This document shows, one piece after another, positions 1 to 64,000 of a stretch of DNA of 64,000 bases. The stretch is taken from NCBI RefSeq assembly GCF_003669015.1, contig NZ_CP033069.1:2924501-2988500 (forward strand). Direction: 5' to 3'. A program made the position numbers and the translations under genes. Numbering within the stretch: the stretch's first letter is position 1; every line of letters begins with the position of its first letter. A model generated the notes under the pieces. It was not told the origin of the DNA and did not search any database. It saw nothing but the letters and a program-made list of their open reading frames with translations. The stretch is from Acidovorax sp. 1608163. Lineage in GTDB: Bacteria > Pseudomonadota > Gammaproteobacteria > Burkholderiales > Burkholderiaceae_C.

Positions 1-186
1 CTGGGCATCGACTCGGCCCTGATGGTGCACAACATGCACCAGGGCGAATCGCTGATGGAGCAAATGCAGACGCGCGGCCGCGCACGCCCGGTGGCGCCAG
101 ACCCCCGCCCTGCCCTGGGCACGGCGCTGATGCAAACCATGGCCCACGCCATCCCCTGGAAGCTGGCCAAGCCCTTCCCCCGCTGA
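1..186 (+). CDS. 3' end of an unrecognised gene
   Basis: The frame is open from the first base and stops at TGA 184-186, leaving about 61 C-terminal residues. The visible part is hydrophilic with a basic end and shows no motif I can assign. The stop codon shares its last base with the ATG of the next gene (TGATG), which suggests translational coupling and a joint function. The start and the main domain lie outside the window. Confidence 0.6.
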   Translation: MGIDSALMVHNMHQGESLMEQMQTRGRARPVAPDPRPALGTALMQTMAHAIPWKLAKPFPR

Positions 187-572
187 TGACCCGCTACCTG
201 TGCGGCCCCCAGACGGCGCAAGACCTCGCACTGCAGCAGCAGCCCGTGCCCTGGCTCTCGCGCGCCGTGTTCTGGGGCGTGCTGATGACCGCCCGTGTGA
301 TCGATGCCACCGTGCGCGTGGTGTTGCCGGAGTTCTCCATCGTGCGGGCGCTGACACGGGTGCTGGGCTACCACTTCATGAGCCGCGTGCTCATGGGCCA
401 GACGCGCCCCCTGCAGTTGCCCGACCAGTTGCTCGGCCAGATGGACGACGCCATGGCCCGCTGGAGCGATGACCCCCGCGCCCCGGGCTGGCTCAATCGG
501 CTCGAAGACCGCCTGACCACCCCTGGGCGCTGGAAGCTGGGCCGCAGGACCGTATCCCCGGCCAATGCCTGA
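186..572 (+). CDS. Unrecognised 128-aa protein coupled to the upstream gene
   Basis: The start ATG overlaps the preceding stop by one base. The protein is 128 aa. It has a hydrophobic central stretch (about residues 25-60) that may sit on or in the membrane, followed by a charged C-terminal third rich in Arg, Asp and Trp. There is no signal peptide and no catalytic motif I know. Because it is short and coupled, it could be a small partner subunit, or a split-off C-terminal part of the upstream protein. I do not assign a function. Confidence 0.55.
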   Translation: MTRYLCGPQTAQDLALQQQPVPWLSRAVFWGVLMTARVIDATVRVVLPEFSIVRALTRVLGYHFMSRVLMGQTRPLQLPDQLLGQMDDAMARWSDDPRAPGWLNRLEDRLTTPGRWKLGRRTVSPANA

Positions 573-607
573 CACAAGAGCCCGCAAAGCCGCTCGCTTT
601 CTATACT

Positions 608-2431
608 GTGCGCGTGAAAGCCCCCTCTGTGCTCCTCACTCGGCCGATGGCATGGCGCCGCAGCATGCCTCCCGCCCCCTGGGGGCCGTGGTGCGTTGCC
701 AGCGCGTGGCTGCTGGTCGTATGGCTGGGGTGGCTGGGCATGGGCACCGCCCATGCAGCCCAGCCCCTGGCGCTGCACGATGCCCAAGGCAGCGTTGAAG
801 CCTGGCCCGCAGTGAGGCTGCTGATAGACCCGACAGGTGGCCAAAGCGCCGAGACCGTGCTGCAACAGCGCGACCAATTCAACAGCCCCAACAAGAGCGC
901 CACACTGGGCGTGCGCAGCGATGCGGTGTGGCTGCTGATTCCCATGCAGGTTGATCCGGCGTCGGAGGGGCGCTGGATTCTGGACATCAACCACCCAGAC
1001 CTCAACCGCATTGACGTGTTGCTGCTGCAGGACGGCCAGGTGCTCCAGCGCAGCGTGCTGGGCACCGACATCCCGCGCGCCGAGCGCCCCCTGCAAGGCC
1101 GCACCCCCGCGCAAAGCCTGCACCTGCAACCAGGCCAGCGCTACGAGTTGCTGCTGCGGGTGCAAACGCGTGGCGCCATGATCCTGCCCATCACCCTCAA
1201 CACACCATCGGCCATGCTCAGCCGCACCGTGAATGAGCAAATGCTGCAAGGCGTGCTGACGGGCCTGGCGGTGTGCCTGATTTTTTACAGCCTGGCCCAA
1301 TGGCTGAGCCTGCGCGAGCCCTTGTTCATCCAATACGCCTTGCTCACCACCGGCAGCCTGCTGTACTCGCTGCATTTTTTTGGGGTGGGGCAACAGTACC
1401 TGTGGGGCCACAGCCCGTGGCTGACAGGCCACGCCGTGGGGCTGGCATCGCTCATGGCCATCACCGGCAGCTTCTTGTTCATGAGCCAGGCATTGGAGGG
1501 GCATAACCCACAGAGCCGCTTTTTGCGCACCATGCGCTGCGGCGCCGTCTTCACGGTGGCATTGGCGGTGGTGTATGCGCTGGACTTCATCACGCTCAAG
1601 GGCTTGTCCATCATCGTGAGCGTGATGGGGCCACTGCCCGCGATGATGAGCATCCCCGGCGCCTGGCGCCGCGCCCGCAGTGGCGACAGCGTGGGCACCA
1701 CGCTGCTGGTGGCGTGGTTCATCTACGGGCTGGGCTCGGCCGCCATCATCGGTGTGATCAATGGCGGCATCCCCGTCAACTTCTGGAGCCTGCACTCCTT
1801 CCAGATCTCGGCCACCATCGACATGCTGCTGTTCATGCGGGTACTGGGCCTGCGCACCAAGGCATTGCATACCAAGGCCCTGCACTTCAGCCAAGAGCTG
1901 GACGCCATGCACTCGCTGGCCCACACCGACCCCCTCACGGGCTTGCCCAACCGGCGCGGGCTGCAGATTGCCCTGTCATCGGCCTTGTCGCGCGTGGGGC
2001 CGGAGAGCCTGCTGGCCGTCTACATGATGGACCTGGACGGCTTCAAACCCGTGAACGACCAACACGGCCACGATGTGGGCGACGAACTGCTGGTGGCCGT
2101 GACCAAGCGGCTGCAAGGCCACCTGCGCCAGACCGACGTGATCGCCCGCCTGGGCGGCGATGAATTTGTGGTGATGACCGGCCAGCTGCAAAACCCGGTG
2201 CAGGCGCACGACCTGGGCCTGAAGCTGCTGGACGCCTTCCACGCGCCGTTTTCGCTGGGGAGCATCCAGGTTCAGGTCGGCCTGACCATTGGCTACGCCA
2301 TTGCCCCCAACGACAGCCAGGACGCCGCGGGGCTGCTCAAGCTGGCAGACGCCGCCATGTACAGCGGCAAGCAAGGTGGCAAGTTCTGCGTGCGGCGCAA
2401 CACCGGAGATTTGGCGCTGTCATCGGTTTGA
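608..2431 (+). CDS. 7TMR-DISM membrane diguanylate cyclase
   Basis: Predicted to make cyclic di-GMP from two GTP at the inner membrane in response to a periplasmic ligand. The order is: signal sequence ending near AHA-AQ, a periplasmic beta-rich sensor (about residues 50-195, 7TMR-DISM extracellular type), seven hydrophobic helices (about 200-410), and a GGDEF domain (about 440-595). The catalytic signature is intact (RLGGDEF near residue 517), and the substrate loop DLDGFKPVND precedes it. I see no RxxD inhibitory site just upstream of the signature. GTG 608 gives 607 aa. An ATG at 647 fits the signal peptide better and may be the true start. The next gene is convergent. Confidence 0.85.
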   Translation: MRVKAPSVLLTRPMAWRRSMPPAPWGPWCVASAWLLVVWLGWLGMGTAHAAQPLALHDAQGSVEAWPAVRLLIDPTGGQSAETVLQQRDQFNSPNKSATLGVRSDAVWLLIPMQVDPASEGRWILDINHPDLNRIDVLLLQDGQVLQRSVLGTDIPRAERPLQGRTPAQSLHLQPGQRYELLLRVQTRGAMILPITLNTPSAMLSRTVNEQMLQGVLTGLAVCLIFYSLAQWLSLREPLFIQYALLTTGSLLYSLHFFGVGQQYLWGHSPWLTGHAVGLASLMAITGSFLFMSQALEGHNPQSRFLRTMRCGAVFTVALAVVYALDFITLKGLSIIVSVMGPLPAMMSIPGAWRRARSGDSVGTTLLVAWFIYGLGSAAIIGVINGGIPVNFWSLHSFQISATIDMLLFMRVLGLRTKALHTKALHFSQELDAMHSLAHTDPLTGLPNRRGLQIALSSALSRVGPESLLAVYMMDLDGFKPVNDQHGHDVGDELLVAVTKRLQGHLRQTDVIARLGGDEFVVMTGQLQNPVQAHDLGLKLLDAFHAPFSLGSIQVQVGLTIGYAIAPNDSQDAAGLLKLADAAMYSGKQGGKFCVRRNTGDLALSSV

Positions 2432-2464
2432 GGGCTGGCCTCCGCTCACCAAACTCAGCGCAGC

Positions 2465-2528
2465 GGTTGTGCCTAGGCGCTGCGTCGCAGGCAGTACGAG
2501 CAGTGCGACAAGACGCAGTGACAACGCC
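2465..2528. other. Stem-loop between convergent genes
   Basis: In the 118-bp gap, CTGCGTC (2480-2486) pairs with GACGCAG (2512-2518) and GTTGT (2466-2470) with ACAAC (2521-2525). The result is a long imperfect hairpin between the ends of the convergent cyclase and OmpV-like genes. There is no clear T run on either side, so it may be a factor-assisted bidirectional terminator or a decayed repeat. Confidence 0.35.
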
Positions 2529-2549
2529 AGAGGGTTTTGTGAACCGCTC

Positions 2550-3485
2550 TTACCGGCAGCAGCGATAGGCCAGCCCCACCGATGCCGAATACCCCACCGG
2601 CTGCACCGTGAGCGGGCTGCGCCGCGCATCCCCCTGCAACTGCGACACCCGCACGCCGCCCAGCGCGACCCAGTGGCGGCTCAGGGCCACCATCACGTCC
2701 ACACCCGCATCCACGCTGTACAAACCCGCGTGGGGGTCAAACGCAGGCAGCGGGCTGGTAGAGCCCGCCGCAGAGGTTGGCACCCCAAAGTGGCTGCGCA
2801 GGTATTGCCGGTCGGCAAAGCTGGCCCCCACGCCGAACGACACGCGGGTTTGCTCGGAATAGGGAAAGCTGTACCCCAGGTTGGTCGACAGCAGCATGCC
2901 GCCATCGCGCCCCAAAATATCTTGCGACACCCCGGCTCCCACCGACCAGCGCGGGGTGAGCGCATAGCCCGCGCTCAGGCGCGCACGCAGGGTGGAGCGC
3001 ACCTCGGGCAAGCCACGGCGCATGGGCGAATCCGATCCATCGTCCCCCTGGTCAATGCGCAGCGATGCGTTCAGGGCAAAGCGGTCGCTTTGGGCCAGCG
3101 TGGCACTGGCGCCTGAATCAGACCGCCCCGCCAGCCCATGCCCCATGAGGGTGCTGCCACGCGAGGTGCTCAGGCGAAACCGTCCGTATTCCAGCGCCCA
3201 GGCCGGACGCAGGCTGTAAGAGCGGCCCGCGCCCCCCGCATAGTCGGGGCTGGAGCCTACGATGCCCCCCAGGACATAGTTCAACGCGGGCTTGGAAGCA
3301 GCAGACGCCGGAGCGGGCGCGGCCTCTTGGGGGGCCGTGGTTGTCACAGTTGCCGAACTTGCCGCGCCGGGCACCTCAGCGGCAGCGCCCGCCGCCTGAG
3401 CCAGCGCCGCCGCACTCACACCGCAGCACACCCAGGCCAGCACCGACCTCAGGCGGGGGCGCAGGTGATGGCTCACTCGGCCCAT
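2550..3485 (-). CDS. MipA/OmpV family outer-membrane protein
   Basis: A 311-aa outer-membrane beta-barrel of the MipA/OmpV family. Members scaffold murein enzymes or act as small-molecule porins, so the exact role is open. A signal peptide covers about residues 1-30. A low-complexity Ala/Pro linker (about 35-65) follows, then alternating amphipathic strands rich in Gly, Ser and Tyr with a family-like start ([12 protein letters not shown]) and an aromatic C-terminal strand. The ATG at 3485 overlaps the 3' end of uppP by 13 bp, so the two are probably co-transcribed. It ends with two Cys before the last Arg, unusual for a barrel, where a terminal Phe is normal. Confidence 0.75.
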
Positions 3486-4297
3486 TGCACCCACCCCAGC
3501 CACGCGGTGGCCAGCACCACCACACCAAACACAATGCGGTAGTAGGCAAACGCCACAAAGCTGTGCGTGCTGATGTAGCGCAGCAACCAGCGCACACACA
3601 GCCAGGCGCTGATGAACGAAAACACCAGCCCGGTCAGGAACATCGGCGCATCGGCCAGCGACAGCAGTGCACGCTCCTTGTACAGGCTGTACACGCCCGC
3701 GCCAATCAGCGTGGGGATTGCGAGAAAAAACGAGAAGTCCGTCGCCGCCTTGCGCGACAGCCCCAGCAGCATGCCGCCAATGATGGTGGAGCCGCTGCGG
3801 CTGGTGCCCGGCACCATGGCCAGGCACTGCACCAGGCCCACCTTCAGGGCGTCCAGCGGGGTCATGTCGTCCACCGCCTCAATGCGCGTGGCCACGGGCG
3901 CACGGCGCTCTGCCCACAGGATGATGAAGCCGCCCACGATGAACGTGGTGGCCACCACCACAGGCGTGAACAGGTGCGCCTTGATGGCCTTGCCAAACAG
4001 CAGCCCCAGCACCACGGCAGGCAAAAAGCCGATGAACACATTGAGCGCAAACCGCTGCGCCTGCCGCTCCGTGGGCAGCGCCACCAGCGTGGCACGGATT
4101 TTTTGCGAATACACCAGGATCACGGCAAAGATGGCGCCGGTCTGGATAGCGATGTCAAACACCTTGGCCTTGGCGTCGTCAAAACCGAGCAGCGAGCCCG
4201 CAAGAATCAGGTGGCCGGTGGACGAGATGGGGAGAAACTCGGTCAACCCCTCTACCACCCCCATGACGGCGGCCTTGGCCAGCAAAACGATATCCAC
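3473..4297 (-). CDS. uppP: Undecaprenyl-diphosphate phosphatase UppP (BacA)
   Basis: An integral membrane enzyme that dephosphorylates undecaprenyl diphosphate to recycle the lipid carrier of peptidoglycan synthesis. It also lowers bacitracin sensitivity. The family hallmarks are clear: the N-terminal [17 protein letters not shown] block with its catalytic Glu pair, and the second signature [13 protein letters not shown] near mid-protein. The rest is about eight hydrophobic helices. GTG 4297 has AAGGAA six bases upstream and gives 274 aa, the usual length, so I prefer it to longer frames. The downstream OmpV-like gene overlaps its end. Confidence 0.95.
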
Positions 4298-4556
4298 GCG
4301 CAATTCCTTCAGGCCCCACGGGCCAGCTAAAGCGCAAATTATCGTCTGACCCAACGGGGCCTGTTGCCGCACATCGCACGGCACCGCAAGCATTTCGCGC
4401 CACCCAACCGCACTTTGCGCCGCCCCCGCGCACTTCGTCGCAAAGCCCTGGCCCCTACCCGATGCGCCCGGCACAGTCACGCCATCCCAAGACGCTCTGC
4501 CCACAGCAAACAACCAACGCCCACCGCACTGCAGCGACACCCGCGAGACACCAGCC

Positions 4557-4979
4557 ATGACCACGCTCTCCACCCTGCCTCCCGCCGTTGCCATCCACCT
4601 CACCGCTGCCGTGCTGGCCACCGCCCTGGGCCCCGTGGCCCTGTGGGCCCGCCGCAGCCGGGCACAGCGCCCACGCCTGCACCGCGCTGCAGGCTATGCC
4701 TGGGTCACGCTCATGGTGCTTACCGCGCTGTCGGCCCTGTTCATCAGCGGCAGCCGGGGGCCGCGCCTGGCGGGCTTTGGCCCCATCCACCTGCTGGTGC
4801 CGTTTGCACTGGGGATGATCGTGCTGTCGTTCCGCTACCTGCTGCAGGGCAACCTCAGCGGCCACCGGCGCACCATGCAGGGCGTGTACATCGGCGGCTG
4901 CGTGGTGGCGGGGTCGTTCACCCTGCTGCCGCAGCGCCTGCTGGGCAAATGGCTGTGGGGCAGCCTGGGGCTGATCTAA
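4557..4979 (+). CDS. DUF2306-type small membrane protein
   Basis: A 140-aa protein with four predicted membrane helices and the DUF2306 pattern: an early conserved [13 protein letters not shown] block, a central HLLVPF helix, and [12 protein letters not shown] before the last helix. The biochemical role of the family is unknown. The His residues on helix ends have led to suggestions of heme or electron-transfer links, which I cannot test here. It starts a plus-strand run that includes the 2TM gene 79 bp downstream, and it diverges from uppP. Confidence 0.8.
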
Positions 4980-5058
4980 CCCCAAACCGCCCGATTCCCT
5001 CTCACGCTGTTTCCGCTTCCGTTTTCTTTCACCTTTCATCGTCCATCAAGGAGCCACC

Positions 5059-5385
5059 ATGCATCCCTCAGAACCACTGCACGCATCGCACCCCGCCAAC
5101 CATGCTAAGCCAACCGACGCGCTGGGCCGCCTCGCCCGCAAGCGCGCGGGCGCCAAGCTCGGCTGGTACCTGCACGCCACCCTCTACGTGCTCGTCAATG
5201 TGGTGCTGGCCCTGCTGTCATCGGCCCACGGCAAGCACTGGGCCATCTTCCCGGCCATGGGCTGGGCCATCGGGTTGGCGGCGCATGGCCTGGCGGTGTT
5301 TGTGCTGGGCAGCGGCAGCAGCCTGCGCGAGCGCATGGTGCACACCGAGCGAGAACGCCTGCAGGCAACGCACCGCCCCCGCTGA
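5059..5385 (+). CDS. 2TM domain protein
   Basis: A 108-aa protein with a 2TM domain (about residues 25-95): a basic lead-in, two hydrophobic helices separated by a short periplasmic loop, and an Arg/Glu-rich cytoplasmic tail. The ATG has a strong ribosome site (AAGGAG, 6 bases upstream). In betaproteobacteria 2TM proteins often sit beside LytS-type kinases, and here the next gene is one. A role as an accessory to that sensor is an inference from position. Confidence 0.75.
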   Translation: MHPSEPLHASHPANHAKPTDALGRLARKRAGAKLGWYLHATLYVLVNVVLALLSSAHGKHWAIFPAMGWAIGLAAHGLAVFVLGSGSSLRERMVHTERERLQATHRPR

Positions 5386-5455
5386 GAGCAACAACGCTGG
5401 GCCCATTTCGGCGCCCGGCTACAGTGGCCAATGTGACTCCTAGAATCACCCCACC

Positions 5456-6637
5456 ATGCCCATGCCGCAGCCCAACCCACCCCCCACACCGCATCGGCAA
5501 CCCGCCCACACACTGGCGCCAGAGGCTGCCACAGGCGGGGCCGCGCTGGCTGTGGGCGTGGTGCGCCACGCCCTCATCGTGGCCACCTTTTGCTGCAGCA
5601 TTGCACTGGCGCTGACGCTGGGCGGCAGGGGGCCATGGGACCAGAACCTTGTGTACTCCCTGGCCATCGGCATGGTGTCCTGGGCTGTCATCGAGGCCGG
5701 TCGCATCACGCTGGCACGCCATGAGGCAGGCATGTGGCCCCGGGGCTGGCGGGGCATTGCCCTGGTGGCCGCAGGCACGGTCACCGGCTTTGGCGCGGGC
5801 ACCGCGCTGGGCGATCTGTGGTGCCAGTGCTCCACCTGGGCACGCTGGCAGGCCACCCCCGGTGCGCTGGCCACAGTGTTGGTCATCACCACGCTGGCCA
5901 CGGTGGCAGCATCGTTCTTCTTCTACAGCCGGGGCACGGCCCGCGCCCTGCAGGCACGCATCGCGCTGACCGAGCGCGACGCCGCCGAGGCGCGTCTGAA
6001 ACTGCTCGAAACCCAGCTAGAGCCGCACATGCTCTTCAACACCCTGGCCAACCTGCGCGTGCTGATTGCACTAGACCCCGCGCGCGCCCAGGCCATGCTG
6101 GACCACCTGATTGCCTACCTGCGCGCCACCTTGACCGCATCGCGCGCCACCCATCACCCCCTGGCCGACGAGTTTGACCGCTTGCGCGACTACCTGGAGC
6201 TGATGGCCGTGCGCATGGGCCCGCGCCTGCACTACACGCTGGATTTGCCCGAGGCCCTGCGCCAGGTGCCCGTGCCCCCGCTGCTGCTGCAGCCGCTGGT
6301 AGAAAACGCCATCCGCCATGGGCTGGAGCCGCAGGTCGCGGGTGGGCACATCAGCGTGCGGGCCAGCGTGCAGCCCAGTGCCCCTTCCACACCGTCAGCA
6401 CCAGCCACGCAATATCTGGTGCTGGAGGTGAGCGACACCGGCGTGGGCCTGGGCCATAGCGCCCACCCCACGCCCGGCACCACCGCCCCCGCCGCCAGCA
6501 CCCACTTTGGTCTGGCCCAGGTGCGCGAGCGGCTGGCCACCCTGCATGGCAGCGCAGGCACTCTTGATTTGATAGCTGCCAGCGCGGGTGGTACCAGCGC
6601 TAGCGTGCGTTTTCCTTTAAAAATCCAGCACCCATGA
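5456..6637 (+). CDS. LytS-like sensor histidine kinase
   Basis: An inner-membrane kinase of the His_kinase/LytS class (393 aa). The first ~165 residues hold about four hydrophobic helices with almost no extracytoplasmic domain. A short coiled coil follows, then the H-box around LEPHMLFNTL with His191 as likely phospho-acceptor, then an HATPase_c domain with N-box PLVENAIRHG and a DTGVGLG G-box. The partner regulator overlaps by 4 bases (ATGA). The last ~15 residues before the C-terminus (371-383) coincide with a copy of the ~40-bp interspersed palindrome, so the extreme C-terminus seems remodelled by repeat sequence. Confidence 0.88.
   Translation: MPMPQPNPPPTPHRQPAHTLAPEAATGGAALAVGVVRHALIVATFCCSIALALTLGGRGPWDQNLVYSLAIGMVSWAVIEAGRITLARHEAGMWPRGWRGIALVAAGTVTGFGAGTALGDLWCQCSTWARWQATPGALATVLVITTLATVAASFFFYSRGTARALQARIALTERDAAEARLKLLETQLEPHMLFNTLANLRVLIALDPARAQAMLDHLIAYLRATLTASRATHHPLADEFDRLRDYLELMAVRMGPRLHYTLDLPEALRQVPVPPLLLQPLVENAIRHGLEPQVAGGHISVRASVQPSAPSTPSAPATQYLVLEVSDTGVGLGHSAHPTPGTTAPAASTHFGLAQVRERLATLHGSAGTLDLIAASAGGTSASVRFPLKIQHP
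6568..6603 (-). repeat. Short interspersed palindrome, degenerate copy (in kinase gene)
   Basis: In minus orientation this matches the window-wide repeat: TTTGATAGCTGC, a CGC arm, a loop, then AGCGCTAG. It lies in frame in the 3' end of the LytS-like kinase. Only the ends are well kept. Confidence 0.55.
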
Positions 6638-7572
6638 CACCCGCAGCCCCGCGCGCCCTCATCGCCGAAGACGAGCCCCTGCTGGCCGCTGCGCTACAGC
6701 AAGAGCTGCGCACCGCCTGGCCCGAACTGCAGATTGCCGCCACGGTGGGCGACGGCCTCTCGGCCGTGCAGCAAGCGCTGGCGCTGCAGCCCGATGTGCT
6801 GTTCTTCGACATTCGCATGCCCGGCCAGACGGGGCTGGACGCTGCCGTCGCGCTAGCCGACGCCTGGCCCGCACACCGGCCTTTTCCGGCGCTGGTGTTT
6901 GTCACCGCCTACGACCAGTACGCCGTGCAGGCCTTTGAGGCCCAGGCCGTGGACTACCTGCTCAAGCCCGTGCAAAGCGCCCGGCTGCAAAAAACAGTGC
7001 AAAAACTGCGTCTAGCGCTTATTCATAAATCGCAAGCAGCTACGAATTCAATAGCAAATCAAAGCACTGCAACCCTGGCCCCAGCACACACTGAGGCGCA
7101 CACACAGGCTCTGGAGCCCAGCCTGCAACGCACCGTAGACCAGTTGCGCCACCTGCTGGCCCAGCCTGGCCTGTGGCCCGGGGCAACATCCAGCGCAACC
7201 AGCGCCCCCCTCGCCCCCGCGCTACTGGCAGCGCAGCAGCAGGCCCCGCGCCTCACCGTCATCCAGGCCAGCCACGGCAGCCAGATCCACATGGTGCCCG
7301 TGGGCGACGTGCTGTACTTTGAGGCGGCAGACAAGTACGTGCGCGTGCTTACAGCCGGTGCCGAATACCTCATCCGCACCCCCCTCAAAGAGCTGTCGGA
7401 CCAGCTCGACCCGCAGGAATTCTGGCAAGTGCACCGCAGCACCCTGGTGCGTGCCAGCGCCATCGCCACGGTGGTGCGCGACGAATCCGGCAAGCTGCAC
7501 CTGAACCTGCGCGGGCGCCCCGAGCGCCTGGCCGTGAGCCGCCTCTACGCCCACCTGTTCAAGGCGATGTAG
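6634..7572 (+). CDS. LytTR-type response regulator
   Basis: A 312-aa response regulator that pairs with the overlapping kinase gene. It has a receiver domain at residues 6-120 (acidic pair E12/D13, phospho-acceptor Asp59 in FFDIRMPG, Thr91 in VTAYD, Lys111 in LLKPV) and a LytTR DNA-binding domain at about 205-312 (VGDVLYFEAADKYVRV; FWQVHRSTLVR). The ~80-residue linker is longer than normal. It begins with residues 127-142 encoded by a copy of the interspersed palindrome. Regulators of this class often bind promoters of membrane-protein genes nearby. The target here is unknown. Confidence 0.9.
   Translation: MTPAAPRALIAEDEPLLAAALQQELRTAWPELQIAATVGDGLSAVQQALALQPDVLFFDIRMPGQTGLDAAVALADAWPAHRPFPALVFVTAYDQYAVQAFEAQAVDYLLKPVQSARLQKTVQKLRLALIHKSQAATNSIANQSTATLAPAHTEAHTQALEPSLQRTVDQLRHLLAQPGLWPGATSSATSAPLAPALLAAQQQAPRLTVIQASHGSQIHMVPVGDVLYFEAADKYVRVLTAGAEYLIRTPLKELSDQLDPQEFWQVHRSTLVRASAIATVVRDESGKLHLNLRGRPERLAVSRLYAHLFKAM
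7012..7059 (+). repeat. Short interspersed palindrome inside the LytTR gene
   Basis: This reads TAGCGCTTATTCAT, a tcgcaag arm, then AGCTAC and a TAGCAAAT tail, matching the copies at 41199 and 42737. It is in frame and codes for linker residues 127-142 between the receiver and LytTR domains. Confidence 0.8.
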
Positions 7573-7648
7573 CCATGCCATCGTTGCGGGGCACCAGTGG
7601 CGCCCTTCTCCTACGCGGCTGCGCAGGGACCAGCCGTTAAAATACGCG

Positions 7649-7728
7649 TTGGGTGTCTGCGCAAATCGGCGCAACAGGTACAGCGATGGTCGGGCCGCCT
7701 CGCGGCTTTTCTACGACTGCTTGCCTGC
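7649..7728 (+). ncRNA. Candidate nhaA-I-type (Li+) riboswitch leader
   Basis: The leader upstream of the Na+/H+ antiporter gene has a compact conserved-looking core: GGGTGTC, a perfect hairpin TGCGC (7658-7662)/GCGCA (7669-7673), then ACAGGTACAG and GGTCGGGCCGCC. A second hairpin GCCGC (7694-7698)/GCGGC (7702-7706) followed by TTTT could be an expression-platform terminator that ends just before the start codon. From memory the motif and gene context fit the nhaA-I class, shown to sense lithium. I cannot run the covariance model. A TTAAAAT box near 7636 may be the -10 element. Confidence 0.5.
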
Positions 7729-8997
7729 ATGAACACCCCTCTCATCCAATGGATCGCCGCCGCCCTGTTTGGCCTGGCGCTGCTGCACACCTTCTCCGTC
7801 AAATGCTTCGAGCGGCTATCGCACCGCTACCCGCGCCACGCCGGGCTGTTTCACCTGCTCGGTGAGGTCGAGGTGGTCTTCGGCTTCTGGGCCATGGTGC
7901 TCATCGTGGCCATGGCTCTGGCCGCAGGCCGCCCGCAGGCCCTGCAGTACGCCGAGTCGCGCAACTACACCGAGCCCCTGTTCGTCTTCGTCGTCATGGT
8001 CATCGCCGCATCGCGCCCCGTGCTGCGCACCGTGATGGCGGCCGTGGACACCCTGGCGCGCGTCACGCCACTGCCCACCCCGCTCGTCACCGCCTGGCTG
8101 GGCCTGGCCGCCGTGCCGCTGCTCGGCTCGCTCATCACCGAGCCCGCCGCCATGACGATTGCCGCCCTCATGCTGGCCCCGCAAATCTTCCGCCCCGCCG
8201 TGCCCGAGCGGCTCAAGTACCTGGCGCTGGGCGTGCTGTTCGTCAACGTGTCCATCGGCGGCACGCTCACCTCGTACGCCGCGCCACCCGTGCTGATGGT
8301 GGCCGCCACCTGGGGCTGGGACAGCGCCTTCATGCTCACCACCTTTGGCTGGAAGGCCGCCGTGGCCGTGCTGGTCAACGCCACCGCGTGCGCCCTGGTG
8401 CTGCGCCGCCATCTGCCCACCGCCGCCGCCCTGCAGGCCGGGCAAGAGGCCGCAGACCAACGCCCCGTGCCCGCCTCCGTCGCTGCCGTACACATCGCCC
8501 TGCTGGCAGGTGTGGTGCTGTTTGCGCACCACCCGGTCGTGTTTTTGGGATTCTTTCTGATGTTCCTGGGCTACACCCAGGCCTACGCACGCCACCAAAG
8601 CCCGCTCATCCTCAAAGAAGCATTGTTGGTGGGCTTCTTCCTGGCCGGGCTGGTGGTGCTGGGCGGCATGCAGCAATGGTGGCTGCAGCCCATCGTCTCA
8701 GGCCTGGAGCCCCTGGCCCTGTTCGCGGGCGCTGTGGGCCTCACGGCCATCACCGACAACGCCGCCCTCACCTACCTGGGCTCGCTCATTGAAGGCATCT
8801 CACCTGCCGCCCAATACGCGCTGGTGGCTGGCGCCGTGGCAGGCGGTGGCCTCACCGTCATCGCCAACGCACCCAACCCAGCAGGCGTAGCGTTGCTGAA
8901 AAATGGCTTTGCCGACCAGACGATTGGGGCGGGCGGGCTGCTGCTGGGGGCGCTGGGGCCTACGGCGGTGGCGGCTGGGGCGTTTTTGGTGTTGTAA
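7729..8997 (+). CDS. Putative Na+/H+ antiporter (Na_H_antiport_3 type)
   Basis: A 422-aa inner-membrane protein with about 11-12 hydrophobic helices, matching the putative Na+/H+ antiporter family. Typical segments are the N-terminal TFSVKCFERLS, the acidic FHLLGEVEVVFGFW helix, TEPAAMTIAALMLAP, and TAITDNAALTYLGSLI, which carry the polar residues expected in the ion path. It probably exchanges protons for sodium or lithium. ATG 7729 is chosen because upstream in-frame codons would run through the structured leader at 7649-7728, which likely controls it. Confidence 0.85.
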   Translation: MNTPLIQWIAAALFGLALLHTFSVKCFERLSHRYPRHAGLFHLLGEVEVVFGFWAMVLIVAMALAAGRPQALQYAESRNYTEPLFVFVVMVIAASRPVLRTVMAAVDTLARVTPLPTPLVTAWLGLAAVPLLGSLITEPAAMTIAALMLAPQIFRPAVPERLKYLALGVLFVNVSIGGTLTSYAAPPVLMVAATWGWDSAFMLTTFGWKAAVAVLVNATACALVLRRHLPTAAALQAGQEAADQRPVPASVAAVHIALLAGVVLFAHHPVVFLGFFLMFLGYTQAYARHQSPLILKEALLVGFFLAGLVVLGGMQQWWLQPIVSGLEPLALFAGAVGLTAITDNAALTYLGSLIEGISPAAQYALVAGAVAGGGLTVIANAPNPAGVALLKNGFADQTIGAGGLLLGALGPTAVAAGAFLVL

Positions 8998-9191
8998 CAA
9001 GAGGGATGGAGACCCAGCAGAGCCGCTGAAGCAGACATCCGGGCGACGGGCACCGTTTCAGCAACAACAGACCTGCAAAAGATGCATTCCATCGCAGGGA
9101 GATGGAGCGAGAGCGGTGATGAAGCGAGCGGCTTCATGTACAGGGTTGCACCCCCATTCATTGACAGGGGCGTGGGGTTAGTATTTGCGCC

Positions 9192-11198
9192 ATGCAAATT
9201 GCTGTCCATCCAATCCGCCAGCGTTTGGCGTGGGTTCACACGCTCAAGTTCCAGATCGTCGCTATCGCCGTGACGGCCGCAGCGGCAGCTGCCATCATCA
9301 CCGCCCATTTCGCATTCATCGCTACGGAAGCCAACATGCAGCAGTTGCTGGTGCAAGCCGAAAGCGACGATGCTGAACGCACAGCAATGCTGCTTGGTAC
9401 CAAGGTTGACATGCTGCGTGACGCGCTGAAGGCGACCACACGGCAAACTCCGGCGGAGCTCTGGAGCACCCCCGGCGCAATGCGGGCACATCTGCAGGCA
9501 AACCCGGCTCTGGGCTCACTGTTTGAAGGCGTGATCGCGGCCAGGCCCGATGGCGAATTGCTGGGACGAATCTCCCAGGGGAAACTTGCAACCGATCTGC
9601 CCAATATCGGGGACCGAGCTTACTTTCAACAAGCACTGCTCACCGATCAGCCGGTCATCTCCGACCCGCTGACGGCCAAGCTCGTCCATACGCCAGTGGT
9701 AGTCATGGCAATTTCTGCCCGAGGGCCTGGTGGTGAAGTGCTGGGCGTTCTTGCAGGCGTGCTGACACTGAACTCGAACAACCTGTTTACCGATGGGATA
9801 CGTGCAAATCGGGATGAGGGGTCACGCGTGCTCGTCATGAACCGCCAAGGCGTACTCATGGCGCACACAAACCAAGCACGCATTCTGGGCAACGCAGCCA
9901 ACGAGCCCGAACTTGCCGACGCCTTTGAACAATGGCATGACTTGGGCAGCCCGATAGACACCGTCGGCAAAACCACCCAAAGCCAAGGACATCTGGTTGC
10001 AATGGCCGGTATTCCGGACACAGATTGGACGTTGACTCGCATTGTCCCTTTGTCCGAGGCACTTGCGCCCGTGGCGACCGCTCGCAAGACAGCCGGAACC
10101 TCAGCCGCATGGGTAGCGCTGGTCGTAGCGGCGCTTTCGGGGGCACTGGCGTGGCTCATTACGCGCCCCATTTCCCGGCTTCACGCACGCGCCAATTTGC
10201 TGTTAGCACAAGACGATTTGTCTGCAGATGAATGGCCCCGCGGTCATGGTGAGGTGGGGCAATTGGGGCAAGCATTCGCTCAAGTGATGGAGCTGCGACG
10301 CCAGAAGCAAGGGGAAACTGACGCACTTCTGTCCAAAATTGAAGCGGTGCTTGACCATGCAGATATCGGCATTGCGCTGACACGCGACGGTCGATTCGAG
10401 ATGGTGAGTCGAGAGTTTTGCAATGTGCTTGGATTCCAACGAACCGACATCCTGGGCCAATTGGCCTCCATCATCTATCCCGACCAGCAAGCATATGACG
10501 CACTGTCTGCAAGGGCCCTGCCTGCCTTCATGCGCAACGGTGTGTTCAACGGAGAGGTGGAGCTGAAGCGCAGTGGTGGCGAAGTCTTTTGGGCACGACT
10601 GCGTGGAAGGGCTGTCACACCGGGAGATAGCTCCAAGGGCACCATATGGACCGTCGAGGACATCACCGCATCGCGAGCACACCGCGAGCGCCTTGTGTGG
10701 ACGTCCAGCCACGACTCTTTGACGGGGCTGGTCAATCGCGCCGCGTTCGAAGAAATGCTGAAAGAGTCGACTTCGCAGGCGGCCGACAAGCCGCTCTGCG
10801 TCATGTTCATAGACCTGGATCGCTTCAAGCAGGTCAACGATACAGGGGGGCACTCAGCGGGGGACACGCTCCTGCGCGACATCGCGCACGCCCTGTCAGG
10901 GCAAGTACGCCAAACGGACACCGTGGCACGCCTGGGCGGCGATGAGTTTGCCGTTTTGTTGCATGGGTGTCCTCTCCCACGGGCCACAGAGGTCGCAGAA
11001 AAGCTGCGAAGCGCCGTGGCCTCCTACCGCCTCCCCTGGGAAGGGCACTCTTTCAGCGTAGGAGCGAGCATCGGATTGGTGGTTGTCGATGCATCTTTCA
11101 TAGACGCAGCGGCTGTCATGGTCGCTGCCGATTCAGCATGCTATGCAGCCAAGGCACAAGGTCGCAACGCTGTGGTGGTCTATTCTGCAAATACCTGA
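9192..11198 (+). CDS. dCache-PAS-GGDEF diguanylate cyclase
   Basis: A 668-aa membrane receptor predicted to make cyclic di-GMP. It has an N-terminal helix (about 18-45), a periplasmic double-Cache sensor (about 50-295, with the Cache-like NIGDRAYFQQAL motif), a second helix (about 300-325), a short HAMP-like region, a PAS domain (about 375-485) and a GGDEF domain (about 500-665). The signature RLGGDEF is intact, with DLDRFKQVND before it. By eye its base composition is less G+C-rich than its neighbours, a hint of transfer. A TTGACA box lies at 9161-9166, very close to the start. Confidence 0.87.
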   Translation: MQIAVHPIRQRLAWVHTLKFQIVAIAVTAAAAAAIITAHFAFIATEANMQQLLVQAESDDAERTAMLLGTKVDMLRDALKATTRQTPAELWSTPGAMRAHLQANPALGSLFEGVIAARPDGELLGRISQGKLATDLPNIGDRAYFQQALLTDQPVISDPLTAKLVHTPVVVMAISARGPGGEVLGVLAGVLTLNSNNLFTDGIRANRDEGSRVLVMNRQGVLMAHTNQARILGNAANEPELADAFEQWHDLGSPIDTVGKTTQSQGHLVAMAGIPDTDWTLTRIVPLSEALAPVATARKTAGTSAAWVALVVAALSGALAWLITRPISRLHARANLLLAQDDLSADEWPRGHGEVGQLGQAFAQVMELRRQKQGETDALLSKIEAVLDHADIGIALTRDGRFEMVSREFCNVLGFQRTDILGQLASIIYPDQQAYDALSARALPAFMRNGVFNGEVELKRSGGEVFWARLRGRAVTPGDSSKGTIWTVEDITASRAHRERLVWTSSHDSLTGLVNRAAFEEMLKESTSQAADKPLCVMFIDLDRFKQVNDTGGHSAGDTLLRDIAHALSGQVRQTDTVARLGGDEFAVLLHGCPLPRATEVAEKLRSAVASYRLPWEGHSFSVGASIGLVVVDASFIDAAAVMVAADSACYAAKAQGRNAVVVYSANT

Positions 11199-11262
11199 AG
11201 CTCGGTATCTGCACCGCCAGGCCCTGTGAAGTTCGGATTCACCTTTGGCCAATACGCGAAGG

Positions 11263-12789
11263 TCACCGCCCCTCCACCTCCCACCGCCCCGCCACGTTCT
11301 TCAGCAGCGTGTTCACCGCTGCCAGCCTGCGGCTGCGCACGTCAATCAAACTGCGCTGCGCCGATAGCACCGAGGCCTGGGCGGTGATGACATTGAGGTA
11401 CCCCACGGTGCCTGCGCGGTACTGGTTGCTCACCACATCCAGCGCACGCTGGGCGGCGGCCAGGGCTTCGGTTTGCAGTTGCTGCTCTTGCGCCAGGGCG
11501 GTGGCGGCGGTCAGGTTGTCTTCCACCTCTTGCAGGGCCGTGAGCACGGTTTGGCGGTAGGTGGCGGCGGCTTGTTCGTTGGCGGCGCGGGCAGATTCCA
11601 CTGCAGCCGTGCGGGCACCGCCATCGAACAGCGACAGTGCCAGCTGCGGCCCCAGGGACCAGAACAGGTTGGGGGCGTTGAACAGATTGGACAGCTCCGA
11701 GCCCCGGTACCCCGCCGTGCCCGACAGCGTGAGCGCTGGGAAGAACGCAGCCCGGGCCACACCGATTTGCGCGTTGGCGGCGGCCACGCGGCGCTCGGCA
11801 GCGGCGATGTCGGGGCGGCGCTCCAGCAACTGCGAGGGCAGCTGGGCGGGCACCACGGGTGGCAAGGGCAGCCCGCCAGTGGCGGGCAGGCTGAAGCTGG
11901 CAGGGGCCTGGCCCAGCAGGGCGGCCAGGGCGTGCTCTAGCTGGGTGCGGCTGCTTTCAGATTCGAGCAGTTGCACCTGGGTGGATTTGTATTGCGACTC
12001 GGCCTGCGCCACATCGGCCACCGAGGCCACGCCCGCTTGCTGGCGGTTGCGTGTCAGCTCCCAGCTGCGGTCATAGGCCTGCAGTGTTTCGCGCAGGATC
12101 TGTGCGTTGGCCTCTGCGGCGCGCAACGAAAAATAGGTTTGCGCCACGCTGGCCTGCACCGACAGGCGGGCGGCTGCCAGGTCGTCGGCACTGGCCTGGG
12201 CGCTGGCGCGGGCGGCGTCCACGGTGCCTGCGATGCGGCCCCACAGGTCCAGCTCCCAGCTGGCATTGAGGCCGATGGAATGGCTGGTGCTAATGCGGGC
12301 GGTGCTGCTGCCATCGGCCGCCTGGCTGCCGCTGCGCGCACGCGATGTGCTGGCGCTGGTGCCAAGCGTGGGGCCCTGGCTGGCGCGGCTGCTGGCCACG
12401 GCGGCCTGGGCGGCGCGCAGGCGGGCCAGCGACAAGGCAATGTTCTGGTTGCCGCTAGCGGCCTGCTCTTGCAGGGTGTTGAGCGTGGCATCGCCGTACA
12501 GCGTCCACCACGCGGCGGGCACTTCTGCACCCTGCGGCCCAGCTTGCCCAGCTTGCGCGGGCTGCCAGATGCCGCCTGCGGTGGCGGCCAGGGCTTCTTT
12601 GTAGTGGGCGGGCACGGTTTGCGTGGGGCGCTCGTACCCCGGCTGGGTGCTGCAGGCGGCCAGCACGGTCAGCGCAGATACCGCCAGCAGCGTGGGCACG
12701 CAGCGCAGAGCGGCAGGCATTGCAGAAGAAGGCGACCGGGTGGGTGGTGTCATGGACGGTGTGCCGAATGGAATGGGGGTGGCAGGCAT
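11263..12789 (-). CDS. NodT/OprM-type outer-membrane efflux lipoprotein
   Basis: The outer-membrane channel of a tripartite RND pump (508 aa). It has a lipoprotein signal with LAAC lipobox, then two repeated OEP (TolC-like) domains rich in Ala/Gln coiled-coil helices. Typical segments are ALSLARLRAAQA, SWELDLWGRIAG and ERRPDIAAAERRVAAANAQIGVARAAFFP. ATG 12789 shares a base with the stop of the preceding pump gene (TGATG). Met at 12720 would give a tighter signal peptide and is a real alternative. It is the last gene of the mdtABC-like operon. Confidence 0.9.
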   Translation of the reverse strand: MPATPIPFGTPSMTPPTRSPSSAMPAALRCVPTLLAVSALTVLAACSTQPGYERPTQTVPAHYKEALAATAGGIWQPAQAGQAGPQGAEVPAAWWTLYGDATLNTLQEQAASGNQNIALSLARLRAAQAAVASSRASQGPTLGTSASTSRARSGSQAADGSSTARISTSHSIGLNASWELDLWGRIAGTVDAARASAQASADDLAAARLSVQASVAQTYFSLRAAEANAQILRETLQAYDRSWELTRNRQQAGVASVADVAQAESQYKSTQVQLLESESSRTQLEHALAALLGQAPASFSLPATGGLPLPPVVPAQLPSQLLERRPDIAAAERRVAAANAQIGVARAAFFPALTLSGTAGYRGSELSNLFNAPNLFWSLGPQLALSLFDGGARTAAVESARAANEQAAATYRQTVLTALQEVEDNLTAATALAQEQQLQTEALAAAQRALDVVSNQYRAGTVGYLNVITAQASVLSAQRSLIDVRSRRLAAVNTLLKNVAGRWEVEGR

Positions 12790-15700
12790 CAATCGTTTCC
12801 TTCAAGCGCCGGGGTCGCCGAGGTCGGTGTGGTGGGCGCGTTGAACGCCGTAGGGGCCTGGGGCAAGCCGCCCCGCAGGCGGCGCACGGTGCGCAGCACG
12901 CGCTGGCGCAAGCGGTCCAGCGCCACGTAGACCACCGGCGTGGTGTAGAGCGTGAGCAGCTGGCTCACCAGCAGCCCGCCCACCACGGCAATGCCCAGCG
13001 GCTGGCGCAGCTCGGCCCCGTCGGCGCGGTTGATGGCCAGGGGCAGCGCGCCAAAGATGGCGGCCATGGTGGTCATGAGGATGGGGCGCAGCCGCAGGCT
13101 GCAGGCGCGGTAGATGGACTGCGCAGCCGTGACATTGCCTGCGCGCTGCCGCACCAGCGCAAAGTCAATCATCATGATCGCGTTCTTCTTGACGATGCCG
13201 ATCAGCAAGATGACGCCAATGAGCGCGATGAGCGAGAACTCGGTCTTGAACCACATCAACGCCAGCAGCGCCCCCACCCCGGCCGATGGCAGCGTGGAGA
13301 GGATGGTGATGGGGTGCACCAGGTTTTCATACAAGATGCCGAGCACCAAGTAGATGGTGATGATGGCCGCCAGAATGAGCAGCGGCTGCCCGGCCAGCGC
13401 CGACTGGAACGCCCCCGCCGTGCCGCTGAAGCTGCCGCGAATGCCCACGGGCACGCCCAGCTCGGCCACGGCGTTGTTCACCACGTCGGCCGCCTGCGAC
13501 AGCGACACGCCCGGCGCCAGGCTGAAGCTGATGGTGCTGGCAGGCGTGCCGCGTTCGTGGTTCACAGACAGCGGCGTGTTGGTGGTGGTGATGCGCGCAA
13601 ACGCGGTGAGCGGCACCTGCTGGCCTGCGCTGTTCACGAAGAAGAAGCCGCGCAGCGTCTCGGGGCTTTGCAGGTATTGCGGCGCGGCCTCCATCACCAC
13701 GCGGTATTGGTTGAGGGGGTTGTAGATGACGCCCACCTGCCGCTGGCCAAAGGCGTCGTTCAGGGTGGCGTCAATCTGCGCCATGGTCAGCCCCGCACGG
13801 GTGGCGGCGTCGCGGTCGATGACCAGCGTGGTTTGCAGGCCATAGTCCGACACATCGCTGTTCACGTCCTCCAGCTCGGGCAGTTGCGACAGGGCCTGGC
13901 GGATGCGTGGCTCCCAGGTGCGCAGCTCGGCAATGTCGTCGGCTTGCAGCGTGTAGTCAAACGACGCGCTGCTTTGCCGCCCGCCAATGCGGATGTCGCG
14001 CTGCGGCGACATGAACAGGCGTGCGCCGGGCTCATTCTTGAGCTGCTCGCGCAGCCGCGCAATCACCGTGTCAGAGGATTCTTGCCCCGGCCCGCGCTTG
14101 AGCGTCATGAACATCTGCGCCGCATTGCGCTGCCAGCCGCCGGTGGAGCCAGTGACGTATTCCACCGCCGGGTCGGCCTGCACAATCGACAAAAAGCGCT
14201 GCAGCCGCTGCTCCATGGCCTGGTACGAGGTGGCCTGGTCGGCCCGGATGAAGCCGGAGATGCGGCCCGTGTCCTGCTCGGGCATGAAGCCTTTGTCGAT
14301 GGCGGTGTAGAGGTAGACGTTGAGCCCCACCACCCCCGCCAGCACCAGCAGCAGCACCGGCTGGTGGCGCAGGCACCAGGCCAGGCTTTTGCGGTAGCCG
14401 CGCAGGCCACGGGCCTGCAAGCCATCCACCCACCGCGAGAAACGCGCCCACACACCTTGGCGTGGCGAGGCCGGTGTGGACTTGGGGTGCTTGAGCAAGG
14501 CCGCGCACATCATGGGCGTGGTGGTGAGCGACACCAGCAGCGACACCAGAATGGCCGCCGACATGACGATGGCGAATTCGCGAAAGAAGCGGCCCACGAT
14601 GCCGCCCATGAACAGGATGGGCACGAACACGGCGATGAGCGAGATGCTCATGGACACGACGGTGAAGCCGATCTCGCGCGCGCCATCGAGCGAGGCCTTC
14701 AGCGCCGACTTGCCCCGCTCCATGTGGCGCATGATGTTTTCGAGCACCACGATGGCGTCGTCCACCACAAAGCCGGTGGCAATGGTCAGCGCCATGAGCG
14801 AGAGGTTGTCGAGCGTGTAGCCCGCCAGGTACATCACCCCAAGCGTGCCCGCCAGCGACACCGGCACGGCCACCGCAGGGATGAGCGTGGCGCGCCCGTT
14901 GCGCAAGAACAGAAACACCACCAGGATCACCAGCGCCACGGCGATGAGCAGCGCGTGCTCCACCTCTTTGACCGAGGCACGCAGCGTGGGCGTGCGGTCG
15001 GAGACGATCTCAATGTCGATGGCCGCCGGGATGGACGCCTTCAACTGCGGCAGCATGGCGCGCACGCGGTCTACGGCTTCGAGGATGTTGGCGCCGGGCT
15101 GCTTGAACACCTGCAGCAAGATGGCAGGCTTGCCGTTGGCTACGCCGAAGTTGCGCACGTCCTGCACCGAGTCGGTTACATCGGCCACGTCGGACAGGCG
15201 AATGGCGTTGCCATCCTTCCAGCGCAGCACCAGCGGCGCGTAGTCGGCCGCCACGCGGGCCTGGTCGTTGGCGGCGATCTGCCAGTAGTGGTCTTCACGC
15301 TCCACCGCGCCCAGGGGGCGGTTGGCATTGGTGGTGCTGATGGCGCTGCGCACCTGCTCCAGCGACACGCCGTTGGCCGCCAGCCGCACCGGGTCGAGCG
15401 ACACGCGCACCGCAGGCAATGCCCCACCGCTGACGGAGGCCTGCCCTACCCCTTCGACCTGCGAGAGCTTTTGCGCCAGCACCGTGGAAGCCGCGTCGTA
15501 CATCTGCCCGCGGGTGAGCGAGCCGGATGTGAGCGCCAGGATCATGATGGGCGAATCGGCCGGGTTGACCTTGCGGTAGGTCGGGTTGCTGGGCATGCCC
15601 GTGGGCAGCAGCGTGCGGGCCGCGTTGATGGCGGCCTGCACGTCGCGCGCGGCGCTGTCCACGTCGCGGCTCAAATCAAACTGCAGGGTGATGCTGGTGC

Positions 15701-15962
15701 TGCCCAGGATGGAGCGCGAGGTGATTTCGTTGACCCCGGCGATGGAGCCCAGCGCCCGCTCCAGCGGGGTGGCGACGGTGGCGGCCACGGTGTCGGGGCT
15801 GGCGCCGGGCAGGCTGGCGCTGACGGAGATGGTGGGGTAGTCGACCTGGGGCAGCGGGGCGACGGGCAGGAGGAAGTACGACACCGCGCCCACCAGGGCC
15901 AGGCCCAGGGTGAGGAGCATGGTGGCGATGGGGCGGTGGATGAAGGGGGTGGAGAGGCTCAT
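12789..15962 (-). CDS. mdtC: RND multidrug efflux pump subunit, MdtC-like
   Basis: An inner-membrane proton-driven drug exporter of the RND/HAE1 family, 1057 aa, with the usual 12 helices and two large periplasmic loops (after helices 1 and 7). It starts with the family FIHRPIATMLL segment, and the helix-4 Asp pair lies in the block ending in [12 protein letters not shown]. In MdtABC systems two different RND proteins form a mixed trimer. This is the second of the two, 892 bp downstream of its partner, and that gap is filled by repeats. The downstream channel gene is translationally coupled. Confidence 0.92.
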   Translation of the reverse strand: MSLSTPFIHRPIATMLLTLGLALVGAVSYFLLPVAPLPQVDYPTISVSASLPGASPDTVAATVATPLERALGSIAGVNEITSRSILGSTSITLQFDLSRDVDSAARDVQAAINAARTLLPTGMPSNPTYRKVNPADSPIMILALTSGSLTRGQMYDAASTVLAQKLSQVEGVGQASVSGGALPAVRVSLDPVRLAANGVSLEQVRSAISTTNANRPLGAVEREDHYWQIAANDQARVAADYAPLVLRWKDGNAIRLSDVADVTDSVQDVRNFGVANGKPAILLQVFKQPGANILEAVDRVRAMLPQLKASIPAAIDIEIVSDRTPTLRASVKEVEHALLIAVALVILVVFLFLRNGRATLIPAVAVPVSLAGTLGVMYLAGYTLDNLSLMALTIATGFVVDDAIVVLENIMRHMERGKSALKASLDGAREIGFTVVSMSISLIAVFVPILFMGGIVGRFFREFAIVMSAAILVSLLVSLTTTPMMCAALLKHPKSTPASPRQGVWARFSRWVDGLQARGLRGYRKSLAWCLRHQPVLLLVLAGVVGLNVYLYTAIDKGFMPEQDTGRISGFIRADQATSYQAMEQRLQRFLSIVQADPAVEYVTGSTGGWQRNAAQMFMTLKRGPGQESSDTVIARLREQLKNEPGARLFMSPQRDIRIGGRQSSASFDYTLQADDIAELRTWEPRIRQALSQLPELEDVNSDVSDYGLQTTLVIDRDAATRAGLTMAQIDATLNDAFGQRQVGVIYNPLNQYRVVMEAAPQYLQSPETLRGFFFVNSAGQQVPLTAFARITTTNTPLSVNHERGTPASTISFSLAPGVSLSQAADVVNNAVAELGVPVGIRGSFSGTAGAFQSALAGQPLLILAAIITIYLVLGILYENLVHPITILSTLPSAGVGALLALMWFKTEFSLIALIGVILLIGIVKKNAIMMIDFALVRQRAGNVTAAQSIYRACSLRLRPILMTTMAAIFGALPLAINRADGAELRQPLGIAVVGGLLVSQLLTLYTTPVVYVALDRLRQRVLRTVRRLRGGLPQAPTAFNAPTTPTSATPALEGND

Positions 15963-15998
15963 GGGACGGGCCTCTGGGTTTTGATGTGTTTTGGGGAT

Positions 15999-16044
15999 CT
16001 AGCGCTTACGTAATAAGCGCTATCAGCTATTGAATTAGTAGCAT
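15999..16044 (+). repeat. Short interspersed palindrome, left of the foldback element
   Basis: TAGCGCTTA and TAAGCGCTA form the palindrome, followed by the AGCTATTGAATTAGTAGC tail. It lies 37 bp upstream of the mdtC-like start codon, in its leader. A sister copy (16803-16845) sits on the other side of the 0.65-kb foldback. Confidence 0.85.
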
Positions 16045-16123
16045 ATGGAGTGGCACCCAGCCGTTCGGGCTGAGCTTGTCGAAGCCTGGGCTTGCTCGTT
16101 GATTTAGCAACATGCCTCTGCCC

Positions 16124-16777
16124 AGGGCGGGTGCCGGGATGTGCCCCCGGCGGGGCACCTTCTTTTCTTGCGTCGCCAAGAAAAGAAGGCAAAAGAAGGC
16201 GACCCCACTGTCTGCGTCCCCAGCGCTGCGCACTGGGGCAACCTGCGGTGCTCGCGTCCAGCGGGGTCTCGCTCAAACTCGCTGCGCTCAAACAGTCGCG
16301 ATCCCTGATCCGCTGGCCGCTGCGCTCCTCGGCACATACAGAGGGGATGGAACGGCCGAACAGCCAACATCCCTTCGGGCCATCGCTGCGCTCGGCCCCA
16401 TTTCGCGGGCGCATGCGCCCCGCGCTGGGCGCAGCGCCGATCAAGTCGAGCGTAGCGAAGACCCGTGTGGCTGCTGGGCTGTTTGGATGTTCGGCTGCCC
16501 ATCCCCTGTGGCTGCGCCTGCGGCGGGGCGGTTGCGGGGTGGCACGCGCGTCGGAGCGCGCGTGCTTCGTGAACTGACTCGCTGCGGCTGTCTGAACGGA
16601 GCTGCTACGCAGCGCAGTGAGTTCCGCAGCGCCCCCCGCAACCGCCCCGCCGCAGGTTTGCCCCGCAGCGCAGCGCAGGGGCCGCAGACTTGGGGTCGCC
16701 TTTTCTTTGCTTACTTTCTTTTGGCGAAGCAAAAGAAAGTGAGTCGCCCGCCGGGGCGATAACCCGGCCCCCGCCCC
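16124..16777. repeat. 0.65-kb foldback element inside the efflux operon
   Basis: The two ends form an imperfect inverted repeat of about 80 bp. The left end runs from GGGCGGGTGCCGGGAT to GGCGACCCC (16205). The right end runs from GGGGTCGCC (16693) to ACCCGGCCCCCGCCCC. Each end also carries its own perfect hairpin (CTTCTTTTCTTG/CAAGAAAAGAAG at 16159-16188; ACTTTCTTTTG/CAAAAGAAAGT at 16713-16740). Inner segments also match in reverse (for example CCCAGCGCTGCGCACTGGGG against CCCCGCAGCGCAGCGCAGGGG), so almost the whole unit can fold on itself around 16450. The Arg/Ser-rich open frames inside it look like composition artefacts. No transposase is present. Confidence 0.85.
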
Positions 16778-16802
16778 ATGCAAATGCATGAAGCCAAAAG
16801 TG

Positions 16803-16845
16803 CCTCCAGCGCTTATAGGAAAAGCGCAAACAGCTACAAAAACAG
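16803..16845 (+). repeat. Short interspersed palindrome, right of the foldback element
   Basis: CTCCAGCGCTTATAGG, AAAAGCGC and CAGCTACAAAAAC match the repeat consensus. It lies just past the stop of the mdtB-like gene and has the same orientation as the copy at 15999, so the foldback is bracketed by direct copies. Confidence 0.85.
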
Positions 16846-16854
16846 GAGCGCCCA

Positions 16855-19800
16855 TCACACAGTCCCCCTGCGCGCCCGCCACCGCTCAGCCCACCCCTCA
16901 AACGTCAAATAAATCACCGGCGTAGTAAACAGCGTGAGCAACTGACTCACGATCAGCCCCCCCACCATCGTCACCCCCAGCGGATGCCGCAACTCACTGC
17001 CCACACCCCCACCCAACATCAACGGCAACGCACCCAGCAAAGCCGCCAACGTCGTCATCAAAATCGGCCGAAACCGCAGCAAACAGGCTTGGTAAATCGC
17101 CTCACGCGCAGGCAGCCCCTGATCCCGCTGCGCCTCCAGCGCAAAGTCGATCATCATGATCGCGTTCTTCTTGACGATGCCGATCAAGAGCACGATGCCA
17201 ATCACCGCCACGATGTCTACATCCAGCCCCGCCATCCACAACGCCAACAGCGCGCCAACGCCCGCAGAGGGCAAGGTGGAAAGGATCGTGACCGGATGGA
17301 TCGTGCTCTCATACAGCACCCCCAACACGATGTACATGGTGACCACTGCGGCCAGGATGAGCAGCAAAGTGTTCGACAACGACGCCTGAAACGCCAGCGC
17401 CGCGCCCTGGAAGTTGGTGTCCACCGACAGCGGCAGCAACCCAGCCGCACGGGCAGCGGCTTGCTCTGCCTGGATGGCTTTGACCGCATCGCCCAGCGCC
17501 ACGCCCGGCGCGGTGTTGAACGAGATGGTGGCCGCAGGCAGCTGGCCCACGTGGTTCACCGCCAGGGGCATGGGGCGCTCTTCCAAGCGGGCGACGGACG
17601 ACAAGGCCACAGGCTTGCCCGCGCTCGATGTGACGTAGATGCTGTTCAAAGCCTCGGGCCCCAGCTTGAACTGGGGCGCCACCTCCAGCACCACGCGGTA
17701 CTGGTTGGACTGAGTGAAGATGGTGGAGATGAGCCGCTGGCCAAAAGCGTTGTACAGCGCGGTGTCGATGCCCGCCACCGTCACGCCCAGGCGGCTGGCC
17801 TGGGCGCGGTCAATCTGCACAAAGGCCTGCAGGCCCTGGTTTTGCAGGTCACTGGCCACATCGGCCAGTTGCGACAGGGCGCGCATGCGCTGCACCAGAT
17901 CGGCGGTGCTGGTCTGCAGCTGGGCCATGTCGGGCGAGGAGATCAGCAACTGGTACTGCGTGCGCGCCACGCGGTCTTCGATGGTGAGGTCTTGCACCGG
18001 CTGGGCATACAGGCGAATGCCTGCCAGATCGCGGGTGTCATCGGCCAGGCGCCGCAGCACCACGGGGGCGCGGTCGCGCTGGGCGTGGGGCTTGAGGTCA
18101 ATGAGCAGGCGGCCGGTGTTGAGCGTGGTGTTGGCGCCATCCACACCAATGAAGGACGACACGCTTTTCACGGCCGGGTCTTGCAGAATGCGCTCGGCCA
18201 GTTGCTGCTGGCGCTCGGCCATGGCGGCGAACGAGATGGACTGGTCAGCCTCGGTAGTGGCCTGCAGCGTGCCGGTGTCTTGCACCGGAAAGAAGCCTTT
18301 AGGCACCACCAGGTACAGCACCACCGTCAGCACCAGCGTGGCGCCAAAGGCCAGCCAGGTCAGTCCCCGGCGGTTCAACACCCATTGCAGCGCACGGCCA
18401 TACAGGGCGATGGTGCGGTCAAAAAAACGGCCGGTGGCCTGGTACAGGCGGCCGTGGCTTTCTTCGGGCGTGTGGCGCAGCAGGCGGGCGCACAGCATGG
18501 GCGTGAGCGTGAGCGACACCACGGCCGACAGCAAGATCGCCACTGCCATGGTGATGGCGAATTCATGGAACAAGCGCCCCACCACATCGCCCATGAACAG
18601 CAGCGGAATCAGCACCGCGATGAGCGAGATAGTGAGCGAGATGATGGTGAAGCCAATTTGCTTGGCGCCCTTGAGTGCGGCCTGCAGCGGTGGCTCGCCC
18701 TCTTCCACATAACGGGCAATGTTCTCGATCATCACGATGGCGTCGTCCACCACAAAGCCGGTGGAAATCGTCAGCGCCATCAGCGTGAGGTTGTTGATGG
18801 AAAAGCCCGCCAGGTACATCACGCCAAACGTGCCCACCAGCGACAGCGGCACCGCAAAGCTGGGAATGAGCGTGGCCGACGCACTGCGCAAAAACACAAA
18901 GATCACCGCCACCACCAGGCCAATGGCCAGGGCCAGCTCGACCTGCATGTCTTTGACCGAGGCGCGGATGGTGGTGGTACGGTCGGTGAGCACCTGCACG
19001 TCCATCGACGCGGGCAGCGTGCTTTGCAACTGGGGCAGCAGGGCTTTGATGCGATCAACCGTGTCGATCACGTTGGCGCCGGGCTGGCGGCGGATGTTGA
19101 GGATGACGCCGGACTTGGAACCCGTCTCTGGCGTGCCCGCCCAGGCGGCCAGGCGGGTGTTTTCGGCATCGTCCACGGTTTGCGCCACATCGCGCAGGCG
19201 GATGGGGTTGCCGTTTTTGAAAGCGAGGATCAGGTCGCGATATTCCTGCGCCGACTGCAGCTGGTCGTTGGCGTCGATGGTGGAGGCGCGCGCGGGCCCG
19301 TCAAAGCCACCCTTGGCCTGCTTGACGTTGGCCGCTGCGATGGCGCTGCGCACGTCTTCGAGCGTGAGACCCAGGTTGGCCAGCGCGGTGGGGTTGGCCT
19401 GGATGCGCACCGCCGGGCGGCGCCCGCCCGCAATGGCCACCAGCCCCACACCGTTGACCTGCGAGAGCTTGGGCGCCAGGCGGTTTTCCACCAAGTCGTT
19501 CAAGCGAATGACCGGCAGCGAGGGCGAGGTGATGGCCAGCGTGAGCACGGGCGCATCTGCCGGGTTGACCTTGCTGTACAGCGGCGGCATGGGCAGGTCG
19601 TTTGGCAGCAGGTTGCTGCCTGCGTTGATGGCCGCCTGCACCTGCTGCTCGGCCACGTCCATCGACATATCGAGCGCAAAGCGCAGCGTGATGACCGAAG
19701 CCCCGCCCGAGCTGGTGGAGGACATTTGCGACAGGCCCGGCATCTGGCCAAACTGGCGCTCCAGCGGTGCGGTGACGTTGGACGTCATCACATCGGGGCT

Positions 19801-19962
19801 GGCGCCGGGGTAGAGCGTGGTGACCTGGATGGTGGGGTAGTCCACCTCGGGCAGGGCCGAGATGGGCAGCAGCCGGTAAGCCAGCAAGCCCGCGATGAGC
19901 AGCGCCACCATCAACAGCGAGGTGGCGATGGGGCGCAGGATGAAGAGGCGGGACAGGTTCAT
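16855..19962 (-). CDS. mdtB: RND multidrug efflux pump subunit, MdtB-like
   Basis: The first of two RND/HAE1 pump genes in this operon (1035 aa, family length ~1040). It starts [17 protein letters not shown], has 12 predicted helices and two porter loops, and carries the Asp pair of helix 4 in [12 protein letters not shown] and the helix-10/11 [15 protein letters not shown] block. It should form the mixed inner-membrane trimer with the MdtC-like protein and take energy from the proton gradient. It follows the adaptor gene by 72 bp. After its stop come 892 bp of repeats before the partner gene, although MdtB/MdtC genes are normally adjacent. Confidence 0.92.
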
Positions 19963-20034
19963 GACGACAAGGGCAATGGTGGCAGCGGCAACAACTGGGC
20001 CTGCGCAGCGCGGTGAGGGAAGGCGCGCGACCGG

Positions 20035-21513
20035 TCAACGCGAGGTAGCCGAGGCCGGGGCCGTAGCCGCCGAGGCCGGAGCACTGGCGCGGGATGCCCC
20101 GGTAGCCGGCGCAGCCGGTGCAGGGGCCGCAGCACCGCTGGCCGCCCCTTGCGGGCCTGCGGGTGCCTGTGCACGCCGGTTGCGGAAGAAGGCCCGGCGC
20201 TCTTCCTGCGACATCTTGGCAACCTGCTCGCGCTCCTGCGGGGTCAGGCTGGCCATCAGGGCGGCGCGTCGGGCGCCCGCGTCCTGCGCTGCGGCGTCGG
20301 CACGGGTGGCCACGGCGGCGTCAATCACGGCCACCTTGGCGCCTTCGCGCAGGCGGTCAATGCCATCGGTCACCACCTGCTCACCGTCTTGCAGCTCGCC
20401 CTCCACGCTCACGCGATCACCATCGGCCACGCCCACGCGGATGCGCCGCTGCGTCACGGTGCCATCGGGGCGCACCAGGTACACGTAGTTGTTTTGCACC
20501 GCCGTGCTGGGCACCGTGAGCACGTCTTTGAGCAGGTTGACCTGCAGCTTCACGTTGACGAACTGGTTGGGGAAGAGCAGGCCCTCTTCGTTGTCAAACG
20601 CCGCCTTGGCCTTGATGGTGCCGGTGGTGGCGTCGATGGCGTTGTCTACCGCGCCCAGGCGGCCCCGCGCCAGGCGCTGCTTCTGGTCGCGGTCCCACAG
20701 CTCCACCGGCAGGCTCGCGCCGCTGGTCAGACGCTGATTGATGGCAACCAACTGGGCCTCGGGTACCGAAAACACCGCATCAATGGGCCGCACCTGGGTG
20801 ATGGTGACGATGCCTGTAGCGTCTGACGGGCCGACCACATTGCCCCGGTCGGCCTGGCGCAGGCCCAGCCGCCCGCCAATGGGGGCGGTGATGCGGGTGT
20901 AGCTCAGCTGCAGCTTGGCCGCATCCACCTGGGCCTGGTCGGCCGCCACGGTGCCTTCGAGCTGGCGCACCAGGGCTTTTTGGGTGTCTACCTGCTGACT
21001 GGCAATCGAGTCTTTGGCCAGCAGGTCCTGATAACGCTGCAAATCGAGCTGCGCGTTCTTGAGCTGGGCCTGGTCGCGCTGCAAGTTGCCTTGCACCTGC
21101 GTCAGCGTGGCCTGGTAGCTGCGGGGGTCAATCTCGGCCAGCAGTTGCCCGGCTTTGACCTCGTCGCCTTCCTTGAACTTGATGGACAGCAGCTCGCCAC
21201 TGGCCTTGGCGCGCACCACAGCGGTGGCGCGGGCGCTCAGGGTGCCAATGGCGCTGACCATGACGCGCACATCCTGGCGCTGCACCACGCCCACCGATAC
21301 GGGCTGCGCGCCGCCTGCCCCGCTGAACCGCCCCGGTGCCCGGGCAGCGCCGGCTGCGGGGGCGCCAGCGGCAGCAGGGGCTTGCTGCTGCTTCCACCAC
21401 CAGCCACCTGCACCGGCCAGTGCGACCAAGACCAGCAACACAAACCACCACAGGGCGCGACCAGTTTGGCGCGCAGCAGAAGGGAAACGGCGAAGGAATG
21501 ATTGGGCAGGCAT
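20035..21513 (-). CDS. mdtA: RND periplasmic adaptor (membrane fusion protein), MdtA-like
   Basis: The periplasmic adaptor linking the RND pump to the outer-membrane channel, 492 aa. It has an N-terminal membrane anchor (WWFVLLVLVALAGAGGWWW), an Ala/Pro linker, a lipoyl half-motif (VRAKASGELLSIKFKEGDEVKAG type), an alpha-helical hairpin, the second lipoyl half (YTRITAPIGGRLGLRQADRG) and beta-barrel and membrane-proximal domains. A long C-terminal tail (about residues 400-492) is Ala/Pro/Ser-rich with one short basic helix, longer than in E. coli MdtA. Start ATG 21513 places the anchor near the N-terminus. It is first in the operon. Confidence 0.9.
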   Translation of the reverse strand: MPAQSFLRRFPSAARQTGRALWWFVLLVLVALAGAGGWWWKQQQAPAAAGAPAAGAARAPGRFSGAGGAQPVSVGVVQRQDVRVMVSAIGTLSARATAVVRAKASGELLSIKFKEGDEVKAGQLLAEIDPRSYQATLTQVQGNLQRDQAQLKNAQLDLQRYQDLLAKDSIASQQVDTQKALVRQLEGTVAADQAQVDAAKLQLSYTRITAPIGGRLGLRQADRGNVVGPSDATGIVTITQVRPIDAVFSVPEAQLVAINQRLTSGASLPVELWDRDQKQRLARGRLGAVDNAIDATTGTIKAKAAFDNEEGLLFPNQFVNVKLQVNLLKDVLTVPSTAVQNNYVYLVRPDGTVTQRRIRVGVADGDRVSVEGELQDGEQVVTDGIDRLREGAKVAVIDAAVATRADAAAQDAGARRAALMASLTPQEREQVAKMSQEERRAFFRNRRAQAPAGPQGAASGAAAPAPAAPATGASRASAPASAATAPASATSR

Positions 21514-21607
21514 GAAGGCGCAGCAAAGTGAAAACCGAAGCCGTATGGTAGCCACGCACTCCAATTTGCCCCCAGGCAGGGGGCTGGATTTACCAAGGCT
21601 TTACGAA

Positions 21608-21631
21608 GGCCCCGCATGCACGCGCGGGGCC
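21608..21631 (-). other. Hairpin between lysE-like and mdtA-like genes
   Basis: GGCCCCGC (21608-21615) and GCGGGGCC (21624-21631) form an 8-bp GC stem just after the LysE-type stop and about 95 bp upstream of the mdtA-like start. No T run follows on the minus strand, so termination here would be weak. It may separate the two transcription units. Confidence 0.4.
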
Positions 21632-21640
21632 TGCAGGGCT

Positions 21641-22273
21641 TCAGCGCTGAGAGGCCAGCAGCAGGCCGCCCGCCCCCATGAAGAAGCCGCCCGTGGCCTT
21701 GTTCAAACGCACCACCCCACGCGATGTGCGGATGAAGCGGCGAATCTGGCGCCCGCCGGTGGCATAGACCGCCGTCGAGACAAATTCAGACATCAAATAG
21801 ATAGATCCCAGCACCAGAAACTGGGACGCTGCGGGCCGCGATGGGTCGATGAATTGCGGGAAGATGGCCGCAAACAGCACGATGGCCTTGGGGTTGGTGA
21901 TGCCCAGCAAAAACTCCTGGGAGATCAGGGCTCTGAGCTGGACGGGGGCCTGGGTTGGCGCCACCTCACCGTTGTCCAGCATTTGCAAGCCGCCAAATTC
22001 GCGGCTGCGCCAGGCGCGCCAACCCAGCCAGAACAGGTAACAAGCGCCCACCCATTTCACGACCGTGAAGGCGGTTTCAGACGCCAGCAGCATGGCGCCC
22101 AGGCCCACCGCAGACACGGTCAAAAAAATCGCAAACGCGGCCACACGCCCCAGCGTCGCAATCAACGCAGCGCCCACCCCGGCGCGAATGCCGTTGTTCA
22201 GGCCGCAAAAATTGTTGGGGCCGGGCGTGAGGGAGATGGCAATCGCCACCGGAACAAAAAGCAGGGCATCCAT
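21641..22273 (-). CDS. LysE/RhtB family exporter
   Basis: A 210-aa inner-membrane translocator of the LysE family, which exports amino acids or related small molecules. The early SLTPGPNNFCGLNNGIRAG motif is diagnostic, and the mid-protein LLGITNPKAIVLFAAIFPQF is also typical. About six helices are predicted. ATG 22273 has CTGGAGA upstream and gives the usual family length. The substrate cannot be read from sequence. It may be co-transcribed with the ABC ATPase 146 bp upstream, but there is no shared theme. Confidence 0.88.
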   Translation of the reverse strand: MDALLFVPVAIAISLTPGPNNFCGLNNGIRAGVGAALIATLGRVAAFAIFLTVSAVGLGAMLLASETAFTVVKWVGACYLFWLGWRAWRSREFGGLQMLDNGEVAPTQAPVQLRALISQEFLLGITNPKAIVLFAAIFPQFIDPSRPAASQFLVLGSIYLMSEFVSTAVYATGGRQIRRFIRTSRGVVRLNKATGGFFMGAGGLLLASQR

Positions 22274-22419
22274 GCGGTAAATCTCCAGGAAGAGTCTGCC
22301 CACGATCACCCCGGGGCCGCGCACCGGTCTTTGCGGGATCGTAAACAGGCTCAGAGTGTAGGCCCGCGCACCCAGCCCTGCAGTGCGGGGACATTGTGGG
22401 CGGCGACGTGACCCACAGA

Positions 22420-23055
22420 TCATTCGCGCGGGGGCAACTCCAGCACCTGTGTCCACCGCACCCCAGGCAAAGGCGCGTAGTGGGCCACCACCACGGCACG
22501 CTCGGCCCCCTGGCAACTGCGGCCCAGGGCTTGGGCCAAATAGACCACCGAGGGCTTGTCCAACCCGGCAATAGGCTCGTCGATCAAGGTCAGCCGCGCT
22601 TGGCTGGCCAGGGCTGCGGCCATGCAGACCTTGCGGCGTGTGCCGGTGGACAGGGCGTAAAAGGTTTTGTCCAGGTGCTCTGCCAGCGCAAAGCCCTGGA
22701 TGTGCAGCGCCAGGGCTTCAGCATCCCAGCCAGGGTAGCGCCGGGCCTGAGCGTCCAGCCAAGCCTGTGCGGTCCATGGGTCGAGAGTGTCAGAGCGAGG
22801 GTCGGCATGGAATACCTGGGCGCGATACGCCTCAGGAGACTGCCCTGCACTGATGCCATGCAGCGTGAGGCGCCCTTGCTGGGGCGTCAGCTCTCCCGCC
22901 AGCAAGCGCAGCAGGGTGGTCTTGCCCGTGCTTTCGTCCCCACACACCAGCACCAGGCCGACCCCAATGCGGGCTTGGAAGCCTGAAAACACAGGGGCGT
23001 TGGGATAACCGAAATGCAGATCGTCGATGGACAACAAAGGGCTGGCGGATGGCAT
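22420..23055 (-). CDS. Stand-alone ABC transporter ATPase, CcmA-like
   Basis: A 211-aa ATP-binding cassette. It has Walker A GDESTGKTT (about residue 38), a Q-loop replaced by QVFHADPRS, a signature LSTGTRRK in place of LSGGQ, Walker B LTLIDEP and an H-loop VVVAHYAP. No permease gene lies next to it, so its partner is elsewhere or it acts alone. The signature variant resembles short CcmA-like and FtsE-like exporters. ATG 23055 is chosen because the ABC fold begins about seven residues later. The hypothetical gene at 23184 is divergent. Confidence 0.8.
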   Translation of the reverse strand: MPSASPLLSIDDLHFGYPNAPVFSGFQARIGVGLVLVCGDESTGKTTLLRLLAGELTPQQGRLTLHGISAGQSPEAYRAQVFHADPRSDTLDPWTAQAWLDAQARRYPGWDAEALALHIQGFALAEHLDKTFYALSTGTRRKVCMAAALASQARLTLIDEPIAGLDKPSVVYLAQALGRSCQGAERAVVVAHYAPLPGVRWTQVLELPPRE

Positions 23056-23183
23056 GGTGACAAGCAGATGAAGGTGGCGAGAGCCGGGGGTTGGGTGGCG
23101 CATTGTGCTCCGCCACCACCGCGACAATCTGCACAATGCCTGCCCTAAGCGCCCGTTCCAGCCACCATTGCACCCCACCGACC

Positions 23184-23552
23184 ATGACACTCAGCTACCT
23201 TGATTTTGACTACAGCGAAGACTACGAGGGCACGGGCACCTTCGATGCCATGGCCAGCGTGACCCCCCAGCAATGGCCAGCCTTACAAGCCGAGGTGGCC
23301 CAGGTGCTGGTTTGGTGCGCGCAGCAATTCACAGCAGGCCCAGCCCCCTTGGAGGATGGCGGTGACTGGGATTACGACCTGCAAGGCAGCGAGGAAACCG
23401 TCGCCCCGTTGGCTCTGCAATTCAACCCCGCCACAGGCGCGGTTGAGCGCAGGGTCGGAGCACCGGGTGCGCCCCGCATCACCCTCACGTTGTCCATCAG
23501 CGGCAGCCCGTCGTTTTGCCAGGCCCTGCGCAGCGCGTTTGACCTCACGTAA
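23184..23552 (+). CDS. Hypothetical acidic 122-aa protein
   Basis: I do not recognise this protein. It is acidic and Trp/Tyr-rich at the N-terminus (repeated Tyr-Asp and Asp-Tyr pairs), has no signal peptide or membrane segment, and ends in a beta-type stretch (RITLTLSISGSPSF). A cytosolic, globular protein is likely. ATG 23184 is the first Met that gives a compact product. It diverges from the ABC ATPase gene and precedes a Tat-exported hydrolase gene by 112 bp. Confidence 0.6.
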   Translation: MTLSYLDFDYSEDYEGTGTFDAMASVTPQQWPALQAEVAQVLVWCAQQFTAGPAPLEDGGDWDYDLQGSEETVAPLALQFNPATGAVERRVGAPGAPRITLTLSISGSPSFCQALRSAFDLT

Positions 23553-23664
23553 AAGCGCTCGCAAACCCCCTTGATGGCAAGGGGCAAAACATCGGCGCAG
23601 CAGGCCCTGCGGCCCAAAGCTACAGTCCGAAACTTAACGGTTTTTAAATGACTGGAGAGTATCG

Positions 23665-24633
23665 ATGCTGAAACGCCGCCAATTTCTGGGTGCCGGCCTG
23701 GGCGCATGCGCCTACGCCGCTGGCTCGTTTGTGCCTGTGTGGGCCCAAAACGCGCCGAACTTGGGTACCCCCGCACTGCCCTCGCCGGGCTTTCGCCGCA
23801 CCAAGGTGGGCGATGCCGAAGTCATTGCCGTGATCGACGGCATTGCCCGGCGCCCGCTGGGTGAAGAGTTTGTCAAAAATGCCCCATTGGCCGAAGTGCG
23901 CGCTCTGCTGGCGACACAGGGCCTGCCCACCGACTACATCGATGTGCCCTTCACCCCCTTTGTGGTGATCACAGGCGGGCACAAGGTGCTCATCGATACC
24001 GGGCTGGGCGATTTTGGTGGCCCTACCGCAGGCAAGTTGCTGGAGAACCTGCGCGCAGCGGGTGTGCCCGCATCTGACATCGACACCGTGCTGATCAGCC
24101 ACTTCCATGGGGATCACATCAACGGTCTGCGCAACAAGGCAGGTGAGCTGGCGTTTCCAAAGGCCAAGGTGATGGTGCCTGCGGCTGAATACGCGTTCTG
24201 GATGGATGACGCCCGCATGGCCGCGGCCCCCGCTGGGCAAAAAGGGGCTTTCGAAAATGCACGCCGCACATTCAACGGCATGGCGCCGGACATGCTGGTG
24301 CAGTTCGCTGCGGGCAGCGAGGTGCTGCCGGGTGTCCGTTCTGTGGCGGCCTACGGTCACACCCCTGGGCACACGTTGTTTGAAGTGGCATCTGCCGGCC
24401 AGAACTTCTTTTACCTGGCCGACCTGACCAACGTGCCTGCCCTCTTCGCCCGCAACCCCGATTGGGCAGTGACCTTTGACATGGATGCCGAAGCGGCCCG
24501 CAAGGTACGCCGCGAAGTCTTTGCGCGGGTGACCGCGAGCAAGGCACTGGTGGGCGGATTCCACTTCCCGTTCCCGGCTTTTGGCAAGGTGGCCGCTTCG
24601 GGCAATGGGTTTGCCTTTGAGCCTGGCGTGTGA
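23665..24633 (+). CDS. Tat-exported MBL-fold metallo-hydrolase
   Basis: A 322-aa zinc hydrolase of the metallo-beta-lactamase fold, probably periplasmic. It has an N-terminal twin-arginine signal (KRRQFLGAG, then a weakly hydrophobic stretch ending near VWAQ) and the zinc motif SHFHGDH (about residue 152-158). A further His ligand lies in AYGHTPGHT and a late Asp/His pair follows. Relatives act on lactones, quorum-sensing signals, organophosphates or unknown esters, so the substrate is open. It overlaps the next gene by 4 bases, so the pair is likely translated together. Confidence 0.87.
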   Translation: MLKRRQFLGAGLGACAYAAGSFVPVWAQNAPNLGTPALPSPGFRRTKVGDAEVIAVIDGIARRPLGEEFVKNAPLAEVRALLATQGLPTDYIDVPFTPFVVITGGHKVLIDTGLGDFGGPTAGKLLENLRAAGVPASDIDTVLISHFHGDHINGLRNKAGELAFPKAKVMVPAAEYAFWMDDARMAAAPAGQKGAFENARRTFNGMAPDMLVQFAAGSEVLPGVRSVAAYGHTPGHTLFEVASAGQNFFYLADLTNVPALFARNPDWAVTFDMDAEAARKVRREVFARVTASKALVGGFHFPFPAFGKVAASGNGFAFEPGV

Positions 24634-25223
24634 TGACCCTGAGTCCCATGCTCCATCGGCCCACCCGGCGCACTCTGCTGGCGGCAGGCCTGGGCATGGA
24701 AGTCCTCCCCGCTTGGGCCGACGGCGATGTGCAGGCCCTGTTGCGGGCAGGCGGCGTGGTGATGGCATTTCGGCACGCCACTGCGCCTGGCACCTTCGAT
24801 CCACCGCAGTTTCGCCTGGACGACTGCGGCACCCAGCGCAACCTGAGCGAGGCGGGGCGATCGCAGGCCCGGCGCATGGGTGACTGGTTTACGCAGCGCC
24901 AGTTGCAGCCAGCGCAAGTCAAATCCAGCCCTTGGTGCCGGTGCATCGACACTGCTGCACTGGCCTTCAGGCCACCCGAGATCTGGAGCGCCTTGGGCTC
25001 GCCCCATGGGGCGCCGGAAACCACCGGTGCCAGCCACTTGCGCGAACTGCGCGATGCACTGCAATTGGCGTCGCAGCGCACTGGACGGTTCGATGTGTGG
25101 GTGACACACATGTTCGTCCTGCAGGATTTGGTTCAGGCTAATACCCAGTCGGGCGAAGGGCTGGTGCTGCAAGCGCAGGCATCTGGTGCGGTGCGCGTCC
25201 TTGCTCGGCTGCAGATTGCATAG
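24630..25223 (+). CDS. Histidine phosphatase family protein, exported
   Basis: A 197-aa member of the histidine phosphatase superfamily, with the phospho-His in the FRHATAPG motif (about residue 47). A second Arg-rich block (SSPWCRCIDTA, in place of the usual SPxxRAxxTA) and a late catalytic His in VWVTHMFVLQ complete the site. The N-terminus has an RR-x-LLAAGLG stretch that looks like a twin-arginine signal, matching the co-expressed hydrolase (4-base overlap). Both would act in the periplasm. The substrate is unknown. Confidence 0.8.
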   Translation: MMTLSPMLHRPTRRTLLAAGLGMEVLPAWADGDVQALLRAGGVVMAFRHATAPGTFDPPQFRLDDCGTQRNLSEAGRSQARRMGDWFTQRQLQPAQVKSSPWCRCIDTAALAFRPPEIWSALGSPHGAPETTGASHLRELRDALQLASQRTGRFDVWVTHMFVLQDLVQANTQSGEGLVLQAQASGAVRVLARLQIA

Positions 25224-25371
25224 CACAGCGCGTATATCCGAACCACTCACCGAAGACTTCAAATAGCGCTACTCAAAGGCACTGAAGCACGCGTGCGACA
25301 ACCTTTTTTTGGTGGTGGCCCGCGACCTATGGCCTAATATCTGTTTTCCACCATTTTTCCAGAGACCTTCC

Positions 25372-25542
25372 ATGGGCAACAAGATCGTTACCGAAGCAGA
25401 CCGCAAGCGCACACCCCGCCCCACGCCCGTGCCCGGCTACACATTGGCCACCCCAGGCCGTGGCCAGCGCGTGAGCCTGGAGCGCGGTGTTGCAACCCGC
25501 AGCAAGAAGAACCCTGGCAAGCGCTCCAAGAAGGGCGGCTAA
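25372..25542 (+). CDS. Small very basic protein, 56 aa
   Basis: A 56-aa protein rich in Lys, Arg, Pro and Gly, with a C-terminal SKKNPGKRSKKGG tail and no hydrophobic segment. The charge suggests nucleic-acid or ribosome binding, but I do not recognise a family. It is bounded by its own strong terminator at 25580 and preceded by an AT-richer stretch (TAATAT at 25335) that may hold the promoter. This supports a real, independently expressed gene. Confidence 0.6.
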   Translation: MGNKIVTEADRKRTPRPTPVPGYTLATPGRGQRVSLERGVATRSKKNPGKRSKKGG

Positions 25543-25577
25543 AGCCTGCTGGGGTCCGTCGAGGGCCTCAGAACAAA

Positions 25578-25606
25578 AAAAGCCAACCGTTCGGTTGGCT
25601 TTTTTC
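25578..25606 (+). terminator. Intrinsic terminator after the small basic gene
   Basis: AAGCCAACC and GGTTGGCTT form a 9-bp stem around a GTTC loop, followed by a T6 run on plus and preceded by an A run. It can therefore also serve the kinase gene ending at 25628 on the minus strand. Confidence 0.92.
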
Positions 25607-25627
25607 ATGGCCGATGCGCAACCGCCG

Positions 25628-28162
25628 TCACAGTGGAGCTGGTTGTGTCTCGGAGAACCCGCGAGCAGGCAGGACGATGTGGAATGACGCGCCTTTGGGT
25701 GACAAATTGCGGGCAAATATCTGCCCCCCCATGGCTTCGATGATTTTGCGGCAAATGGCCAGCCCCAAGCCCGTACCGCCCGAGCCGTCCTTGGTTTTGC
25801 TGGACTGAACGAAGGCCTCAAAAATCGTCTCCAGCTCCGCCTCGGGCACCCCGGGGCCTTCATCACGCACTTCCAGGTGCACCTGCCCTTGCGAATCCAC
25901 GCGCCCCAGCAGCCTGATGGCCGAGCCTTGGGGCGAGAACTTGATGGCATTGGCCACCACGTTGCGAATGACCTGCTGCAACCGCAAAGGATCGACCTTG
26001 GCAACCAGGGGCAGGTCGGACATTTGCACGTGCATCGATTGTTGGTTGCGGGTGAGCAAAGGCTCCAGCTCCTGCACCACCGGGTGCACCAGCCCCCGCA
26101 AGTCGATGCGTTCCAGATGGAATGTGCCCACCGTGCTTTCGAGCTTGGAGACCTCCAGCAAATCATTGACCAGGGCCAGCATGCGCTGCCCGGCCGAGTG
26201 AATGTCTTCAAACATACCCGCCAGGCGCGGCTCCGCGCGTCCACGCAAAGCACCCAGCTCAGCAAACCCCAGGATCGACTGCAAGGGGGTGCGCAGTTCG
26301 TGGCTCATGTTGGCCACAAACTCGGACTTGGCCCGCGATGCCTCCTCGGCTGCTTGCCGGGCCTCCTGGGTGGCACGCTCGGCTTGGCGGAATTCACTCA
26401 CGTCCACAAAGATGGTGAGCACACCCGAGGCCTTGCTCTGCACATCGGGGATGACAGCCTTGATGACACGCGTTTCACGCCGCGTCCCATTGCCATGGAG
26501 CACCTTGGTCTCATAAAAGGTCTGCCCGCCGCAAGCCACCAATTGCCGGTTGTGCTCTTGCTCTTCCTGCGCTTCGTTGGCGGGTAAAAAGCCGCTCAAC
26601 CGGCGCCCCACCACCATGGCCCGCTCCAGGCCTTTGTACTCTTCCCACGCACGGTTGACCTGCACCACCACCCCATCGGCCTGGGTAACCGCAATGGGCA
26701 GTGGGTTGGTGTCCAGCAGCAGATTCTGAAAGGCAATCTGCTCCTGCAAACGGCGCTGCGCGGCCCAGCGCTCGGTCACATTCACAGCGCTGCCGGCAAA
26801 CCCGACAAAGCGCCCTTCCGCCTGCAAGGCCACCAGGGCCACGTCGAACTGCAACTCACGCCCGTCACCCAGGCGGACCATGGCTTGGCAGTTTCGCACC
26901 CCTGCGGCGGCCAGCGGGTCCAAGGCGGCCGTGACGGCGCTGCGGCTGGCGGGATCGACGATGTCTTGCAGGCGCTTGCCAATGGCCTGCTCGGCCGGGC
27001 TACCGCTGAAAGCAAGCCAATGGGCATTGACGTAGGTGATGACCCCATGCACGTCGGTGCGGAAGATCAGCTCTTGCACGCTGCGCATCAGCACGCTCAG
27101 TTCACGCTCGCTCTGGGCAATGCGCTGCTGCGCACGGTCTGCGGCCAGGCGGGCCGACTCACGCAGCCGCACCGTTCGCCAAATGGCAAAAGTAAGCCCC
27201 ACCACCAGCAGCACCAGCACGCCGCCCACCCCCAGCAATGCGCTGGCACTGTAAAACCAATTCCAGGCGGCATGGCTGTACGACTCTTCCACAATCACCA
27301 CCAGCGGCTTGGTGCCAGAGGTGCGAAACGCCAGGATTTGCCGCTCGCCCAGGGCGCCCTTGCCGATGTAAGAAGCATGCTCGCGCGCAGGCAGAAAATT
27401 AGTAAACACCGGGATGCTGCCCACGCTGGAGCCCACCAGGCGTGCGCCTTCCCGAGACCCTGCCAGCACGCCGCCCCGGTAGGTGGTGATGACGGAGTCA
27501 TAGCTTTCGGTCTCCAGCGTCAGGTACTGGAAGTTGGAGAACGCATCCGGATTGGCCAAGCCCACCAGCACCAGAGGCCGGCCAGCCTCGGTCACAAAAG
27601 ACTGCAGCAGTGGAAGGAAGGCCAAGCCTTGGGGCACCTCTTGCGCGGCCCCTGCGGCACGTATGGCACCCAACCCACGGCCCATGATCAACGGCCCAAT
27701 GCTACTGCGCCCCACGGGGCCTCGCGGTCCGAGCTGGTCCATATTAATGCGCATGCCCGCTTCGCTGCCATTGGTGCTGGCCACCACATTGCCATGCACG
27801 TCCACCACGGCAATCGCTCGCAAAAAGGGCAAACCCAACAGCGCTTGGTTCAGCGCAGCCTGCATGCGCTCAGCGTCTGGTGCAGAGGCTCGCAAAACAG
27901 GAGATGCCGACAGCGCATCCAGCGCCATCTCACCCGACTCCAGCGTGCGCGTGGCTTGGTCTTCCAGCACCCGGGCCAGCAATGCTGCGTGGGCTTGGTC
28001 TGCGGCAATCGTGCTGCGAAAGTCACTCACCGCCAGCAAGACCACTGCCAGCAACGCGCCGAGCGCTGCCAGGGCCCCGCCCACCAGCACCAAGGTGCTG
28101 GCCTTCGACCACCGCCCCAGTGCAATGGCAGAAGTGCTGGCAGGTGCGCGTGTGCGGGCCAT
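25628..28162 (-). CDS. Membrane PAS/PAS sensor histidine kinase
   Basis: An 844-aa inner-membrane kinase. It has an N-terminal helix (about 22-47) and a large periplasmic Cache-type sensor (about 50-300) bounded by a second helix (about 308-330). Two PAS domains follow (about 350-470 and 480-590), the second with a PAC-like end. The HisKA domain has SHELRTPLQSILGF with His621, and the HATPase_c domain has the N box NVVANAIKFSP and GTGLGLAICRKI. It has no receiver of its own, so phosphate must pass to separate receivers, several of which lie upstream and divergent. The binding-protein gene lies 2 bp upstream. Confidence 0.9.
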   Translation of the reverse strand: MARTRAPASTSAIALGRWSKASTLVLVGGALAALGALLAVVLLAVSDFRSTIAADQAHAALLARVLEDQATRTLESGEMALDALSASPVLRASAPDAERMQAALNQALLGLPFLRAIAVVDVHGNVVASTNGSEAGMRINMDQLGPRGPVGRSSIGPLIMGRGLGAIRAAGAAQEVPQGLAFLPLLQSFVTEAGRPLVLVGLANPDAFSNFQYLTLETESYDSVITTYRGGVLAGSREGARLVGSSVGSIPVFTNFLPAREHASYIGKGALGERQILAFRTSGTKPLVVIVEESYSHAAWNWFYSASALLGVGGVLVLLVVGLTFAIWRTVRLRESARLAADRAQQRIAQSERELSVLMRSVQELIFRTDVHGVITYVNAHWLAFSGSPAEQAIGKRLQDIVDPASRSAVTAALDPLAAAGVRNCQAMVRLGDGRELQFDVALVALQAEGRFVGFAGSAVNVTERWAAQRRLQEQIAFQNLLLDTNPLPIAVTQADGVVVQVNRAWEEYKGLERAMVVGRRLSGFLPANEAQEEQEHNRQLVACGGQTFYETKVLHGNGTRRETRVIKAVIPDVQSKASGVLTIFVDVSEFRQAERATQEARQAAEEASRAKSEFVANMSHELRTPLQSILGFAELGALRGRAEPRLAGMFEDIHSAGQRMLALVNDLLEVSKLESTVGTFHLERIDLRGLVHPVVQELEPLLTRNQQSMHVQMSDLPLVAKVDPLRLQQVIRNVVANAIKFSPQGSAIRLLGRVDSQGQVHLEVRDEGPGVPEAELETIFEAFVQSSKTKDGSGGTGLGLAICRKIIEAMGGQIFARNLSPKGASFHIVLPARGFSETQPAPL

Positions 28163-28164
28163 AC

Positions 28165-28959
28165 TTACCGCACCACGATCGGCCCCAGGCCATGGTTACC
28201 CGCCGCACGCTCCAGCCGCCCGTCGCGTTTGATGCGGGCCACAAAATCGTCGACCGTGGCAAGCCACTTGGCGTCACCAGGCTTGACCGCGTAGGCGTAA
28301 GGAATCACCGAAAAGGGGGCGGGCGAGGTGATCAGGCGGGCCCAGTCTGCGTTGTCCAGCAAACGCCGGCTGTACGGATAGTCCGTCATGAACACATCCA
28401 CCCGGCCAGCCACCAGCTCGCGCTCGCGGGTCGCGGGCAGCTTCACCCGCACCAGTTGCGCGTGCTTAAGGCGCTGCTCCATGACGGGCTCCATGAAAGT
28501 GCCCGCCTGCACCGCCACCAGCACGCCGGGCTTGTCGATATCAGCCCACTGCCTTATGACCTGGTTGCTCTTGGTGGTGATGCCGTAGATGTCACTGCGC
28601 AAGTACGGTTGGGTGAAGCGCAGCTTCTCGGCGCGCTGCTCAGTCACCCCAATCGCAAACATGGCTACGTCGCAGCGGTCTGCAGTGAGGTCCCCCACCA
28701 GTGCGGGAAAAGATGAATCCACATACTCCACGCGCACTTTCAGATCGGACGCAAGCTGGGCAGACAACTCAATGTCTACGCCCCCCAGCTCCTGCGTGCG
28801 CGCATGGCGGTAGGTCACGCCGTAGTACTCGGGCCAGATGCACACCCGCACCACGCCACTGGCACTCACCCTCTCAAGCACCGTCTGCGCGTGGGCAGCC
28901 ACAGCTGCCAGCAAGCTCCCGGCAACCACTGTGCAACGAAGCAACGATAAAAACCGCAT
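28165..28959 (-). CDS. Periplasmic substrate-binding protein (family 3)
   Basis: A 264-aa periplasmic binding protein of the amino-acid type (SBP_bac_3), with a signal peptide ending VAAHAQ. Typical segments are VRVCIWPEYYGVTYR, GGVDIELSAQLASDL, ADRCDVAMFAIGVTEQRAEK and a late DYPYSRRLL. No ABC permease or ATPase gene is near. It ends 2 bp before the sensor kinase gene, so a job as periplasmic signal receptor for that kinase is likely, by inference. ATG 28959 is chosen for the signal peptide. Confidence 0.85.
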   Translation of the reverse strand: MRFLSLLRCTVVAGSLLAAVAAHAQTVLERVSASGVVRVCIWPEYYGVTYRHARTQELGGVDIELSAQLASDLKVRVEYVDSSFPALVGDLTADRCDVAMFAIGVTEQRAEKLRFTQPYLRSDIYGITTKSNQVIRQWADIDKPGVLVAVQAGTFMEPVMEQRLKHAQLVRVKLPATRERELVAGRVDVFMTDYPYSRRLLDNADWARLITSPAPFSVIPYAYAVKPGDAKWLATVDDFVARIKRDGRLERAAGNHGLGPIVVR

Positions 28960-29007
28960 GGCAATCGCTCTCAAAAGAGGGAAGAAATGGTGAGGAACAA
29001 CCGGCAC

Positions 29008-29097
29008 TCAGCCCCGATTGACAGGGACCCGGCAAAGCCGGGCGCGCAACCAGACCACGGTGGTGGCACTCAACACGCAGGCAGTGGTCCAGATCAT
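29008..29097 (-). CDS. 29-aa single-helix microprotein coupled to the receiver gene
   Basis: A short frame whose ATG overlaps the stop of the CheY-like gene by 4 bases (ATGA). The product has one hydrophobic stretch (MIWTTACVLSATTVVWL) followed by a basic tail, the plan of a small inner-membrane peptide. The 134-bp gap between the receiver and binding-protein genes otherwise holds only a CCCGGC/GCCGGG hairpin (29028-29042), which lies inside this frame. Whether it is translated is unproven. Confidence 0.35.
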   Translation of the reverse strand: MIWTTACVLSATTVVWLRARLCRVPVNRG

Positions 29098-29465
29098 GCT
29101 GCGGCCTCTATGCGGTAGATGGTTTCCAGCACCTGCAAGGTGCTGAAGGGCTTCATCAGGTAGTCATCGGCACCGGCGGCCATGCCAGCCTCGCGATCAC
29201 CGGCCTGCACGCGTGCTGTCAACAAAATCACTTTGGTGAAGCGGGTGGCGTGGTCGGCTTTGATTTGGCGGCACACTTCCAGCCCATTCAAGGTGCCGGG
29301 CATCATGATGTCCAGCAGCACGATGTCGGGGCAGATCTCCCGGCTCAAGGCCAAACCCGCATCACCGGTCGATGCTTCATGGATTTCGAAATCATCGAAT
29401 TCCAGCGTCATCTTCAACAGTTTGCGAATGTCGGCATGGTCTTCAACGATCAGAATTTTTTTCAT
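29094..29465 (-). CDS. CheY-like single-domain response regulator
   Basis: A 123-aa receiver without output domain. All key residues are present: acidic Glu8/Asp9, phospho-acceptor Asp52 in LLDIMMPG, Thr83 in LLTAR and Lys105 in YLMKPF. It probably takes phosphate from the kinase at 25628 and either acts on a partner protein or relays it to the Hpt protein at 30285. ATG 29465 places the first beta strand (KKILIVED) at the N-terminus. It is first of a minus-strand unit (receiver, microprotein, binding protein, kinase). Confidence 0.9.
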   Translation of the reverse strand: MKKILIVEDHADIRKLLKMTLEFDDFEIHEASTGDAGLALSREICPDIVLLDIMMPGTLNGLEVCRQIKADHATRFTKVILLTARVQAGDREAGMAAGADDYLMKPFSTLQVLETIYRIEAAA

Positions 29466-29616
29466 GGCATGCTCTTGCGAATGTTTTAACAATCTGCTCC
29501 ACAGCGAAGCCGGTTGGCGCCAGGGTTTAAGTCCGACGTGAAGCAATCATATCAATCATTTGTATCAAATGCAAATCCTTTTAAAGCGATAAAAAAAAGA
29601 GGAAAATGCGCAACTC

Positions 29617-30288
29617 ATGAAATCTGAAAAAACTCCACCACCTTCTTTGGTACAGGATCACTACACCACCCTGGAAGTTGCCAGCATGCTGGGACTGGCG
29701 GTGCGCTCGGTGCAGCTGATGGTGGACCGCAATGAACTGGAAGCCTGGAAGACCCCAGGCGGTCACCGGCGCATTTCGCGGGCCTCGGTTGAACAGTGGA
29801 TCAATGCCCGCACGGGCGCCAGTGGCAAAACTGCTGCGGTGCCGCAAGCAGCGGCGCACGCTGCGGATGGCAGCGCTCCAAGCGCGCCATCCACCCGCGC
29901 CCGCGGCAGTGCCCAGATTCTGCTGATCGAGGACTCCATCCACTTCCAGAACCTGGTGACGCTGCTCGTCAACCAGCACTTTCCTGGCGCCGTGCTGCAC
30001 ACGGCCAACGATGGCATCACGGGGCTGGCCATGTACGGCCAGATTCAGCCTGACGTGCTGATCGTGGACATCCTGTTGCCCGGCATTGACGGCGCCACCC
30101 TGATCACCACCCTGCGCTCGCACCCTCAATTTGCACGCAGCCGCCTGATCGTGGTGACATCGCTGGACGAGCAGCAGCGAGAGCCTTACGCCTTTGCCTT
30201 GCAAGGCGTGACCGTCATCCACAAGCCCCAGCTGGTCGCAGAGCTGCCGGCCGCCTTGGCGCAAACCCTGCCAGCCAAAGCCGCATGA
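29617..30288 (+). CDS. HTH-receiver regulator with reversed domain order
   Basis: A 223-aa protein with an N-terminal MerR/excisionase-type helix-turn-helix (about 15-65: HYTTLEVASMLGLAVRSVQ, then GGHRRISRASVEQW). An Ala/Ser/Pro linker follows, then a C-terminal receiver (about 99-218). The receiver is complete: Glu105/Asp106, Asp151 in IVDILLPG, Thr191 and Lys203. Usual response regulators have the receiver first and a winged helix last, so this order and fold are unusual. It overlaps the receiver-Hpt gene by 4 bases and diverges from the receiver-kinase unit. It likely is the DNA-binding output of the relay. Confidence 0.85.
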   Translation: MKSEKTPPPSLVQDHYTTLEVASMLGLAVRSVQLMVDRNELEAWKTPGGHRRISRASVEQWINARTGASGKTAAVPQAAAHAADGSAPSAPSTRARGSAQILLIEDSIHFQNLVTLLVNQHFPGAVLHTANDGITGLAMYGQIQPDVLIVDILLPGIDGATLITTLRSHPQFARSRLIVVTSLDEQQREPYAFALQGVTVIHKPQLVAELPAALAQTLPAKAA

Positions 30289-31076
30289 GCCACGCCGCTG
30301 CCCCCTGCGTTTTGCTGGTGGAGGACGACTCCTCCATCACCCGCTTTGTTGAGATGGCACTGGACCAGCTGCCCATTGAGTTGCTGACCTGCACCACCGT
30401 GCCTGCCGCTGTCGCGCTACTGCAACAACGCGATGTGAAGCTGGTCATCACCGATTTGATGCTGCCAGGCGAATCAGGCATCTCGCTGGTAAAGCGCATG
30501 GCAGCAGACCCCCTGCTGGGGCGCGATACGCGGGTGGCGGTGTTCAGCGCAGGCCTGACGCCTGCTGTTAAAGACCAGCTGGAGGACTTGAACCTCTGGC
30601 GCGTTTTGTCGAAACCCATTGCGGTGCAAGAGCTGGAAAACTGCGTGCGCGATGCGCTGGCAACCCAAGCCGCTGCAGACGCCTTGGCACAGGCATACGC
30701 TCCAGCGCCCTTTCCCCCATCGCCGGCGCCAACGCCCATTGACGCAGAGGGGGTCAGCGCGCCTTGCACGCCAGCAGAAAAACTGGCCATCACCACCCAC
30801 TTTGGGGGCGATGCCCAGCTGTTCACCACCTACCGAGCCGCCTGCCTCAAACAATTTGCCGCCGATGTACACACAGGGGACACGGCTGCACAAGCGCAAG
30901 ACTGGCCTGCCTTGCGCAGGCTGGCCCACAGCCTGGCCACCGTGCTGCTGACCTTGGGCCGCCCCGAAGACAGCCTGACCGCCCGCGCCCTGGAAGACGC
31001 TGCAGCGGCCAATGCAGCACCCGCCTGCCTCACAGGCTGGGGCCAATTGCGCACCCGCCTGGGCACCAGCATCTGA
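30285..31076 (+). CDS. Receiver-Hpt phosphotransfer protein
   Basis: A 263-aa cytosolic relay protein. The receiver (about 7-125) has Asp57 in ITDLMLPG and Lys110 in LSKPI, with an Ala/Pro-rich linker (about 126-165). A C-terminal Hpt domain (about 165-255) holds the phospho-His in RRLAHSLATVL (His215). Such proteins pass phosphate between receivers. Together with the kinase, the CheY-like protein and the HTH-receiver, the locus has every part of a His-Asp-His-Asp relay. Translation is coupled to the preceding gene. Confidence 0.85.
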   Translation: MSHAAAPCVLLVEDDSSITRFVEMALDQLPIELLTCTTVPAAVALLQQRDVKLVITDLMLPGESGISLVKRMAADPLLGRDTRVAVFSAGLTPAVKDQLEDLNLWRVLSKPIAVQELENCVRDALATQAAADALAQAYAPAPFPPSPAPTPIDAEGVSAPCTPAEKLAITTHFGGDAQLFTTYRAACLKQFAADVHTGDTAAQAQDWPALRRLAHSLATVLLTLGRPEDSLTARALEDAAAANAAPACLTGWGQLRTRLGTSI

Positions 31077-31164
31077 AACGCAGCCCAGGCAGCGCCCATT
31101 CGCTGTCACCCACGGGATCAAGGGCGTGTAGACAAAGCGAGTAAAGCTGCTCCAATACGCCACC

Positions 31165-31854
31165 ATGATCACCGTTCACCACCTCGAAACTTCGCGCTCG
31201 CAGCGCATCCTGTGGCTTCTGGAAGAGCTGGAGCTTCCGTACGAACTCAAGGTGTACCAGCGCGATCCACGCACCAAGCTGGCGCCCCCTGAACTCAAAA
31301 AAGTCCACCCCCTGGGCAAGTCCCCGGTGATCACCGATGGAGACACCGTGGTGGCAGAGTCCGGGGCCATCATTGAATACTTGGTAGAGACCTACGCAGC
31401 GCAGGCCCCACAAGCCATGCCAACGCTGCAACCGGCCCTGGGCACGCCAGAGTACCGCCAATGCCGCTTCTGGATGCACTATGCGGAAGGCTCGCTGATG
31501 AACTGGCTGGTGATGAAGCTGGTGTTCATGAGCATCCCCAAGCAGCCCATGCCCTTTTTTGTGCGCCCCATCGCCAAGGCACTGTGCGGCACCGTGCAGC
31601 AAAAGCTGGTGGACCCGAATGTGGACACGGCCCTCGACTTCATGGAGGACCATCTGGCACAGCACCCCTGGTTTGCAGGCCCGCACCTCACCATGGCTGA
31701 CTTTCAGATGAGCTTTGCGGTCGAGGCTGCGCTTTCTCGCGCCAAGCCGGGCAAGCCCCGCCCGCACCTGCTGGCCTACCAACAACGCATGCAGGCCCGC
31801 CCCGCCTACCAGCGTGGCATCGCCAAGGGCGGGCCCGTAGTGATGTCCAGCTGA
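31165..31854 (+). CDS. Glutathione S-transferase
   Basis: A 229-aa GST. The N-terminal thioredoxin-like domain has SRSQRILWLLEEL (the likely catalytic Ser/Tyr region), the cis-Pro block GKSPVITDGD and the glutathione-binding ESGAIIEYL. The C-terminal all-helical domain contains FAGPHLTMADFQMSF, the conserved N-capping/hydrophobic staple region. It probably conjugates or reduces electrophiles with glutathione in the cytosol. It is convergent with the XdhC-like gene, 19 bp apart, and is probably not part of the cox unit. Confidence 0.92.
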   Translation: MITVHHLETSRSQRILWLLEELELPYELKVYQRDPRTKLAPPELKKVHPLGKSPVITDGDTVVAESGAIIEYLVETYAAQAPQAMPTLQPALGTPEYRQCRFWMHYAEGSLMNWLVMKLVFMSIPKQPMPFFVRPIAKALCGTVQQKLVDPNVDTALDFMEDHLAQHPWFAGPHLTMADFQMSFAVEAALSRAKPGKPRPHLLAYQQRMQARPAYQRGIAKGGPVVMSS

Positions 31855-31873
31855 CTTTGAACAGGTTCTGCTC

Positions 31874-32947
31874 TTAGCGCACCCCGCACACCAGCGCGCC
31901 TGCATCGTTGTGCAGCACCTCGCGTTCGTTCTTGGCCTGGGCCACGGCCATATCGCGGGGCAAGGTCACACCGTTCTTGACGGCCAAGATCTCCGCCATC
32001 ACGCTCACCGCGATCTCGGGTGGCGTCTTGCTGCCGATGTACACCCCAATCGGGCCACGCAAGCGCTGCAGTGACGCCTCTGTCTGCCCAAAGTGCTCCA
32101 CCATGCGGGCGCGACGCGCCTCGTTGTTGCGCCGGGAACCAATGCCACCGATGTAAAACGCCTCAGAGGCCAAAGCCTCCAGCAAGGCCAGGTCGTCCAA
32201 CTTGGGGTCGTGCGTGAGGGCCACCACGCAACTGCGCCGATCGGGCTTGAAAGCCGTCACCACGTCGTCGGGCATGTCGTTCACCACCTTGGCGCCCGGC
32301 ACATTCCAGCTGCCCCGGTATTCCTCACGCGGGTCGCACACCGTCACGGCAAAACCATTGAACAGCGCCATGGTGGCCAGGTACTCCGCCAATTGCCCCG
32401 CGCCGATGAGCAGCATGCGGTACTCGGGGCCAAAGGTGTTGGTGAGCTGCTGCGCGTCCACCGTCAGCTCGGCGGGCGCAGCAGCAGGCTGCAGGCTCAC
32501 CGCCCCATCGGCCAACTGCACGGTGCGTTGCACCAGCTGGCCCTGCTCCAGCTGCGCCACCAGCTGGCCCAGGCTTTGGGGCTGGGGGTCGTATTCCAGC
32601 AGCAGCTCCAGCGTGCCCCCACAGGGCAGGCCAAAGCGGTGCGCTTCGTCGGCGGTGATGCCGTATTTGACGAACGTGGGCGGGCCGCTGGGGATGGTGT
32701 GGGGCAAGCCCCGGTCGGCCCCGGCGGGCTGGGCATAGGCGCGGGTGTGGCGGTCGATCAGGTCGTCCTCAATGCACCCGCCAGACACGGAACCCACCAC
32801 CGCCCCGCTCTCGCACAGCGCCATGATGGAGCCCACCGGCCTGGGGGACGAACCCCAAGTGCGCACCACCGTGGCCAGCATGGCGCGCTGCCCGGCCACG
32901 CGCCAGCCCAGCAAAGTGCGCAGCACCATCACATCCAGGTTTTCCAT
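31874..32947 (-). CDS. XdhC/CoxF family maturation protein
   Basis: A 357-aa protein of the XdhC/CoxI family, which binds molybdenum cofactor and helps sulfurate and insert it into molybdenum hydroxylases. The N-terminal XdhC domain has TWGSSPRPVGS and GSVSGGCIEDDLI, the conserved Cys-containing block. The C-terminal Rossmann domain has LLIGAGQLAEYLA and the late YIGGIGSRRNNEARR. ATG 32947 has GGAGG five bases upstream, so I prefer it to the Met six codons earlier. It is last in the cox operon, which fits a maturation job for the CoxSLM enzyme. Confidence 0.87.
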   Translation of the reverse strand: MENLDVMVLRTLLGWRVAGQRAMLATVVRTWGSSPRPVGSIMALCESGAVVGSVSGGCIEDDLIDRHTRAYAQPAGADRGLPHTIPSGPPTFVKYGITADEAHRFGLPCGGTLELLLEYDPQPQSLGQLVAQLEQGQLVQRTVQLADGAVSLQPAAAPAELTVDAQQLTNTFGPEYRMLLIGAGQLAEYLATMALFNGFAVTVCDPREEYRGSWNVPGAKVVNDMPDDVVTAFKPDRRSCVVALTHDPKLDDLALLEALASEAFYIGGIGSRRNNEARRARMVEHFGQTEASLQRLRGPIGVYIGSKTPPEIAVSVMAEILAVKNGVTLPRDMAVAQAKNEREVLHNDAGALVCGVR

Positions 32948-32986
32948 ACGGCCTCCGTCATCCACGCACTTGGCAACGCCGATCGC

Positions 32987-33646
32987 TCACTTGGCCAGCC
33001 AGAAAAGTGCCGCCATTCCCCCTGCGCCAATGGCCACCCACACCCAAGGGGGGAAAACACTGGGGGTTTTGGCGGCTGCCGCTGTAGGCAGTGCCTGCAG
33101 CGCATCGGGCTGGGTGGGGGTTTCCAGCATCACCGTGTCTTGCAACAGGGTGTCCTGGATCTGGGTGTCGGCGGCGTCTCGGGGGTAGCGGCGTTGCATT
33201 TCGTTGTCGAACCGTTTGAAAAAATCTTCCGCCATGGTCTTGGCGGCACCATCGATCAGCCGCTGGCCCAGCTGGGCAATCTTGCCGCCCACCGTGGCAT
33301 GCACGGTGTAGTGCAGCTCACAGCTGGACTGCCCAGCGGCATCTGCGGGCAAAGGCACCAGCTTGACTTGCGCTTGGCCTTTGCCAAATCCGGCCACCCC
33401 ACCCGAGCCATCGAAGGCAATGGTGTAGCTCTCGGGCGGCACGATGTCTGCCAGGGTGATCTTGCCGGCGAACTTGGCAGACACGGGCCCAATCTTGAGC
33501 GCCATGGCCACTGCGTACTGATTCTCGCCGCTGGCCTCTACCTTGTCGCAACCGGGGATGCATAGTTTGAGAACCTCAGGGTCATTGAGGGCATCCCAAG
33601 CCTGCTGCTGGCTGACGGCAAGGGTGCGGCTGGCTTGCATTTCCAT
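32987..33646 (-). CDS. coxG: CoxG-like SRPBCC protein with C-terminal anchor
   Basis: A 219-aa protein of the CoxG family. The SRPBCC (START-like) fold covers about residues 1-150 and carries the family features SQQQAWDALNDPEVLKLCIPGC and YTVHATVGGKIAQLGQRLI. A variable linker and a C-terminal membrane helix (PPWVWVAIGAGGMAALFWLAK region) follow. CoxG is thought to attach the enzyme to the membrane or to quinones. It lies between coxE and the XdhC gene in one direction, with gaps of about 40-50 bp. Confidence 0.88.
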   Translation of the reverse strand: MEMQASRTLAVSQQQAWDALNDPEVLKLCIPGCDKVEASGENQYAVAMALKIGPVSAKFAGKITLADIVPPESYTIAFDGSGGVAGFGKGQAQVKLVPLPADAAGQSSCELHYTVHATVGGKIAQLGQRLIDGAAKTMAEDFFKRFDNEMQRRYPRDAADTQIQDTLLQDTVMLETPTQPDALQALPTAAAAKTPSVFPPWVWVAIGAGGMAALFWLAK

Positions 33647-33699
33647 GGTGGTTTCCTCTTGGTTTTGGGCGGGTTGTTCTGAAATCGGTCATTGATCGG

Positions 33700-34914
33700 T
33701 CATTGCCGCAGCGCAGCAGCCAGGCTGGCCGCCAGGTCCTGCAGACGGCCCAGGTTGTGCACCGCCACCATGCCATGGGCCTGGCGATGCAGCTCGCTGG
33801 CACCCCGCGCCGTGGGGGCATAACCCTCAAAGCGCAGCAGGGGGTTGAGCCACAGCAGGCGGCCACCGTGGCGGCGCAGCCAGCCCAGCTCCTGCGCCAG
33901 CACCTCGGGCTCGCCCGTGTCCAGCCCGTCGCTGATCAGCAGCACCAGCGTGCGCCGCCCCACCAGGCGCCGGGCATGGTGCTGCCGCAACTGCGCCAGG
34001 CTGTCGCCCATGCGCGTGCCGCCTGCAAAGTCGTTGATGGCACGGCTGGCCACCTGCAGCATGGCGTCCGTGTCGGCCAGGCGGAACGCAGGCGTGAGGT
34101 CCGTCAGCCCCGTGCCAAACGCGAACACATCGCGCCGAACACTTGCGCCCGTGTTGCGCGGCGCGGTGGCGGCATGCAAGAAGGCCAGCAGCAGCCGCGC
34201 ATAGCGTTCCATGGAACCCGACACATCCACCAGCACCAGCAGCGGCAAGGGTTGCTGGCGCCGCTGCAGCAACGGCACGCGCAGCACCTCGCCACCGCTG
34301 CGCGCCGCCAGGTGCATGGCGCCCGGCCAGTGCGGGCGGTGGCCCCGTGCACCAGGCCGGGTGCGGCGGGCCGCGTAGTGCGGCAGGGGCAACGGCACCT
34401 CGCGGGCCAGTCGCTCCACCAGCAGGTATTCGCTGGCGGAGAGCTGGTTGAAATCGGCCTGCCGCAGCCGTTGCAGGTCACTCGCCGTCATGGCGGCATC
34501 GAAGTCCACCTTGCCTTCTTCGCGCGGCGGCGGTACGTTGCGCGCGGCGCGCACCGGGGCCAGTGCCTCGCTCACGCGCGGGCGGCGCTTGGCGGGATCG
34601 GCCTTGGACTCGGCGCTGGGCAGCATCTGTGCCAGCAGTTTCTGGGCCACGTTGGGGTTCTTGAAGTAGGCATCGAACAGCTCGCGGAACACCAGCCGGT
34701 CTTGCTCGCGGCTGACCAGCACGGCCTCCAGCGCGGCGCAAAAGTCCTCGCGCTGCAAGCCCACCAGCATCACGGCCTGCTGGGCCAGCGCCATGCGGGC
34801 GGCGTCCACGCGCACACCGGCGCGGCGCAAGGTGCGGCCAAAGCCGCTCAGGTTGTCGGCCAGTTTGCCCGTGCGGGCATCGCCGAGCTGGGAGATGGTT
34901 GCGCCTTGGGCCAT
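33700..34914 (-). CDS. coxE: CoxE-like von Willebrand factor A protein
   Basis: A 404-aa VWA (CoxE-type) protein. The N-terminal half is helical. The VWA domain has a full MIDAS metal site: the first motif DVSGSMERY, the Thr region in FGTGLTDL and the distal Asp in LISDGLDTGEPE. CoxE partners with the CoxD AAA+ ATPase to mature the active site of CO dehydrogenase-type enzymes (copper and sulfur insertion in the CO-oxidising form). The gene lies 20 bp after coxD. ATG 34914 is the first Met that keeps the conserved N-terminus without overlapping coxD. Confidence 0.88.
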   Translation of the reverse strand: MAQGATISQLGDARTGKLADNLSGFGRTLRRAGVRVDAARMALAQQAVMLVGLQREDFCAALEAVLVSREQDRLVFRELFDAYFKNPNVAQKLLAQMLPSAESKADPAKRRPRVSEALAPVRAARNVPPPREEGKVDFDAAMTASDLQRLRQADFNQLSASEYLLVERLAREVPLPLPHYAARRTRPGARGHRPHWPGAMHLAARSGGEVLRVPLLQRRQQPLPLLVLVDVSGSMERYARLLLAFLHAATAPRNTGASVRRDVFAFGTGLTDLTPAFRLADTDAMLQVASRAINDFAGGTRMGDSLAQLRQHHARRLVGRRTLVLLISDGLDTGEPEVLAQELGWLRRHGGRLLWLNPLLRFEGYAPTARGASELHRQAHGMVAVHNLGRLQDLAASLAAALRQ

Positions 34915-34934
34915 GGCTGCGCCTTCACACCGCC

Positions 34935-35837
34935 TCAGGCTTCTGCGGGCTGCAGCAGCTGCGCCGCCATGTCGCGCGTGAGCGCCGCCACATCCTCGCG
35001 CTGCTTGAACAAAATGCCTGCCGTGTCGGACACCACCTCCGGGTCCACCACGATGGTGTCGAGCGCGACCAGCGCCTTGGCCCATTCCACGCTTTCGGCA
35101 ATGCCCGGCGCACGCTGGAAGGCGTTGACAAACGGCTGGCTGCGCAGGCGGCCCACGAACTCGGCCACCTGCTGGGCCAGCGCTGCGCTGGCGCCCGGCA
35201 CCTGGGCACGCACGATGGCCAACTCGCGTTCTCGCTCGGGGTAGTCCAGCCAGTGGTACAGGCAGCGGCGCTTGACGGCGTCGTGCAGATCGCGCGTGCG
35301 GTTGCTGGTGAGGATGGTGACCGGTGTGGCCGTGGCTCGCACCGTGCCGATCTCGGGGATGCTGACCTGGTACTCGCCCAGGTATTCAAGCAGGAAGGCT
35401 TCGAAGGGCTCATCCGCCCGGTCCACCTCGTCAATCAACAGCACGGCGCCGGGCGCGGGCGCCTGCAGCGCTTGCAGCAAGGGGCGGCGGATCAGGTAGC
35501 GGTCTTGATAAACCTCGCGCTCCACCTGCGCCATGTCGGCACTGCCCTTGCCTTCGGCGGCGCGCATGTGCAGCAGCTGGGCCGCGTAGTTCCATTCATA
35601 CAGCGCCTCGCGCTGCTCCAGGCCGTCATAACACTGCAGGCGGATCAGGCTGCGCGCAAGCACTTCAGACAGGGCTTTGGCCAGCGCGGTCTTGCCCACA
35701 CCGGGCTCGCCCTCTAGCAGCAGCGGGCGCTGGAGTTTGAGCGCCAGGAACACCGCCGTGGCCAGGCGCCGGTCGGCAAAGTAGCCCACGCTTTGCAGGG
35801 CTTGCACCAGGGCATCAACAGAGGCTGGGGAACTCAT
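34935..35837 (-). CDS. coxD: CoxD-like MoxR family AAA+ ATPase
   Basis: A 300-aa AAA+ ATPase of the MoxR/CoxD family. Walker A is EGEPGVGKTALAKAL (about residue 37-51), Walker B VLLIDEVDRAD, sensor 1 TSNRTRDLHDAVKRRCL with its Arg finger, and a C-terminal helical lid. CoxD works as a chaperone on the apo-CoxL active site. A copy of the ~40-bp palindrome ends 8 bp upstream of the ATG and seems to provide its ribosome-site region (AAAAGAGAAGC), so translation may depend on that repeat. Confidence 0.9.
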   Translation of the reverse strand: MSSPASVDALVQALQSVGYFADRRLATAVFLALKLQRPLLLEGEPGVGKTALAKALSEVLARSLIRLQCYDGLEQREALYEWNYAAQLLHMRAAEGKGSADMAQVEREVYQDRYLIRRPLLQALQAPAPGAVLLIDEVDRADEPFEAFLLEYLGEYQVSIPEIGTVRATATPVTILTSNRTRDLHDAVKRRCLYHWLDYPERERELAIVRAQVPGASAALAQQVAEFVGRLRSQPFVNAFQRAPGIAESVEWAKALVALDTIVVDPEVVSDTAGILFKQREDVAALTRDMAAQLLQPAEA

Positions 35838-35845
35838 TGCTTCTC

Positions 35846-35887
35846 TTTTGATAGCTGCTTGCGCTTGATAGATAAGCGCTAGAGGCC
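35846..35887 (-). repeat. Short interspersed palindrome upstream of coxD
   Basis: In minus orientation, TTTTGATAGCTGCTTGCGC, a short loop, then ATAAGCGCTAGAGGCC, one of the best-kept copies. It covers the leader of coxD. Confidence 0.9.
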
Positions 35888-35973
35888 AATTTGGCTATAA
35901 ATCACTCTTCTCAATGCGGCGCCCTTGATCCTGCAAGCTCCGCCCGAACGGTTGGCGCGGCCCGCGCCGCAGG

Positions 35974-36040
35974 CCGTAGGGTCGCCGCGCCCCCGGCTGC
36001 GTTGTCGGGTTACGCCCTTGCGGGCTAACCCGACCTACGG
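35974..36040. repeat. REP-like palindrome between coxM and coxD
   Basis: Nested arms: CCGTAGG (35974-35980) with CCTACGG (36034-36040), and GTCGGGTTA (36004-36012) with TAACCCGAC (36026-36034) around a GCCC-TTGC-GGGC hairpin. The inner GTCGGGTTA hairpin is a REP-type sequence that I recall from many beta- and gammaproteobacteria. It starts 16 bp after the coxM stop and may terminate or stabilise the coxSLM message ahead of coxDEG. Confidence 0.75.
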
Positions 36041-36055
36041 TGTTAGGCGCCCTGC

Positions 36056-36847
36056 TCAACCAAGCATCTTCTGCACCGCCCGCTGGGTTTGCACGCTGAT
36101 GAGGTTGGCGCGGTAGGCGGCACTCGCGTGGATGTCGCTGTTCAGGTCGCTGGCGTCGATCTGCACGGCAGCAGCGGCTTGTGGGGTGAAGCTCTGGTTG
36201 AGCGCTGCCTCCAGCCCGGCGTGGCGGAACACGCTGGTGGCCGCGCCAGTGATGGCCACGCGCACGCCGCCATCGGTCTGCGCCACAAACACGCCCACCA
36301 GCGAGAAGCGCGACGCCGCCTGCTTGAACTTGAGGTACGCCGCGCGTTTCGGAATCGGAAAACGGATGGCGGTGATGATCTCGCCCTCTTCCAGCGCCGT
36401 GGTGTACATGCCCACAAAGAAGTCGTCGGCCTTGATTTCGCGCTGGTTGGTGATGACCGTGGCGGAGAGCCCGAGCACCGCACTGGGGTAGCAGGCGGCA
36501 GGGTCGTTGTTGGCCACCGAGCCGCCCAGCGTGCCGCGTGCACGCACCTGGCGGTCGCCAATGTGGGCAGCCAGGTCGGCCAGCGCAGGGATGGCGGATT
36601 TCACATCCGCACTGGATGCCACGTCGGCATGGCGTGTCATGGCACCAATGACCAGCGCGTTGCCCTCGCGGCGGATGCCCGCCAGTTCGGCAATGCTGTT
36701 CAGGTCCACGATCTTTTCAGGGTTGGCCAGGCGCAGCCGCATGGACGGCAGCAGGCTTTGCCCGCCCGCGAGCAGTTTGCCGCCCTGGGCGATGAGCTGC
36801 GCGGCAGCGGCGGTGGAGGAAGGCGCTTCAAAAGTGAATGCGTACAT
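36056..36847 (-). CDS. coxM: FAD subunit of a form II molybdenum hydroxylase (CoxM-like)
   Basis: The flavoprotein subunit, 263 aa (a little short of the usual 270-290). Both FAD motifs are present: AGGQS (residues 27-31) and TLGGS at 106-110 followed by VANNDPA. The C-terminal CO-dehydrogenase flavoprotein domain follows. It would pass electrons from the 2Fe-2S subunit to a quinone or other acceptor. It lies 11 bp after coxL in the S-L-M order typical of form II clusters (form I is M-S-L). Confidence 0.92.
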   Translation of the reverse strand: MYAFTFEAPSSTAAAAQLIAQGGKLLAGGQSLLPSMRLRLANPEKIVDLNSIAELAGIRREGNALVIGAMTRHADVASSADVKSAIPALADLAAHIGDRQVRARGTLGGSVANNDPAACYPSAVLGLSATVITNQREIKADDFFVGMYTTALEEGEIITAIRFPIPKRAAYLKFKQAASRFSLVGVFVAQTDGGVRVAITGAATSVFRHAGLEAALNQSFTPQAAAAVQIDASDLNSDIHASAAYRANLISVQTQRAVQKMLG

Positions 36848-36858
36848 GGTGGATCTCC

Positions 36859-39246
36859 TTATGCCTTGGCGTGTTGAATCGCTTCCCAGACGCGGTGCGG
36901 CGACGCGGGCATGTCGAAGTCCTTCACACCCAGGTGTCGCAGCGCATCCAGCACGGCGTTGATCACCGCCGGTGGCGAGCCAATGGCCCCGGCCTCGCCG
37001 CAGCCCTTGGTGCCCAGCGGGTTGTGGGTGCAGGGGGTGCACACATGGCCCAGTTTGAACTCGGGGAAGTCATCGGCGCGCGGCATGGCGTAGTCCATGA
37101 AGCTGCCGGTGAGCAGCTGGCCCGTCTCGCGGTCATACACGCAGTTCTCCAGCAGCGCCTGGCCAATGCCCTGCACCAGTCCGCCATGCACCTGCCCTTC
37201 CACGATCATGGGGTTGATGATGGTGCCGAAGTCGTCCACGGCCGTGAACTTGTCCACGCGTGTGCTGCCGGTTGCGGGGTCGATTTCCACTTCGCAGATG
37301 TAGGTGCCTGCCGGGAAGGTGAAATTGGTCGGGTCGTAGAACGCGGTTTCGTTCAGGCCCGGCTCCAGCACGTCCAGCGGGTAGTTGTGCGGCACATAGG
37401 CCGTGAGCGCCACCTGGCCGAACGGGATCTTCTTGTCCGTGCCGCGCACGGTAAATTCGCCGCCACTGAAGTCGATGTCGGCGTCACTGGCCTCCATCAA
37501 ATGCGCCGCGATCTTCTTGGCCTTGGCCTCGATCTTGTCCAGGGCCTTCATGATGGCCGCGCCGCCCACGCTGATGGAGCGTGAGCCATACGTGCCCATG
37601 CCGAACGGCACGCGGCCCGTATCGCCGTGCACGATGTCCACGTTCTCCACCGGGATGCCCAGGCGCGCGGCCACCACCTGCGCAAAGGTGGTCTCATGCC
37701 CCTGACCGTGGCTGTGCGAGCCGGTGAACACCGTCACGCTGCCCGTGGGGTGCACGCGCACCTCGCCGCATTCAAACAACCCGGCACGTGCGCCCAGGGC
37801 GCCTGCGATGTTGGACGGCGCAATGCCGCAGGCCTCGATGTAAGACGAATAGCCCAGGCCGCGCTTGAAGCCCTTGGCCTCGCTGGCCGCCTTGCGCGCC
37901 GCAAACCCGGCCACGTCGGCCAGCTGCTGCGCCTGCGTCATGCACGCGTGGTAGTCGCCAATGTCGTACTGCAGCGCCACCGGCGTCTGGTAGGGGAACG
38001 TGGTGATGAAGTTGCGCTTGCGGATCTCGTCCTGGCCCAGGCCCAGCTCCCACGCGCAGCGGGTGACCAAACGCTCCAGCAGGTAGGTGGCCTCGGGCCG
38101 GCCCGCGCCCCGGTAGGCATCCACCGGCGCGGTGTTGGTGAACCACGAATCCACCTCCACATAGACCTGCGGCGTGGTGTACTGCCCCGCCAGCAGCGTG
38201 GCGTACAGGATGGTGGGCACGGCGCTGGCAAAGGTGCTCAGGTACGCACCCAGGTTGGCGTCGGTGTGCACGCGCATGGCGAGGAACTTGCCGTCCTTGT
38301 CCATGGCCATCTCGGCGTGGCTGATGTGGTCGCGGCCATGCGCGTCCGACAGGAAGGACTCGCTGCGGTCGGCCACCCACTTGATGTTGCGGTTGAGCTT
38401 CTTGGCGGCCCAGGTCAAACACACGTCCTCGGCATACAGATAGATCTTGGAGCCGAAGCCGCCGCCCACGTCGGGCGCAATCACGCGCACCTTGTGCTCG
38501 GGCAGGCCCATCACGAAGGCCGTCATCAGCAGGCGCTCGACATGCGGGTTCTGGTTGCTCACGTACAGCGTGTACTCGTCATTGGCACGGCTGTAGCTGC
38601 CGATGGCGGCACGCGGCTCCATGGCGTTGGGGATGAGCCGGTTGTTGATCAGGTCCAGCTGGGTGACATGCGCGGCGCCCGCAAACGCGGCGTCCACCGC
38701 GCCCTTGTCGCCAATGGCCCATTTGAAGCAGTGGTTGTCGGGCGCAATATCGTGCAGCGCCGCACCCGCCACCGCGCCCGCAGCGGCATCGGCCACATTG
38801 ACCACGGCGGGCAGCACGTCGTAGTCCACCTCCACCAGCTCGGCCGCATCGCGCGCCTGCTGCAGCGTCTGGGCCACGACCATGGCCACATGGTCACCCA
38901 CGTAGCGCACCTTGCCCTGCGCCAGGATGGGGTGCGGCGGCTCCTTCATGGGCTCGCCATTGGTGCTGGTGATGAGCCAACCGCAGGGCAGGCCGTTGAT
39001 GTTGTCGGCCGCCACGTCGGTGCCCACAAACACACCCAGCACGCCCGGTGCGGCTTTGGCCGCGCTGGTGTTGATGCTGTTGATGGCGGCATGCGCGTGC
39101 GGCGAGCGCACAAACACCGCATGGCTTTGAGCGGCCAGCACCACGTCGTCGGTGTACTGGCCCGCGCCGGTGAGGAAGCGGTAGTCCTCCTTGCGCTTGA
39201 GCGATTCGCCAATGTGCGGCAGCTTGGAAAAGTCGGATGCACCCAT
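36859..39246 (-). CDS. coxL: Molybdopterin large subunit of a form II CoxL-type hydroxylase
   Basis: A 795-aa catalytic subunit of the xanthine oxidase superfamily that binds molybdopterin cytosine dinucleotide. The active-site loop is AYRGAGR (residues 377-383), the form II signature, not the AYxCSFR loop of proven CO dehydrogenases, so no Cu-binding Cys is present. The Mo-contact block GGGFGSK lies near 261-267, and the base Glu is in GCGEAGAIG (Glu751). Substrates of form II enzymes are mostly unknown (aldehydes, purines and N-heterocycles are possible, CO is doubtful). It lies between coxS and coxM. Confidence 0.93.
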
Positions 39247-39264
39247 GGTTCTTCTCCTTTTTGT

Positions 39265-39735
<471 letters not shown>

Positions 39736-39806
39736 CTGGCTGTCTCCTGGAGGGGGGTTGGCTGGATTCGCACACAGCATCTTGAAACGCCCCTGCCCCC
39801 GCCTCC

Positions 39807-39822
39807 CTAGGGACAACCCTAG
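39807..39822. promoter_or_regulatory. Perfect dyad in the cox promoter region
   Basis: CTAGGGACAACCCTAG has 6-bp arms and a 4-bp spacer and lies 72 bp upstream of coxS, between it and the divergent regulator gene. It is a candidate operator. An imperfect dyad (ATTCTCAAAATGAAACAT) lies 25 bp further on, nearer the regulator. I saw no clear -24/-12 sigma-54 element. Confidence 0.4.
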
Positions 39823-39961
39823 AAACGCCGGGCGCTGCACGGGATATTCTCAAAATGAAACATGCTGCACTGCACACGCGCCCAGCATGGAACGCCCTTG
39901 CCACCCAGCCTCGCACGCCCCCGCCTCCCGGCGCGCCGCAGGCCCTGCTCCGGGGACTTCG

Positions 39962-41035
39962 ATGCTTGCTGCTTCCGATCCGCCATCCCACCGCCAGGCC
40001 CTGATCCAGAGGGCCCGGCAAAGCATGCTGCTGGGCGCGGGCGGCGAGGCGCCGCTGGAGCCGTGGATCACCCGCTCGTGGCAACGCTGCCTGGCGGCCG
40101 GTCTCAGCCCCGGACAACGCGTGGTGTTCGAGCCCATCACCGGCCCCACGCTGCGCCACTTGGCCGAGGAGAGCCATGCGCTGGTGCATGCAGCGCGCCC
40201 GGTGCTGGAGCAGCTCACCCGCGCCATCGCAGGCATGCGCTACTTCGCCATGCTCACCAACGCACGCGGCGTGGTGATCGATGTGCAAGGTGCCGTAGAC
40301 CGGCAAGACCCACGCACCCGGCTGATCGGCCGCGTGGGGGTGGACCTGTCCGAAGCCGCCGTGGGCACCACCGCCATCGGCACGGCATTGAACGAGCTGG
40401 CGCCCGTCTGGCTGCACCGGGGTGAACACTTTTGCGACGACAACGGAGCCTATAGCTGCGCAGGTGCCCCGCTTTTTGACCCTGAAGGGCACTGCGTGGG
40501 CATGCTGGACTTGACGGGGGTGGACGTGCCCGAGCGGCCTGAACTGCGGCACCTGGTGGCGCGGTCTGCCCGAGCGATGGAAGACGCCCTGCTGCTGCAG
40601 CGCCCCCACAGCCTGCGCCTGCGCTTGAATTGGCCCGGCAGCCCGCTGGGGGGAGACAACGACGGCCTGGTGCTGCTGGACGCGGACGGCTACCTGCTCG
40701 GCAGCAACAGCACCGCCCGCCAGCTGATTCCCACGCCTTTGCAGCCGCCAGGCACGCGCATGCACTGCTCCGATGTGCTGGCCCTGCCCTGGGCCCAGCT
40801 GTTTGACGCAGCAGCGCGCCACCACCCTGCGCCGCTGGATTTGCCGCTGTGGTCAGGGCTGCGCTTGCATGCCCTGGCGCAGCGCCCCAGCGCCACCGCA
40901 CCCACCCCGCTGCGCGCGACGGAAGCCGCCCTGATCCACCAAGCGGTGCAAGACGCCCGTGGCAACGTGGCGCAGGCCGCACGCGCCCTGGGCATCAGCC
41001 GCGCCACGGTGTACCGCAAGCTGGGCAGGCATTAG
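39962..41035 (+). CDS. GAF-Fis transcriptional regulator (AcoR-like, no AAA+ domain)
   Basis: A 357-aa regulator with an AcoR-like N-terminal sensory region (residues ~25-215 with the conserved [10 protein letters not shown] and [21 protein letters not shown] of the GAF domain). A second PAS-like segment and a C-terminal Fis helix-turn-helix ([20 protein letters not shown]) follow. The sigma-54-interacting AAA+ domain of AcoR is absent, so it cannot drive sigma-54 promoters and is more likely a classical activator or repressor. Its position divergent to coxS suggests control of the cox operon. ATG 39962 has GGGGA upstream, and ATG 39887 is an alternative. Its stop codon lies inside a foldback repeat. 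Confidence 0.82.
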
Positions 41036-41172
41036 GGCCCTCTGCATACATCACCACGCATCACCGCGCAGCGTGCGCCTGCAGCCTCGGGCAACCTGCG
41101 TTGTTGCCAAGCCTCGCCGCCCCTGCCGATCTGCAACGCTCACTTGCCGCCGTGGTGCGCAAAGCCCCCTGG
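41032..41172. repeat. Decayed copy of the full-length palindrome element
   Basis: This matches the 171-bp element at 50281 in order: TTAGGGCCCTCTGCA at the left, a central CTCGGGCAACCTGCGTTGTTG, and CGATCTGCAACGCTCACTTG with GCGCAAAGCCCCCTGG at the right. It lacks the middle GCAATAGC hairpin. Its left end supplies the TAG stop of the GAF-Fis regulator. A ~40-bp palindrome copy follows within 30 bp, so this 415-bp gap is largely repeat. Confidence 0.65.
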
Positions 41173-41198
41173 GGCACCAAAGGTCAAAACAAAAACGA

Positions 41199-41245
41199 CC
41201 TCCAGCGCTTATTCAAAAAGCGCAAGCAGCTATCAAATAAATAGC
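41199..41245 (+). repeat. Short interspersed palindrome (41.2 kb)
   Basis: TCCAGCGCTTATTCAAAAAG, then CGCAAGCAGCTATCAAATA, an archetypal copy. The rest of the gap to 41450 shows only the 15-bp dyad at 41408. Confidence 0.9.
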
Positions 41246-41407
41246 ACACCCAAGGCCGATCACCCCGCCACGGATCACCTCTTTGCAGCCCTGCGGGACC
41301 GCCCCTGGTTGCCCCCAAACCCGCAGTGTGCCCGCAGCGCGTGACGCCATAGTGGATGCCTTTTGCGCCCAAGGGGCACTGGCACCGCACCGCCTTGGCT
41401 GCGGTAT

Positions 41408-41422
41408 CTTTGGCGCCCAAAG
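41408..41422. promoter_or_regulatory. Perfect 15-bp dyad upstream of the SPFH operon
   Basis: CTTTGGCGCCCAAAG is a perfect palindrome (6-bp arms, CGC centre) 28 bp upstream of the first ATG of the operon. A half-match (TTTTGCGCCCAAGG) lies about 45 bp further upstream. It may be a repressor site, but no known consensus comes to mind. Confidence 0.35.
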
Positions 41423-41450
41423 ACACACCAACAACAGGAAAGGGAGAACC

Positions 41451-41525
41451 ATGCCACACCCTCTGGACCGCACCCACTGGCCGTGGTGCCAGCAGGCCAA
41501 CACCGCCCACCCAGGCCGACCATGA
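41451..41525 (+). CDS. 24-aa leader-like peptide
   Basis: A short frame with an unusually strong ribosome site (AGGAAAGGGAGAA, right upstream of ATG). The product is rich in His, Pro, Trp and Gln. Its stop overlaps the ATG of the next small gene (ATGA), so ribosomes ending here could restart on it. It may be a regulatory leader peptide or a real microprotein. Nothing beyond the signals and the overlap supports it. Confidence 0.4.
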   Translation: MPHPLDRTHWPWCQQANTAHPGRP

Positions 41526-41713
41526 AGCACCTGCTGCTTTTGCTGGCCATCGCCCTGGGGCTGTATGGCGCATGGCAACTGGCTGGCGCCTCTGCCCGCC
41601 AACGCACGCAGCGGCTGCTGCACACCCATGCACGCCGCGTTGCGGCCATCGTTGCACTGCTGCTGGCCCTGCTGGCACTGGCTTACTACCTGCCCGCCCT
41701 CCCCATTCTGTGA
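41522..41713 (+). CDS. Small two-helix membrane protein, 63 aa
   Basis: A 63-aa protein with a hydrophobic N-terminal helix (KHLLLLLAIALGLYGAWQL), a basic middle (RQRTQRLLHTHARR) and a second helix (VAAIVALLLALLALAYYL). I do not recognise a family. It is coupled to the 24-aa frame before it (4-base overlap) and lies 8 bp before the SPFH lipoprotein gene, so it may be a membrane partner of that protein. Confidence 0.6.
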   Translation: MKHLLLLLAIALGLYGAWQLAGASARQRTQRLLHTHARRVAAIVALLLALLALAYYLPALPIL

Positions 41714-41721
41714 AGACCACC

Positions 41722-42588
41722 ATGCCATTCATGAAAACCATCACCAGCCACCTGCGCACTCCCTTGCTGCTGGTTGCAGCCGCCTGGCTGAGCGCCTGCA
41801 GCCAGATCGACACCGGCAACGTCGGCGTAGAGCGCACGCTGGGCAAGGTCAGCCCTGAGGCGCTGCCCCCGGGCATTTACTTCACCCTGTTCAAAACGGT
41901 GGACGAGTTCACGGCCAAAGAGGTCAGCTTCTCGCTGGAAAACCTGACCCCGAAAAGTCGCGACAACCTCACCATGAAGGACGTGGACATCGACATCTAT
42001 TACAAGACCACCCCCAGTGCCGTGCCCGGCCTGTTCACCAAGTACCAGGGCGACATGGTGCAGCACCGGCAAGTGGTGCGCGAGGGCACCGCGGACTACG
42101 TGATTGCCTACAGCCGCGTATCGCGCGAAGCCCGCGAGGCCATCTACAAGGCCATCGCCCAGCTGGACGCCACCACCATGCACACCAAGCGCACCGAGCT
42201 GGCCGAAATGGTGCGCGACGGGCTGCAAAAAGAGCTGGACGCCAACGACAAAGGCGCCTTCACCGTGACGGCCGTGAACGTGCGCAACCTGCTGACGGAC
42301 CCCGCCATTGAAGCGGCCATACGCCAACGTGCCGAGACCGACCAGGCCATCGAGCGCAAGCGCAAAGAGGTGGAGCTGGCCAAGGCCGAAGCCGAGCGCC
42401 TGGTGGTGGAGGCCAAGGGCCAGGCCGAAGCCAACGAGATCATCAGCCGCTCGCTCACACCGGCCCTCAAGGAGATCAAGCTGGCCGAGTTGCAGCGCGA
42501 TGCGGCCATCGCCATCGCAGGCAAGGCGGGCAACACGGTGCTGCTCAATGGCGGCACGCCGTTGGTCAGTGTGGGCGGCAGCAAGTAA
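41722..42588 (+). CDS. SPFH/prohibitin-family lipoprotein
   Basis: A 288-aa protein with a lipoprotein signal (AAWLSAC lipobox) followed by an SPFH/band-7 domain (about 28-200: NVGVERTLGKVSPEALPPGIYF and later DVDIDIYYKTT). An Ala/Glu/Lys coiled coil (about 205-250: ERKRKEVELAKAEAERLVVE) and a conserved end follow. SPFH proteins form membrane cages that guard proteases or membrane domains. Most bacterial members are anchored by a helix, whereas here a lipid-anchored Cys is predicted, which would place the protein outside the cytoplasm. It shares an operon with the 63-aa membrane protein. Confidence 0.85.
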   Translation: MPFMKTITSHLRTPLLLVAAAWLSACSQIDTGNVGVERTLGKVSPEALPPGIYFTLFKTVDEFTAKEVSFSLENLTPKSRDNLTMKDVDIDIYYKTTPSAVPGLFTKYQGDMVQHRQVVREGTADYVIAYSRVSREAREAIYKAIAQLDATTMHTKRTELAEMVRDGLQKELDANDKGAFTVTAVNVRNLLTDPAIEAAIRQRAETDQAIERKRKEVELAKAEAERLVVEAKGQAEANEIISRSLTPALKEIKLAELQRDAAIAIAGKAGNTVLLNGGTPLVSVGGSK

Positions 42589-42736
42589 CGAGGCGCGGCT
42601 TGCGGCGGGTGGCGGAAGGCCCAGCACTCGCCCCGGGCCCGCAGTGAAGAGACCCCGGCGCAAGAACTTCGACGGGCTCAGCTCATAAAAATGGGGCCTG
42701 AGCAGCCTGAGGCAGGCCAAAAATCAGAGGAAATTG

Positions 42737-42799
42737 GCCTCTAGCGCTTATGAATCAAGCGCTAAAAGCTATTAAATGTATAGCAAATAGATAGCAAAT
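42737..42799 (+). repeat. Short interspersed palindrome with extended tail
   Basis: GCCTCTAGCGCTTATGAATC and AAGCGCTAAAAGCTATT, then an AT-rich tail with two TAGCAAAT units. It lies between the convergent SPFH and modE genes. The rest of the 230-bp gap shows nothing clear. Confidence 0.9.
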
Positions 42800-42818
42800 C
42801 CATGACATGGCCTGCGTT

Positions 42819-43664
42819 TCACAGGCCCGACAGGGCCAGCACCACGGACGTGTCTTCCACCACCAGCACCACCCGGCTGCCCACGCGCAAGCCACTGCCC
42901 GGCGCCGCAAAGCCCACCATCTGCACGCCCGTGGCACGGGTGCCCAGCATCAGCTCAGCGGCCACCTCGTCGCCCAAGGCACCGCGCACCACCCGCACCG
43001 CCTTGGCGGGCAGGCGGTAGGTGCTGGCGGGGGCCTGCGGCACGGGGGCGCCCGGCGCCGCCCGCTCGACCCGCACGGCGGTGGCCTTGCACAGCGCCTG
43101 CACCGCAAGGCCGGGTTGCAGGCCCAGCAACTCGGCGCTTTCGCGCGTGATGCGCGCGGCCAGAAAATCAGCGCCGTCGCTCCTGTCACTCTCGGGCGGC
43201 TCGCAGGCCCACTCGCCCGCCGCAGCCAGGGCCAAGCCCAGGTGCACCAGCACAATTTGCCCATGCACTTGCAAGCCCTGAACCACGCAAGGCCACTGGT
43301 TGCGCATGCTGGTGCGCACCGCCAAGCGGGCCACCGCACGGCCTGCATGGGGGTCGGCCTGCCAGCGCGCCAGCACGGCGCCACGCGCCTGGGCCATCGC
43401 ATCGGCTGCGGTCAGCAGCTGCTGGCCCGCCTCGGTCAGCACCGCACCGCCGCCGCCTGCCCCACCCACCGCGCGCTTGACCAGGGGGGTGCCCGCCAGA
43501 TTGGTGAGGGTGTCCACCGCCTGCCACGCGGCCTTGTAGCTCACGCCCACGGCTCGGGCAGCTTGCGAGATGGAGCCGCCCTGGCCAATCTGGCGCAGGA
43601 TGTCGATGCGTTTGTCAGACAGCGCATGGCCCAGCGCGTCAGAGAGAGAAAGAGAAGCAGGCAT
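42819..43664 (-). CDS. modE: Molybdate-responsive regulator ModE
   Basis: A 281-aa molybdate-binding transcription factor. The N-terminal winged helix-turn-helix of ModE type has RQIGQGGSISQAARAVGVSYKAAWQAVDTL (quoted as two parts around residue 32) and GGGGAVLTEAG. The C-terminal half has two TOBE/Mop repeats, each with a SAR-type NQWP- or EVAAEL-like core. Molybdate-loaded ModE normally represses modABC and activates Mo-enzyme genes. A ModE-type palindrome lies 5' of modA at 45678, and the cox operon ~3 kb away is a natural target. Confidence 0.9.
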   Translation of the reverse strand: MPASLSLSDALGHALSDKRIDILRQIGQGGSISQAARAVGVSYKAAWQAVDTLTNLAGTPLVKRAVGGAGGGGAVLTEAGQQLLTAADAMAQARGAVLARWQADPHAGRAVARLAVRTSMRNQWPCVVQGLQVHGQIVLVHLGLALAAAGEWACEPPESDRSDGADFLAARITRESAELLGLQPGLAVQALCKATAVRVERAAPGAPVPQAPASTYRLPAKAVRVVRGALGDEVAAELMLGTRATGVQMVGFAAPGSGLRVGSRVVLVVEDTSVVLALSGL

Positions 43665-43712
43665 GGGTCGATGATGCCTGAGCGCTGATGGCGCGCAGGC
43701 CTCTCCCGCAAC

Positions 43713-44156
43713 TCATAAAGGCTTGCGCCGCGCCCCGGCCACGGGCTTCAAAGACTTCTGTTTGCGCTCCAGCGCGCCCGCCGCAGCGGCCTTGAGCAGC
43801 CGCTGGAACGACGGGCATTGCGCGTGGCTCTCGGCCGGGCAGGCCGCTGCGTGCCGCAGGCCATGGCTCATGGCCTTGAGGCGTTTGACCATCACATCGA
43901 TCTCATCGGCCTTGGCCGAGAGCAGGTGCCGGTCGATGCTGGGCTGGCCGCTGGGCAGGAACATGGAGCGGATCTCGTCCAGCGAGAACCCCGCCGACTG
44001 CCCCAGCGCAATCAATGCCAACTGCTCCAGCACCCCCGGGGCAAACCGGCGGCGCTCACCCGGCTGGCCCACCGAACTCACCAACCCCTTTTCCTCGTAG
44101 TAGCGCAGCGTCGAGGCCCGCAGGCCCGAGCGTTTGGCAACTTCCGAAATGTCCAT
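43713..44156 (-). CDS. MerR family regulator
   Basis: A 147-aa MerR regulator with an N-terminal winged helix (ISEVAKRSGLRASTLRYYEE), a linker helix and a C-terminal effector segment with two Cys (ACPAESHAQC, about residues 115-124), suggestive of redox, metal or electrophile sensing. It diverges from the DUF2938 gene, and between them lies a promoter with the 19-bp spacer typical of MerR control. It likely senses a stress signal and activates the downstream DUF2938-quinone reductase-DUF2798 operon. Confidence 0.9.
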   Translation of the reverse strand: MDISEVAKRSGLRASTLRYYEEKGLVSSVGQPGERRRFAPGVLEQLALIALGQSAGFSLDEIRSMFLPSGQPSIDRHLLSAKADEIDVMVKRLKAMSHGLRHAAACPAESHAQCPSFQRLLKAAAAGALERKQKSLKPVAGARRKPL

Positions 44157-44178
44157 GAAAAAACCTCTTAAAAATCTG

Positions 44179-44209
44179 TTGACTTCAAGTTGACTTGAAC
44201 TTCTATAGT
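44179..44209 (+). promoter_or_regulatory. MerR-type promoter with 19-bp spacer and dyad
   Basis: The -35 TTGACT (44179-44184) and -10 TATAGT (44204-44209) are 19 bp apart, longer than the normal 17. The dyad TTCAAGTTGACTTGAA (44184-44199, 7-bp perfect arms) fills the spacer. This is the classic plan by which MerR proteins twist the DNA to activate. It lies between the MerR gene and its divergent target operon. Confidence 0.85.
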
Positions 44210-44249
44210 GAATTCATACCGTTCCTGCGTCAATGGTTCAAGGGGTTTT

Positions 44250-44747
44250 ATGGCTTTTCAATGGCAAGACTTTCCGCTCGCCCTGCTCATGGGCATGGGC
44301 GCCACCGCCGTCATGGACACCTGGCTGGTGCTGCTGCGGCACCTGGGCGTGCCCACGCTCAACTTCGCGTTCATCGGCCGTTGGGTCGGGCATTTGCTGC
44401 AAGGCCGCATCGCCCATACCGCCATCGCCAAGGCGCCACCCATCTGGGGCGAACTGGCCTGGGGCTGGCTCACGCACTACGCCGTGGGTGTGGGCTTTGC
44501 CACCGTGCTGCTGGGCATGGTGGGCGCGGACTGGGTGCACCACCCCACCCTGCTGCCCGCACTGGCCATGGGCGTTGTCACCGTGGCTGCGCCACTGCTG
44601 GTGATGCAACCGGCCATGGGCTCGGGCTTTGCCGCATCGCGCACGCCCACCCCACTCAAAAACTGCCTGCGCAGCCTGGCCAACCACACCGTGTTTGGCT
44701 TCGGCCTGTACCTGTCTGCACTGGCCATCGGACTGGTTTCACGATGA
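44250..44747 (+). CDS. DUF2938 membrane protein
   Basis: A 165-aa inner-membrane protein with about four helices and the DUF2938 pattern: MGMGATAVMDTWLVLLRHLGV early, AWGWLTHYAVGVGFATVLLG in the middle and the SRTPTPLKNCLRSLANH-like end block (here ASRTPTPLKNCLRSL). The function is unknown. ATG 44250 follows an AAGGGG ribosome site. It is first in a MerR-controlled operon with a flavodoxin-like quinone reductase gene, which hints at a stress-defence role. Confidence 0.82.
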   Translation: MAFQWQDFPLALLMGMGATAVMDTWLVLLRHLGVPTLNFAFIGRWVGHLLQGRIAHTAIAKAPPIWGELAWGWLTHYAVGVGFATVLLGMVGADWVHHPTLLPALAMGVVTVAAPLLVMQPAMGSGFAASRTPTPLKNCLRSLANHTVFGFGLYLSALAIGLVSR

Positions 44748-44793
44748 CCGCCCTCACGCTCAACCCCCAGAAAACCTTCAAGGAAATCACACC

Positions 44794-45393
44794 ATGCAAA
44801 ACATAGCCATCGCCTATCACAGCGCCCACGGCCACACCGCCCACATTGCGCAGCAGGTCTGCGAGGGCGCCCAAGGCGTTCCAGGCATCCAGGCCGAGCT
44901 GCTTCGGGCCGAAGACCTGGCCCTCAATCCAAATGCACTGCTGCGCTACGACGGCCTCATCCTCGGCTCGCCCACCTACCTGGGCGGGGTGTCCGGGCCG
45001 TTCAAAACCTTCATGGACGCCACTGGCGGCCTGTGGAAAACGCAGCAGCTCAAAAGCCGACTCGCGGCGGGCTTCACCGTGTCATCGCTGCCTGCGGGCG
45101 ACAAGCAGTCCACCCTGCTGTCGATGTTTGTGTTTGCCATGCAGCACGGCATGGTGTGGGTGGGCAACCCCATCCTGCCTGAGCAGCATGCGGGTGTGCC
45201 GTACGACGAAGCCGCCAACCGGCTGGGCTCCTGGTCGGGCCTGATGGCGCAGGCAGGCCATGGCTCGCCCGCTGATGCGTTTGCCCCGGGCGATGTGAAA
45301 ACGGCCCGGATGTTTGGCCACCATTTCGCGCAAACCCTGCAGCGCCTGGGGGCTGCGGCCACCCTGCAGCCACAAGATAAGGTCGCCGCATGA
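44794..45393 (+). CDS. Flavodoxin-like NAD(P)H:quinone oxidoreductase (WrbA-like)
   Basis: A 199-aa flavodoxin-fold protein. The FMN phosphate loop is YHSAHGHTAHIA (about residues 8-19), the second FMN loop GSPTYLGGVSGPFKTFMD (about 60-77), and a third loop lies in AAGFTVSSLPAGDKQST. WrbA-type enzymes reduce quinones by two electrons and protect against electrophiles, which fits a MerR-regulated stress operon. ATG 44794 starts directly with the first beta strand. It overlaps the next gene by 4 bases. Confidence 0.87.
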   Translation: MQNIAIAYHSAHGHTAHIAQQVCEGAQGVPGIQAELLRAEDLALNPNALLRYDGLILGSPTYLGGVSGPFKTFMDATGGLWKTQQLKSRLAAGFTVSSLPAGDKQSTLLSMFVFAMQHGMVWVGNPILPEQHAGVPYDEAANRLGSWSGLMAQAGHGSPADAFAPGDVKTARMFGHHFAQTLQRLGAAATLQPQDKVAA

Positions 45394-45635
45394 TCCCCGC
45401 CCGCTATGGCCCCGTGCTGTTCAGCCTGATCCTGTCGGGCACCATGTCGCTGCTGGTGTCGGGCATTGCCACCTACCGCACGCTGCCGCTGCACTCGGGC
45501 TTTGCAGGCCTGTGGATGAACGCCTGGCTGAGCGGGTGGTTGTTCGCCTTCCCGGCGGTGATGCTGGCCGCGCCGCTGGCCCGCCGGGTAGTGGCCTGGC
45601 TCACCCGTCCAAACCCTGCAAAACCCAGCCCATAG
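45390..45635 (+). CDS. DUF2798 small membrane protein
   Basis: An 81-aa protein with two predicted helices and the DUF2798 pattern (FSLILSGTMSLLVSGIATY, then WMNAWLSGWLFAFPAVMLAAPLARRVV). The function is unknown. It is the last gene of the MerR-linked operon, coupled to the quinone reductase by ATGA. Confidence 0.8.
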   Translation: MIPARYGPVLFSLILSGTMSLLVSGIATYRTLPLHSGFAGLWMNAWLSGWLFAFPAVMLAAPLARRVVAWLTRPNPAKPSP

Positions 45636-45654
45636 CAATGCGCCCAGAAGGTGA

Positions 45655-46485
<831 letters not shown>

Positions 46486-46514
46486 CCCGCCCTCCCCAGC
46501 CACCGCCCTGCTCC

Positions 46515-47194
46515 ATGCCTTTTTCCAGCGCCGACCTTGCCGCCATTGGCCTCACGCTGCGGCTGGCGGGCACCACCATGGCGCTGCTGCTGGTGCTGGG
46601 CACACCACTGGCCTGGTGGCTGGCGCACACGCCCTCGCGCTGGCGCGGCGCCGTGTCGGCGGTGGTGGCCTTGCCGCTGGTGCTGCCGCCCACGGTCATC
46701 GGCTTTTACCTGCTGGTGTCGCTGGGACCCAACGGGGCCTTGGGGCAGTTCACGCAATGGCTGGGGCTGGGCACCCTGCCCTTCACGTTTTGGGGCTTGG
46801 TGGTGGGCTCGCTCATCTATTCCCTGCCCTTTGCGGTGCAGCCGCTGCAGCACGCATTCGAGTCTGTCGGCAAGAAACCCCTGGAGGCCGCCGCCACGCT
46901 GGGTGCAGGGCAGCTGGACCGCTTTTTTACCGTGGCGCTGCCGCTGGCACGGCCCGGGTTCATCACTGCCGCCATCCTGAGCTTTGCGCACACCGTGGGC
47001 GAGTTTGGCGTGGTGCTGATGCTGGGGGCAATATCCCCGGCGTGACGCGCGTGGTGTCGGTGCAAATCTATGACCATGTGGAAGCGCTCGAGTATGCGCA
47101 GGCCCATTGGCTGGCAGGGGGCATGGTGCTGTTTTCGTTCGTGGTGCTGCTGGGCCTGAACCTCACCCGCCGCAAAGCCGCTGCAGCGTTTTGA
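46515..47194 (+). pseudogene. modB: Molybdate permease modB, broken by a one-base deletion
   Basis: The inner-membrane permease of the molybdate ABC transporter. From ATG 46515 the frame runs through TM helices and the ATPase-docking loop ([19 protein letters not shown]), then shifts at the G5 run 47024-47028 and ends early at 47045 (176 aa). Downstream, in the +1 frame, the expected sequence continues ([18 protein letters not shown]) to the normal end at 47194. One extra G would restore about 226 aa (680 bp is one short of 681). It is a recent mutation, a phase-variable tract or a sequencing error. modC lies 2 bp downstream. Confidence 0.9.
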
Positions 47195-47196
47195 CC

Positions 47197-48324
47197 ATGC
47201 AAAACCCCCACAGCCCTGCCACGGCTTCGCCCGCCCCGCCCATCGAAGTGCGCCTGCAACTGCAGCGCAGCGCCTTTGCGCTGGATGTAGACATGCAGCT
47301 GCCCGGGCGCGGCATCACCGCACTGTTCGGCCCCTCGGGCTGCGGCAAAACCACCTGCCTGCGCGCCATGGCGGGGCTGGAGCATGCGCCCCTGGGCTGG
47401 GTGCGGGTGCATGGCGAGGTGTGGCAAAACGATGGCGTGCAAGGCGCGCCCCGCATTTGGCGCCCCGCGCACCAGCGCGCGCTGGGCTATGTGTTTCAAG
47501 ACTCGCAGCTGTTTGAGCACCTGGACGTGCGCGGCAACATTGGCTACGGCCTTCAGCGCACCCCGGCCGCGCAGCGCAGGGTGGCGGTGGAGCAACTGGT
47601 GGAGCTGCTCGGCATTGGCGCCCTGATGGAGCGCAAGCCCGCCACGCTGTCGGGCGGCGAGCGCCAGCGCGTGGCCATCGCACGGGCCCTGGCCACCAGC
47701 CCGCGCCTGCTGCTGATGGACGAGCCGCTGGCCGCGCTGGACGCCCAGCGCAAGGCCGAGGTGCTTCCCTACCTGGAGCGGCTGCACAGCGCGCTGGACA
47801 TTCCGGTGGTGTACGTCAGCCACGCGCTGGACGAGGTTGCCCGGCTCGCCGAGCACATGGTGCTGCTGGAGGCGGGCCGCGTGCGCGCCAGTGGCCCCAC
47901 GGCCGATCTGATTGCCCGGCTGGACCTGCCGCTGGCCCAAGGCGACGCAGCAGCCACCGTGGTCACCGGCACCGTCGCGCACCACGCGCCGCAGGACCAC
48001 ATCACCAGCGTTGCGTTTGCCGGGGGTGAGCTGCTGCTGGTCAGCCCCCAGCCCCGTGCGCCGGGCCAAACCGTCAAGCTGCGCGTGCAGGCCCGTGATG
48101 TGAGCCTGGCCCTGACCCCGCCGCAGGACAGCAGCATTCTCAACATCGTGCCCGCCACCGTGGCGGAGATGCGCGAAGACAGCCCAGGCCAGTGGATGGT
48201 GGCCCTGCTCGCTGGCGACACCCGCTTGTTGGCCCGCGTCACCCAGCGCTCGGCCCAGGCACTGCAGTTGCGGCCCGGGCTGCCCGTGTTCGCCCAAATC
48301 AAGGGCATCGCCATCGTGAACTGA
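47197..48324 (+). CDS. modC: Molybdate ABC transporter ATPase ModC
   Basis: A 375-aa ATPase. Walker A is GPSGCGKTT, the Q-loop YVFQDSQLFEHLDVRGN, the signature LSGGERQRVAIARAL, Walker B LLLMDEPLAALD and the H-loop VYVSHALDE. The C-terminal part (about 290-372) is a TOBE/Mop domain that binds molybdate for trans-inhibition. It powers uptake with ModAB. ATG 47197 is 2 bp after the modB stop, so expression depends on read-through of the broken modB and may be affected by polarity. Confidence 0.92.
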   Translation: MQNPHSPATASPAPPIEVRLQLQRSAFALDVDMQLPGRGITALFGPSGCGKTTCLRAMAGLEHAPLGWVRVHGEVWQNDGVQGAPRIWRPAHQRALGYVFQDSQLFEHLDVRGNIGYGLQRTPAAQRRVAVEQLVELLGIGALMERKPATLSGGERQRVAIARALATSPRLLLMDEPLAALDAQRKAEVLPYLERLHSALDIPVVYVSHALDEVARLAEHMVLLEAGRVRASGPTADLIARLDLPLAQGDAAATVVTGTVAHHAPQDHITSVAFAGGELLLVSPQPRAPGQTVKLRVQARDVSLALTPPQDSSILNIVPATVAEMREDSPGQWMVALLAGDTRLLARVTQRSAQALQLRPGLPVFAQIKGIAIVN

Positions 48325-48525
48325 TGCTGGGCGGCAGGCGGCCTCACCGCCACCGCACAGCGGCTCGGAGCTGCCTCCGCGCCCAAACCCAACAGCCCCC
48401 TGGGCCCCTCAAAAAGACCGGCGCTCTCGGCGCCACGGCCCGCCCGCACGGCCAGCGGTTGGGTGGCATTTTGTGGATCCCTTAAAATGTCAACAAAATG
48501 TATCTTGAGTGTTGCCCAGGCACCT

Positions 48526-48542
48526 CAATTGAAAGTCAATTG
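48526..48542. promoter_or_regulatory. Paired CAATTG sites upstream of the EAL gene
   Basis: Two CAATTG palindromes, 5 bp apart (CAATTGAAAGTCAATTG), lie in an AT-richer stretch that starts near 48481 with TTAAAATG and a direct AAAATGT repeat. They are 24 bp before the EAL gene. It may be a promoter and operator, but this is weak evidence. Confidence 0.25.
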
Positions 48543-48565
48543 CATTCCCGTTGTACCTCAACCGT

Positions 48566-50275
48566 ATGATGGCCGCATCAAACGAGGGTGAACAAAGGGT
48601 GGAAATAGTTTCGATCTGGCATGGCGCCACACAGGCGTTTGGGGTGGACTTTCCGCCACTCATGCACAGCCTGCTGTACTGGGGCTTTGCGTCGCTGGTC
48701 GTTCACGTGTGCCAGCGATTGGTAGAGCACACCGCGTTTTCCGTGGACCCTTCAAGCCGCCGCATCAGCGCATCGCATGCGGCGTTGTGCACTGGCTGCA
48801 TCGTCTGGGCACTGGATGTGGTGGGCCTGTTCATGTACTCCGAGCTGTCTCACCATACCCTGGAGCTGGGGCCTGCGCTGGGCTGCTTGCTGGCAATGGC
48901 CTTCACTGCACGGCTCACCATCCCTACGCTGAGCACCAGCACCAGCATTCGCCGCCTCATCCCTGCAGGCCTGGTGCTGGCACTGGGCATGCTGTCCGGG
49001 CACTTTTTGCTGGCCCGCAGCTACGTGGCCCATTTCTCCGAGGTCAATGGACTGGCCATTGCACTGGCCACAGCCACGGCCATCGGGGTGGCCTGCTACA
49101 CCGCCATCCGGCACCGTGCGGGCAAGATGAGCGCACTAACGCCCCGCTACAACCCGCAAAGCTGGGGAGACAATTTGATCAGCGGTGGTGCCATCCTTGT
49201 GCTGCACTGGCTGCTGGTCAACTGCTTTCCCTTGAAGATGCCCGCTACCAGCAACCAGGCCAACGGTTTAGCGCTGTTGGCGGTGCTGCTCGTCTTTACC
49301 CTCGCGTTGGCTGTAGAGCAGTTCAGAAACATCCGCTCCGACCAGGTTCGCCAGCATCTGCAGCGGCTGGGTTTGTCGCTCATGCGCGTCACCCTGGCCC
49401 ACCAGAAGCCGCCCGAGCACGACATCCAGCTGTCGCTGATTGCCGACCACCTGCCCCGGCTGCTCAACCGCAACAGCCTCACGCTGCACTTTCAGCCCAT
49501 CGTCAACCTGTATGGCCCCCAGGTTCACTACGAAGCGCTGCTGCGCCTGAATGACCCACTGCTGGGGCCCCTGAGCCCCGACGCTTTCTTTCTGGTGTGC
49601 GAGCTGCAGGGCAAAACCAGCCAGGTGGACCGGCTGGTTCTGGCCAATGCGCTGGACGCGGCCCAGGGCTGGCTGGCCCAGGGCATGCCCAGCAGCACGG
49701 TGTGCGTGAATGTGGCACCCGTCACGCTGCTGGAGCCCGGCTTTGCCCAATGGCTGGGCGCCAAGCTCCAACGGCGCGGGCTGCCTTGGGGCATGCTGCA
49801 GCTGGAGTTGACAGAGCACGCCATCATTGCCTGCGGTGCGCACATGGTGCAGGCCATCAACGACCTGCGGACGTTGGGCGTTGGCGTGTTCATGGACGAC
49901 TTTGGGGCCGGCTATTCATCGCTCGGTGTGCTCGCCGACCTGCCCATCAGTGGCATCAAGTGCGACCGGCTTTTTGTGCGCCAGCTACCACAAGACCCTC
50001 GCCGCCAGTCGCTGCTGCGCCATGTGGTGCGGCTGGCACGGGACCTGCAACTGGAGGTGGTCGTGGAAGGGGTGGAGACCGAGCAGGAGCTGCAGTCGGT
50101 GCTGGAGAGCGGCATTGGCAATGTTCAGGGCTACTTCTTCAGCAAAGCCATGCCACCAGAGGCCGTGCCCCAGTGGCACCAAGCCTATCGCCCCGCAGAG
50201 ATCACGGTGCTGCCCCCGCGCCCCTCGGTCGCGGCATCGCCGTTCCTGGCGGCCCCGGCGCCCATGCCCTCCTGA
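48566..50275 (+). CDS. Membrane EAL-domain c-di-GMP phosphodiesterase
   Basis: A 569-aa inner-membrane protein. About seven hydrophobic helices (residues ~20-250) of MHYT/MASE-like layout form the sensor, and an EAL domain covers about 310-550. Active-site residues look intact: EALLRLND (EAL motif with Glu), ELTEHAI (second Glu), DDFGAGYSSL (Asp pair), IKCDRLFV (Lys/Asp) and EGVETEQEL (Glu). It probably linearises c-di-GMP to pGpG and would oppose the two cyclases earlier in the window. Start ATG 48566 is preferred over a TTG 15 bp upstream. Confidence 0.87.
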   Translation: MMAASNEGEQRVEIVSIWHGATQAFGVDFPPLMHSLLYWGFASLVVHVCQRLVEHTAFSVDPSSRRISASHAALCTGCIVWALDVVGLFMYSELSHHTLELGPALGCLLAMAFTARLTIPTLSTSTSIRRLIPAGLVLALGMLSGHFLLARSYVAHFSEVNGLAIALATATAIGVACYTAIRHRAGKMSALTPRYNPQSWGDNLISGGAILVLHWLLVNCFPLKMPATSNQANGLALLAVLLVFTLALAVEQFRNIRSDQVRQHLQRLGLSLMRVTLAHQKPPEHDIQLSLIADHLPRLLNRNSLTLHFQPIVNLYGPQVHYEALLRLNDPLLGPLSPDAFFLVCELQGKTSQVDRLVLANALDAAQGWLAQGMPSSTVCVNVAPVTLLEPGFAQWLGAKLQRRGLPWGMLQLELTEHAIIACGAHMVQAINDLRTLGVGVFMDDFGAGYSSLGVLADLPISGIKCDRLFVRQLPQDPRRQSLLRHVVRLARDLQLEVVVEGVETEQELQSVLESGIGNVQGYFFSKAMPPEAVPQWHQAYRPAEITVLPPRPSVAASPFLAAPAPMPS

Positions 50276-50280
50276 GCTGC

Positions 50281-50451
50281 CTAGGGACCCTCTGCACGAA
50301 TCACCGCGCCGTGTGCATCTGCGGTCTCGGGCGGTCTGCGTCGTTGCAAATACTCGCAATAGCGATGGCTATTGCTGCGTTTTGCGCCTTGCATCCCATC
50401 CCGATCCGCAGCGCACACTTGGCCAGCTCGATTCGTGCAGAGGATCCCTAG
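50281..50451. repeat. 171-bp full-length palindrome (MITE-like)
   Basis: The ends CTAGGGACCCTCTGCACGAA (50281 on) and the reverse match up to CCCTAG at 50451 are 22-bp inverted repeats with one mismatch. Inner arms also pair: GCGG-TCTCGGGCGG against the reverse of CCCATCCCGATCCGC, GCAAA with TTTGC, and the core GCAATAGC-GATG-GCTATTGC (50356-50375). The whole unit can fold into one hairpin. It lies right after the EAL gene and before the saccharopine-dehydrogenase-like gene. There is no coding capacity and no clear target duplication. Confidence 0.85.
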
Positions 50452-50574
50452 CAGTTAGAAAAGAAGGCAAACAGAACGACCCTTGTGTTGCCCTGAACCG
50501 CAGGCCCATCCGGTCACAATGCCGGGCTATCACCCAACCGTCCCGACTTGAGCAGGAGCCCCCGATTGACCGCG

Positions 50575-51690
50575 ATGAACGTATTGGTGCTGGGCGGCTA
50601 CGGCAACTTTGGTACCCGCATCTGCAAGGCACTGGCGGGCCATCCGCAAATCCACCTGCAAATCGCCGGGCGCCATGCCGGCAAAGCCCAGGCACTGGCA
50701 GACACACTGGGCGGCGGCGCTGAAGGCGTGGCACTGGACCACGAAGCCCCAGGCCTGGCAGCAAAGCTCAAGGCGCTGGACGCAGGCCTGGTCATCCACA
50801 CGGCAGGGCCCTTTCAAGCACAGGCCTATGGCGTGGCACTGGCCGCAGCGCAGGCTGGGGCCCATTACATCGACCTGGCCGACGGGCGCCGGTTTGTGTG
50901 TGATTTTCCAGCGGCGCTGCACAGCGCATTTGCCAGCACTGGCCGCACAGCAGTGGCTGGCGCCAGCACCGTGCCCGCGCTGTCTTCGGCCGTGGTGGAT
51001 GCGCTGAGCGCAGGCTGGCAAAGCATCGACACCATCGACATCTGCATCGCCCCCGCACAGCGGGCACCCCGGGGCGAGGCCACACTGGCCGCCGTGCTCA
51101 GCTATTGCGGCCTGCCCATCGCGGTGTGGGAAGACGGGCGCTGGCAGCACCGCCTAGGCTGGGCACAGCCTACCCCCGTGCACTTTCTGCGCCTGCGGCC
51201 CCGCCGTGGCGCGGTGTGCGACATCCCTGACCTGGAGCTGTTCCCTGCACACTACCGGGTGGCACGGCGGGTGAGCTTCCGGGCGGCGCTGGAAGTGGGC
51301 CTGGCGCAAAGCGCCTTCAGTGTGCTGGCCAGGCTACGCCAATGGGGTTGGCTAAAGCAGCCAGAAAAACTGGCGGCGCTCATGCACCGTGGCGGCGGGC
51401 TGTTTGACGCACTGGGCACCCCGCTGGGCGGCATGGTGGTGCGCGTATCGGGGAGCAATGCGCAAGGCCAGCCCAGCCAACGCGCCTGGCACATTGCGGC
51501 AGACCACGACCATGGGCCAGAGATTCCGTGCATGGCCGCCATCTTGCTGGCACGCCAGCTGGCCGAGGGACAACCGCTGCCGATCGGGGCCTGGACCAGC
51601 ACCGGCCTGCTGCCACTGGACGCCTTCGCCCCTGAATTTGCCAAATGGGGCATGCAGACCGATACCGTGGACGAAGTTGGCCCACATTGA
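50575..51690 (+). CDS. Saccharopine dehydrogenase-like NAD(P)-binding protein
   Basis: A 371-aa protein with an N-terminal Rossmann fold (VLVLGGYGNFGTRICKAL, dinucleotide loop GGYGNFG; later AGRHAGKAQAL) and the saccharopine-dehydrogenase family second domain. The catalytic context TAGPFQAQAYGVALAAAQAGAHYIDLAD region is clearly seen. Members reduce or oxidise amino-acid adducts or act in lipid pathways, so the substrate is unknown. ATG 50575 starts the first beta strand. It likely forms an operon with the SRPBCC gene 7 bp downstream. Confidence 0.85.
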   Translation: MNVLVLGGYGNFGTRICKALAGHPQIHLQIAGRHAGKAQALADTLGGGAEGVALDHEAPGLAAKLKALDAGLVIHTAGPFQAQAYGVALAAAQAGAHYIDLADGRRFVCDFPAALHSAFASTGRTAVAGASTVPALSSAVVDALSAGWQSIDTIDICIAPAQRAPRGEATLAAVLSYCGLPIAVWEDGRWQHRLGWAQPTPVHFLRLRPRRGAVCDIPDLELFPAHYRVARRVSFRAALEVGLAQSAFSVLARLRQWGWLKQPEKLAALMHRGGGLFDALGTPLGGMVVRVSGSNAQGQPSQRAWHIAADHDHGPEIPCMAAILLARQLAEGQPLPIGAWTSTGLLPLDAFAPEFAKWGMQTDTVDEVGPH

Positions 51691-51697
51691 ACAGCGC

Positions 51698-52228
51698 ATG
51701 GCACACCAAAAACTGACCTTCCCCATGCCCGCGCGGGCCGATCTGGCTTTTGATGCCTTTCACTACCACCACTGGCGTGCGCAGTGGGACCCGCTGGTCA
51801 GCCGCACCCACGTGCAAGATGGCGCCCCCTGCCCCAGCGTGGGTGCCATTTCTGAAAACACGGGGGCAGGCGCGCTGCGGGCCTTGTCCATGCGCACGCA
51901 GTTCGTCAGTTACGACAGGCCCATGCTGGCCGCCGCCAAGATGGTGGGGCGCTCGTTTCCGTTCACACAGTGGGCGGCCTCCATGCGCCACCAGGCCGAT
52001 GGTGCAGACCGCTCACAGCTCATCTACACCTACACCTTTGAGGTAGGCCCAGCCCCGCTGCGCTGGGTGCTGGAGCCCGTGGTGCACTGGGTGTTTGCAC
52101 GCAAGACGAAGCAGCGCTTTGCACGGCTGGCGCAGTTTCTGGCCATCCATGCACAAGACATTGCAGCCTGGCAGCAGACCCAGCAGACGTGCACGACCGC
52201 GACGGACCAGCCCTCGCCAACACCCTAG
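51698..52228 (+). CDS. SRPBCC family lipid-binding-like protein
   Basis: A 176-aa protein of the START/SRPBCC type, which binds hydrophobic ligands in a helix-grip fold. Supporting segments are a conserved FDAFHYHHWRAQWDPLVSRTH start, a middle beta region (LIYTYTFEVGPAP) and a long C-terminal helix (KTKQRFARLAQFLAIH). No signal peptide. It directly follows the saccharopine-dehydrogenase-like gene, so the two probably share a metabolite. ATG 51698 is the first Met compatible with the fold. Confidence 0.7.
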   Translation: MAHQKLTFPMPARADLAFDAFHYHHWRAQWDPLVSRTHVQDGAPCPSVGAISENTGAGALRALSMRTQFVSYDRPMLAAAKMVGRSFPFTQWAASMRHQADGADRSQLIYTYTFEVGPAPLRWVLEPVVHWVFARKTKQRFARLAQFLAIHAQDIAAWQQTQQTCTTATDQPSPTP

Positions 52229-52332
52229 TATCCGAGTTGGGGGGAGGGCCTGGGCTGCCCCCCATCCAGCGGCATCGCACTCGGGTTGTGCCGGGACAAG
52301 GCACGCCACCACCTGCGCACTATCATCCCGGC

Positions 52333-54032
52333 ATGCTCATCGAGACTCTGGACACCGCGCGCGACCTGGGGCGCCTCAAGGAAATTCTGGGGGTGATGGT
52401 GCGCCACGGCTTTGGCGACACCGTGCGCCGCCTGGGCCTGGCCGACAAGCTCGAACGTGCGGGGCAAGCCCTGCACCGCCCCCACGCCGCAGACCTGGCC
52501 CGCATCGAGCCCCCGGTGCAGGTGCGCCTGGCCCTGGAAGAACTGGGCCCCACCTTCGTCAAGTTTGGACAAATTCTGGCAGGCCGTGCCGACCTGTTTG
52601 GCCCCGAATTCATCACCGAACTGGAGAAGCTGCACAGCCAGGTGCCCGCCGTGCCCTTTGAGGTGCTGCGCCCCCAACTGCGCGAAGACCTGGGCGGCGA
52701 GCCCGAAGCCGTGTTTGCCTGGTTCGACACGGTGCCCCTGGCCGCCGCCTCCATCGCCCAGGTGCACCGCGCACGGCTGCACGATGGCACCGAGGTCATC
52801 GTCAAGATCCGCAGGCCCGGCATTGCCGACACCATTGCCGCAGACCTGCGCCTGCTGCAGCGCCTGGCCGCCTTGGCCGAGGCCGAGCTGCCTGCCCTCA
52901 AGCCCTACCACCCGCAGCAACTGGTGCGCGAGTTTGCCCGGTCGCTGCGGCGCGAGCTGGACCTGGCGGGCGAATGCCGCCAGGCCGAACGCATTGCCGC
53001 CAACCTGCAGACCCTGCCCTGGATCACCGTGCCTCGCGTGTACTGGCACCACACCAGCGAACGGGTCAACGTGCAGGACTTCATCGCAGGCACGCCCGGG
53101 GAGCGCTGGATGCGCTGACGCCAGAGGCCGGGTTCAATCGCACCGTGCTGGCCCAGCGGGGCGCGCAGGCCGTGCTCAAAATGATTGTGCAAGACGGTGT
53201 GTTCCACGCCGACCCGCACCCCGGCAATGTGTTTTACCTGCCGGACAACCAGATCGCCTTCATCGACTTTGGCATGGTGGGGCGCTTGTCGCAGCGGCGG
53301 CGCGATGAGCTGCTGCAGCTGCTGCTGGGCTTGGTGGAGCAGCAGCCCCAGGCCGTTGCCGATGTGCTGCTGGACTGGACGGGCGATGGGCCGGGCACGC
53401 AACTGGGCCAGTTGGAAACCGAGATTGAAGCCTTTGTGGACCAGTACCACGGCGTGCCGCTGGCGCAGCTCAGCCTGGGCCAGATGCTGGCCGACGTGAC
53501 CGCCATCCTGCGCGAGCACCACCTGGGCCTGCCCTCGGACCTGGCCCTGCTCATCAAGGCCTTTATCTCGCTGGAGGGCATGGGCCGCAACCTCGACCCG
53601 GGCTTTCACATGGCGTCCGAGGCCTTGCCCCTGCTGCAGCAAGTGGTCAAGGCCCGCTACCAGCCCAAGGCCGTTGCCACGCGCACCTGGCAAACGCTGC
53701 GGCGCACGCTGGCCACAGTGGAGCAGCTGCCCGATGACATCTCGCGCCTGCTGCGCAACGCCCGGCGCGGGCACTTGCAGGTGGGCATTGAACTGGCCCA
53801 CCTCAAACGCGTGGGCGATCAGATCGACCGATCGGCCAACCGCCTGGCGATGGCGCTGGTGATCGCTGCGCTCATCATTGGCTCGTCCATCGTGATGACG
53901 GTCAAAGGCGGCCCCACCCTGTTCGGCTTGCCGGCCTTTGGATTTCTCGGCTTTTTTGGGGCAGTGGTGTGCGGGCTGTGGCTGGTGCGGGCCATCTGGC
54001 GCAGCAGCCACCACCGTGACGATGAGGCATAA
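52333..54032 (+). pseudogene. UbiB/ABC1-type kinase gene with a one-base deletion
   Basis: A UbiB/ABC1-family atypical kinase-ATPase, linked to ubiquinone biosynthesis. The first part, from ATG 52333, has the KxGQ motif (GPTFVKFGQILAGR), the Ala-rich nucleotide loop (PLAAASIAQVHRA) and VIVKIRRPGI. After the G4 run 53098-53101 it falls out of frame and ends at 53118. The rest continues in another frame: VFHADPHPGN and DFGMVGRL (catalytic and metal sites), then two C-terminal helices. One extra G would give TPGG-ALDAL and about 566 aa. It is a mutation or a sequencing error. A true ubiB paralogue may lie elsewhere. Confidence 0.88.
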
Positions 54033-54095
54033 GCGCCTGCGCCAAGCTGCGGTGGCCACCCAGGGCAGCGCAAACCCGGCTGCAGTCCCTTGCAG

Positions 54096-54140
54096 GAAAA
54101 AGACACACGCTGCACCCCACCAGGCTGGTGCAGCGTGTGC
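54096..54140 (-). terminator. Terminator of the tungstate-type operon
   Basis: CACACGCTGCACC (54104-54116) and GGTGCAGCGTGTG (54127-54139) are 13-bp perfect arms. On the minus strand the hairpin is followed by TCTTTTTCC. It lies about 70 bp past the stop of the second ModA-like gene. It could also slow transcripts from the UbiB-like gene on plus. Confidence 0.85.
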
Positions 54141-54211
54141 CGTACAAACCGCCTACGCCAAGCTGCGGCAAGGCGATTGAATCATCCCCACTCAGGGCGA
54201 TTCAGGCCCCT

Positions 54212-55072
54212 TCAAGGCCGCCCAAAACCCAGCCGCTGCAGAACGGCCTGTGCCGCTGGCTCGGTGAGCGACTGTGCAAACGCTTGGGCCTGCGCCGGGG
54301 CATCTGTGCGCACTGCCAGGCCATAGGCGGCCCCCACCTGCAGCGTTGCAGGCAAGGGCACCACGCGCAGCGAAGGCACCTCGGCCTGGGCCGACACGGC
54401 GTTGGTGCAGTAGGTCAAAAACACATCGGCCTGGCGCTGCTCCATCAACCATGCGTAGGTGCCGCGCCCGGCCGGTGGCTTGGGCGAATCGGCCGCCCCC
54501 GTGAGCTTGAGCGCCTTGGCATCGAGCACCGCGTAGGCCCCTGGCTGCACAGCATCGGCCTTGCGGAACAAGGCCCAGGCATAGTCGCCCGAGGGATCTG
54601 CCTTGGGGGTGGAGGTGCCCAGCCGCACCTCACTGCGCAGCAGGGTGGGCAGCAAGGTGTCTGGCGTGGCATGGATGTGGGGCCCTGTCAGCGCGCACAG
54701 GGCGTTGCGCGTGAAGACGACGACAGGCTGCCAGCCCCCTTGGGCGGCCAGGCGCTGCGGGTGCTCGGTGTCCGCTGAAGCGAACACTTGGGCGGGCTCT
54801 CCCTGCTCGATGCGCTCGCGCAGCAAGCCAGATGCACCGAACGTGAGCCGCACGGGCTGGCCCGTGCGTGCTTCGTGGTTCCGCGCAATGTCAGTGAGCG
54901 CTTCGCGCAAGCTGCCTGCGGCGTAGACCGCAATGGGCAGCGCTTCAGCCATCGGTGCCTTGGAAGCTGGTGCGGAACATCCTGCCACTCCCAACATCAA
55001 GGCAGCCAGCGCAATGTGCGCAGACTCAACCGAGGCTGTGCGGCGGCTGGACAGGGGCTTGCATATGGGCAT
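54212..55072 (-). CDS. ModA-like oxyanion-binding lipoprotein
   Basis: A 286-aa second molybdate-type binding protein, here a predicted lipoprotein (VAGC lipobox near residue 32). Typical segments are VYAAGSLREALTDIA, RLTFGASGLLRERIEQGE, ASADTEHPQRLA, and late YAWLMEQRQADVFLTYCTN in place of the ModA hinge. It shares an operon with tupB-C-A (6 bp after tupA), so this ABC system may use two binding proteins, one soluble (TupA) and one lipid-anchored. Its metal preference is unknown. Confidence 0.85.
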   Translation of the reverse strand: MPICKPLSSRRTASVESAHIALAALMLGVAGCSAPASKAPMAEALPIAVYAAGSLREALTDIARNHEARTGQPVRLTFGASGLLRERIEQGEPAQVFASADTEHPQRLAAQGGWQPVVVFTRNALCALTGPHIHATPDTLLPTLLRSEVRLGTSTPKADPSGDYAWALFRKADAVQPGAYAVLDAKALKLTGAADSPKPPAGRGTYAWLMEQRQADVFLTYCTNAVSAQAEVPSLRVVPLPATLQVGAAYGLAVRTDAPAQAQAFAQSLTEPAAQAVLQRLGFGRP

Positions 55073-55078
55073 GGCAGA

Positions 55079-55906
55079 TCACTTGGCAGCGTTGGGGAAG
55101 AACAATTGCTCGCCACCGATCTTGTAGGCGGCAATCACGTTCTGCCCGGCGGGTGACACCACCCAGTCCACAAACTTCTGCGCGTCTTGCGCCTTGACGT
55201 GGGCATGCTTGGCGGGGTTCACCACCATCACGCCGTATTGGTTGAACAGGCGGGTATCGCCCTCCACCAGCACGGCCAGATCTGCACGGTTCTTGAAGTT
55301 GAGCCAGGTGCCCCGGTCGGCCAACACGTAGGCGCCGCTGGAGGCGGCAATGTTCAGCGCCGGGCCCATGCCGCAGCCGCATTCCTTGTAGCCGCTGCCC
55401 TTGCTGGCCTCAGCGCCCGCCAGCTTCCAGTAGCGCAGCTCGGCCGCATGCGTGCCGCTCTTGTCACCGCGCGAGACGAATTCGCCGTTGGAGGTGGCCA
55501 GCTTCTTGAGCGCTTCAACAATGTCCTTGCCCTTGGTGCCCACTGGGTCGGCCTTGGGGCCCACCAGGATGAAGTCGTTGTACATGACAGGGTAGCGCTT
55601 GACGGCCCAGCCATCGGCCACGAACTTTTCTTCAGCCGCCTGGTCGTGCACAAAGAGCACGTCCGCATCGCCACGGCGGGCGGTGTCCAGCGCCTGGCCG
55701 GTGCCCAGGGCCACCACCTTCACATCCAGGCCGCTGGCTTTTTTGAACTCAGGCAACAGGTGGGAGAACAGGCCCGACTGCTCGGTCGAGGTGGTGGAGG
55801 CCATGGTGATGGACTGCGCCGACGCTGCACCACATGCTACAAAAATTATAGCTGCCAGCGCTTTATGGACGGGCGCCAGAGCACCAAAAACCTTGAAATT
55901 CTTCAT
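55079..55906 (-). CDS. tupA: Tungstate-binding protein TupA
   Basis: A 275-aa periplasmic binding protein of the TupA type. The oxyanion motif is STTSTEQSGL near the mature N-terminus (TTTS-type loop), and the second is FVSRGDKSGTH (Ser-Arg-Gly-Asp). Tungstate is bound much more tightly than molybdate in studied TupA proteins. The signal peptide is long, and residues 9-21 of it are encoded by a copy of the ~40-bp palindrome (55846-55882). It overlaps tupC by 4 bases. Confidence 0.9.
   Translation of the reverse strand: MKNFKVFGALAPVHKALAAIIFVACGAASAQSITMASTTSTEQSGLFSHLLPEFKKASGLDVKVVALGTGQALDTARRGDADVLFVHDQAAEEKFVADGWAVKRYPVMYNDFILVGPKADPVGTKGKDIVEALKKLATSNGEFVSRGDKSGTHAAELRYWKLAGAEASKGSGYKECGCGMGPALNIAASSGAYVLADRGTWLNFKNRADLAVLVEGDTRLFNQYGVMVVNPAKHAHVKAQDAQKFVDWVVSPAGQNVIAAYKIGGEQLFFPNAAK
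55846..55882 (-). repeat. Short interspersed palindrome inside the tupA signal peptide
   Basis: In minus orientation TTATAGCTGCCAGCGC, then TTTATGGAC and GGGCGCCAGAG, aligned over its length with the copy at 35846. It codes for residues 9-21 of TupA, in frame and with no stop. Confidence 0.75.
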
Positions 55907-56682
55907 ACCAACTCTCCTTTGACAAACAAACGGGCGGCCTCTGGCAAGGGGCCATTGAAAAAGTCATGCACGGGCAGGTCGGCCACCAGGCGCCCATGCT
56001 CCAGGTACACCACCCGGCTGGCCAGGCGCTTGACCTGCCCCAGGTTGTGGCTGCTGAACACCATGGTCACGGGCTGCGCGCTGGCGCGCTTGGCGTGGCC
56101 TGGTTCATGGCCAAGGTCAGGGCTCAGGGCAAACTCGGCCATCAAGGCTTCCACCTCGCGCTTGGCATGCGGGTCCAGGCTGGAGGTGGGCTCATCCAGC
56201 AGCAACACCTCGGCGCGCAGGGCCCAGGCGCGGGCCAGGGCCACACGCTGCTGCTGGCCGCCCGACAAGGTGCGGGCGTTTTGCAAGGCGATGGACTGCA
56301 GCCCTACGCGGTGCAACGCTGCCAGCGCTTGTGCGCGCGCATCGGCCCAGCGGCTGCCTCGCAGCCACAGCGCCAGCGCCACGTTGTTTTGCGCGCTGGT
56401 GCGCAGCATGTGGGGGCGCTGGAACAGCATGGCCTGCTGGCGCGCGAGCGCCGTGTGGCAGTGCCCGGCGCTGGCGGGCACCAGGCCGTGCAGCACGCGC
56501 AGCAGCGTGCTCTTGCCGCTGCCATTGGCGCCCACCAGGGCCACACGCTCGCCCGGGGCAATGCGCAGCGTCACGCCCGTCAGCGCATGCACACGGCCAA
56601 AGCGCACGTCCACCGCCTGCAAATCCATGAGGGGCGCGGCCACAGGGGATGCCATGGCGTCCAGGGGCAAGTCGGCCATCAT
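55903..56682 (-). CDS. tupC: Tungstate-type ABC transporter ATPase TupC
   Basis: A 259-aa ATPase. Walker A is GANGSGKST, the signature LSGGQQQRVALARAW, Walker B VLLLDEPTSSLD, and the H-loop FSSHNLGQV. There is no C-terminal TOBE domain, unlike ModC, so metal inhibition by the ATPase is not expected. The Q-loop block is QQAMLFQRPHMLRTSAQNN. It overlaps tupB upstream and tupA downstream by 4 bases each, so the unit is a tight operon. Confidence 0.9.
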   Translation of the reverse strand: MMADLPLDAMASPVAAPLMDLQAVDVRFGRVHALTGVTLRIAPGERVALVGANGSGKSTLLRVLHGLVPASAGHCHTALARQQAMLFQRPHMLRTSAQNNVALALWLRGSRWADARAQALAALHRVGLQSIALQNARTLSGGQQQRVALARAWALRAEVLLLDEPTSSLDPHAKREVEALMAEFALSPDLGHEPGHAKRASAQPVTMVFSSHNLGQVKRLASRVVYLEHGRLVADLPVHDFFNGPLPEAARLFVKGELV

Positions 56683-57437
56683 GTGGCCACTCCTACAGGC
56701 AGGTCGGTGCTGGCACCGTCCACCCGCTCGCGCCAGCGCCGCAGCAGCGCAATCACCATGTTCAGCGCCAGCACCACTGCCAGCAAAATCAGGCCCAGCG
56801 CCAACGCCAAGGGCAGGTCGCCCTTGCTGGTTTCTAGCGCAATGGCCGTGGTCATCACGCGGGTAAAGCCATCGATGTTGCCGCCCACGATCATCACGGC
56901 GCCCACTTCAGAAATGGCACGGCCAAACGAGGCCAACAGCACCGTGAGCAAAGCGTAGCGTTCATCCCAGGCCAGCAGCAGGCTGCGCAGCAACGGCCCT
57001 GCCCCCAGCGATCGCAGTTGCTCGCCATGCGCACGGTCGGCATCCTCCACCACCTGCCGCGTCAGCGCCGTGGCCACCGGCAGCACTAGCAGCGCCTGGG
57101 CCAGCACCATGGCCTTGAAGCTGAACAACCAGCCCCAGCTGCCCAGTGGCCCGCTGCGCGACAGCAGCAAATACACCACCAGCCCCACCACCACTGAGGG
57201 CACGGCCAGCAAGGTATTGAGCACCGCCAGCACCGCGCCGCGCCCGGCAAAGCGCGCCACCCCCAGCCAGGCGCCCAGCACCAAGCCCGCACCACAAGCC
57301 AAAAGGCAGGCGGTGGCACTGACAGACAGGGATCGGCCGACGATGGTCCACAAAGCGGGGTCGGCCGAGAAAGTGAGTTGCAGCGCTGTGTTCGCGCTTT
57401 CGGTAACGGTGGACATGGATTCGACTATCGTATGCAC
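56679..57437 (-). CDS. tupB: Tungstate-type ABC transporter permease TupB
   Basis: A 252-aa inner-membrane permease with about five helices. The coupling block to the ATPase reads GEQLRSLGAGPLLR, followed by the family FGRAISEVGAVMIVGGNIDGFTRVMTTAIAL. The GTG at 57437 has GGAGATT upstream, and an ATG at 57416 is an alternative. It is first in the operon (B-C-A order, binding protein last), whereas tup operons are often A-B-C. It is divergent from the HTH-binding-domain regulator, with only 29 bp between the two start codons. Confidence 0.9.
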   Translation of the reverse strand: MHTIVESMSTVTESANTALQLTFSADPALWTIVGRSLSVSATACLLACGAGLVLGAWLGVARFAGRGAVLAVLNTLLAVPSVVVGLVVYLLLSRSGPLGSWGWLFSFKAMVLAQALLVLPVATALTRQVVEDADRAHGEQLRSLGAGPLLRSLLLAWDERYALLTVLLASFGRAISEVGAVMIVGGNIDGFTRVMTTAIALETSKGDLPLALALGLILLAVVLALNMVIALLRRWRERVDGASTDLPVGVAT

Positions 57438-57478
57438 CCAGCCAATCTCCAGCGATATGAAATCCTGTGCATAGGATC
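57426..57478. promoter_or_regulatory. Inverted repeat spanning the tupB/regulator divergent starts
   Basis: TATCGTATGCAC (57426-57437) and GTGCATAGGATC (57467-57478) are inverted arms with 10 of 12 positions matching, placed symmetrically about the divergent starts. Since both arms contain the GTG start codons, part of the symmetry may be chance or coding. Candidate operator for the ModE-HTH regulator. Confidence 0.35.
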
Positions 57479-58594
57479 CAACTCCACTACACCTTGAGCC
57501 GCGATGCGGGCGACGCCCAGATCCGCAACCCCTTGCCCGAAATGCTGGAAGCTGTGGCGCAGCAGGGGTCCATCTCTGCCGCAGCGCGCACGCTGGGCAT
57601 GTCGTACCGCCATGTATGGGGCGCCCTCAAGCGGTGGGAAGAGCAACTGGGCGGCGAGCTGATCATCTGGGGCAAGGGCCAGTCCGCCCAGCTCAGCGAA
57701 TTCGGCACCAAGCTGCTGTGGGCCGAGCGCCAGGCCCAGGCCCGCCTGGCGCCGCAAATTGCCGCCCTGCACGCCGACCTGGAGCGCGCCTTTGCCGTGG
57801 CCTTTGACGACAGCGCCCATGTGCTGACCATGTACGCCAGCCACGACGACGCACTGGCCACCCTGCGTGCCCACGCGGCCACGCCCGGCGAGTCAGGGGC
57901 GCTGCATCTGGACATCCGCTTCACTGGCAGCGTGGACGCCATACGGGCGCTGAACGAGGGCCGCTGCACGCTGGCGGGTTTTCATACATTGGAGCAACCC
58001 GCAGCCAGCTCACTGGCCGCCCGCACCTACAAGCCGCTGCTGCAGCCTGGCCTGCACAAGATCATTGGCTTTGCCAAGCGCACGCAGGGGCTGATCGTTG
58101 CCAAGGGCAATCCGCTGGGCCTGCAGTCGCTGGCCGATGTGGCCCGCACCGGCGCGCGCTTTGTGAATCGGCCCCTGGGCAGTGGCACCCGCGTGCTGCT
58201 GGAAGACCAACTGGCCCTGGCGGGCCTGACCGGGCAGCACATCACGGGCTTTGACCACGATGAGCCCTCGCACACCGCCGTGGCACAGGCGGTGGTGGCC
58301 GGGGCTGCGGACGCAGGCCTGGGCATCGAGATGGCGGCCCGCGCACGCGGGCTGGATTTTGTGCCGCTGGTGGACGAGCGCTACAACCTGGCCTGCCTCA
58401 AATCGAGCCTGGAGCAACCTGCGACACGGGCGCTGCGGGCATTGCTGCTGTCGCCCGCCTGGCAACTGCACATGGCCCAGCTGCCCGGCTACACGCCCAT
58501 GCGCAGTGGCGAGGTGCTGGCCATGAGCAGCGTGCTGCCGTGGTGGCAATTTGCGGGTCCCAAACGCACTTCAACGCCTAGGAAGAAACCCTAA
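57467..58594 (+). CDS. ModE-like HTH fused to a substrate-binding domain
   Basis: A 375-aa regulator. Residues ~1-90 form a ModE/LysR-type winged helix (AVAQQGSISAAARTLGMSYRHVWGALKRW). From about residue 115 there is a periplasmic-binding-protein-like domain in the cytoplasm (GFHTLEQP, RTQGLIVAKGNPLG, ARFVNRPLGSGTRVLLED, AAVAAGAADAGLGI-like block with DAGLGIEMAARARG). Such proteins would bind the oxyanion or another small ligand and control the divergent tup operon. It differs from modE at 42819, which uses TOBE domains to bind molybdate. Confidence 0.85.
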   Translation: MHRIQLHYTLSRDAGDAQIRNPLPEMLEAVAQQGSISAAARTLGMSYRHVWGALKRWEEQLGGELIIWGKGQSAQLSEFGTKLLWAERQAQARLAPQIAALHADLERAFAVAFDDSAHVLTMYASHDDALATLRAHAATPGESGALHLDIRFTGSVDAIRALNEGRCTLAGFHTLEQPAASSLAARTYKPLLQPGLHKIIGFAKRTQGLIVAKGNPLGLQSLADVARTGARFVNRPLGSGTRVLLEDQLALAGLTGQHITGFDHDEPSHTAVAQAVVAGAADAGLGIEMAARARGLDFVPLVDERYNLACLKSSLEQPATRALRALLLSPAWQLHMAQLPGYTPMRSGEVLAMSSVLPWWQFAGPKRTSTPRKKP

Positions 58595-58776
58595 TTGCTA
58601 CACTTTTAGTAGCTAAAGAACCAATACAGCCATAGGGATAACACCGTCACGCAGCTGTCAGACTCGGCTTACAGTGCTCCGTAGAATCGCGCCGTTGTAA
58701 AAGTTCGTGCCCCCTTTCGCCCTACCGGGACGAAAGGCCAGCGCGATGTCGGCAAAGCATTTTTATTGGAGACACC

Positions 58777-59397
58777 ATGCAGGCTCTATTGAAGTTATCC
58801 AGGGGGATCGACTGGCTTAACACCCAGGTCGGTAAATACGTGGTCTGGCTGATCTTGGCCTCCACGGTCATCAGCGGTGTGAACGCCGTGGTGCGCAAGG
58901 CGTTCAACATCAGCTCCAACGCGTTCCTGGAAGTGCAGTGGTATTTATTTGCTGCCTCGTTCCTGCTCGCTGCGGGCTACACCCTATTGCAGGGCGAGCA
59001 CGTCAAGGTGGACGTGGTCTCGAGCCGCTTCTCCAAGCGCACCCAGATCTGGATTGATGTGTTTGGCTACATCGCCTTCCTCACGCCCATGTGTTTTGCC
59101 GTGCTCTGGTATGGCATTCCCTTCTTTACACGCGCGCTGGCCTCGGGCGAGATGTCCAGCAACGCAGGCGGACTGATCCGCTGGCCCGTGTACCTGATGA
59201 TCCCCATGGGCTTCAGCTTGCTGTGGCTGCAGGGCATGTCTGAGTTGATCAAGCGCCTAGCGTTCCTCAAGGGCCTGATCGAAGACCCCACCTTCAAGAA
59301 GGCAGAAAAGACAGCCGAAGAAGAGCTGGCCGAATCCATCCGCAACCTGGCCGAAGCTGCCAAGGGCAACGGCAAGAACAAGGCCGAGGCCCACTGA
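58777..59397 (+). CDS. dctQ: TRAP transporter small permease (DctQ)
   Basis: A 206-aa inner-membrane subunit with four helices, of DctQ type, with ALSVE-like conserved FLEVQWYLFAASFLLAAGYTLLQGEHVKVD. Long Lys/Glu-rich C-terminal tail (about 175-206: GNGKNKAEAH end). It works with DctM and the periplasmic binding protein in Na+-driven uptake. ATG 58777 has GGAGA upstream. The promoter is likely in the 180 bp before it, which also holds a GCTAC/GTAGC hairpin near 58600 that may end the preceding gene. Confidence 0.92.
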   Translation: MQALLKLSRGIDWLNTQVGKYVVWLILASTVISGVNAVVRKAFNISSNAFLEVQWYLFAASFLLAAGYTLLQGEHVKVDVVSSRFSKRTQIWIDVFGYIAFLTPMCFAVLWYGIPFFTRALASGEMSSNAGGLIRWPVYLMIPMGFSLLWLQGMSELIKRLAFLKGLIEDPTFKKAEKTAEEELAESIRNLAEAAKGNGKNKAEAH

Positions 59398-59424
59398 GCG
59401 GCCCCATAAGCGGAGACACACACC

Positions 59425-61203
59425 ATGGAATTCATTGCACACAACCTTGCCCCCATCATGTTTGCGGGGCTCATCTGTTTCTTGCTGGTGGGCTTTCCTG
59501 TGGCTTTCAGCCTGGGCGCCTGCGGCTTGTTCTTCGCCTTCATCGGCATTGAGCTGAATGTCTTGCCCGAAGCCCTGCTACAAGCGGTGCCGCTGCGCAT
59601 CTTCGGCATCATGCAAAACGACACGCTGCTGGCCATTCCGTTCTTCACGCTCATGGGATTGATCCTAGAGCGAAGCGGCATGGCCGAAGACTTGCTGGAC
59701 ACCATCGGCCAACTGTTTGGCCCCATCCGCGGTGGTCTGGCGCTGGCCGTGATCTTTGTGGGCGCACTGCTGGCCGCCACAACCGGGGTGGTGGCGGCGT
59801 CGGTGATCTCGATGGGCCTGATCTCTTTGCCCATCATGCTCAGATACGGCTACGACCGCCGCCTGGCAGCGGGGGTGATTGCCGCCTCCGGTACGCTGGC
59901 TCAGATCATTCCACCATCGTTGGTGCTCATCATCATTGCCGACCAACTGGGCCGCAGCGTGGGCGACATGTACAAGGGCGCGTTTGTGCCCGGCCTGATG
60001 CTCACGGGTTTTTACGCCCTCTATGTGATCTTGCTGGCGGTATTCAAGCCACAGTGGGTGCCTGCCCTTCCCCCCGAAGCGCGCACCCTGCGTGAAGACA
60101 ATGGAAAGAACGGCCTGCCCTCGTTGCTGGCTCTGACCGTGGTCTGCACGGCAGCCTCTGTCTACGTGGCCAAAAACATGCCAGCCCTGCACACATGGTG
60201 GTCTGGCGAAGTGGTGGAAAAGGTTGCGCTGGATGAGACCATCGTGGTGTCCATGTGCTTTGGCGTGGCTTTGGCCTTCGTGGCCGCCAGCATCAACAAG
60301 ATCACCCGACTGGGCCTGCTGTCGCGCGTTGCAGAACGTGTGACCTTTGTCCTGATTCCACCGCTGCTGCTGATCTTCCTGGTACTGGGCACCATCTTCC
60401 TGGGCGTAGCCACGCCGACCGAAGGCGGCGCCATGGGCGCACTGGGCGCCACCATCATGGCCATCCTGCGGGGCCGCTTGAGCATGAGCCTGCTGACCCA
60501 GGCAGTGCACACCACGACCAAGCTGTCGTGCTTTGTGGTGTTCATTCTGGTGGGCGCCACCATCTTTGGTCTGACCTTCCAGGGTGTGGACGGCCCGCTG
60601 TGGGTGGAGCATTTGCTGTCAGGCCTGCCAGGTGGCCAATTGGGCTTCCTGATCGTCGTGAACATCATGGTGTTCTTCCTGGCGTTCTTCCTGGACTTCT
60701 TTGAGTTGTCCTTCATCGTGGTGCCCTTGCTGGCCCCCGTGGCCCACAAGCTGGGGATTGACCTGATCTGGTTTGGCGTGCTGCTGGCCATCAACATGCA
60801 AACCTCGTTCATGCACCCACCGTTCGGGTTTGCGCTGTTCTACCTGCGCAGCGTGGCCCCTGCCAAAGAGTACATGGACAAGGTCACCAAGAAGATGATC
60901 GCCCCGGTGACCACGCCGCAGATCTACTGGGGTGCCATCCCCTTCCTGATCATTCAGCTGACCATGGTGGGATTGGTCATCGCCTTCCCAGGCATCGTCT
61001 CCAGCGGTTTGGACAAAGAAGAGGTCTATGACCTGGACAAGGTGCGCATGGAAATGGAAGCCACCATGCCTGACGCCATGCCCGAAGCCGCAGACCCCAC
61101 TGCGGGTATGGAAGGCTCGACCAGCACTGAACCCGCAGCACCCGCAGCGGCAGATGACCCGCTGAAGGCCCTGCAAGACTCTCTGGAACAAGAGAAGAAG
61201 TAA
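59425..61203 (+). CDS. dctM: TRAP transporter large permease (DctM), long form
   Basis: A 592-aa inner-membrane permease with about 12-13 helices and typical blocks (FFTLMGLILERSGMAEDLL, TTGVVAASVISMGLISLPIML, GTLAQIIPPSLVLIII, VATPTEGGAMGALGA). It is far longer than the usual ~430 aa because of an inserted cytoplasmic/helical segment (about 205-300) and an acidic, disordered C-terminal tail (about 530-592, rich in Glu, Pro and Ala). The tail follows the last helix. It ends 65 bp before a strong terminator. Confidence 0.92.
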   Translation: MEFIAHNLAPIMFAGLICFLLVGFPVAFSLGACGLFFAFIGIELNVLPEALLQAVPLRIFGIMQNDTLLAIPFFTLMGLILERSGMAEDLLDTIGQLFGPIRGGLALAVIFVGALLAATTGVVAASVISMGLISLPIMLRYGYDRRLAAGVIAASGTLAQIIPPSLVLIIIADQLGRSVGDMYKGAFVPGLMLTGFYALYVILLAVFKPQWVPALPPEARTLREDNGKNGLPSLLALTVVCTAASVYVAKNMPALHTWWSGEVVEKVALDETIVVSMCFGVALAFVAASINKITRLGLLSRVAERVTFVLIPPLLLIFLVLGTIFLGVATPTEGGAMGALGATIMAILRGRLSMSLLTQAVHTTTKLSCFVVFILVGATIFGLTFQGVDGPLWVEHLLSGLPGGQLGFLIVVNIMVFFLAFFLDFFELSFIVVPLLAPVAHKLGIDLIWFGVLLAINMQTSFMHPPFGFALFYLRSVAPAKEYMDKVTKKMIAPVTTPQIYWGAIPFLIIQLTMVGLVIAFPGIVSSGLDKEEVYDLDKVRMEMEATMPDAMPEAADPTAGMEGSTSTEPAAPAAADDPLKALQDSLEQEKK

Positions 61204-61248
61204 GGCACAACGAAAGGGGGCGCTGCCAAAACACCAGCGCCTATTCAA

Positions 61249-61275
61249 GCCCCGAGCCCCGAGCCCCGAGCCCCG
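61249..61275 (+). repeat. Heptamer tandem repeat (GAGCCCC)
   Basis: About three and a half copies of the 7-bp unit GAGCCCC run into the terminator hairpin. Slippage could change the copy number. Confidence 0.7.
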
Positions 61276-61306
61276 GCAGACGCTGCGTCTGCCGGGGCTT
61301 TTTTGT
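61269..61306 (+). terminator. Terminator after dctM
   Basis: CCCCGGCAGACG (61271-61282) and CGTCTGCCGGGG (61286-61297) are 12-bp perfect arms with loop CTG, followed by CTTTTTTG. Confidence 0.95.
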
Positions 61307-61582
61307 GTATGGCTCCCAACGGTGAGCTACTCAGCCCCAACAGAGCCCACAGGCAGCAACACCGCCATCCTGTGGGGCACCACCTGCAGACAAAAAGTGC
61401 TCAATACCACCAGCCCATGCTCTCCACGCCAGGGCAGGAGCCACCCTACTGACCCCACTGGCGGCACTGTTGCATTGCCCCATCCACCGACGACTCCTCA
61501 AGCGCCGCTCACGGCCTTCCCAAGTCAGCGCACTGACAGGCCATTGAGGCCATTGCGCCCACCTGGATCAGGACAACAGCAC
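61307..61582. other. Non-coding stretch between TRAP terminators
   Basis: The middle of the 463-bp convergent gap between dctM and the TakP-like gene. I see no convincing gene, palindrome or repeat. Short frames here lack a ribosome site. Confidence 0.6.
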
Positions 61583-61618
61583 ATAAAAAAACCCACTGGC
61601 ACGGAGTGCCAGTGGGTT
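61583..61618 (-). terminator. Terminator of the TakP-like gene
   Basis: ACCCACTGGCAC (61591-61602) and GTGCCAGTGGGT (61606-61617) form a 12-bp stem with a 3-bp loop. On the minus strand it is followed by a T7 run (61584-61590). Confidence 0.93.
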
Positions 61619-61666
61619 CGGGGGCCTCGGCATGCAGGGCACAAAGCCCTGCAGCGCCAGCAACCG

Positions 61667-62749
61667 TCAGATCTTTTGCGACGACATGAAGGTGTCGTAA
61701 CGGGCTTCGGCGAAGCGGAACCAAAGGATCTGGTCACGCTGGAACGAGCGCATGGCAGCGTAGATTTTCTTCCACTCTGGGCTCTTGGCGTCGTTCTCGG
61801 CGAACACTTCCATCGAAGCCTTGAACGAAGCGTCCATCACGGCTTGCGAGAAAGGCAGCACCTTGGTCTTGGCAGCCACCAGTTGCTTGAGCGCGGTGGG
61901 GTTCAAGGCGTCGTACTTGGCCAGCATGTCGTTGTGGGCCACAGCCGATGCGGCTTCGATGATGGCCTGGAACTCAGACGACACGCCTTCAAAGGCCTTC
62001 TTGTTGATGAAGAAGTCCACCTCAGGGCCACCTTCCCACCAGCCAGGGTAGTAGTAGAAGGGGGCCACCTTGTTGAAGCCCAGCTTCTGGTCATCGTAGG
62101 GGCCGATCCACTCGGCGGCATCGATCGTGCCCTTTTCGAGCGATTGGTAAATTTCGCCGCCAGGAATGCTCTGGGGCACAGCACCCAGCTTCTGCATTAC
62201 TTCGCCCACCAAGCCGCCACCCAGGCGCATCTTCAGGCCCTTGAAGTCGGCAGGGGTCTTGATTTCCTTACGGAACCAGCCACCCATCTGCGTGCCGGTG
62301 TTACCGCCCGCAAAGCTGACCATGTTGTAGCCGCCATAGAACTCGTTCATGAGCTTGCGGCCACCACCGTGCAACATCCACGCATCCATCTGGCGTGCAT
62401 TGAAGCCAAAGGGAATCGCCGAGCCCAGCGCGAAGGCGGGGTTCTTGCCGTAGAAGTAGTAAGGCACCGAGTGGCACATTTCCACCGTGCCTTGCTGCAC
62501 ACCGTCCACCACGCCAAAGGGAGGCATCAGCTCGCCACCGGCGTGCACGGAGATTTCAAACTTGCCGCCAGACATGGCCTTGACGGCCTTGGCAAACACG
62601 TCAGCGCCACCGAAGATGGTGTCCAGCGACTTAGGGAAGCTGGAAGCCAGGCGCCAGCGAACGGCCGCTTGCGCGTGGACAGCGGGCGCAGCACCTGCGG
62701 CCAGCACGCCGGCAATGCCTGCGCGCTTGATGATGGAACGACGATCCAT
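61667..62749 (-). CDS. TRAP substrate-binding protein, TakP-like
   Basis: A 360-aa periplasmic TRAP binding protein (DctP/TakP group). The signal has a twin-arginine-like RRSIIKRAG start and ends AVHAQ. The mature part shows TakP-type blocks: RLASSFPKSLDTIFGGADV, AGGELMPPF, GTVEMCHSVPYYFYGK, GGNTGTQMGGWFR (with the conserved Arg that binds carboxylates), KGTIDAAEWIGPYDD and FYYYPGWWEGGP. TakP from Rhodobacter binds 2-oxo acids with Na+, so a keto-acid substrate is likely. ATG 62749 keeps the signal short. It is convergent with dctQM rather than in their operon. Confidence 0.92.
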   Translation of the reverse strand: MDRRSIIKRAGIAGVLAAGAAPAVHAQAAVRWRLASSFPKSLDTIFGGADVFAKAVKAMSGGKFEISVHAGGELMPPFGVVDGVQQGTVEMCHSVPYYFYGKNPAFALGSAIPFGFNARQMDAWMLHGGGRKLMNEFYGGYNMVSFAGGNTGTQMGGWFRKEIKTPADFKGLKMRLGGGLVGEVMQKLGAVPQSIPGGEIYQSLEKGTIDAAEWIGPYDDQKLGFNKVAPFYYYPGWWEGGPEVDFFINKKAFEGVSSEFQAIIEAASAVAHNDMLAKYDALNPTALKQLVAAKTKVLPFSQAVMDASFKASMEVFAENDAKSPEWKKIYAAMRSFQRDQILWFRFAEARYDTFMSSQKI

Positions 62750-62876
62750 GAGGTTCTCTCCGATATTTGATTGCAAAACCCAGCATGCACGCGCGGTACG
62801 CAGCCGTGCCGAGGACTTGTTTCAGCCACATTCATTGTAGGAATATGGCCACCCCGGGCTTTGGGGGTTTTCCCGC

Positions 62877-62905
62877 GAAAAAGCCCCTGCTGCGAGGGGC
62901 TTTCA
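62877..62905 (-). terminator. Minus-strand terminator, distal, after dxs
   Basis: AAAGCCCCT and AGGGGCTTT form a 9-bp stem. On the minus strand a T5 run follows (TTTTTCGCG). It is one of two in the 314-bp gap between dxs and the TakP-like gene, which holds no gene I can see. Confidence 0.8.
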
Positions 62906-62980
62906 GGGTTCTGCAAGCAAGCTGGCGCCGCGCTGTCAGGGCACCATGAGAAGGGGGTGCAGCATGCGCATTTCAAGCAA

Positions 62981-63008
62981 GAAAAAGGGGCTTGATGAAT
63001 GGCCCCTG
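62981..63008 (-). terminator. Minus-strand terminator, proximal, after dxs
   Basis: AGGGGC (62986-62991) and GCCCCT (63002-63007) pair around a 10-bp loop. On the minus strand TTTTC follows. It lies about 55 bp past the dxs stop, so with the distal hairpin it makes a tandem terminator. Confidence 0.75.
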
Positions 63009-63063
63009 TCCATGCCCAAGGGTGCAAAGCAAGGCGCTCAGCCCCAGGGTCGCAAGACCCCCA

Positions 63064-64000
63064 TCAGAGGAACCGCTTTTCGATCGCAGCGCGAATCCCG
63101 GCGGCATCCAGCCCTTGCAACGACAACAGCTTGACCGGGTCGCCGTGTTCGATGAACACATCGGGCAGGCCCAGTTGCAGCACGGGCAACGTGATGCCTG
63201 CGGCGTTGAGCGCCTCGGTCACGGCGCTGCCGGCACCGCCCATGATGGAGCCCTCTTCCAGGGTGACGAGCGCATCGTGGCGCGAGGCCACGTCCAGCAG
63301 CAAGTCCACATCCACCGGCTTGGCCCAGCGCATGTTGACCACGGTGGCGTCCAGCACTTCGGCGGCTTCCAGAGCGGGGTACAGCAGGGTACCAAACGCC
63401 AGAATGGCAATGCGCGGTGGGTTGCCTGCAGCCAGACCCGAGCGCTCGCGGCGCACCTCGCCCTTGCCAAAGGGCAGCCCCTCCAGCGTGGCCAAGGGGA
63501 CGACGCCCGCGCCGCTGCCACGGGGGTAGCGCACGGCCACCGGGTGGTCTTGCTCAAAAGCGCTGCTGAGCAGCTGGCGGCATTCGCGCTCGTCGGCCGG
63601 GCAGGCCATGCTCATGTTGGGAATGCAGCGCACAAACGGAATGTCGTAGGCGCCCGCATGCGTCGCGCCGTCGGCGCCCACCAGCCCAGCGCGGTCCAGC
63701 GCAAACACCACGGGCAGGTTTTGCAAGGCCACGTCGTGGATGAGCTGGTCGTAGCCGCGCTGCAAGAAGGTGGAGTAGATGGCCACCACGGGCTTGACGC
63801 CTTCGCAGGCCATGCCTGCAGCAAAGGTCACCGCGTGCTGCTCGGCAATGCCCACGTCGTAGTAGCGATCGGGAAAGCGCTTTTCAAACTCGACCATGCC
63901 CGAGCCTTCGCGCATGGCGGGGGTGATGCCTACCAGGCGCTCATCTTGCGCGGCCATGTCGCACAGCCACTGGCCAAACACCTGGGTGAAGGTCTGCTTG
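63064..64000 (-). CDS. dxs: 1-deoxy-D-xylulose-5-phosphate synthase Dxs (3' part)
   Basis: The C-terminal ~312 residues of Dxs, which condenses pyruvate with glyceraldehyde 3-phosphate in the first step of the MEP isoprenoid pathway, using thiamine diphosphate. Clear blocks are [18 protein letters not shown] (catalytic Glu/His), [22 protein letters not shown] and [13 protein letters not shown], then the transketolase C-domain with [20 protein letters not shown]. The gene starts beyond the window. The frame ends at 63064, near two minus-strand terminators. Confidence 0.96.

What the first reader, a model, noticed from the sequence alone, without database searches (positions are those of the whole stretch)
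16124..16777. 0.65-kb foldback element splits an MdtB/MdtC pump pair
The two RND subunits normally lie side by side. Here 892 bp separate them, holding a near full-length foldback (about 80-bp imperfect terminal inverted repeats with their own hairpins plus matching inner segments) bracketed by two direct copies of the short palindrome. In the operon transcript it could form a huge hairpin, a possible RNase III or attenuation site that changes the ratio of the two subunits.
Basis: partly seen in the sequence, partly recalled or inferred. Interest (0 to 1): 0.7.

Follow-up and report, generated by a model that had tools for sequence, protein, structure and literature searches.

The report
Genus-wide hairpin cassettes at fixed sites
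The 0.7-kb folded DNA between two drug-pump genes is one copy of a family of non-coding hairpin repeats that Acidovorax bacteria keep at the same few chromosomal places, while the sequence at each place appears to be exchanged with other copies and sometimes flipped.

Summary
The 892-bp gap between mdtB and mdtC contains a foldback (core about 16111-16790) that folds far better than shuffled sequence (z about -14, both strands). It is not unique: the genome has 6 copies, 44 of 47 genomes of the genus (Acidovorax) have matches, and ten genomes gave 76 copies. Full copies are pairs of unlike, inverted ~250-300-bp arms.

64 of 76 copies sit at sites shared by 2-6 of ten genomes, including mdtB-mdtC; yet an arm's closest relative is in the same genome at another site (62 of 130) or another genome at another site (58), and at the same site in only 10. 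Between two close relatives the element is inverted in place at 2 of 5 sites. Sites persist while content is exchanged, most likely by recombination. All 76 lie between convergent (47) or co-directional (29) genes.

Attenuation and RNase III control were not tested; nothing singles out the pump site. Best reading: a non-autonomous foldback repeat, REP-ended in some lineages, evolving in concert.

The parts
16111..16790 (.). foldback core, from CATGCC to GCATG; about 680 bp
   Evidence: Common outer ends of copies in alignment A1 and, by eye, in the diverged copies at site s01; 5 other near-full-length copies at 83-89% in the genome
16104..16350 (+). arm of type A (outer to inner)
   Evidence: Used as query; A-type arms found among the 76 copies of ten genomes
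16497..16800 (-). arm of type B (outer to inner), inverted relative to arm A
   Evidence: Used as query; B-type arms found among the 76 copies of ten genomes
16124..16138 (+). outer terminal inverted repeat, left (AGGGCGGGTGCCGGG)
   Evidence: Pairs with 16763-16777; of its 12 consensus pairs 10 are kept in 33 or 34 of 34 aligned copies, the other two in 31 and 25
16763..16777 (-). outer terminal inverted repeat, right
   Evidence: As above
16158..16189 (.). TTCTTTTC hairpin of arm A
   Evidence: 13-nt stems, 100% complementary; several pairs change on both sides among copies
16710..16743 (.). TTTCTTTTG hairpin of arm B
   Evidence: 14-nt stems, 93% complementary; paired changes among copies
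16542..16565 (.). GC hairpin of arm B, GCACGCGCG..CGCGCGTGC
   Evidence: Replaced by GCATGGGCG..CGCCCATGC and other paired variants in other copies
16517..16656 (.). perfect 23-bp inverted repeat inside arm B, enclosing the GC hairpin
   Evidence: 16517-16539 / 16634-16656, 100% complementary
16061..16084 (+). REP sequence CCGTTCGGGCTGAGCTTGTCGAAG, facing inward; 78 bp from its start to the end of GCCGGG
   Evidence: 104 matches in this genome at up to 2 mismatches; inward at element ends at a near-constant distance; right-hand REP not found in this copy
16002..16021 (.). AGCGCTT..AAGCGC box, left (separate dispersed repeat)
   Evidence: a similar box is seen by eye without the element at site s01 in other genomes
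16808..16827 (.). AGCGCTT..AAGCGC box, right
   Evidence: this stretch is repeated elsewhere in the genome
12789..15962 (-). mdtC-like RND permease gene, downstream of the element
16855..19962 (-). mdtB RND permease gene, upstream of the element

Best explanation
The element is a non-autonomous, non-coding foldback repeat of Acidovorax: two unlike inverted arms of strong hairpins around a short core, in some lineages ended by inward-facing REPs. Shown by comparison: copies occupy orthologous gene-end gaps in many species; an arm's nearest relative is rarely at the same site; some elements lie inverted in place between close relatives. Inferred: the family was first scattered by a transposition-like process acting on folded single-stranded DNA (REP/REPIN-like). 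Since then copies have been inherited in place and kept alike by homologous recombination between copies (gene conversion through the arms and terminal repeats), including imports from related strains. Recombination between the inverted ends would flip the element, and slippage across the hairpin would delete it internally. At mdtB-mdtC it is most likely a tolerated old insertion that weakens or uncouples mdtC from mdtB, not a dedicated regulator.
For: Six copies in the genome at 83-89%; 44 of 47 genus genomes matched at 1e-20. 76 copies in ten genomes (merged by me from the truncated list, so a lower bound): 64 in 15 site groups shared by 2-6 genomes. Nearest arm: same genome 62, other genome and other site 58, same site 10, of 130; with element labels shuffled 2000 times the same-genome count averages 12 (maximum 29) and the same-site count 5.4 (maximum 17). 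In 21 orthologous pairs from five genome pairs the orthologue was the closest of the copies in the two genomes in 1 (the measure favours single-arm copies). At site s05 the single arm is type A in G018, G027 and G046 but type B in G029 and G012. In-place inversion between G000 and G029 at s04 and s07 (88.5% and 88.5% inverted against 76.7% and 79.6% direct, spacers still collinear), 2 of 5 sites. mdtB-mdtC site in 25 genomes: 14 full two-arm copies, 2 cut by contig ends, 3 internally deleted, 2 scars, 4 without element. Hairpins conserved: 35 of 171 consensus pairs changed on both sides in at least one of 34 copies. No divergent gene pair among 76. No match in 50,697 phage records and 3 of 72,556 plasmid records.
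Against: No act of transposition was seen and no target-site duplication was established. The 76 copies span at most about 0.8 kb, too little for a transposase besides the arms, and the 8 single-arm copies have no second arm within about 3 kb, so no autonomous relative is known. The two Y1 transposases of this genome have no foldback-type REP within 1.5 kb; one lies among a different, GTAG-type repeat. Gene conversion is inferred from similarity, not seen; the two-arm pairing is not kept specifically within an element. REP ends are not needed for persistence: the elements of G018 (8 copies) and those of G014 and G044 at s01 exist in genomes with one REP match each. In-place inversion was not seen at any of the 6 sites compared, of 8 shared, between G018 and G027. 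The copies are related and exchanged, so paired changes are not independent events. Stronger structure on one strand of arm B than shuffles explain (z 5.3) would fit a functional RNA better than a passive repeat. The effect on mdtC is untested.
Confidence: 0.6

Rival explanations
1. The family is a functional 3'-end element: a bidirectional transcription terminator or RNase III processing site that insulates neighbouring genes, kept at its sites by selection on RNA structure.
For: 47 of 76 copies lie between convergent genes and none between divergent ones, against 7 convergent and 6 divergent of 54 adjacent pairs in the window. Hairpins are kept through paired changes. Arm B is more structured on its inner-to-outer strand than shuffles explain (size of z 5.3; RNase P control 3.1), with G-U 28 against A-C 8 on pairs common to both strands (RNase P 15 against 7).
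Against: Terminator-like sites in 15900-16900 are not above chance (2 against 1.1 +/- 1.0) and no promoter-like site was found. For whole elements the pairs common to both strands show G-U 23 and A-C 20, no polarity, and arm A shows none. Avoidance of promoters alone could give the gene-orientation pattern. Four genomes do without it at mdtB-mdtC.
Confidence: 0.25
2. The copies are not inherited in place: an active mobile element repeatedly inserts into the same hot-spots (for example into the AGCGCT boxes or REPs beside gene ends).
For: Arms at one site rarely match each other best (10 of 130). Sites are empty in some genomes: s01 shows only the box in G018, G027, G026 and G045, and s04 is empty or lacks recognisable arms in G017, G044, G021, G014, G037 and G012.
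Against: 8 of 9 sites found in G027 are also occupied in G018, at 94% flank identity. The G000 and G029 copies at mdtB-mdtC both have a REP only on the mdtC side, a shared partial state. Orthologous elements are still 85.6-92.0% alike overall in the better of the two orientations (11 pairs that I chose). Scars and internal deletions at the mdt site point to decay of old copies.
Confidence: 0.12
3. It is a pump-specific attenuator that sets the MdtB:MdtC ratio.
For: It lies inside the operon and is kept there, whole or in part, in 19 of the 25 genomes that have this mdtC.
Against: The same family is at 26 other site groups, mostly convergent. The content at this site is swapped like that at others, and 6 of 25 genomes lack arms there.
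Confidence: 0.05
4. The foldback encodes proteins (ORFs of 216 aa on + and 307 aa on -).
For: Stops are rarer than in mononucleotide shuffles in all six frames (45-91 against about 166-182, summed over 34 copies).
Against: No frame is open in most copies: at best 12 of 34. The depletion is alike on both strands, as hairpin-rich GC sequence would give; the two large ORFs overlap on opposite strands.
Confidence: 0.01

Closest known systems
REPINs (inverted REP doublets thought to be moved by RAYT transposases; PMC3116915, passages read)
   Same: Inverted REPs facing inward, extragenic, spacer folds into a hairpin with paired changes.
   Different: [quoted passage not shown] here mostly 0.55-0.8 kb of structured DNA lies between the ends. 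Only 24 of 76 copies have both REPs, copies are 4-10 per genome in ten genomes, and no cognate RAYT was identified.
Bacterial MITE-like intergenic repeats such as Correia/NEMIS, ERIC, RUP (recalled, and named in PMC3110155 section 14)
   Same: Non-coding, terminal inverted repeats, intergenic, multi-copy.
   Different: Larger (their sizes recalled); two unlike arms; no target duplication found; orthologous sites with exchange of content.
Beta-proteobacterial repeat element BRE (PMC3110155, abstract, passages and section 14 read)
   Same: GC-rich, mostly intergenic repeat of Betaproteobacteria including Comamonadaceae.
   Different: 75-91 bp, often tandem with variable number; 1 copy in Acidovorax sp. 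JS42. Its sequence is not printed in the text I read, so no sequence comparison was made.
Ribosomal RNA operons under gene conversion (PMC8022953, title and start of abstract seen in a search listing)
   Same: Dispersed copies at fixed loci kept alike within a genome by recombination.
   Different: Here the unit is non-coding, modular (arms exchanged separately) and can lie inverted.

Membership tests
REPIN | two REPs in inverted, inward orientation | tested here: inconclusive
   Both ends in 24 of 76, at least one in 50 of 76, outward in 1 of 76; control stretches 2 of 455. Elements of REP-poor genomes mostly lack them.
REPIN | short spacer (about 70-bp unit) | tested here: not met
   Mostly 0.55-0.8 kb from arm end to arm end.
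REPIN | cognate RAYT in the genome, linked to the same REP | tested here: not met
   Two Y1_Tnp genes, neither with this REP within 1.5 kb; one lies among GTAG-type repeats. Only this genome was examined.
MITE | terminal inverted repeats | tested here: met
   Outer repeat ending GCCGGG: 10 of 12 pairs kept in 33 or 34 of 34 copies.
MITE | target-site duplication | tested here: inconclusive
   Only looked at by eye beside occupied and empty sites; none seen, exact insertion point unclear.
MITE | autonomous relative with the same ends | tested here: inconclusive
   None among the 76 copies; other genera were not examined for one.
Rfam RNA family | match above gathering score | tested here: not met
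   Only nhaA-I elsewhere in the window; best weak match in the element 20.5 bits against a gathering score of 168.
Intrinsic terminator | GC stem followed at once by a U run, above chance | tested here: inconclusive
   2 sites in 1001 bp, 1.1 +/- 1.0 in shuffles.
BRE | sequence similarity to BRE | not testable with these tools
   Sequence not in the text read.

The most novel reading that the evidence does not exclude
Acidovorax chromosomes have a set of conserved 'stations' at gene ends, each holding an exchangeable, invertible pair of hairpin arms; the stations are older than the species and the arms circulate among them and between species by recombination. This would be a class of large structured intergenic element, with arm B possibly a structured RNA read from the core outward, whose position is kept while its sequence is renewed.
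Probability: 0.3. Interest if true: 0.75.

Novelty: new variant of a known kind. Interest (0 to 1): 0.55.

Why it matters
Dispersed bacterial repeats are usually read either as mobile (sites change) or as decaying fossils (sequence drifts in place). Here sites are stable across species while sequence looks homogenised, recombined and even inverted in place, which would make ectopic recombination in a bacterial genus measurable at four to ten natural loci per genome. It also warns that a repeat splitting an operon can be old and conserved without being a dedicated regulator. If the gene-end bias reflects function, it would be an unusually large 3'-end element.

Tried and rejected
Pump-specific hairpin: rejected as the main reading because the same element is at 26 other site groups. 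Protein coding: rejected. Known RNA family: no Rfam match. Phage or plasmid origin: no phage match, 3 of 72,556 plasmid records. Pairing kept specifically between the two arms of one element: not seen; A-B partners are no more alike than non-partners of the same genome (0.678 against 0.685), and B-B partners are less alike than B arms of different elements of the same genome (0.752 against 0.842). A purely DNA-level (strand-symmetric) reading of the paired changes: I first took it, but arm B is asymmetric, and that measure separates RNase P only weakly from symmetry (G-U 15, A-C 7), so I left the strand unsettled. Chromosomal position was listed but not tested; orientation to replication was not tested.

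Literature: six searches and four papers opened: PMC3733652 (term search only, 0 hits), PMC3110155 (abstract, passages, section 14), PMC3116915 (passages), PMC6060812 (abstract). Nothing seen in these listings and readings described this element; subscription papers are not held, so absence from print is not shown.

Limits: element counts come from searches with the window copy as query, with capped candidates (11 scored per genome, 2) and truncated hit lists, so they are lower bounds. Ten of 47 genomes were hand-picked (nine of 1-2 contigs, one of 6). Gene calls come from my own codon-score script, not a standard gene finder. The 'other pairs' background (13 convergent, 52 divergent, 159 co-directional of 224) is biased by geometry. 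Arms of 190 bp or less were dropped before the counts. Some of the 12 single-copy site groups share one flank with another site and may be the same site rearranged. In the RNase P control 27 of 30 fetched loci were used; 3 were dropped for length. The 11 orthologous pairs and the five genome pairs were my choice.

Full report
What is there. The mdtA-mdtB-mdtC-outer-membrane gene cluster lies on the minus strand. Between mdtB and mdtC are 892 bp (15963-16854). They contain, left to right on the plus strand, an AGCGCTT..AAGCGC box, an inward-facing REP (16061-16084), a foldback core (about 16111-16790) and a second box. The core is two inverted arms, called A and B here, each starting with the same terminal repeat (GGGCGGG..GCCGGG) and a T-rich/A-rich hairpin, around a middle part of roughly 150 bp. 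Its predicted folding energy is some 14 standard deviations below that of 20 dinucleotide shuffles on either strand.

It is a family. The genome holds six near-full-length copies. Matches at 1e-20 were found in 44 of 47 genomes of the genus, at 1e-15 in 97 of 299 of the GTDB family and 47 of its 126 sampled genera, and at 1e-10 in 9 of 276 of the class: the own genome, two of the same family, and six with pieces of about 50-190 bp. Few candidates per genome were scored in these searches, so the numbers are lower bounds. Two contig lengths of G046, of the window's genus, equal those of Acidovorax temperans DSM 7270; so the genus is Acidovorax. The host's own record was not named. Phages: 0 of 50,697 records; plasmids: 3 of 72,556.

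Anatomy from 76 copies. From ten genomes I took the elements seen (4 to 10 per genome, merged by me; the list was truncated) with about 3 kb of flank. Two-arm copies have the arms inverted, outer ends outward; 8 of 76 show a single arm. Arms are of type A, type B or a further B-like type. In 34 aligned A-B copies the consensus fold has 171 pairs, 35 of them changed on both sides in at least one copy. The conserved pairing includes both long-range arm-arm helices and local hairpins. The copies are related and exchanged, so these are not 35 independent events.

Fixed sites. Comparing flanks, 64 of 76 copies fall into 15 site groups shared by 2 to 6 of the ten genomes, and 12 are alone, some of these sharing one flank with another site. 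Eight of the nine sites of G027 are also occupied in G018. At mdtB-mdtC, 25 of 47 genomes have this mdtC at 1e-120. Of these 14 have a full two-arm element, 2 an element cut by a contig end, 3 an internally deleted one (gaps 286, 417, 478 bp), 2 only a scar (gaps 171 and 292 bp), and 4 none (27 bp three times, overlapping once). The scars keep parts of the outermost terminal repeats (by eye), as deletion across a hairpin would leave them.

Renewed content. Of 130 arms longer than 190 bp, the nearest relative outside the element is in the same genome in 62, at another site of another genome in 58, and at the same site of another genome in 10. With element labels shuffled 2000 times the same-genome count averages 12, at most 29, and the same-site count 5.4, at most 17. 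Among the 110 arms with a counterpart at their site elsewhere, 10 match it best and 51 match an arm of their own genome best. Example: arm A of G026 at s10 and of G018 at s11 are 99.1% identical while flanks of these genomes average 87.8%; this compares a best pair with a mean and is illustrative only. At s05 the arm type itself differs between genomes. Between G000 and G029 the element lies inverted at s04 and s07 while the spacers remain collinear; at s00, s01 and s13 it does not, nor at any of 6 sites compared, of 8 shared, between G018 and G027.

REP ends. An inward REP (up to 5 mismatches in 24) lies beside 74 of 152 element ends and an outward one beside 1 of 76 elements, against 2 of 455 control stretches. 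The distance from REP start to the end of GCCGGG is 78 bp at 20 of 22 ends in G000 and G029 and 71-79 bp at 38 of 52 ends in the other eight genomes. REPs at up to 2 mismatches number 104 in G000, 197 in G029, 90 in G024, 20 in G046, 9 in G027, 1 each in G018, G014 and G044, and none in G008. Elements persist in REP-poor genomes, and at s01 the 6.8-7.5-Mb genomes G014 and G044 carry a diverged version in which I see no REPs. So REPs are lineage-specific ends, not a requirement.

Neighbours. All 76 gaps lie between convergent (47) or co-directional (29) genes; by site group 18 and 9 of 27. Of 54 adjacent gene pairs in the window 7 are convergent and 6 divergent. This fits a gene-end function, and equally a repeat that is tolerated only away from promoters. 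Inverted repeats with cruciform-forming potential are reported to be enriched at gene ends in E. coli, where most of the longer ones with short spacers were parts of intrinsic terminators (PMC6060812, abstract).

Which strand? On pairs common to both strands' folds the whole element shows G-U 23 and A-C 20. Arm B alone is asymmetric: its inner-to-outer strand folds better than column shuffles explain (size of z for the strand difference 5.3; RNase P control 3.1; arm A 0.2). Much of that difference comes from alternative helices rather than from covarying G-U pairs. Template-directed correction of imperfect palindromes could also make paired changes without selection (general knowledge). I leave DNA against RNA open.

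Mechanism. Shown by comparison: family, shared sites, exchange of arms, inverted copies, internal deletions, gene-end bias. Inferred: early dispersal by a REP/REPIN-like or other transposition, then inheritance in place with ectopic and horizontal homologous recombination. Not shown: any effect on mdtC. Calling it a REPIN would be wrong, since spacer length and a linked RAYT fail; it may still have been moved in a similar way.

Noticed in passing
L327-L332 (G000:C1 at 2107128, 2069507, 1243047, 1332027, 1416910, 2786843): Six copies of a ~148-bp MITE-like repeat with ends CCTGATTAGC..AATCAGG that carries an inverted pair of the same REP; best matching 8-bp flanking repeats 8 of 8 at three loci, 7 of 8 at two, 6 of 8 at one (best over a few boundary choices, no control).
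   Followed up: partly
L032 (G000:C1:1006082-1006444): A Y1 transposase gene with GTAGGTCGGGTTA repeats on both sides: looks like a RAYT with its own GTAG-type REPs, different from the REP at the foldback.
   Followed up: partly
G003:C1 and G016:C1: All 7 copies found in G003 lie between 8 and 30% of the contig, and 7 of 9 in G016 between 16 and 30%; other genomes look more spread. Not tested.
   Followed up: no
window 7651-7702 (+): nhaA-I riboswitch candidate, above gathering score.
   Followed up: no
arm B, window 16497-16800: Strand asymmetry of the consensus fold (size of z 5.3), unexplained; no promoter-like site found in 15900-16900.
   Followed up: partly
L071 core: One G029 copy has a long run of tandem GCTGTTTG units in the middle part between the arms.
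   Followed up: no
L295, L296 (G014, G044 at site s01): A diverged version of the same foldback, without REP ends as far as I see, in 6.8-7.5-Mb genomes.
   Followed up: partly
window 12720-16013 (+) and 16984-20016 (+): Very long open frames (1097 and 1010 aa) antisense to mdtC and mdtB, most likely shadow frames of GC-rich genes.
   Followed up: no
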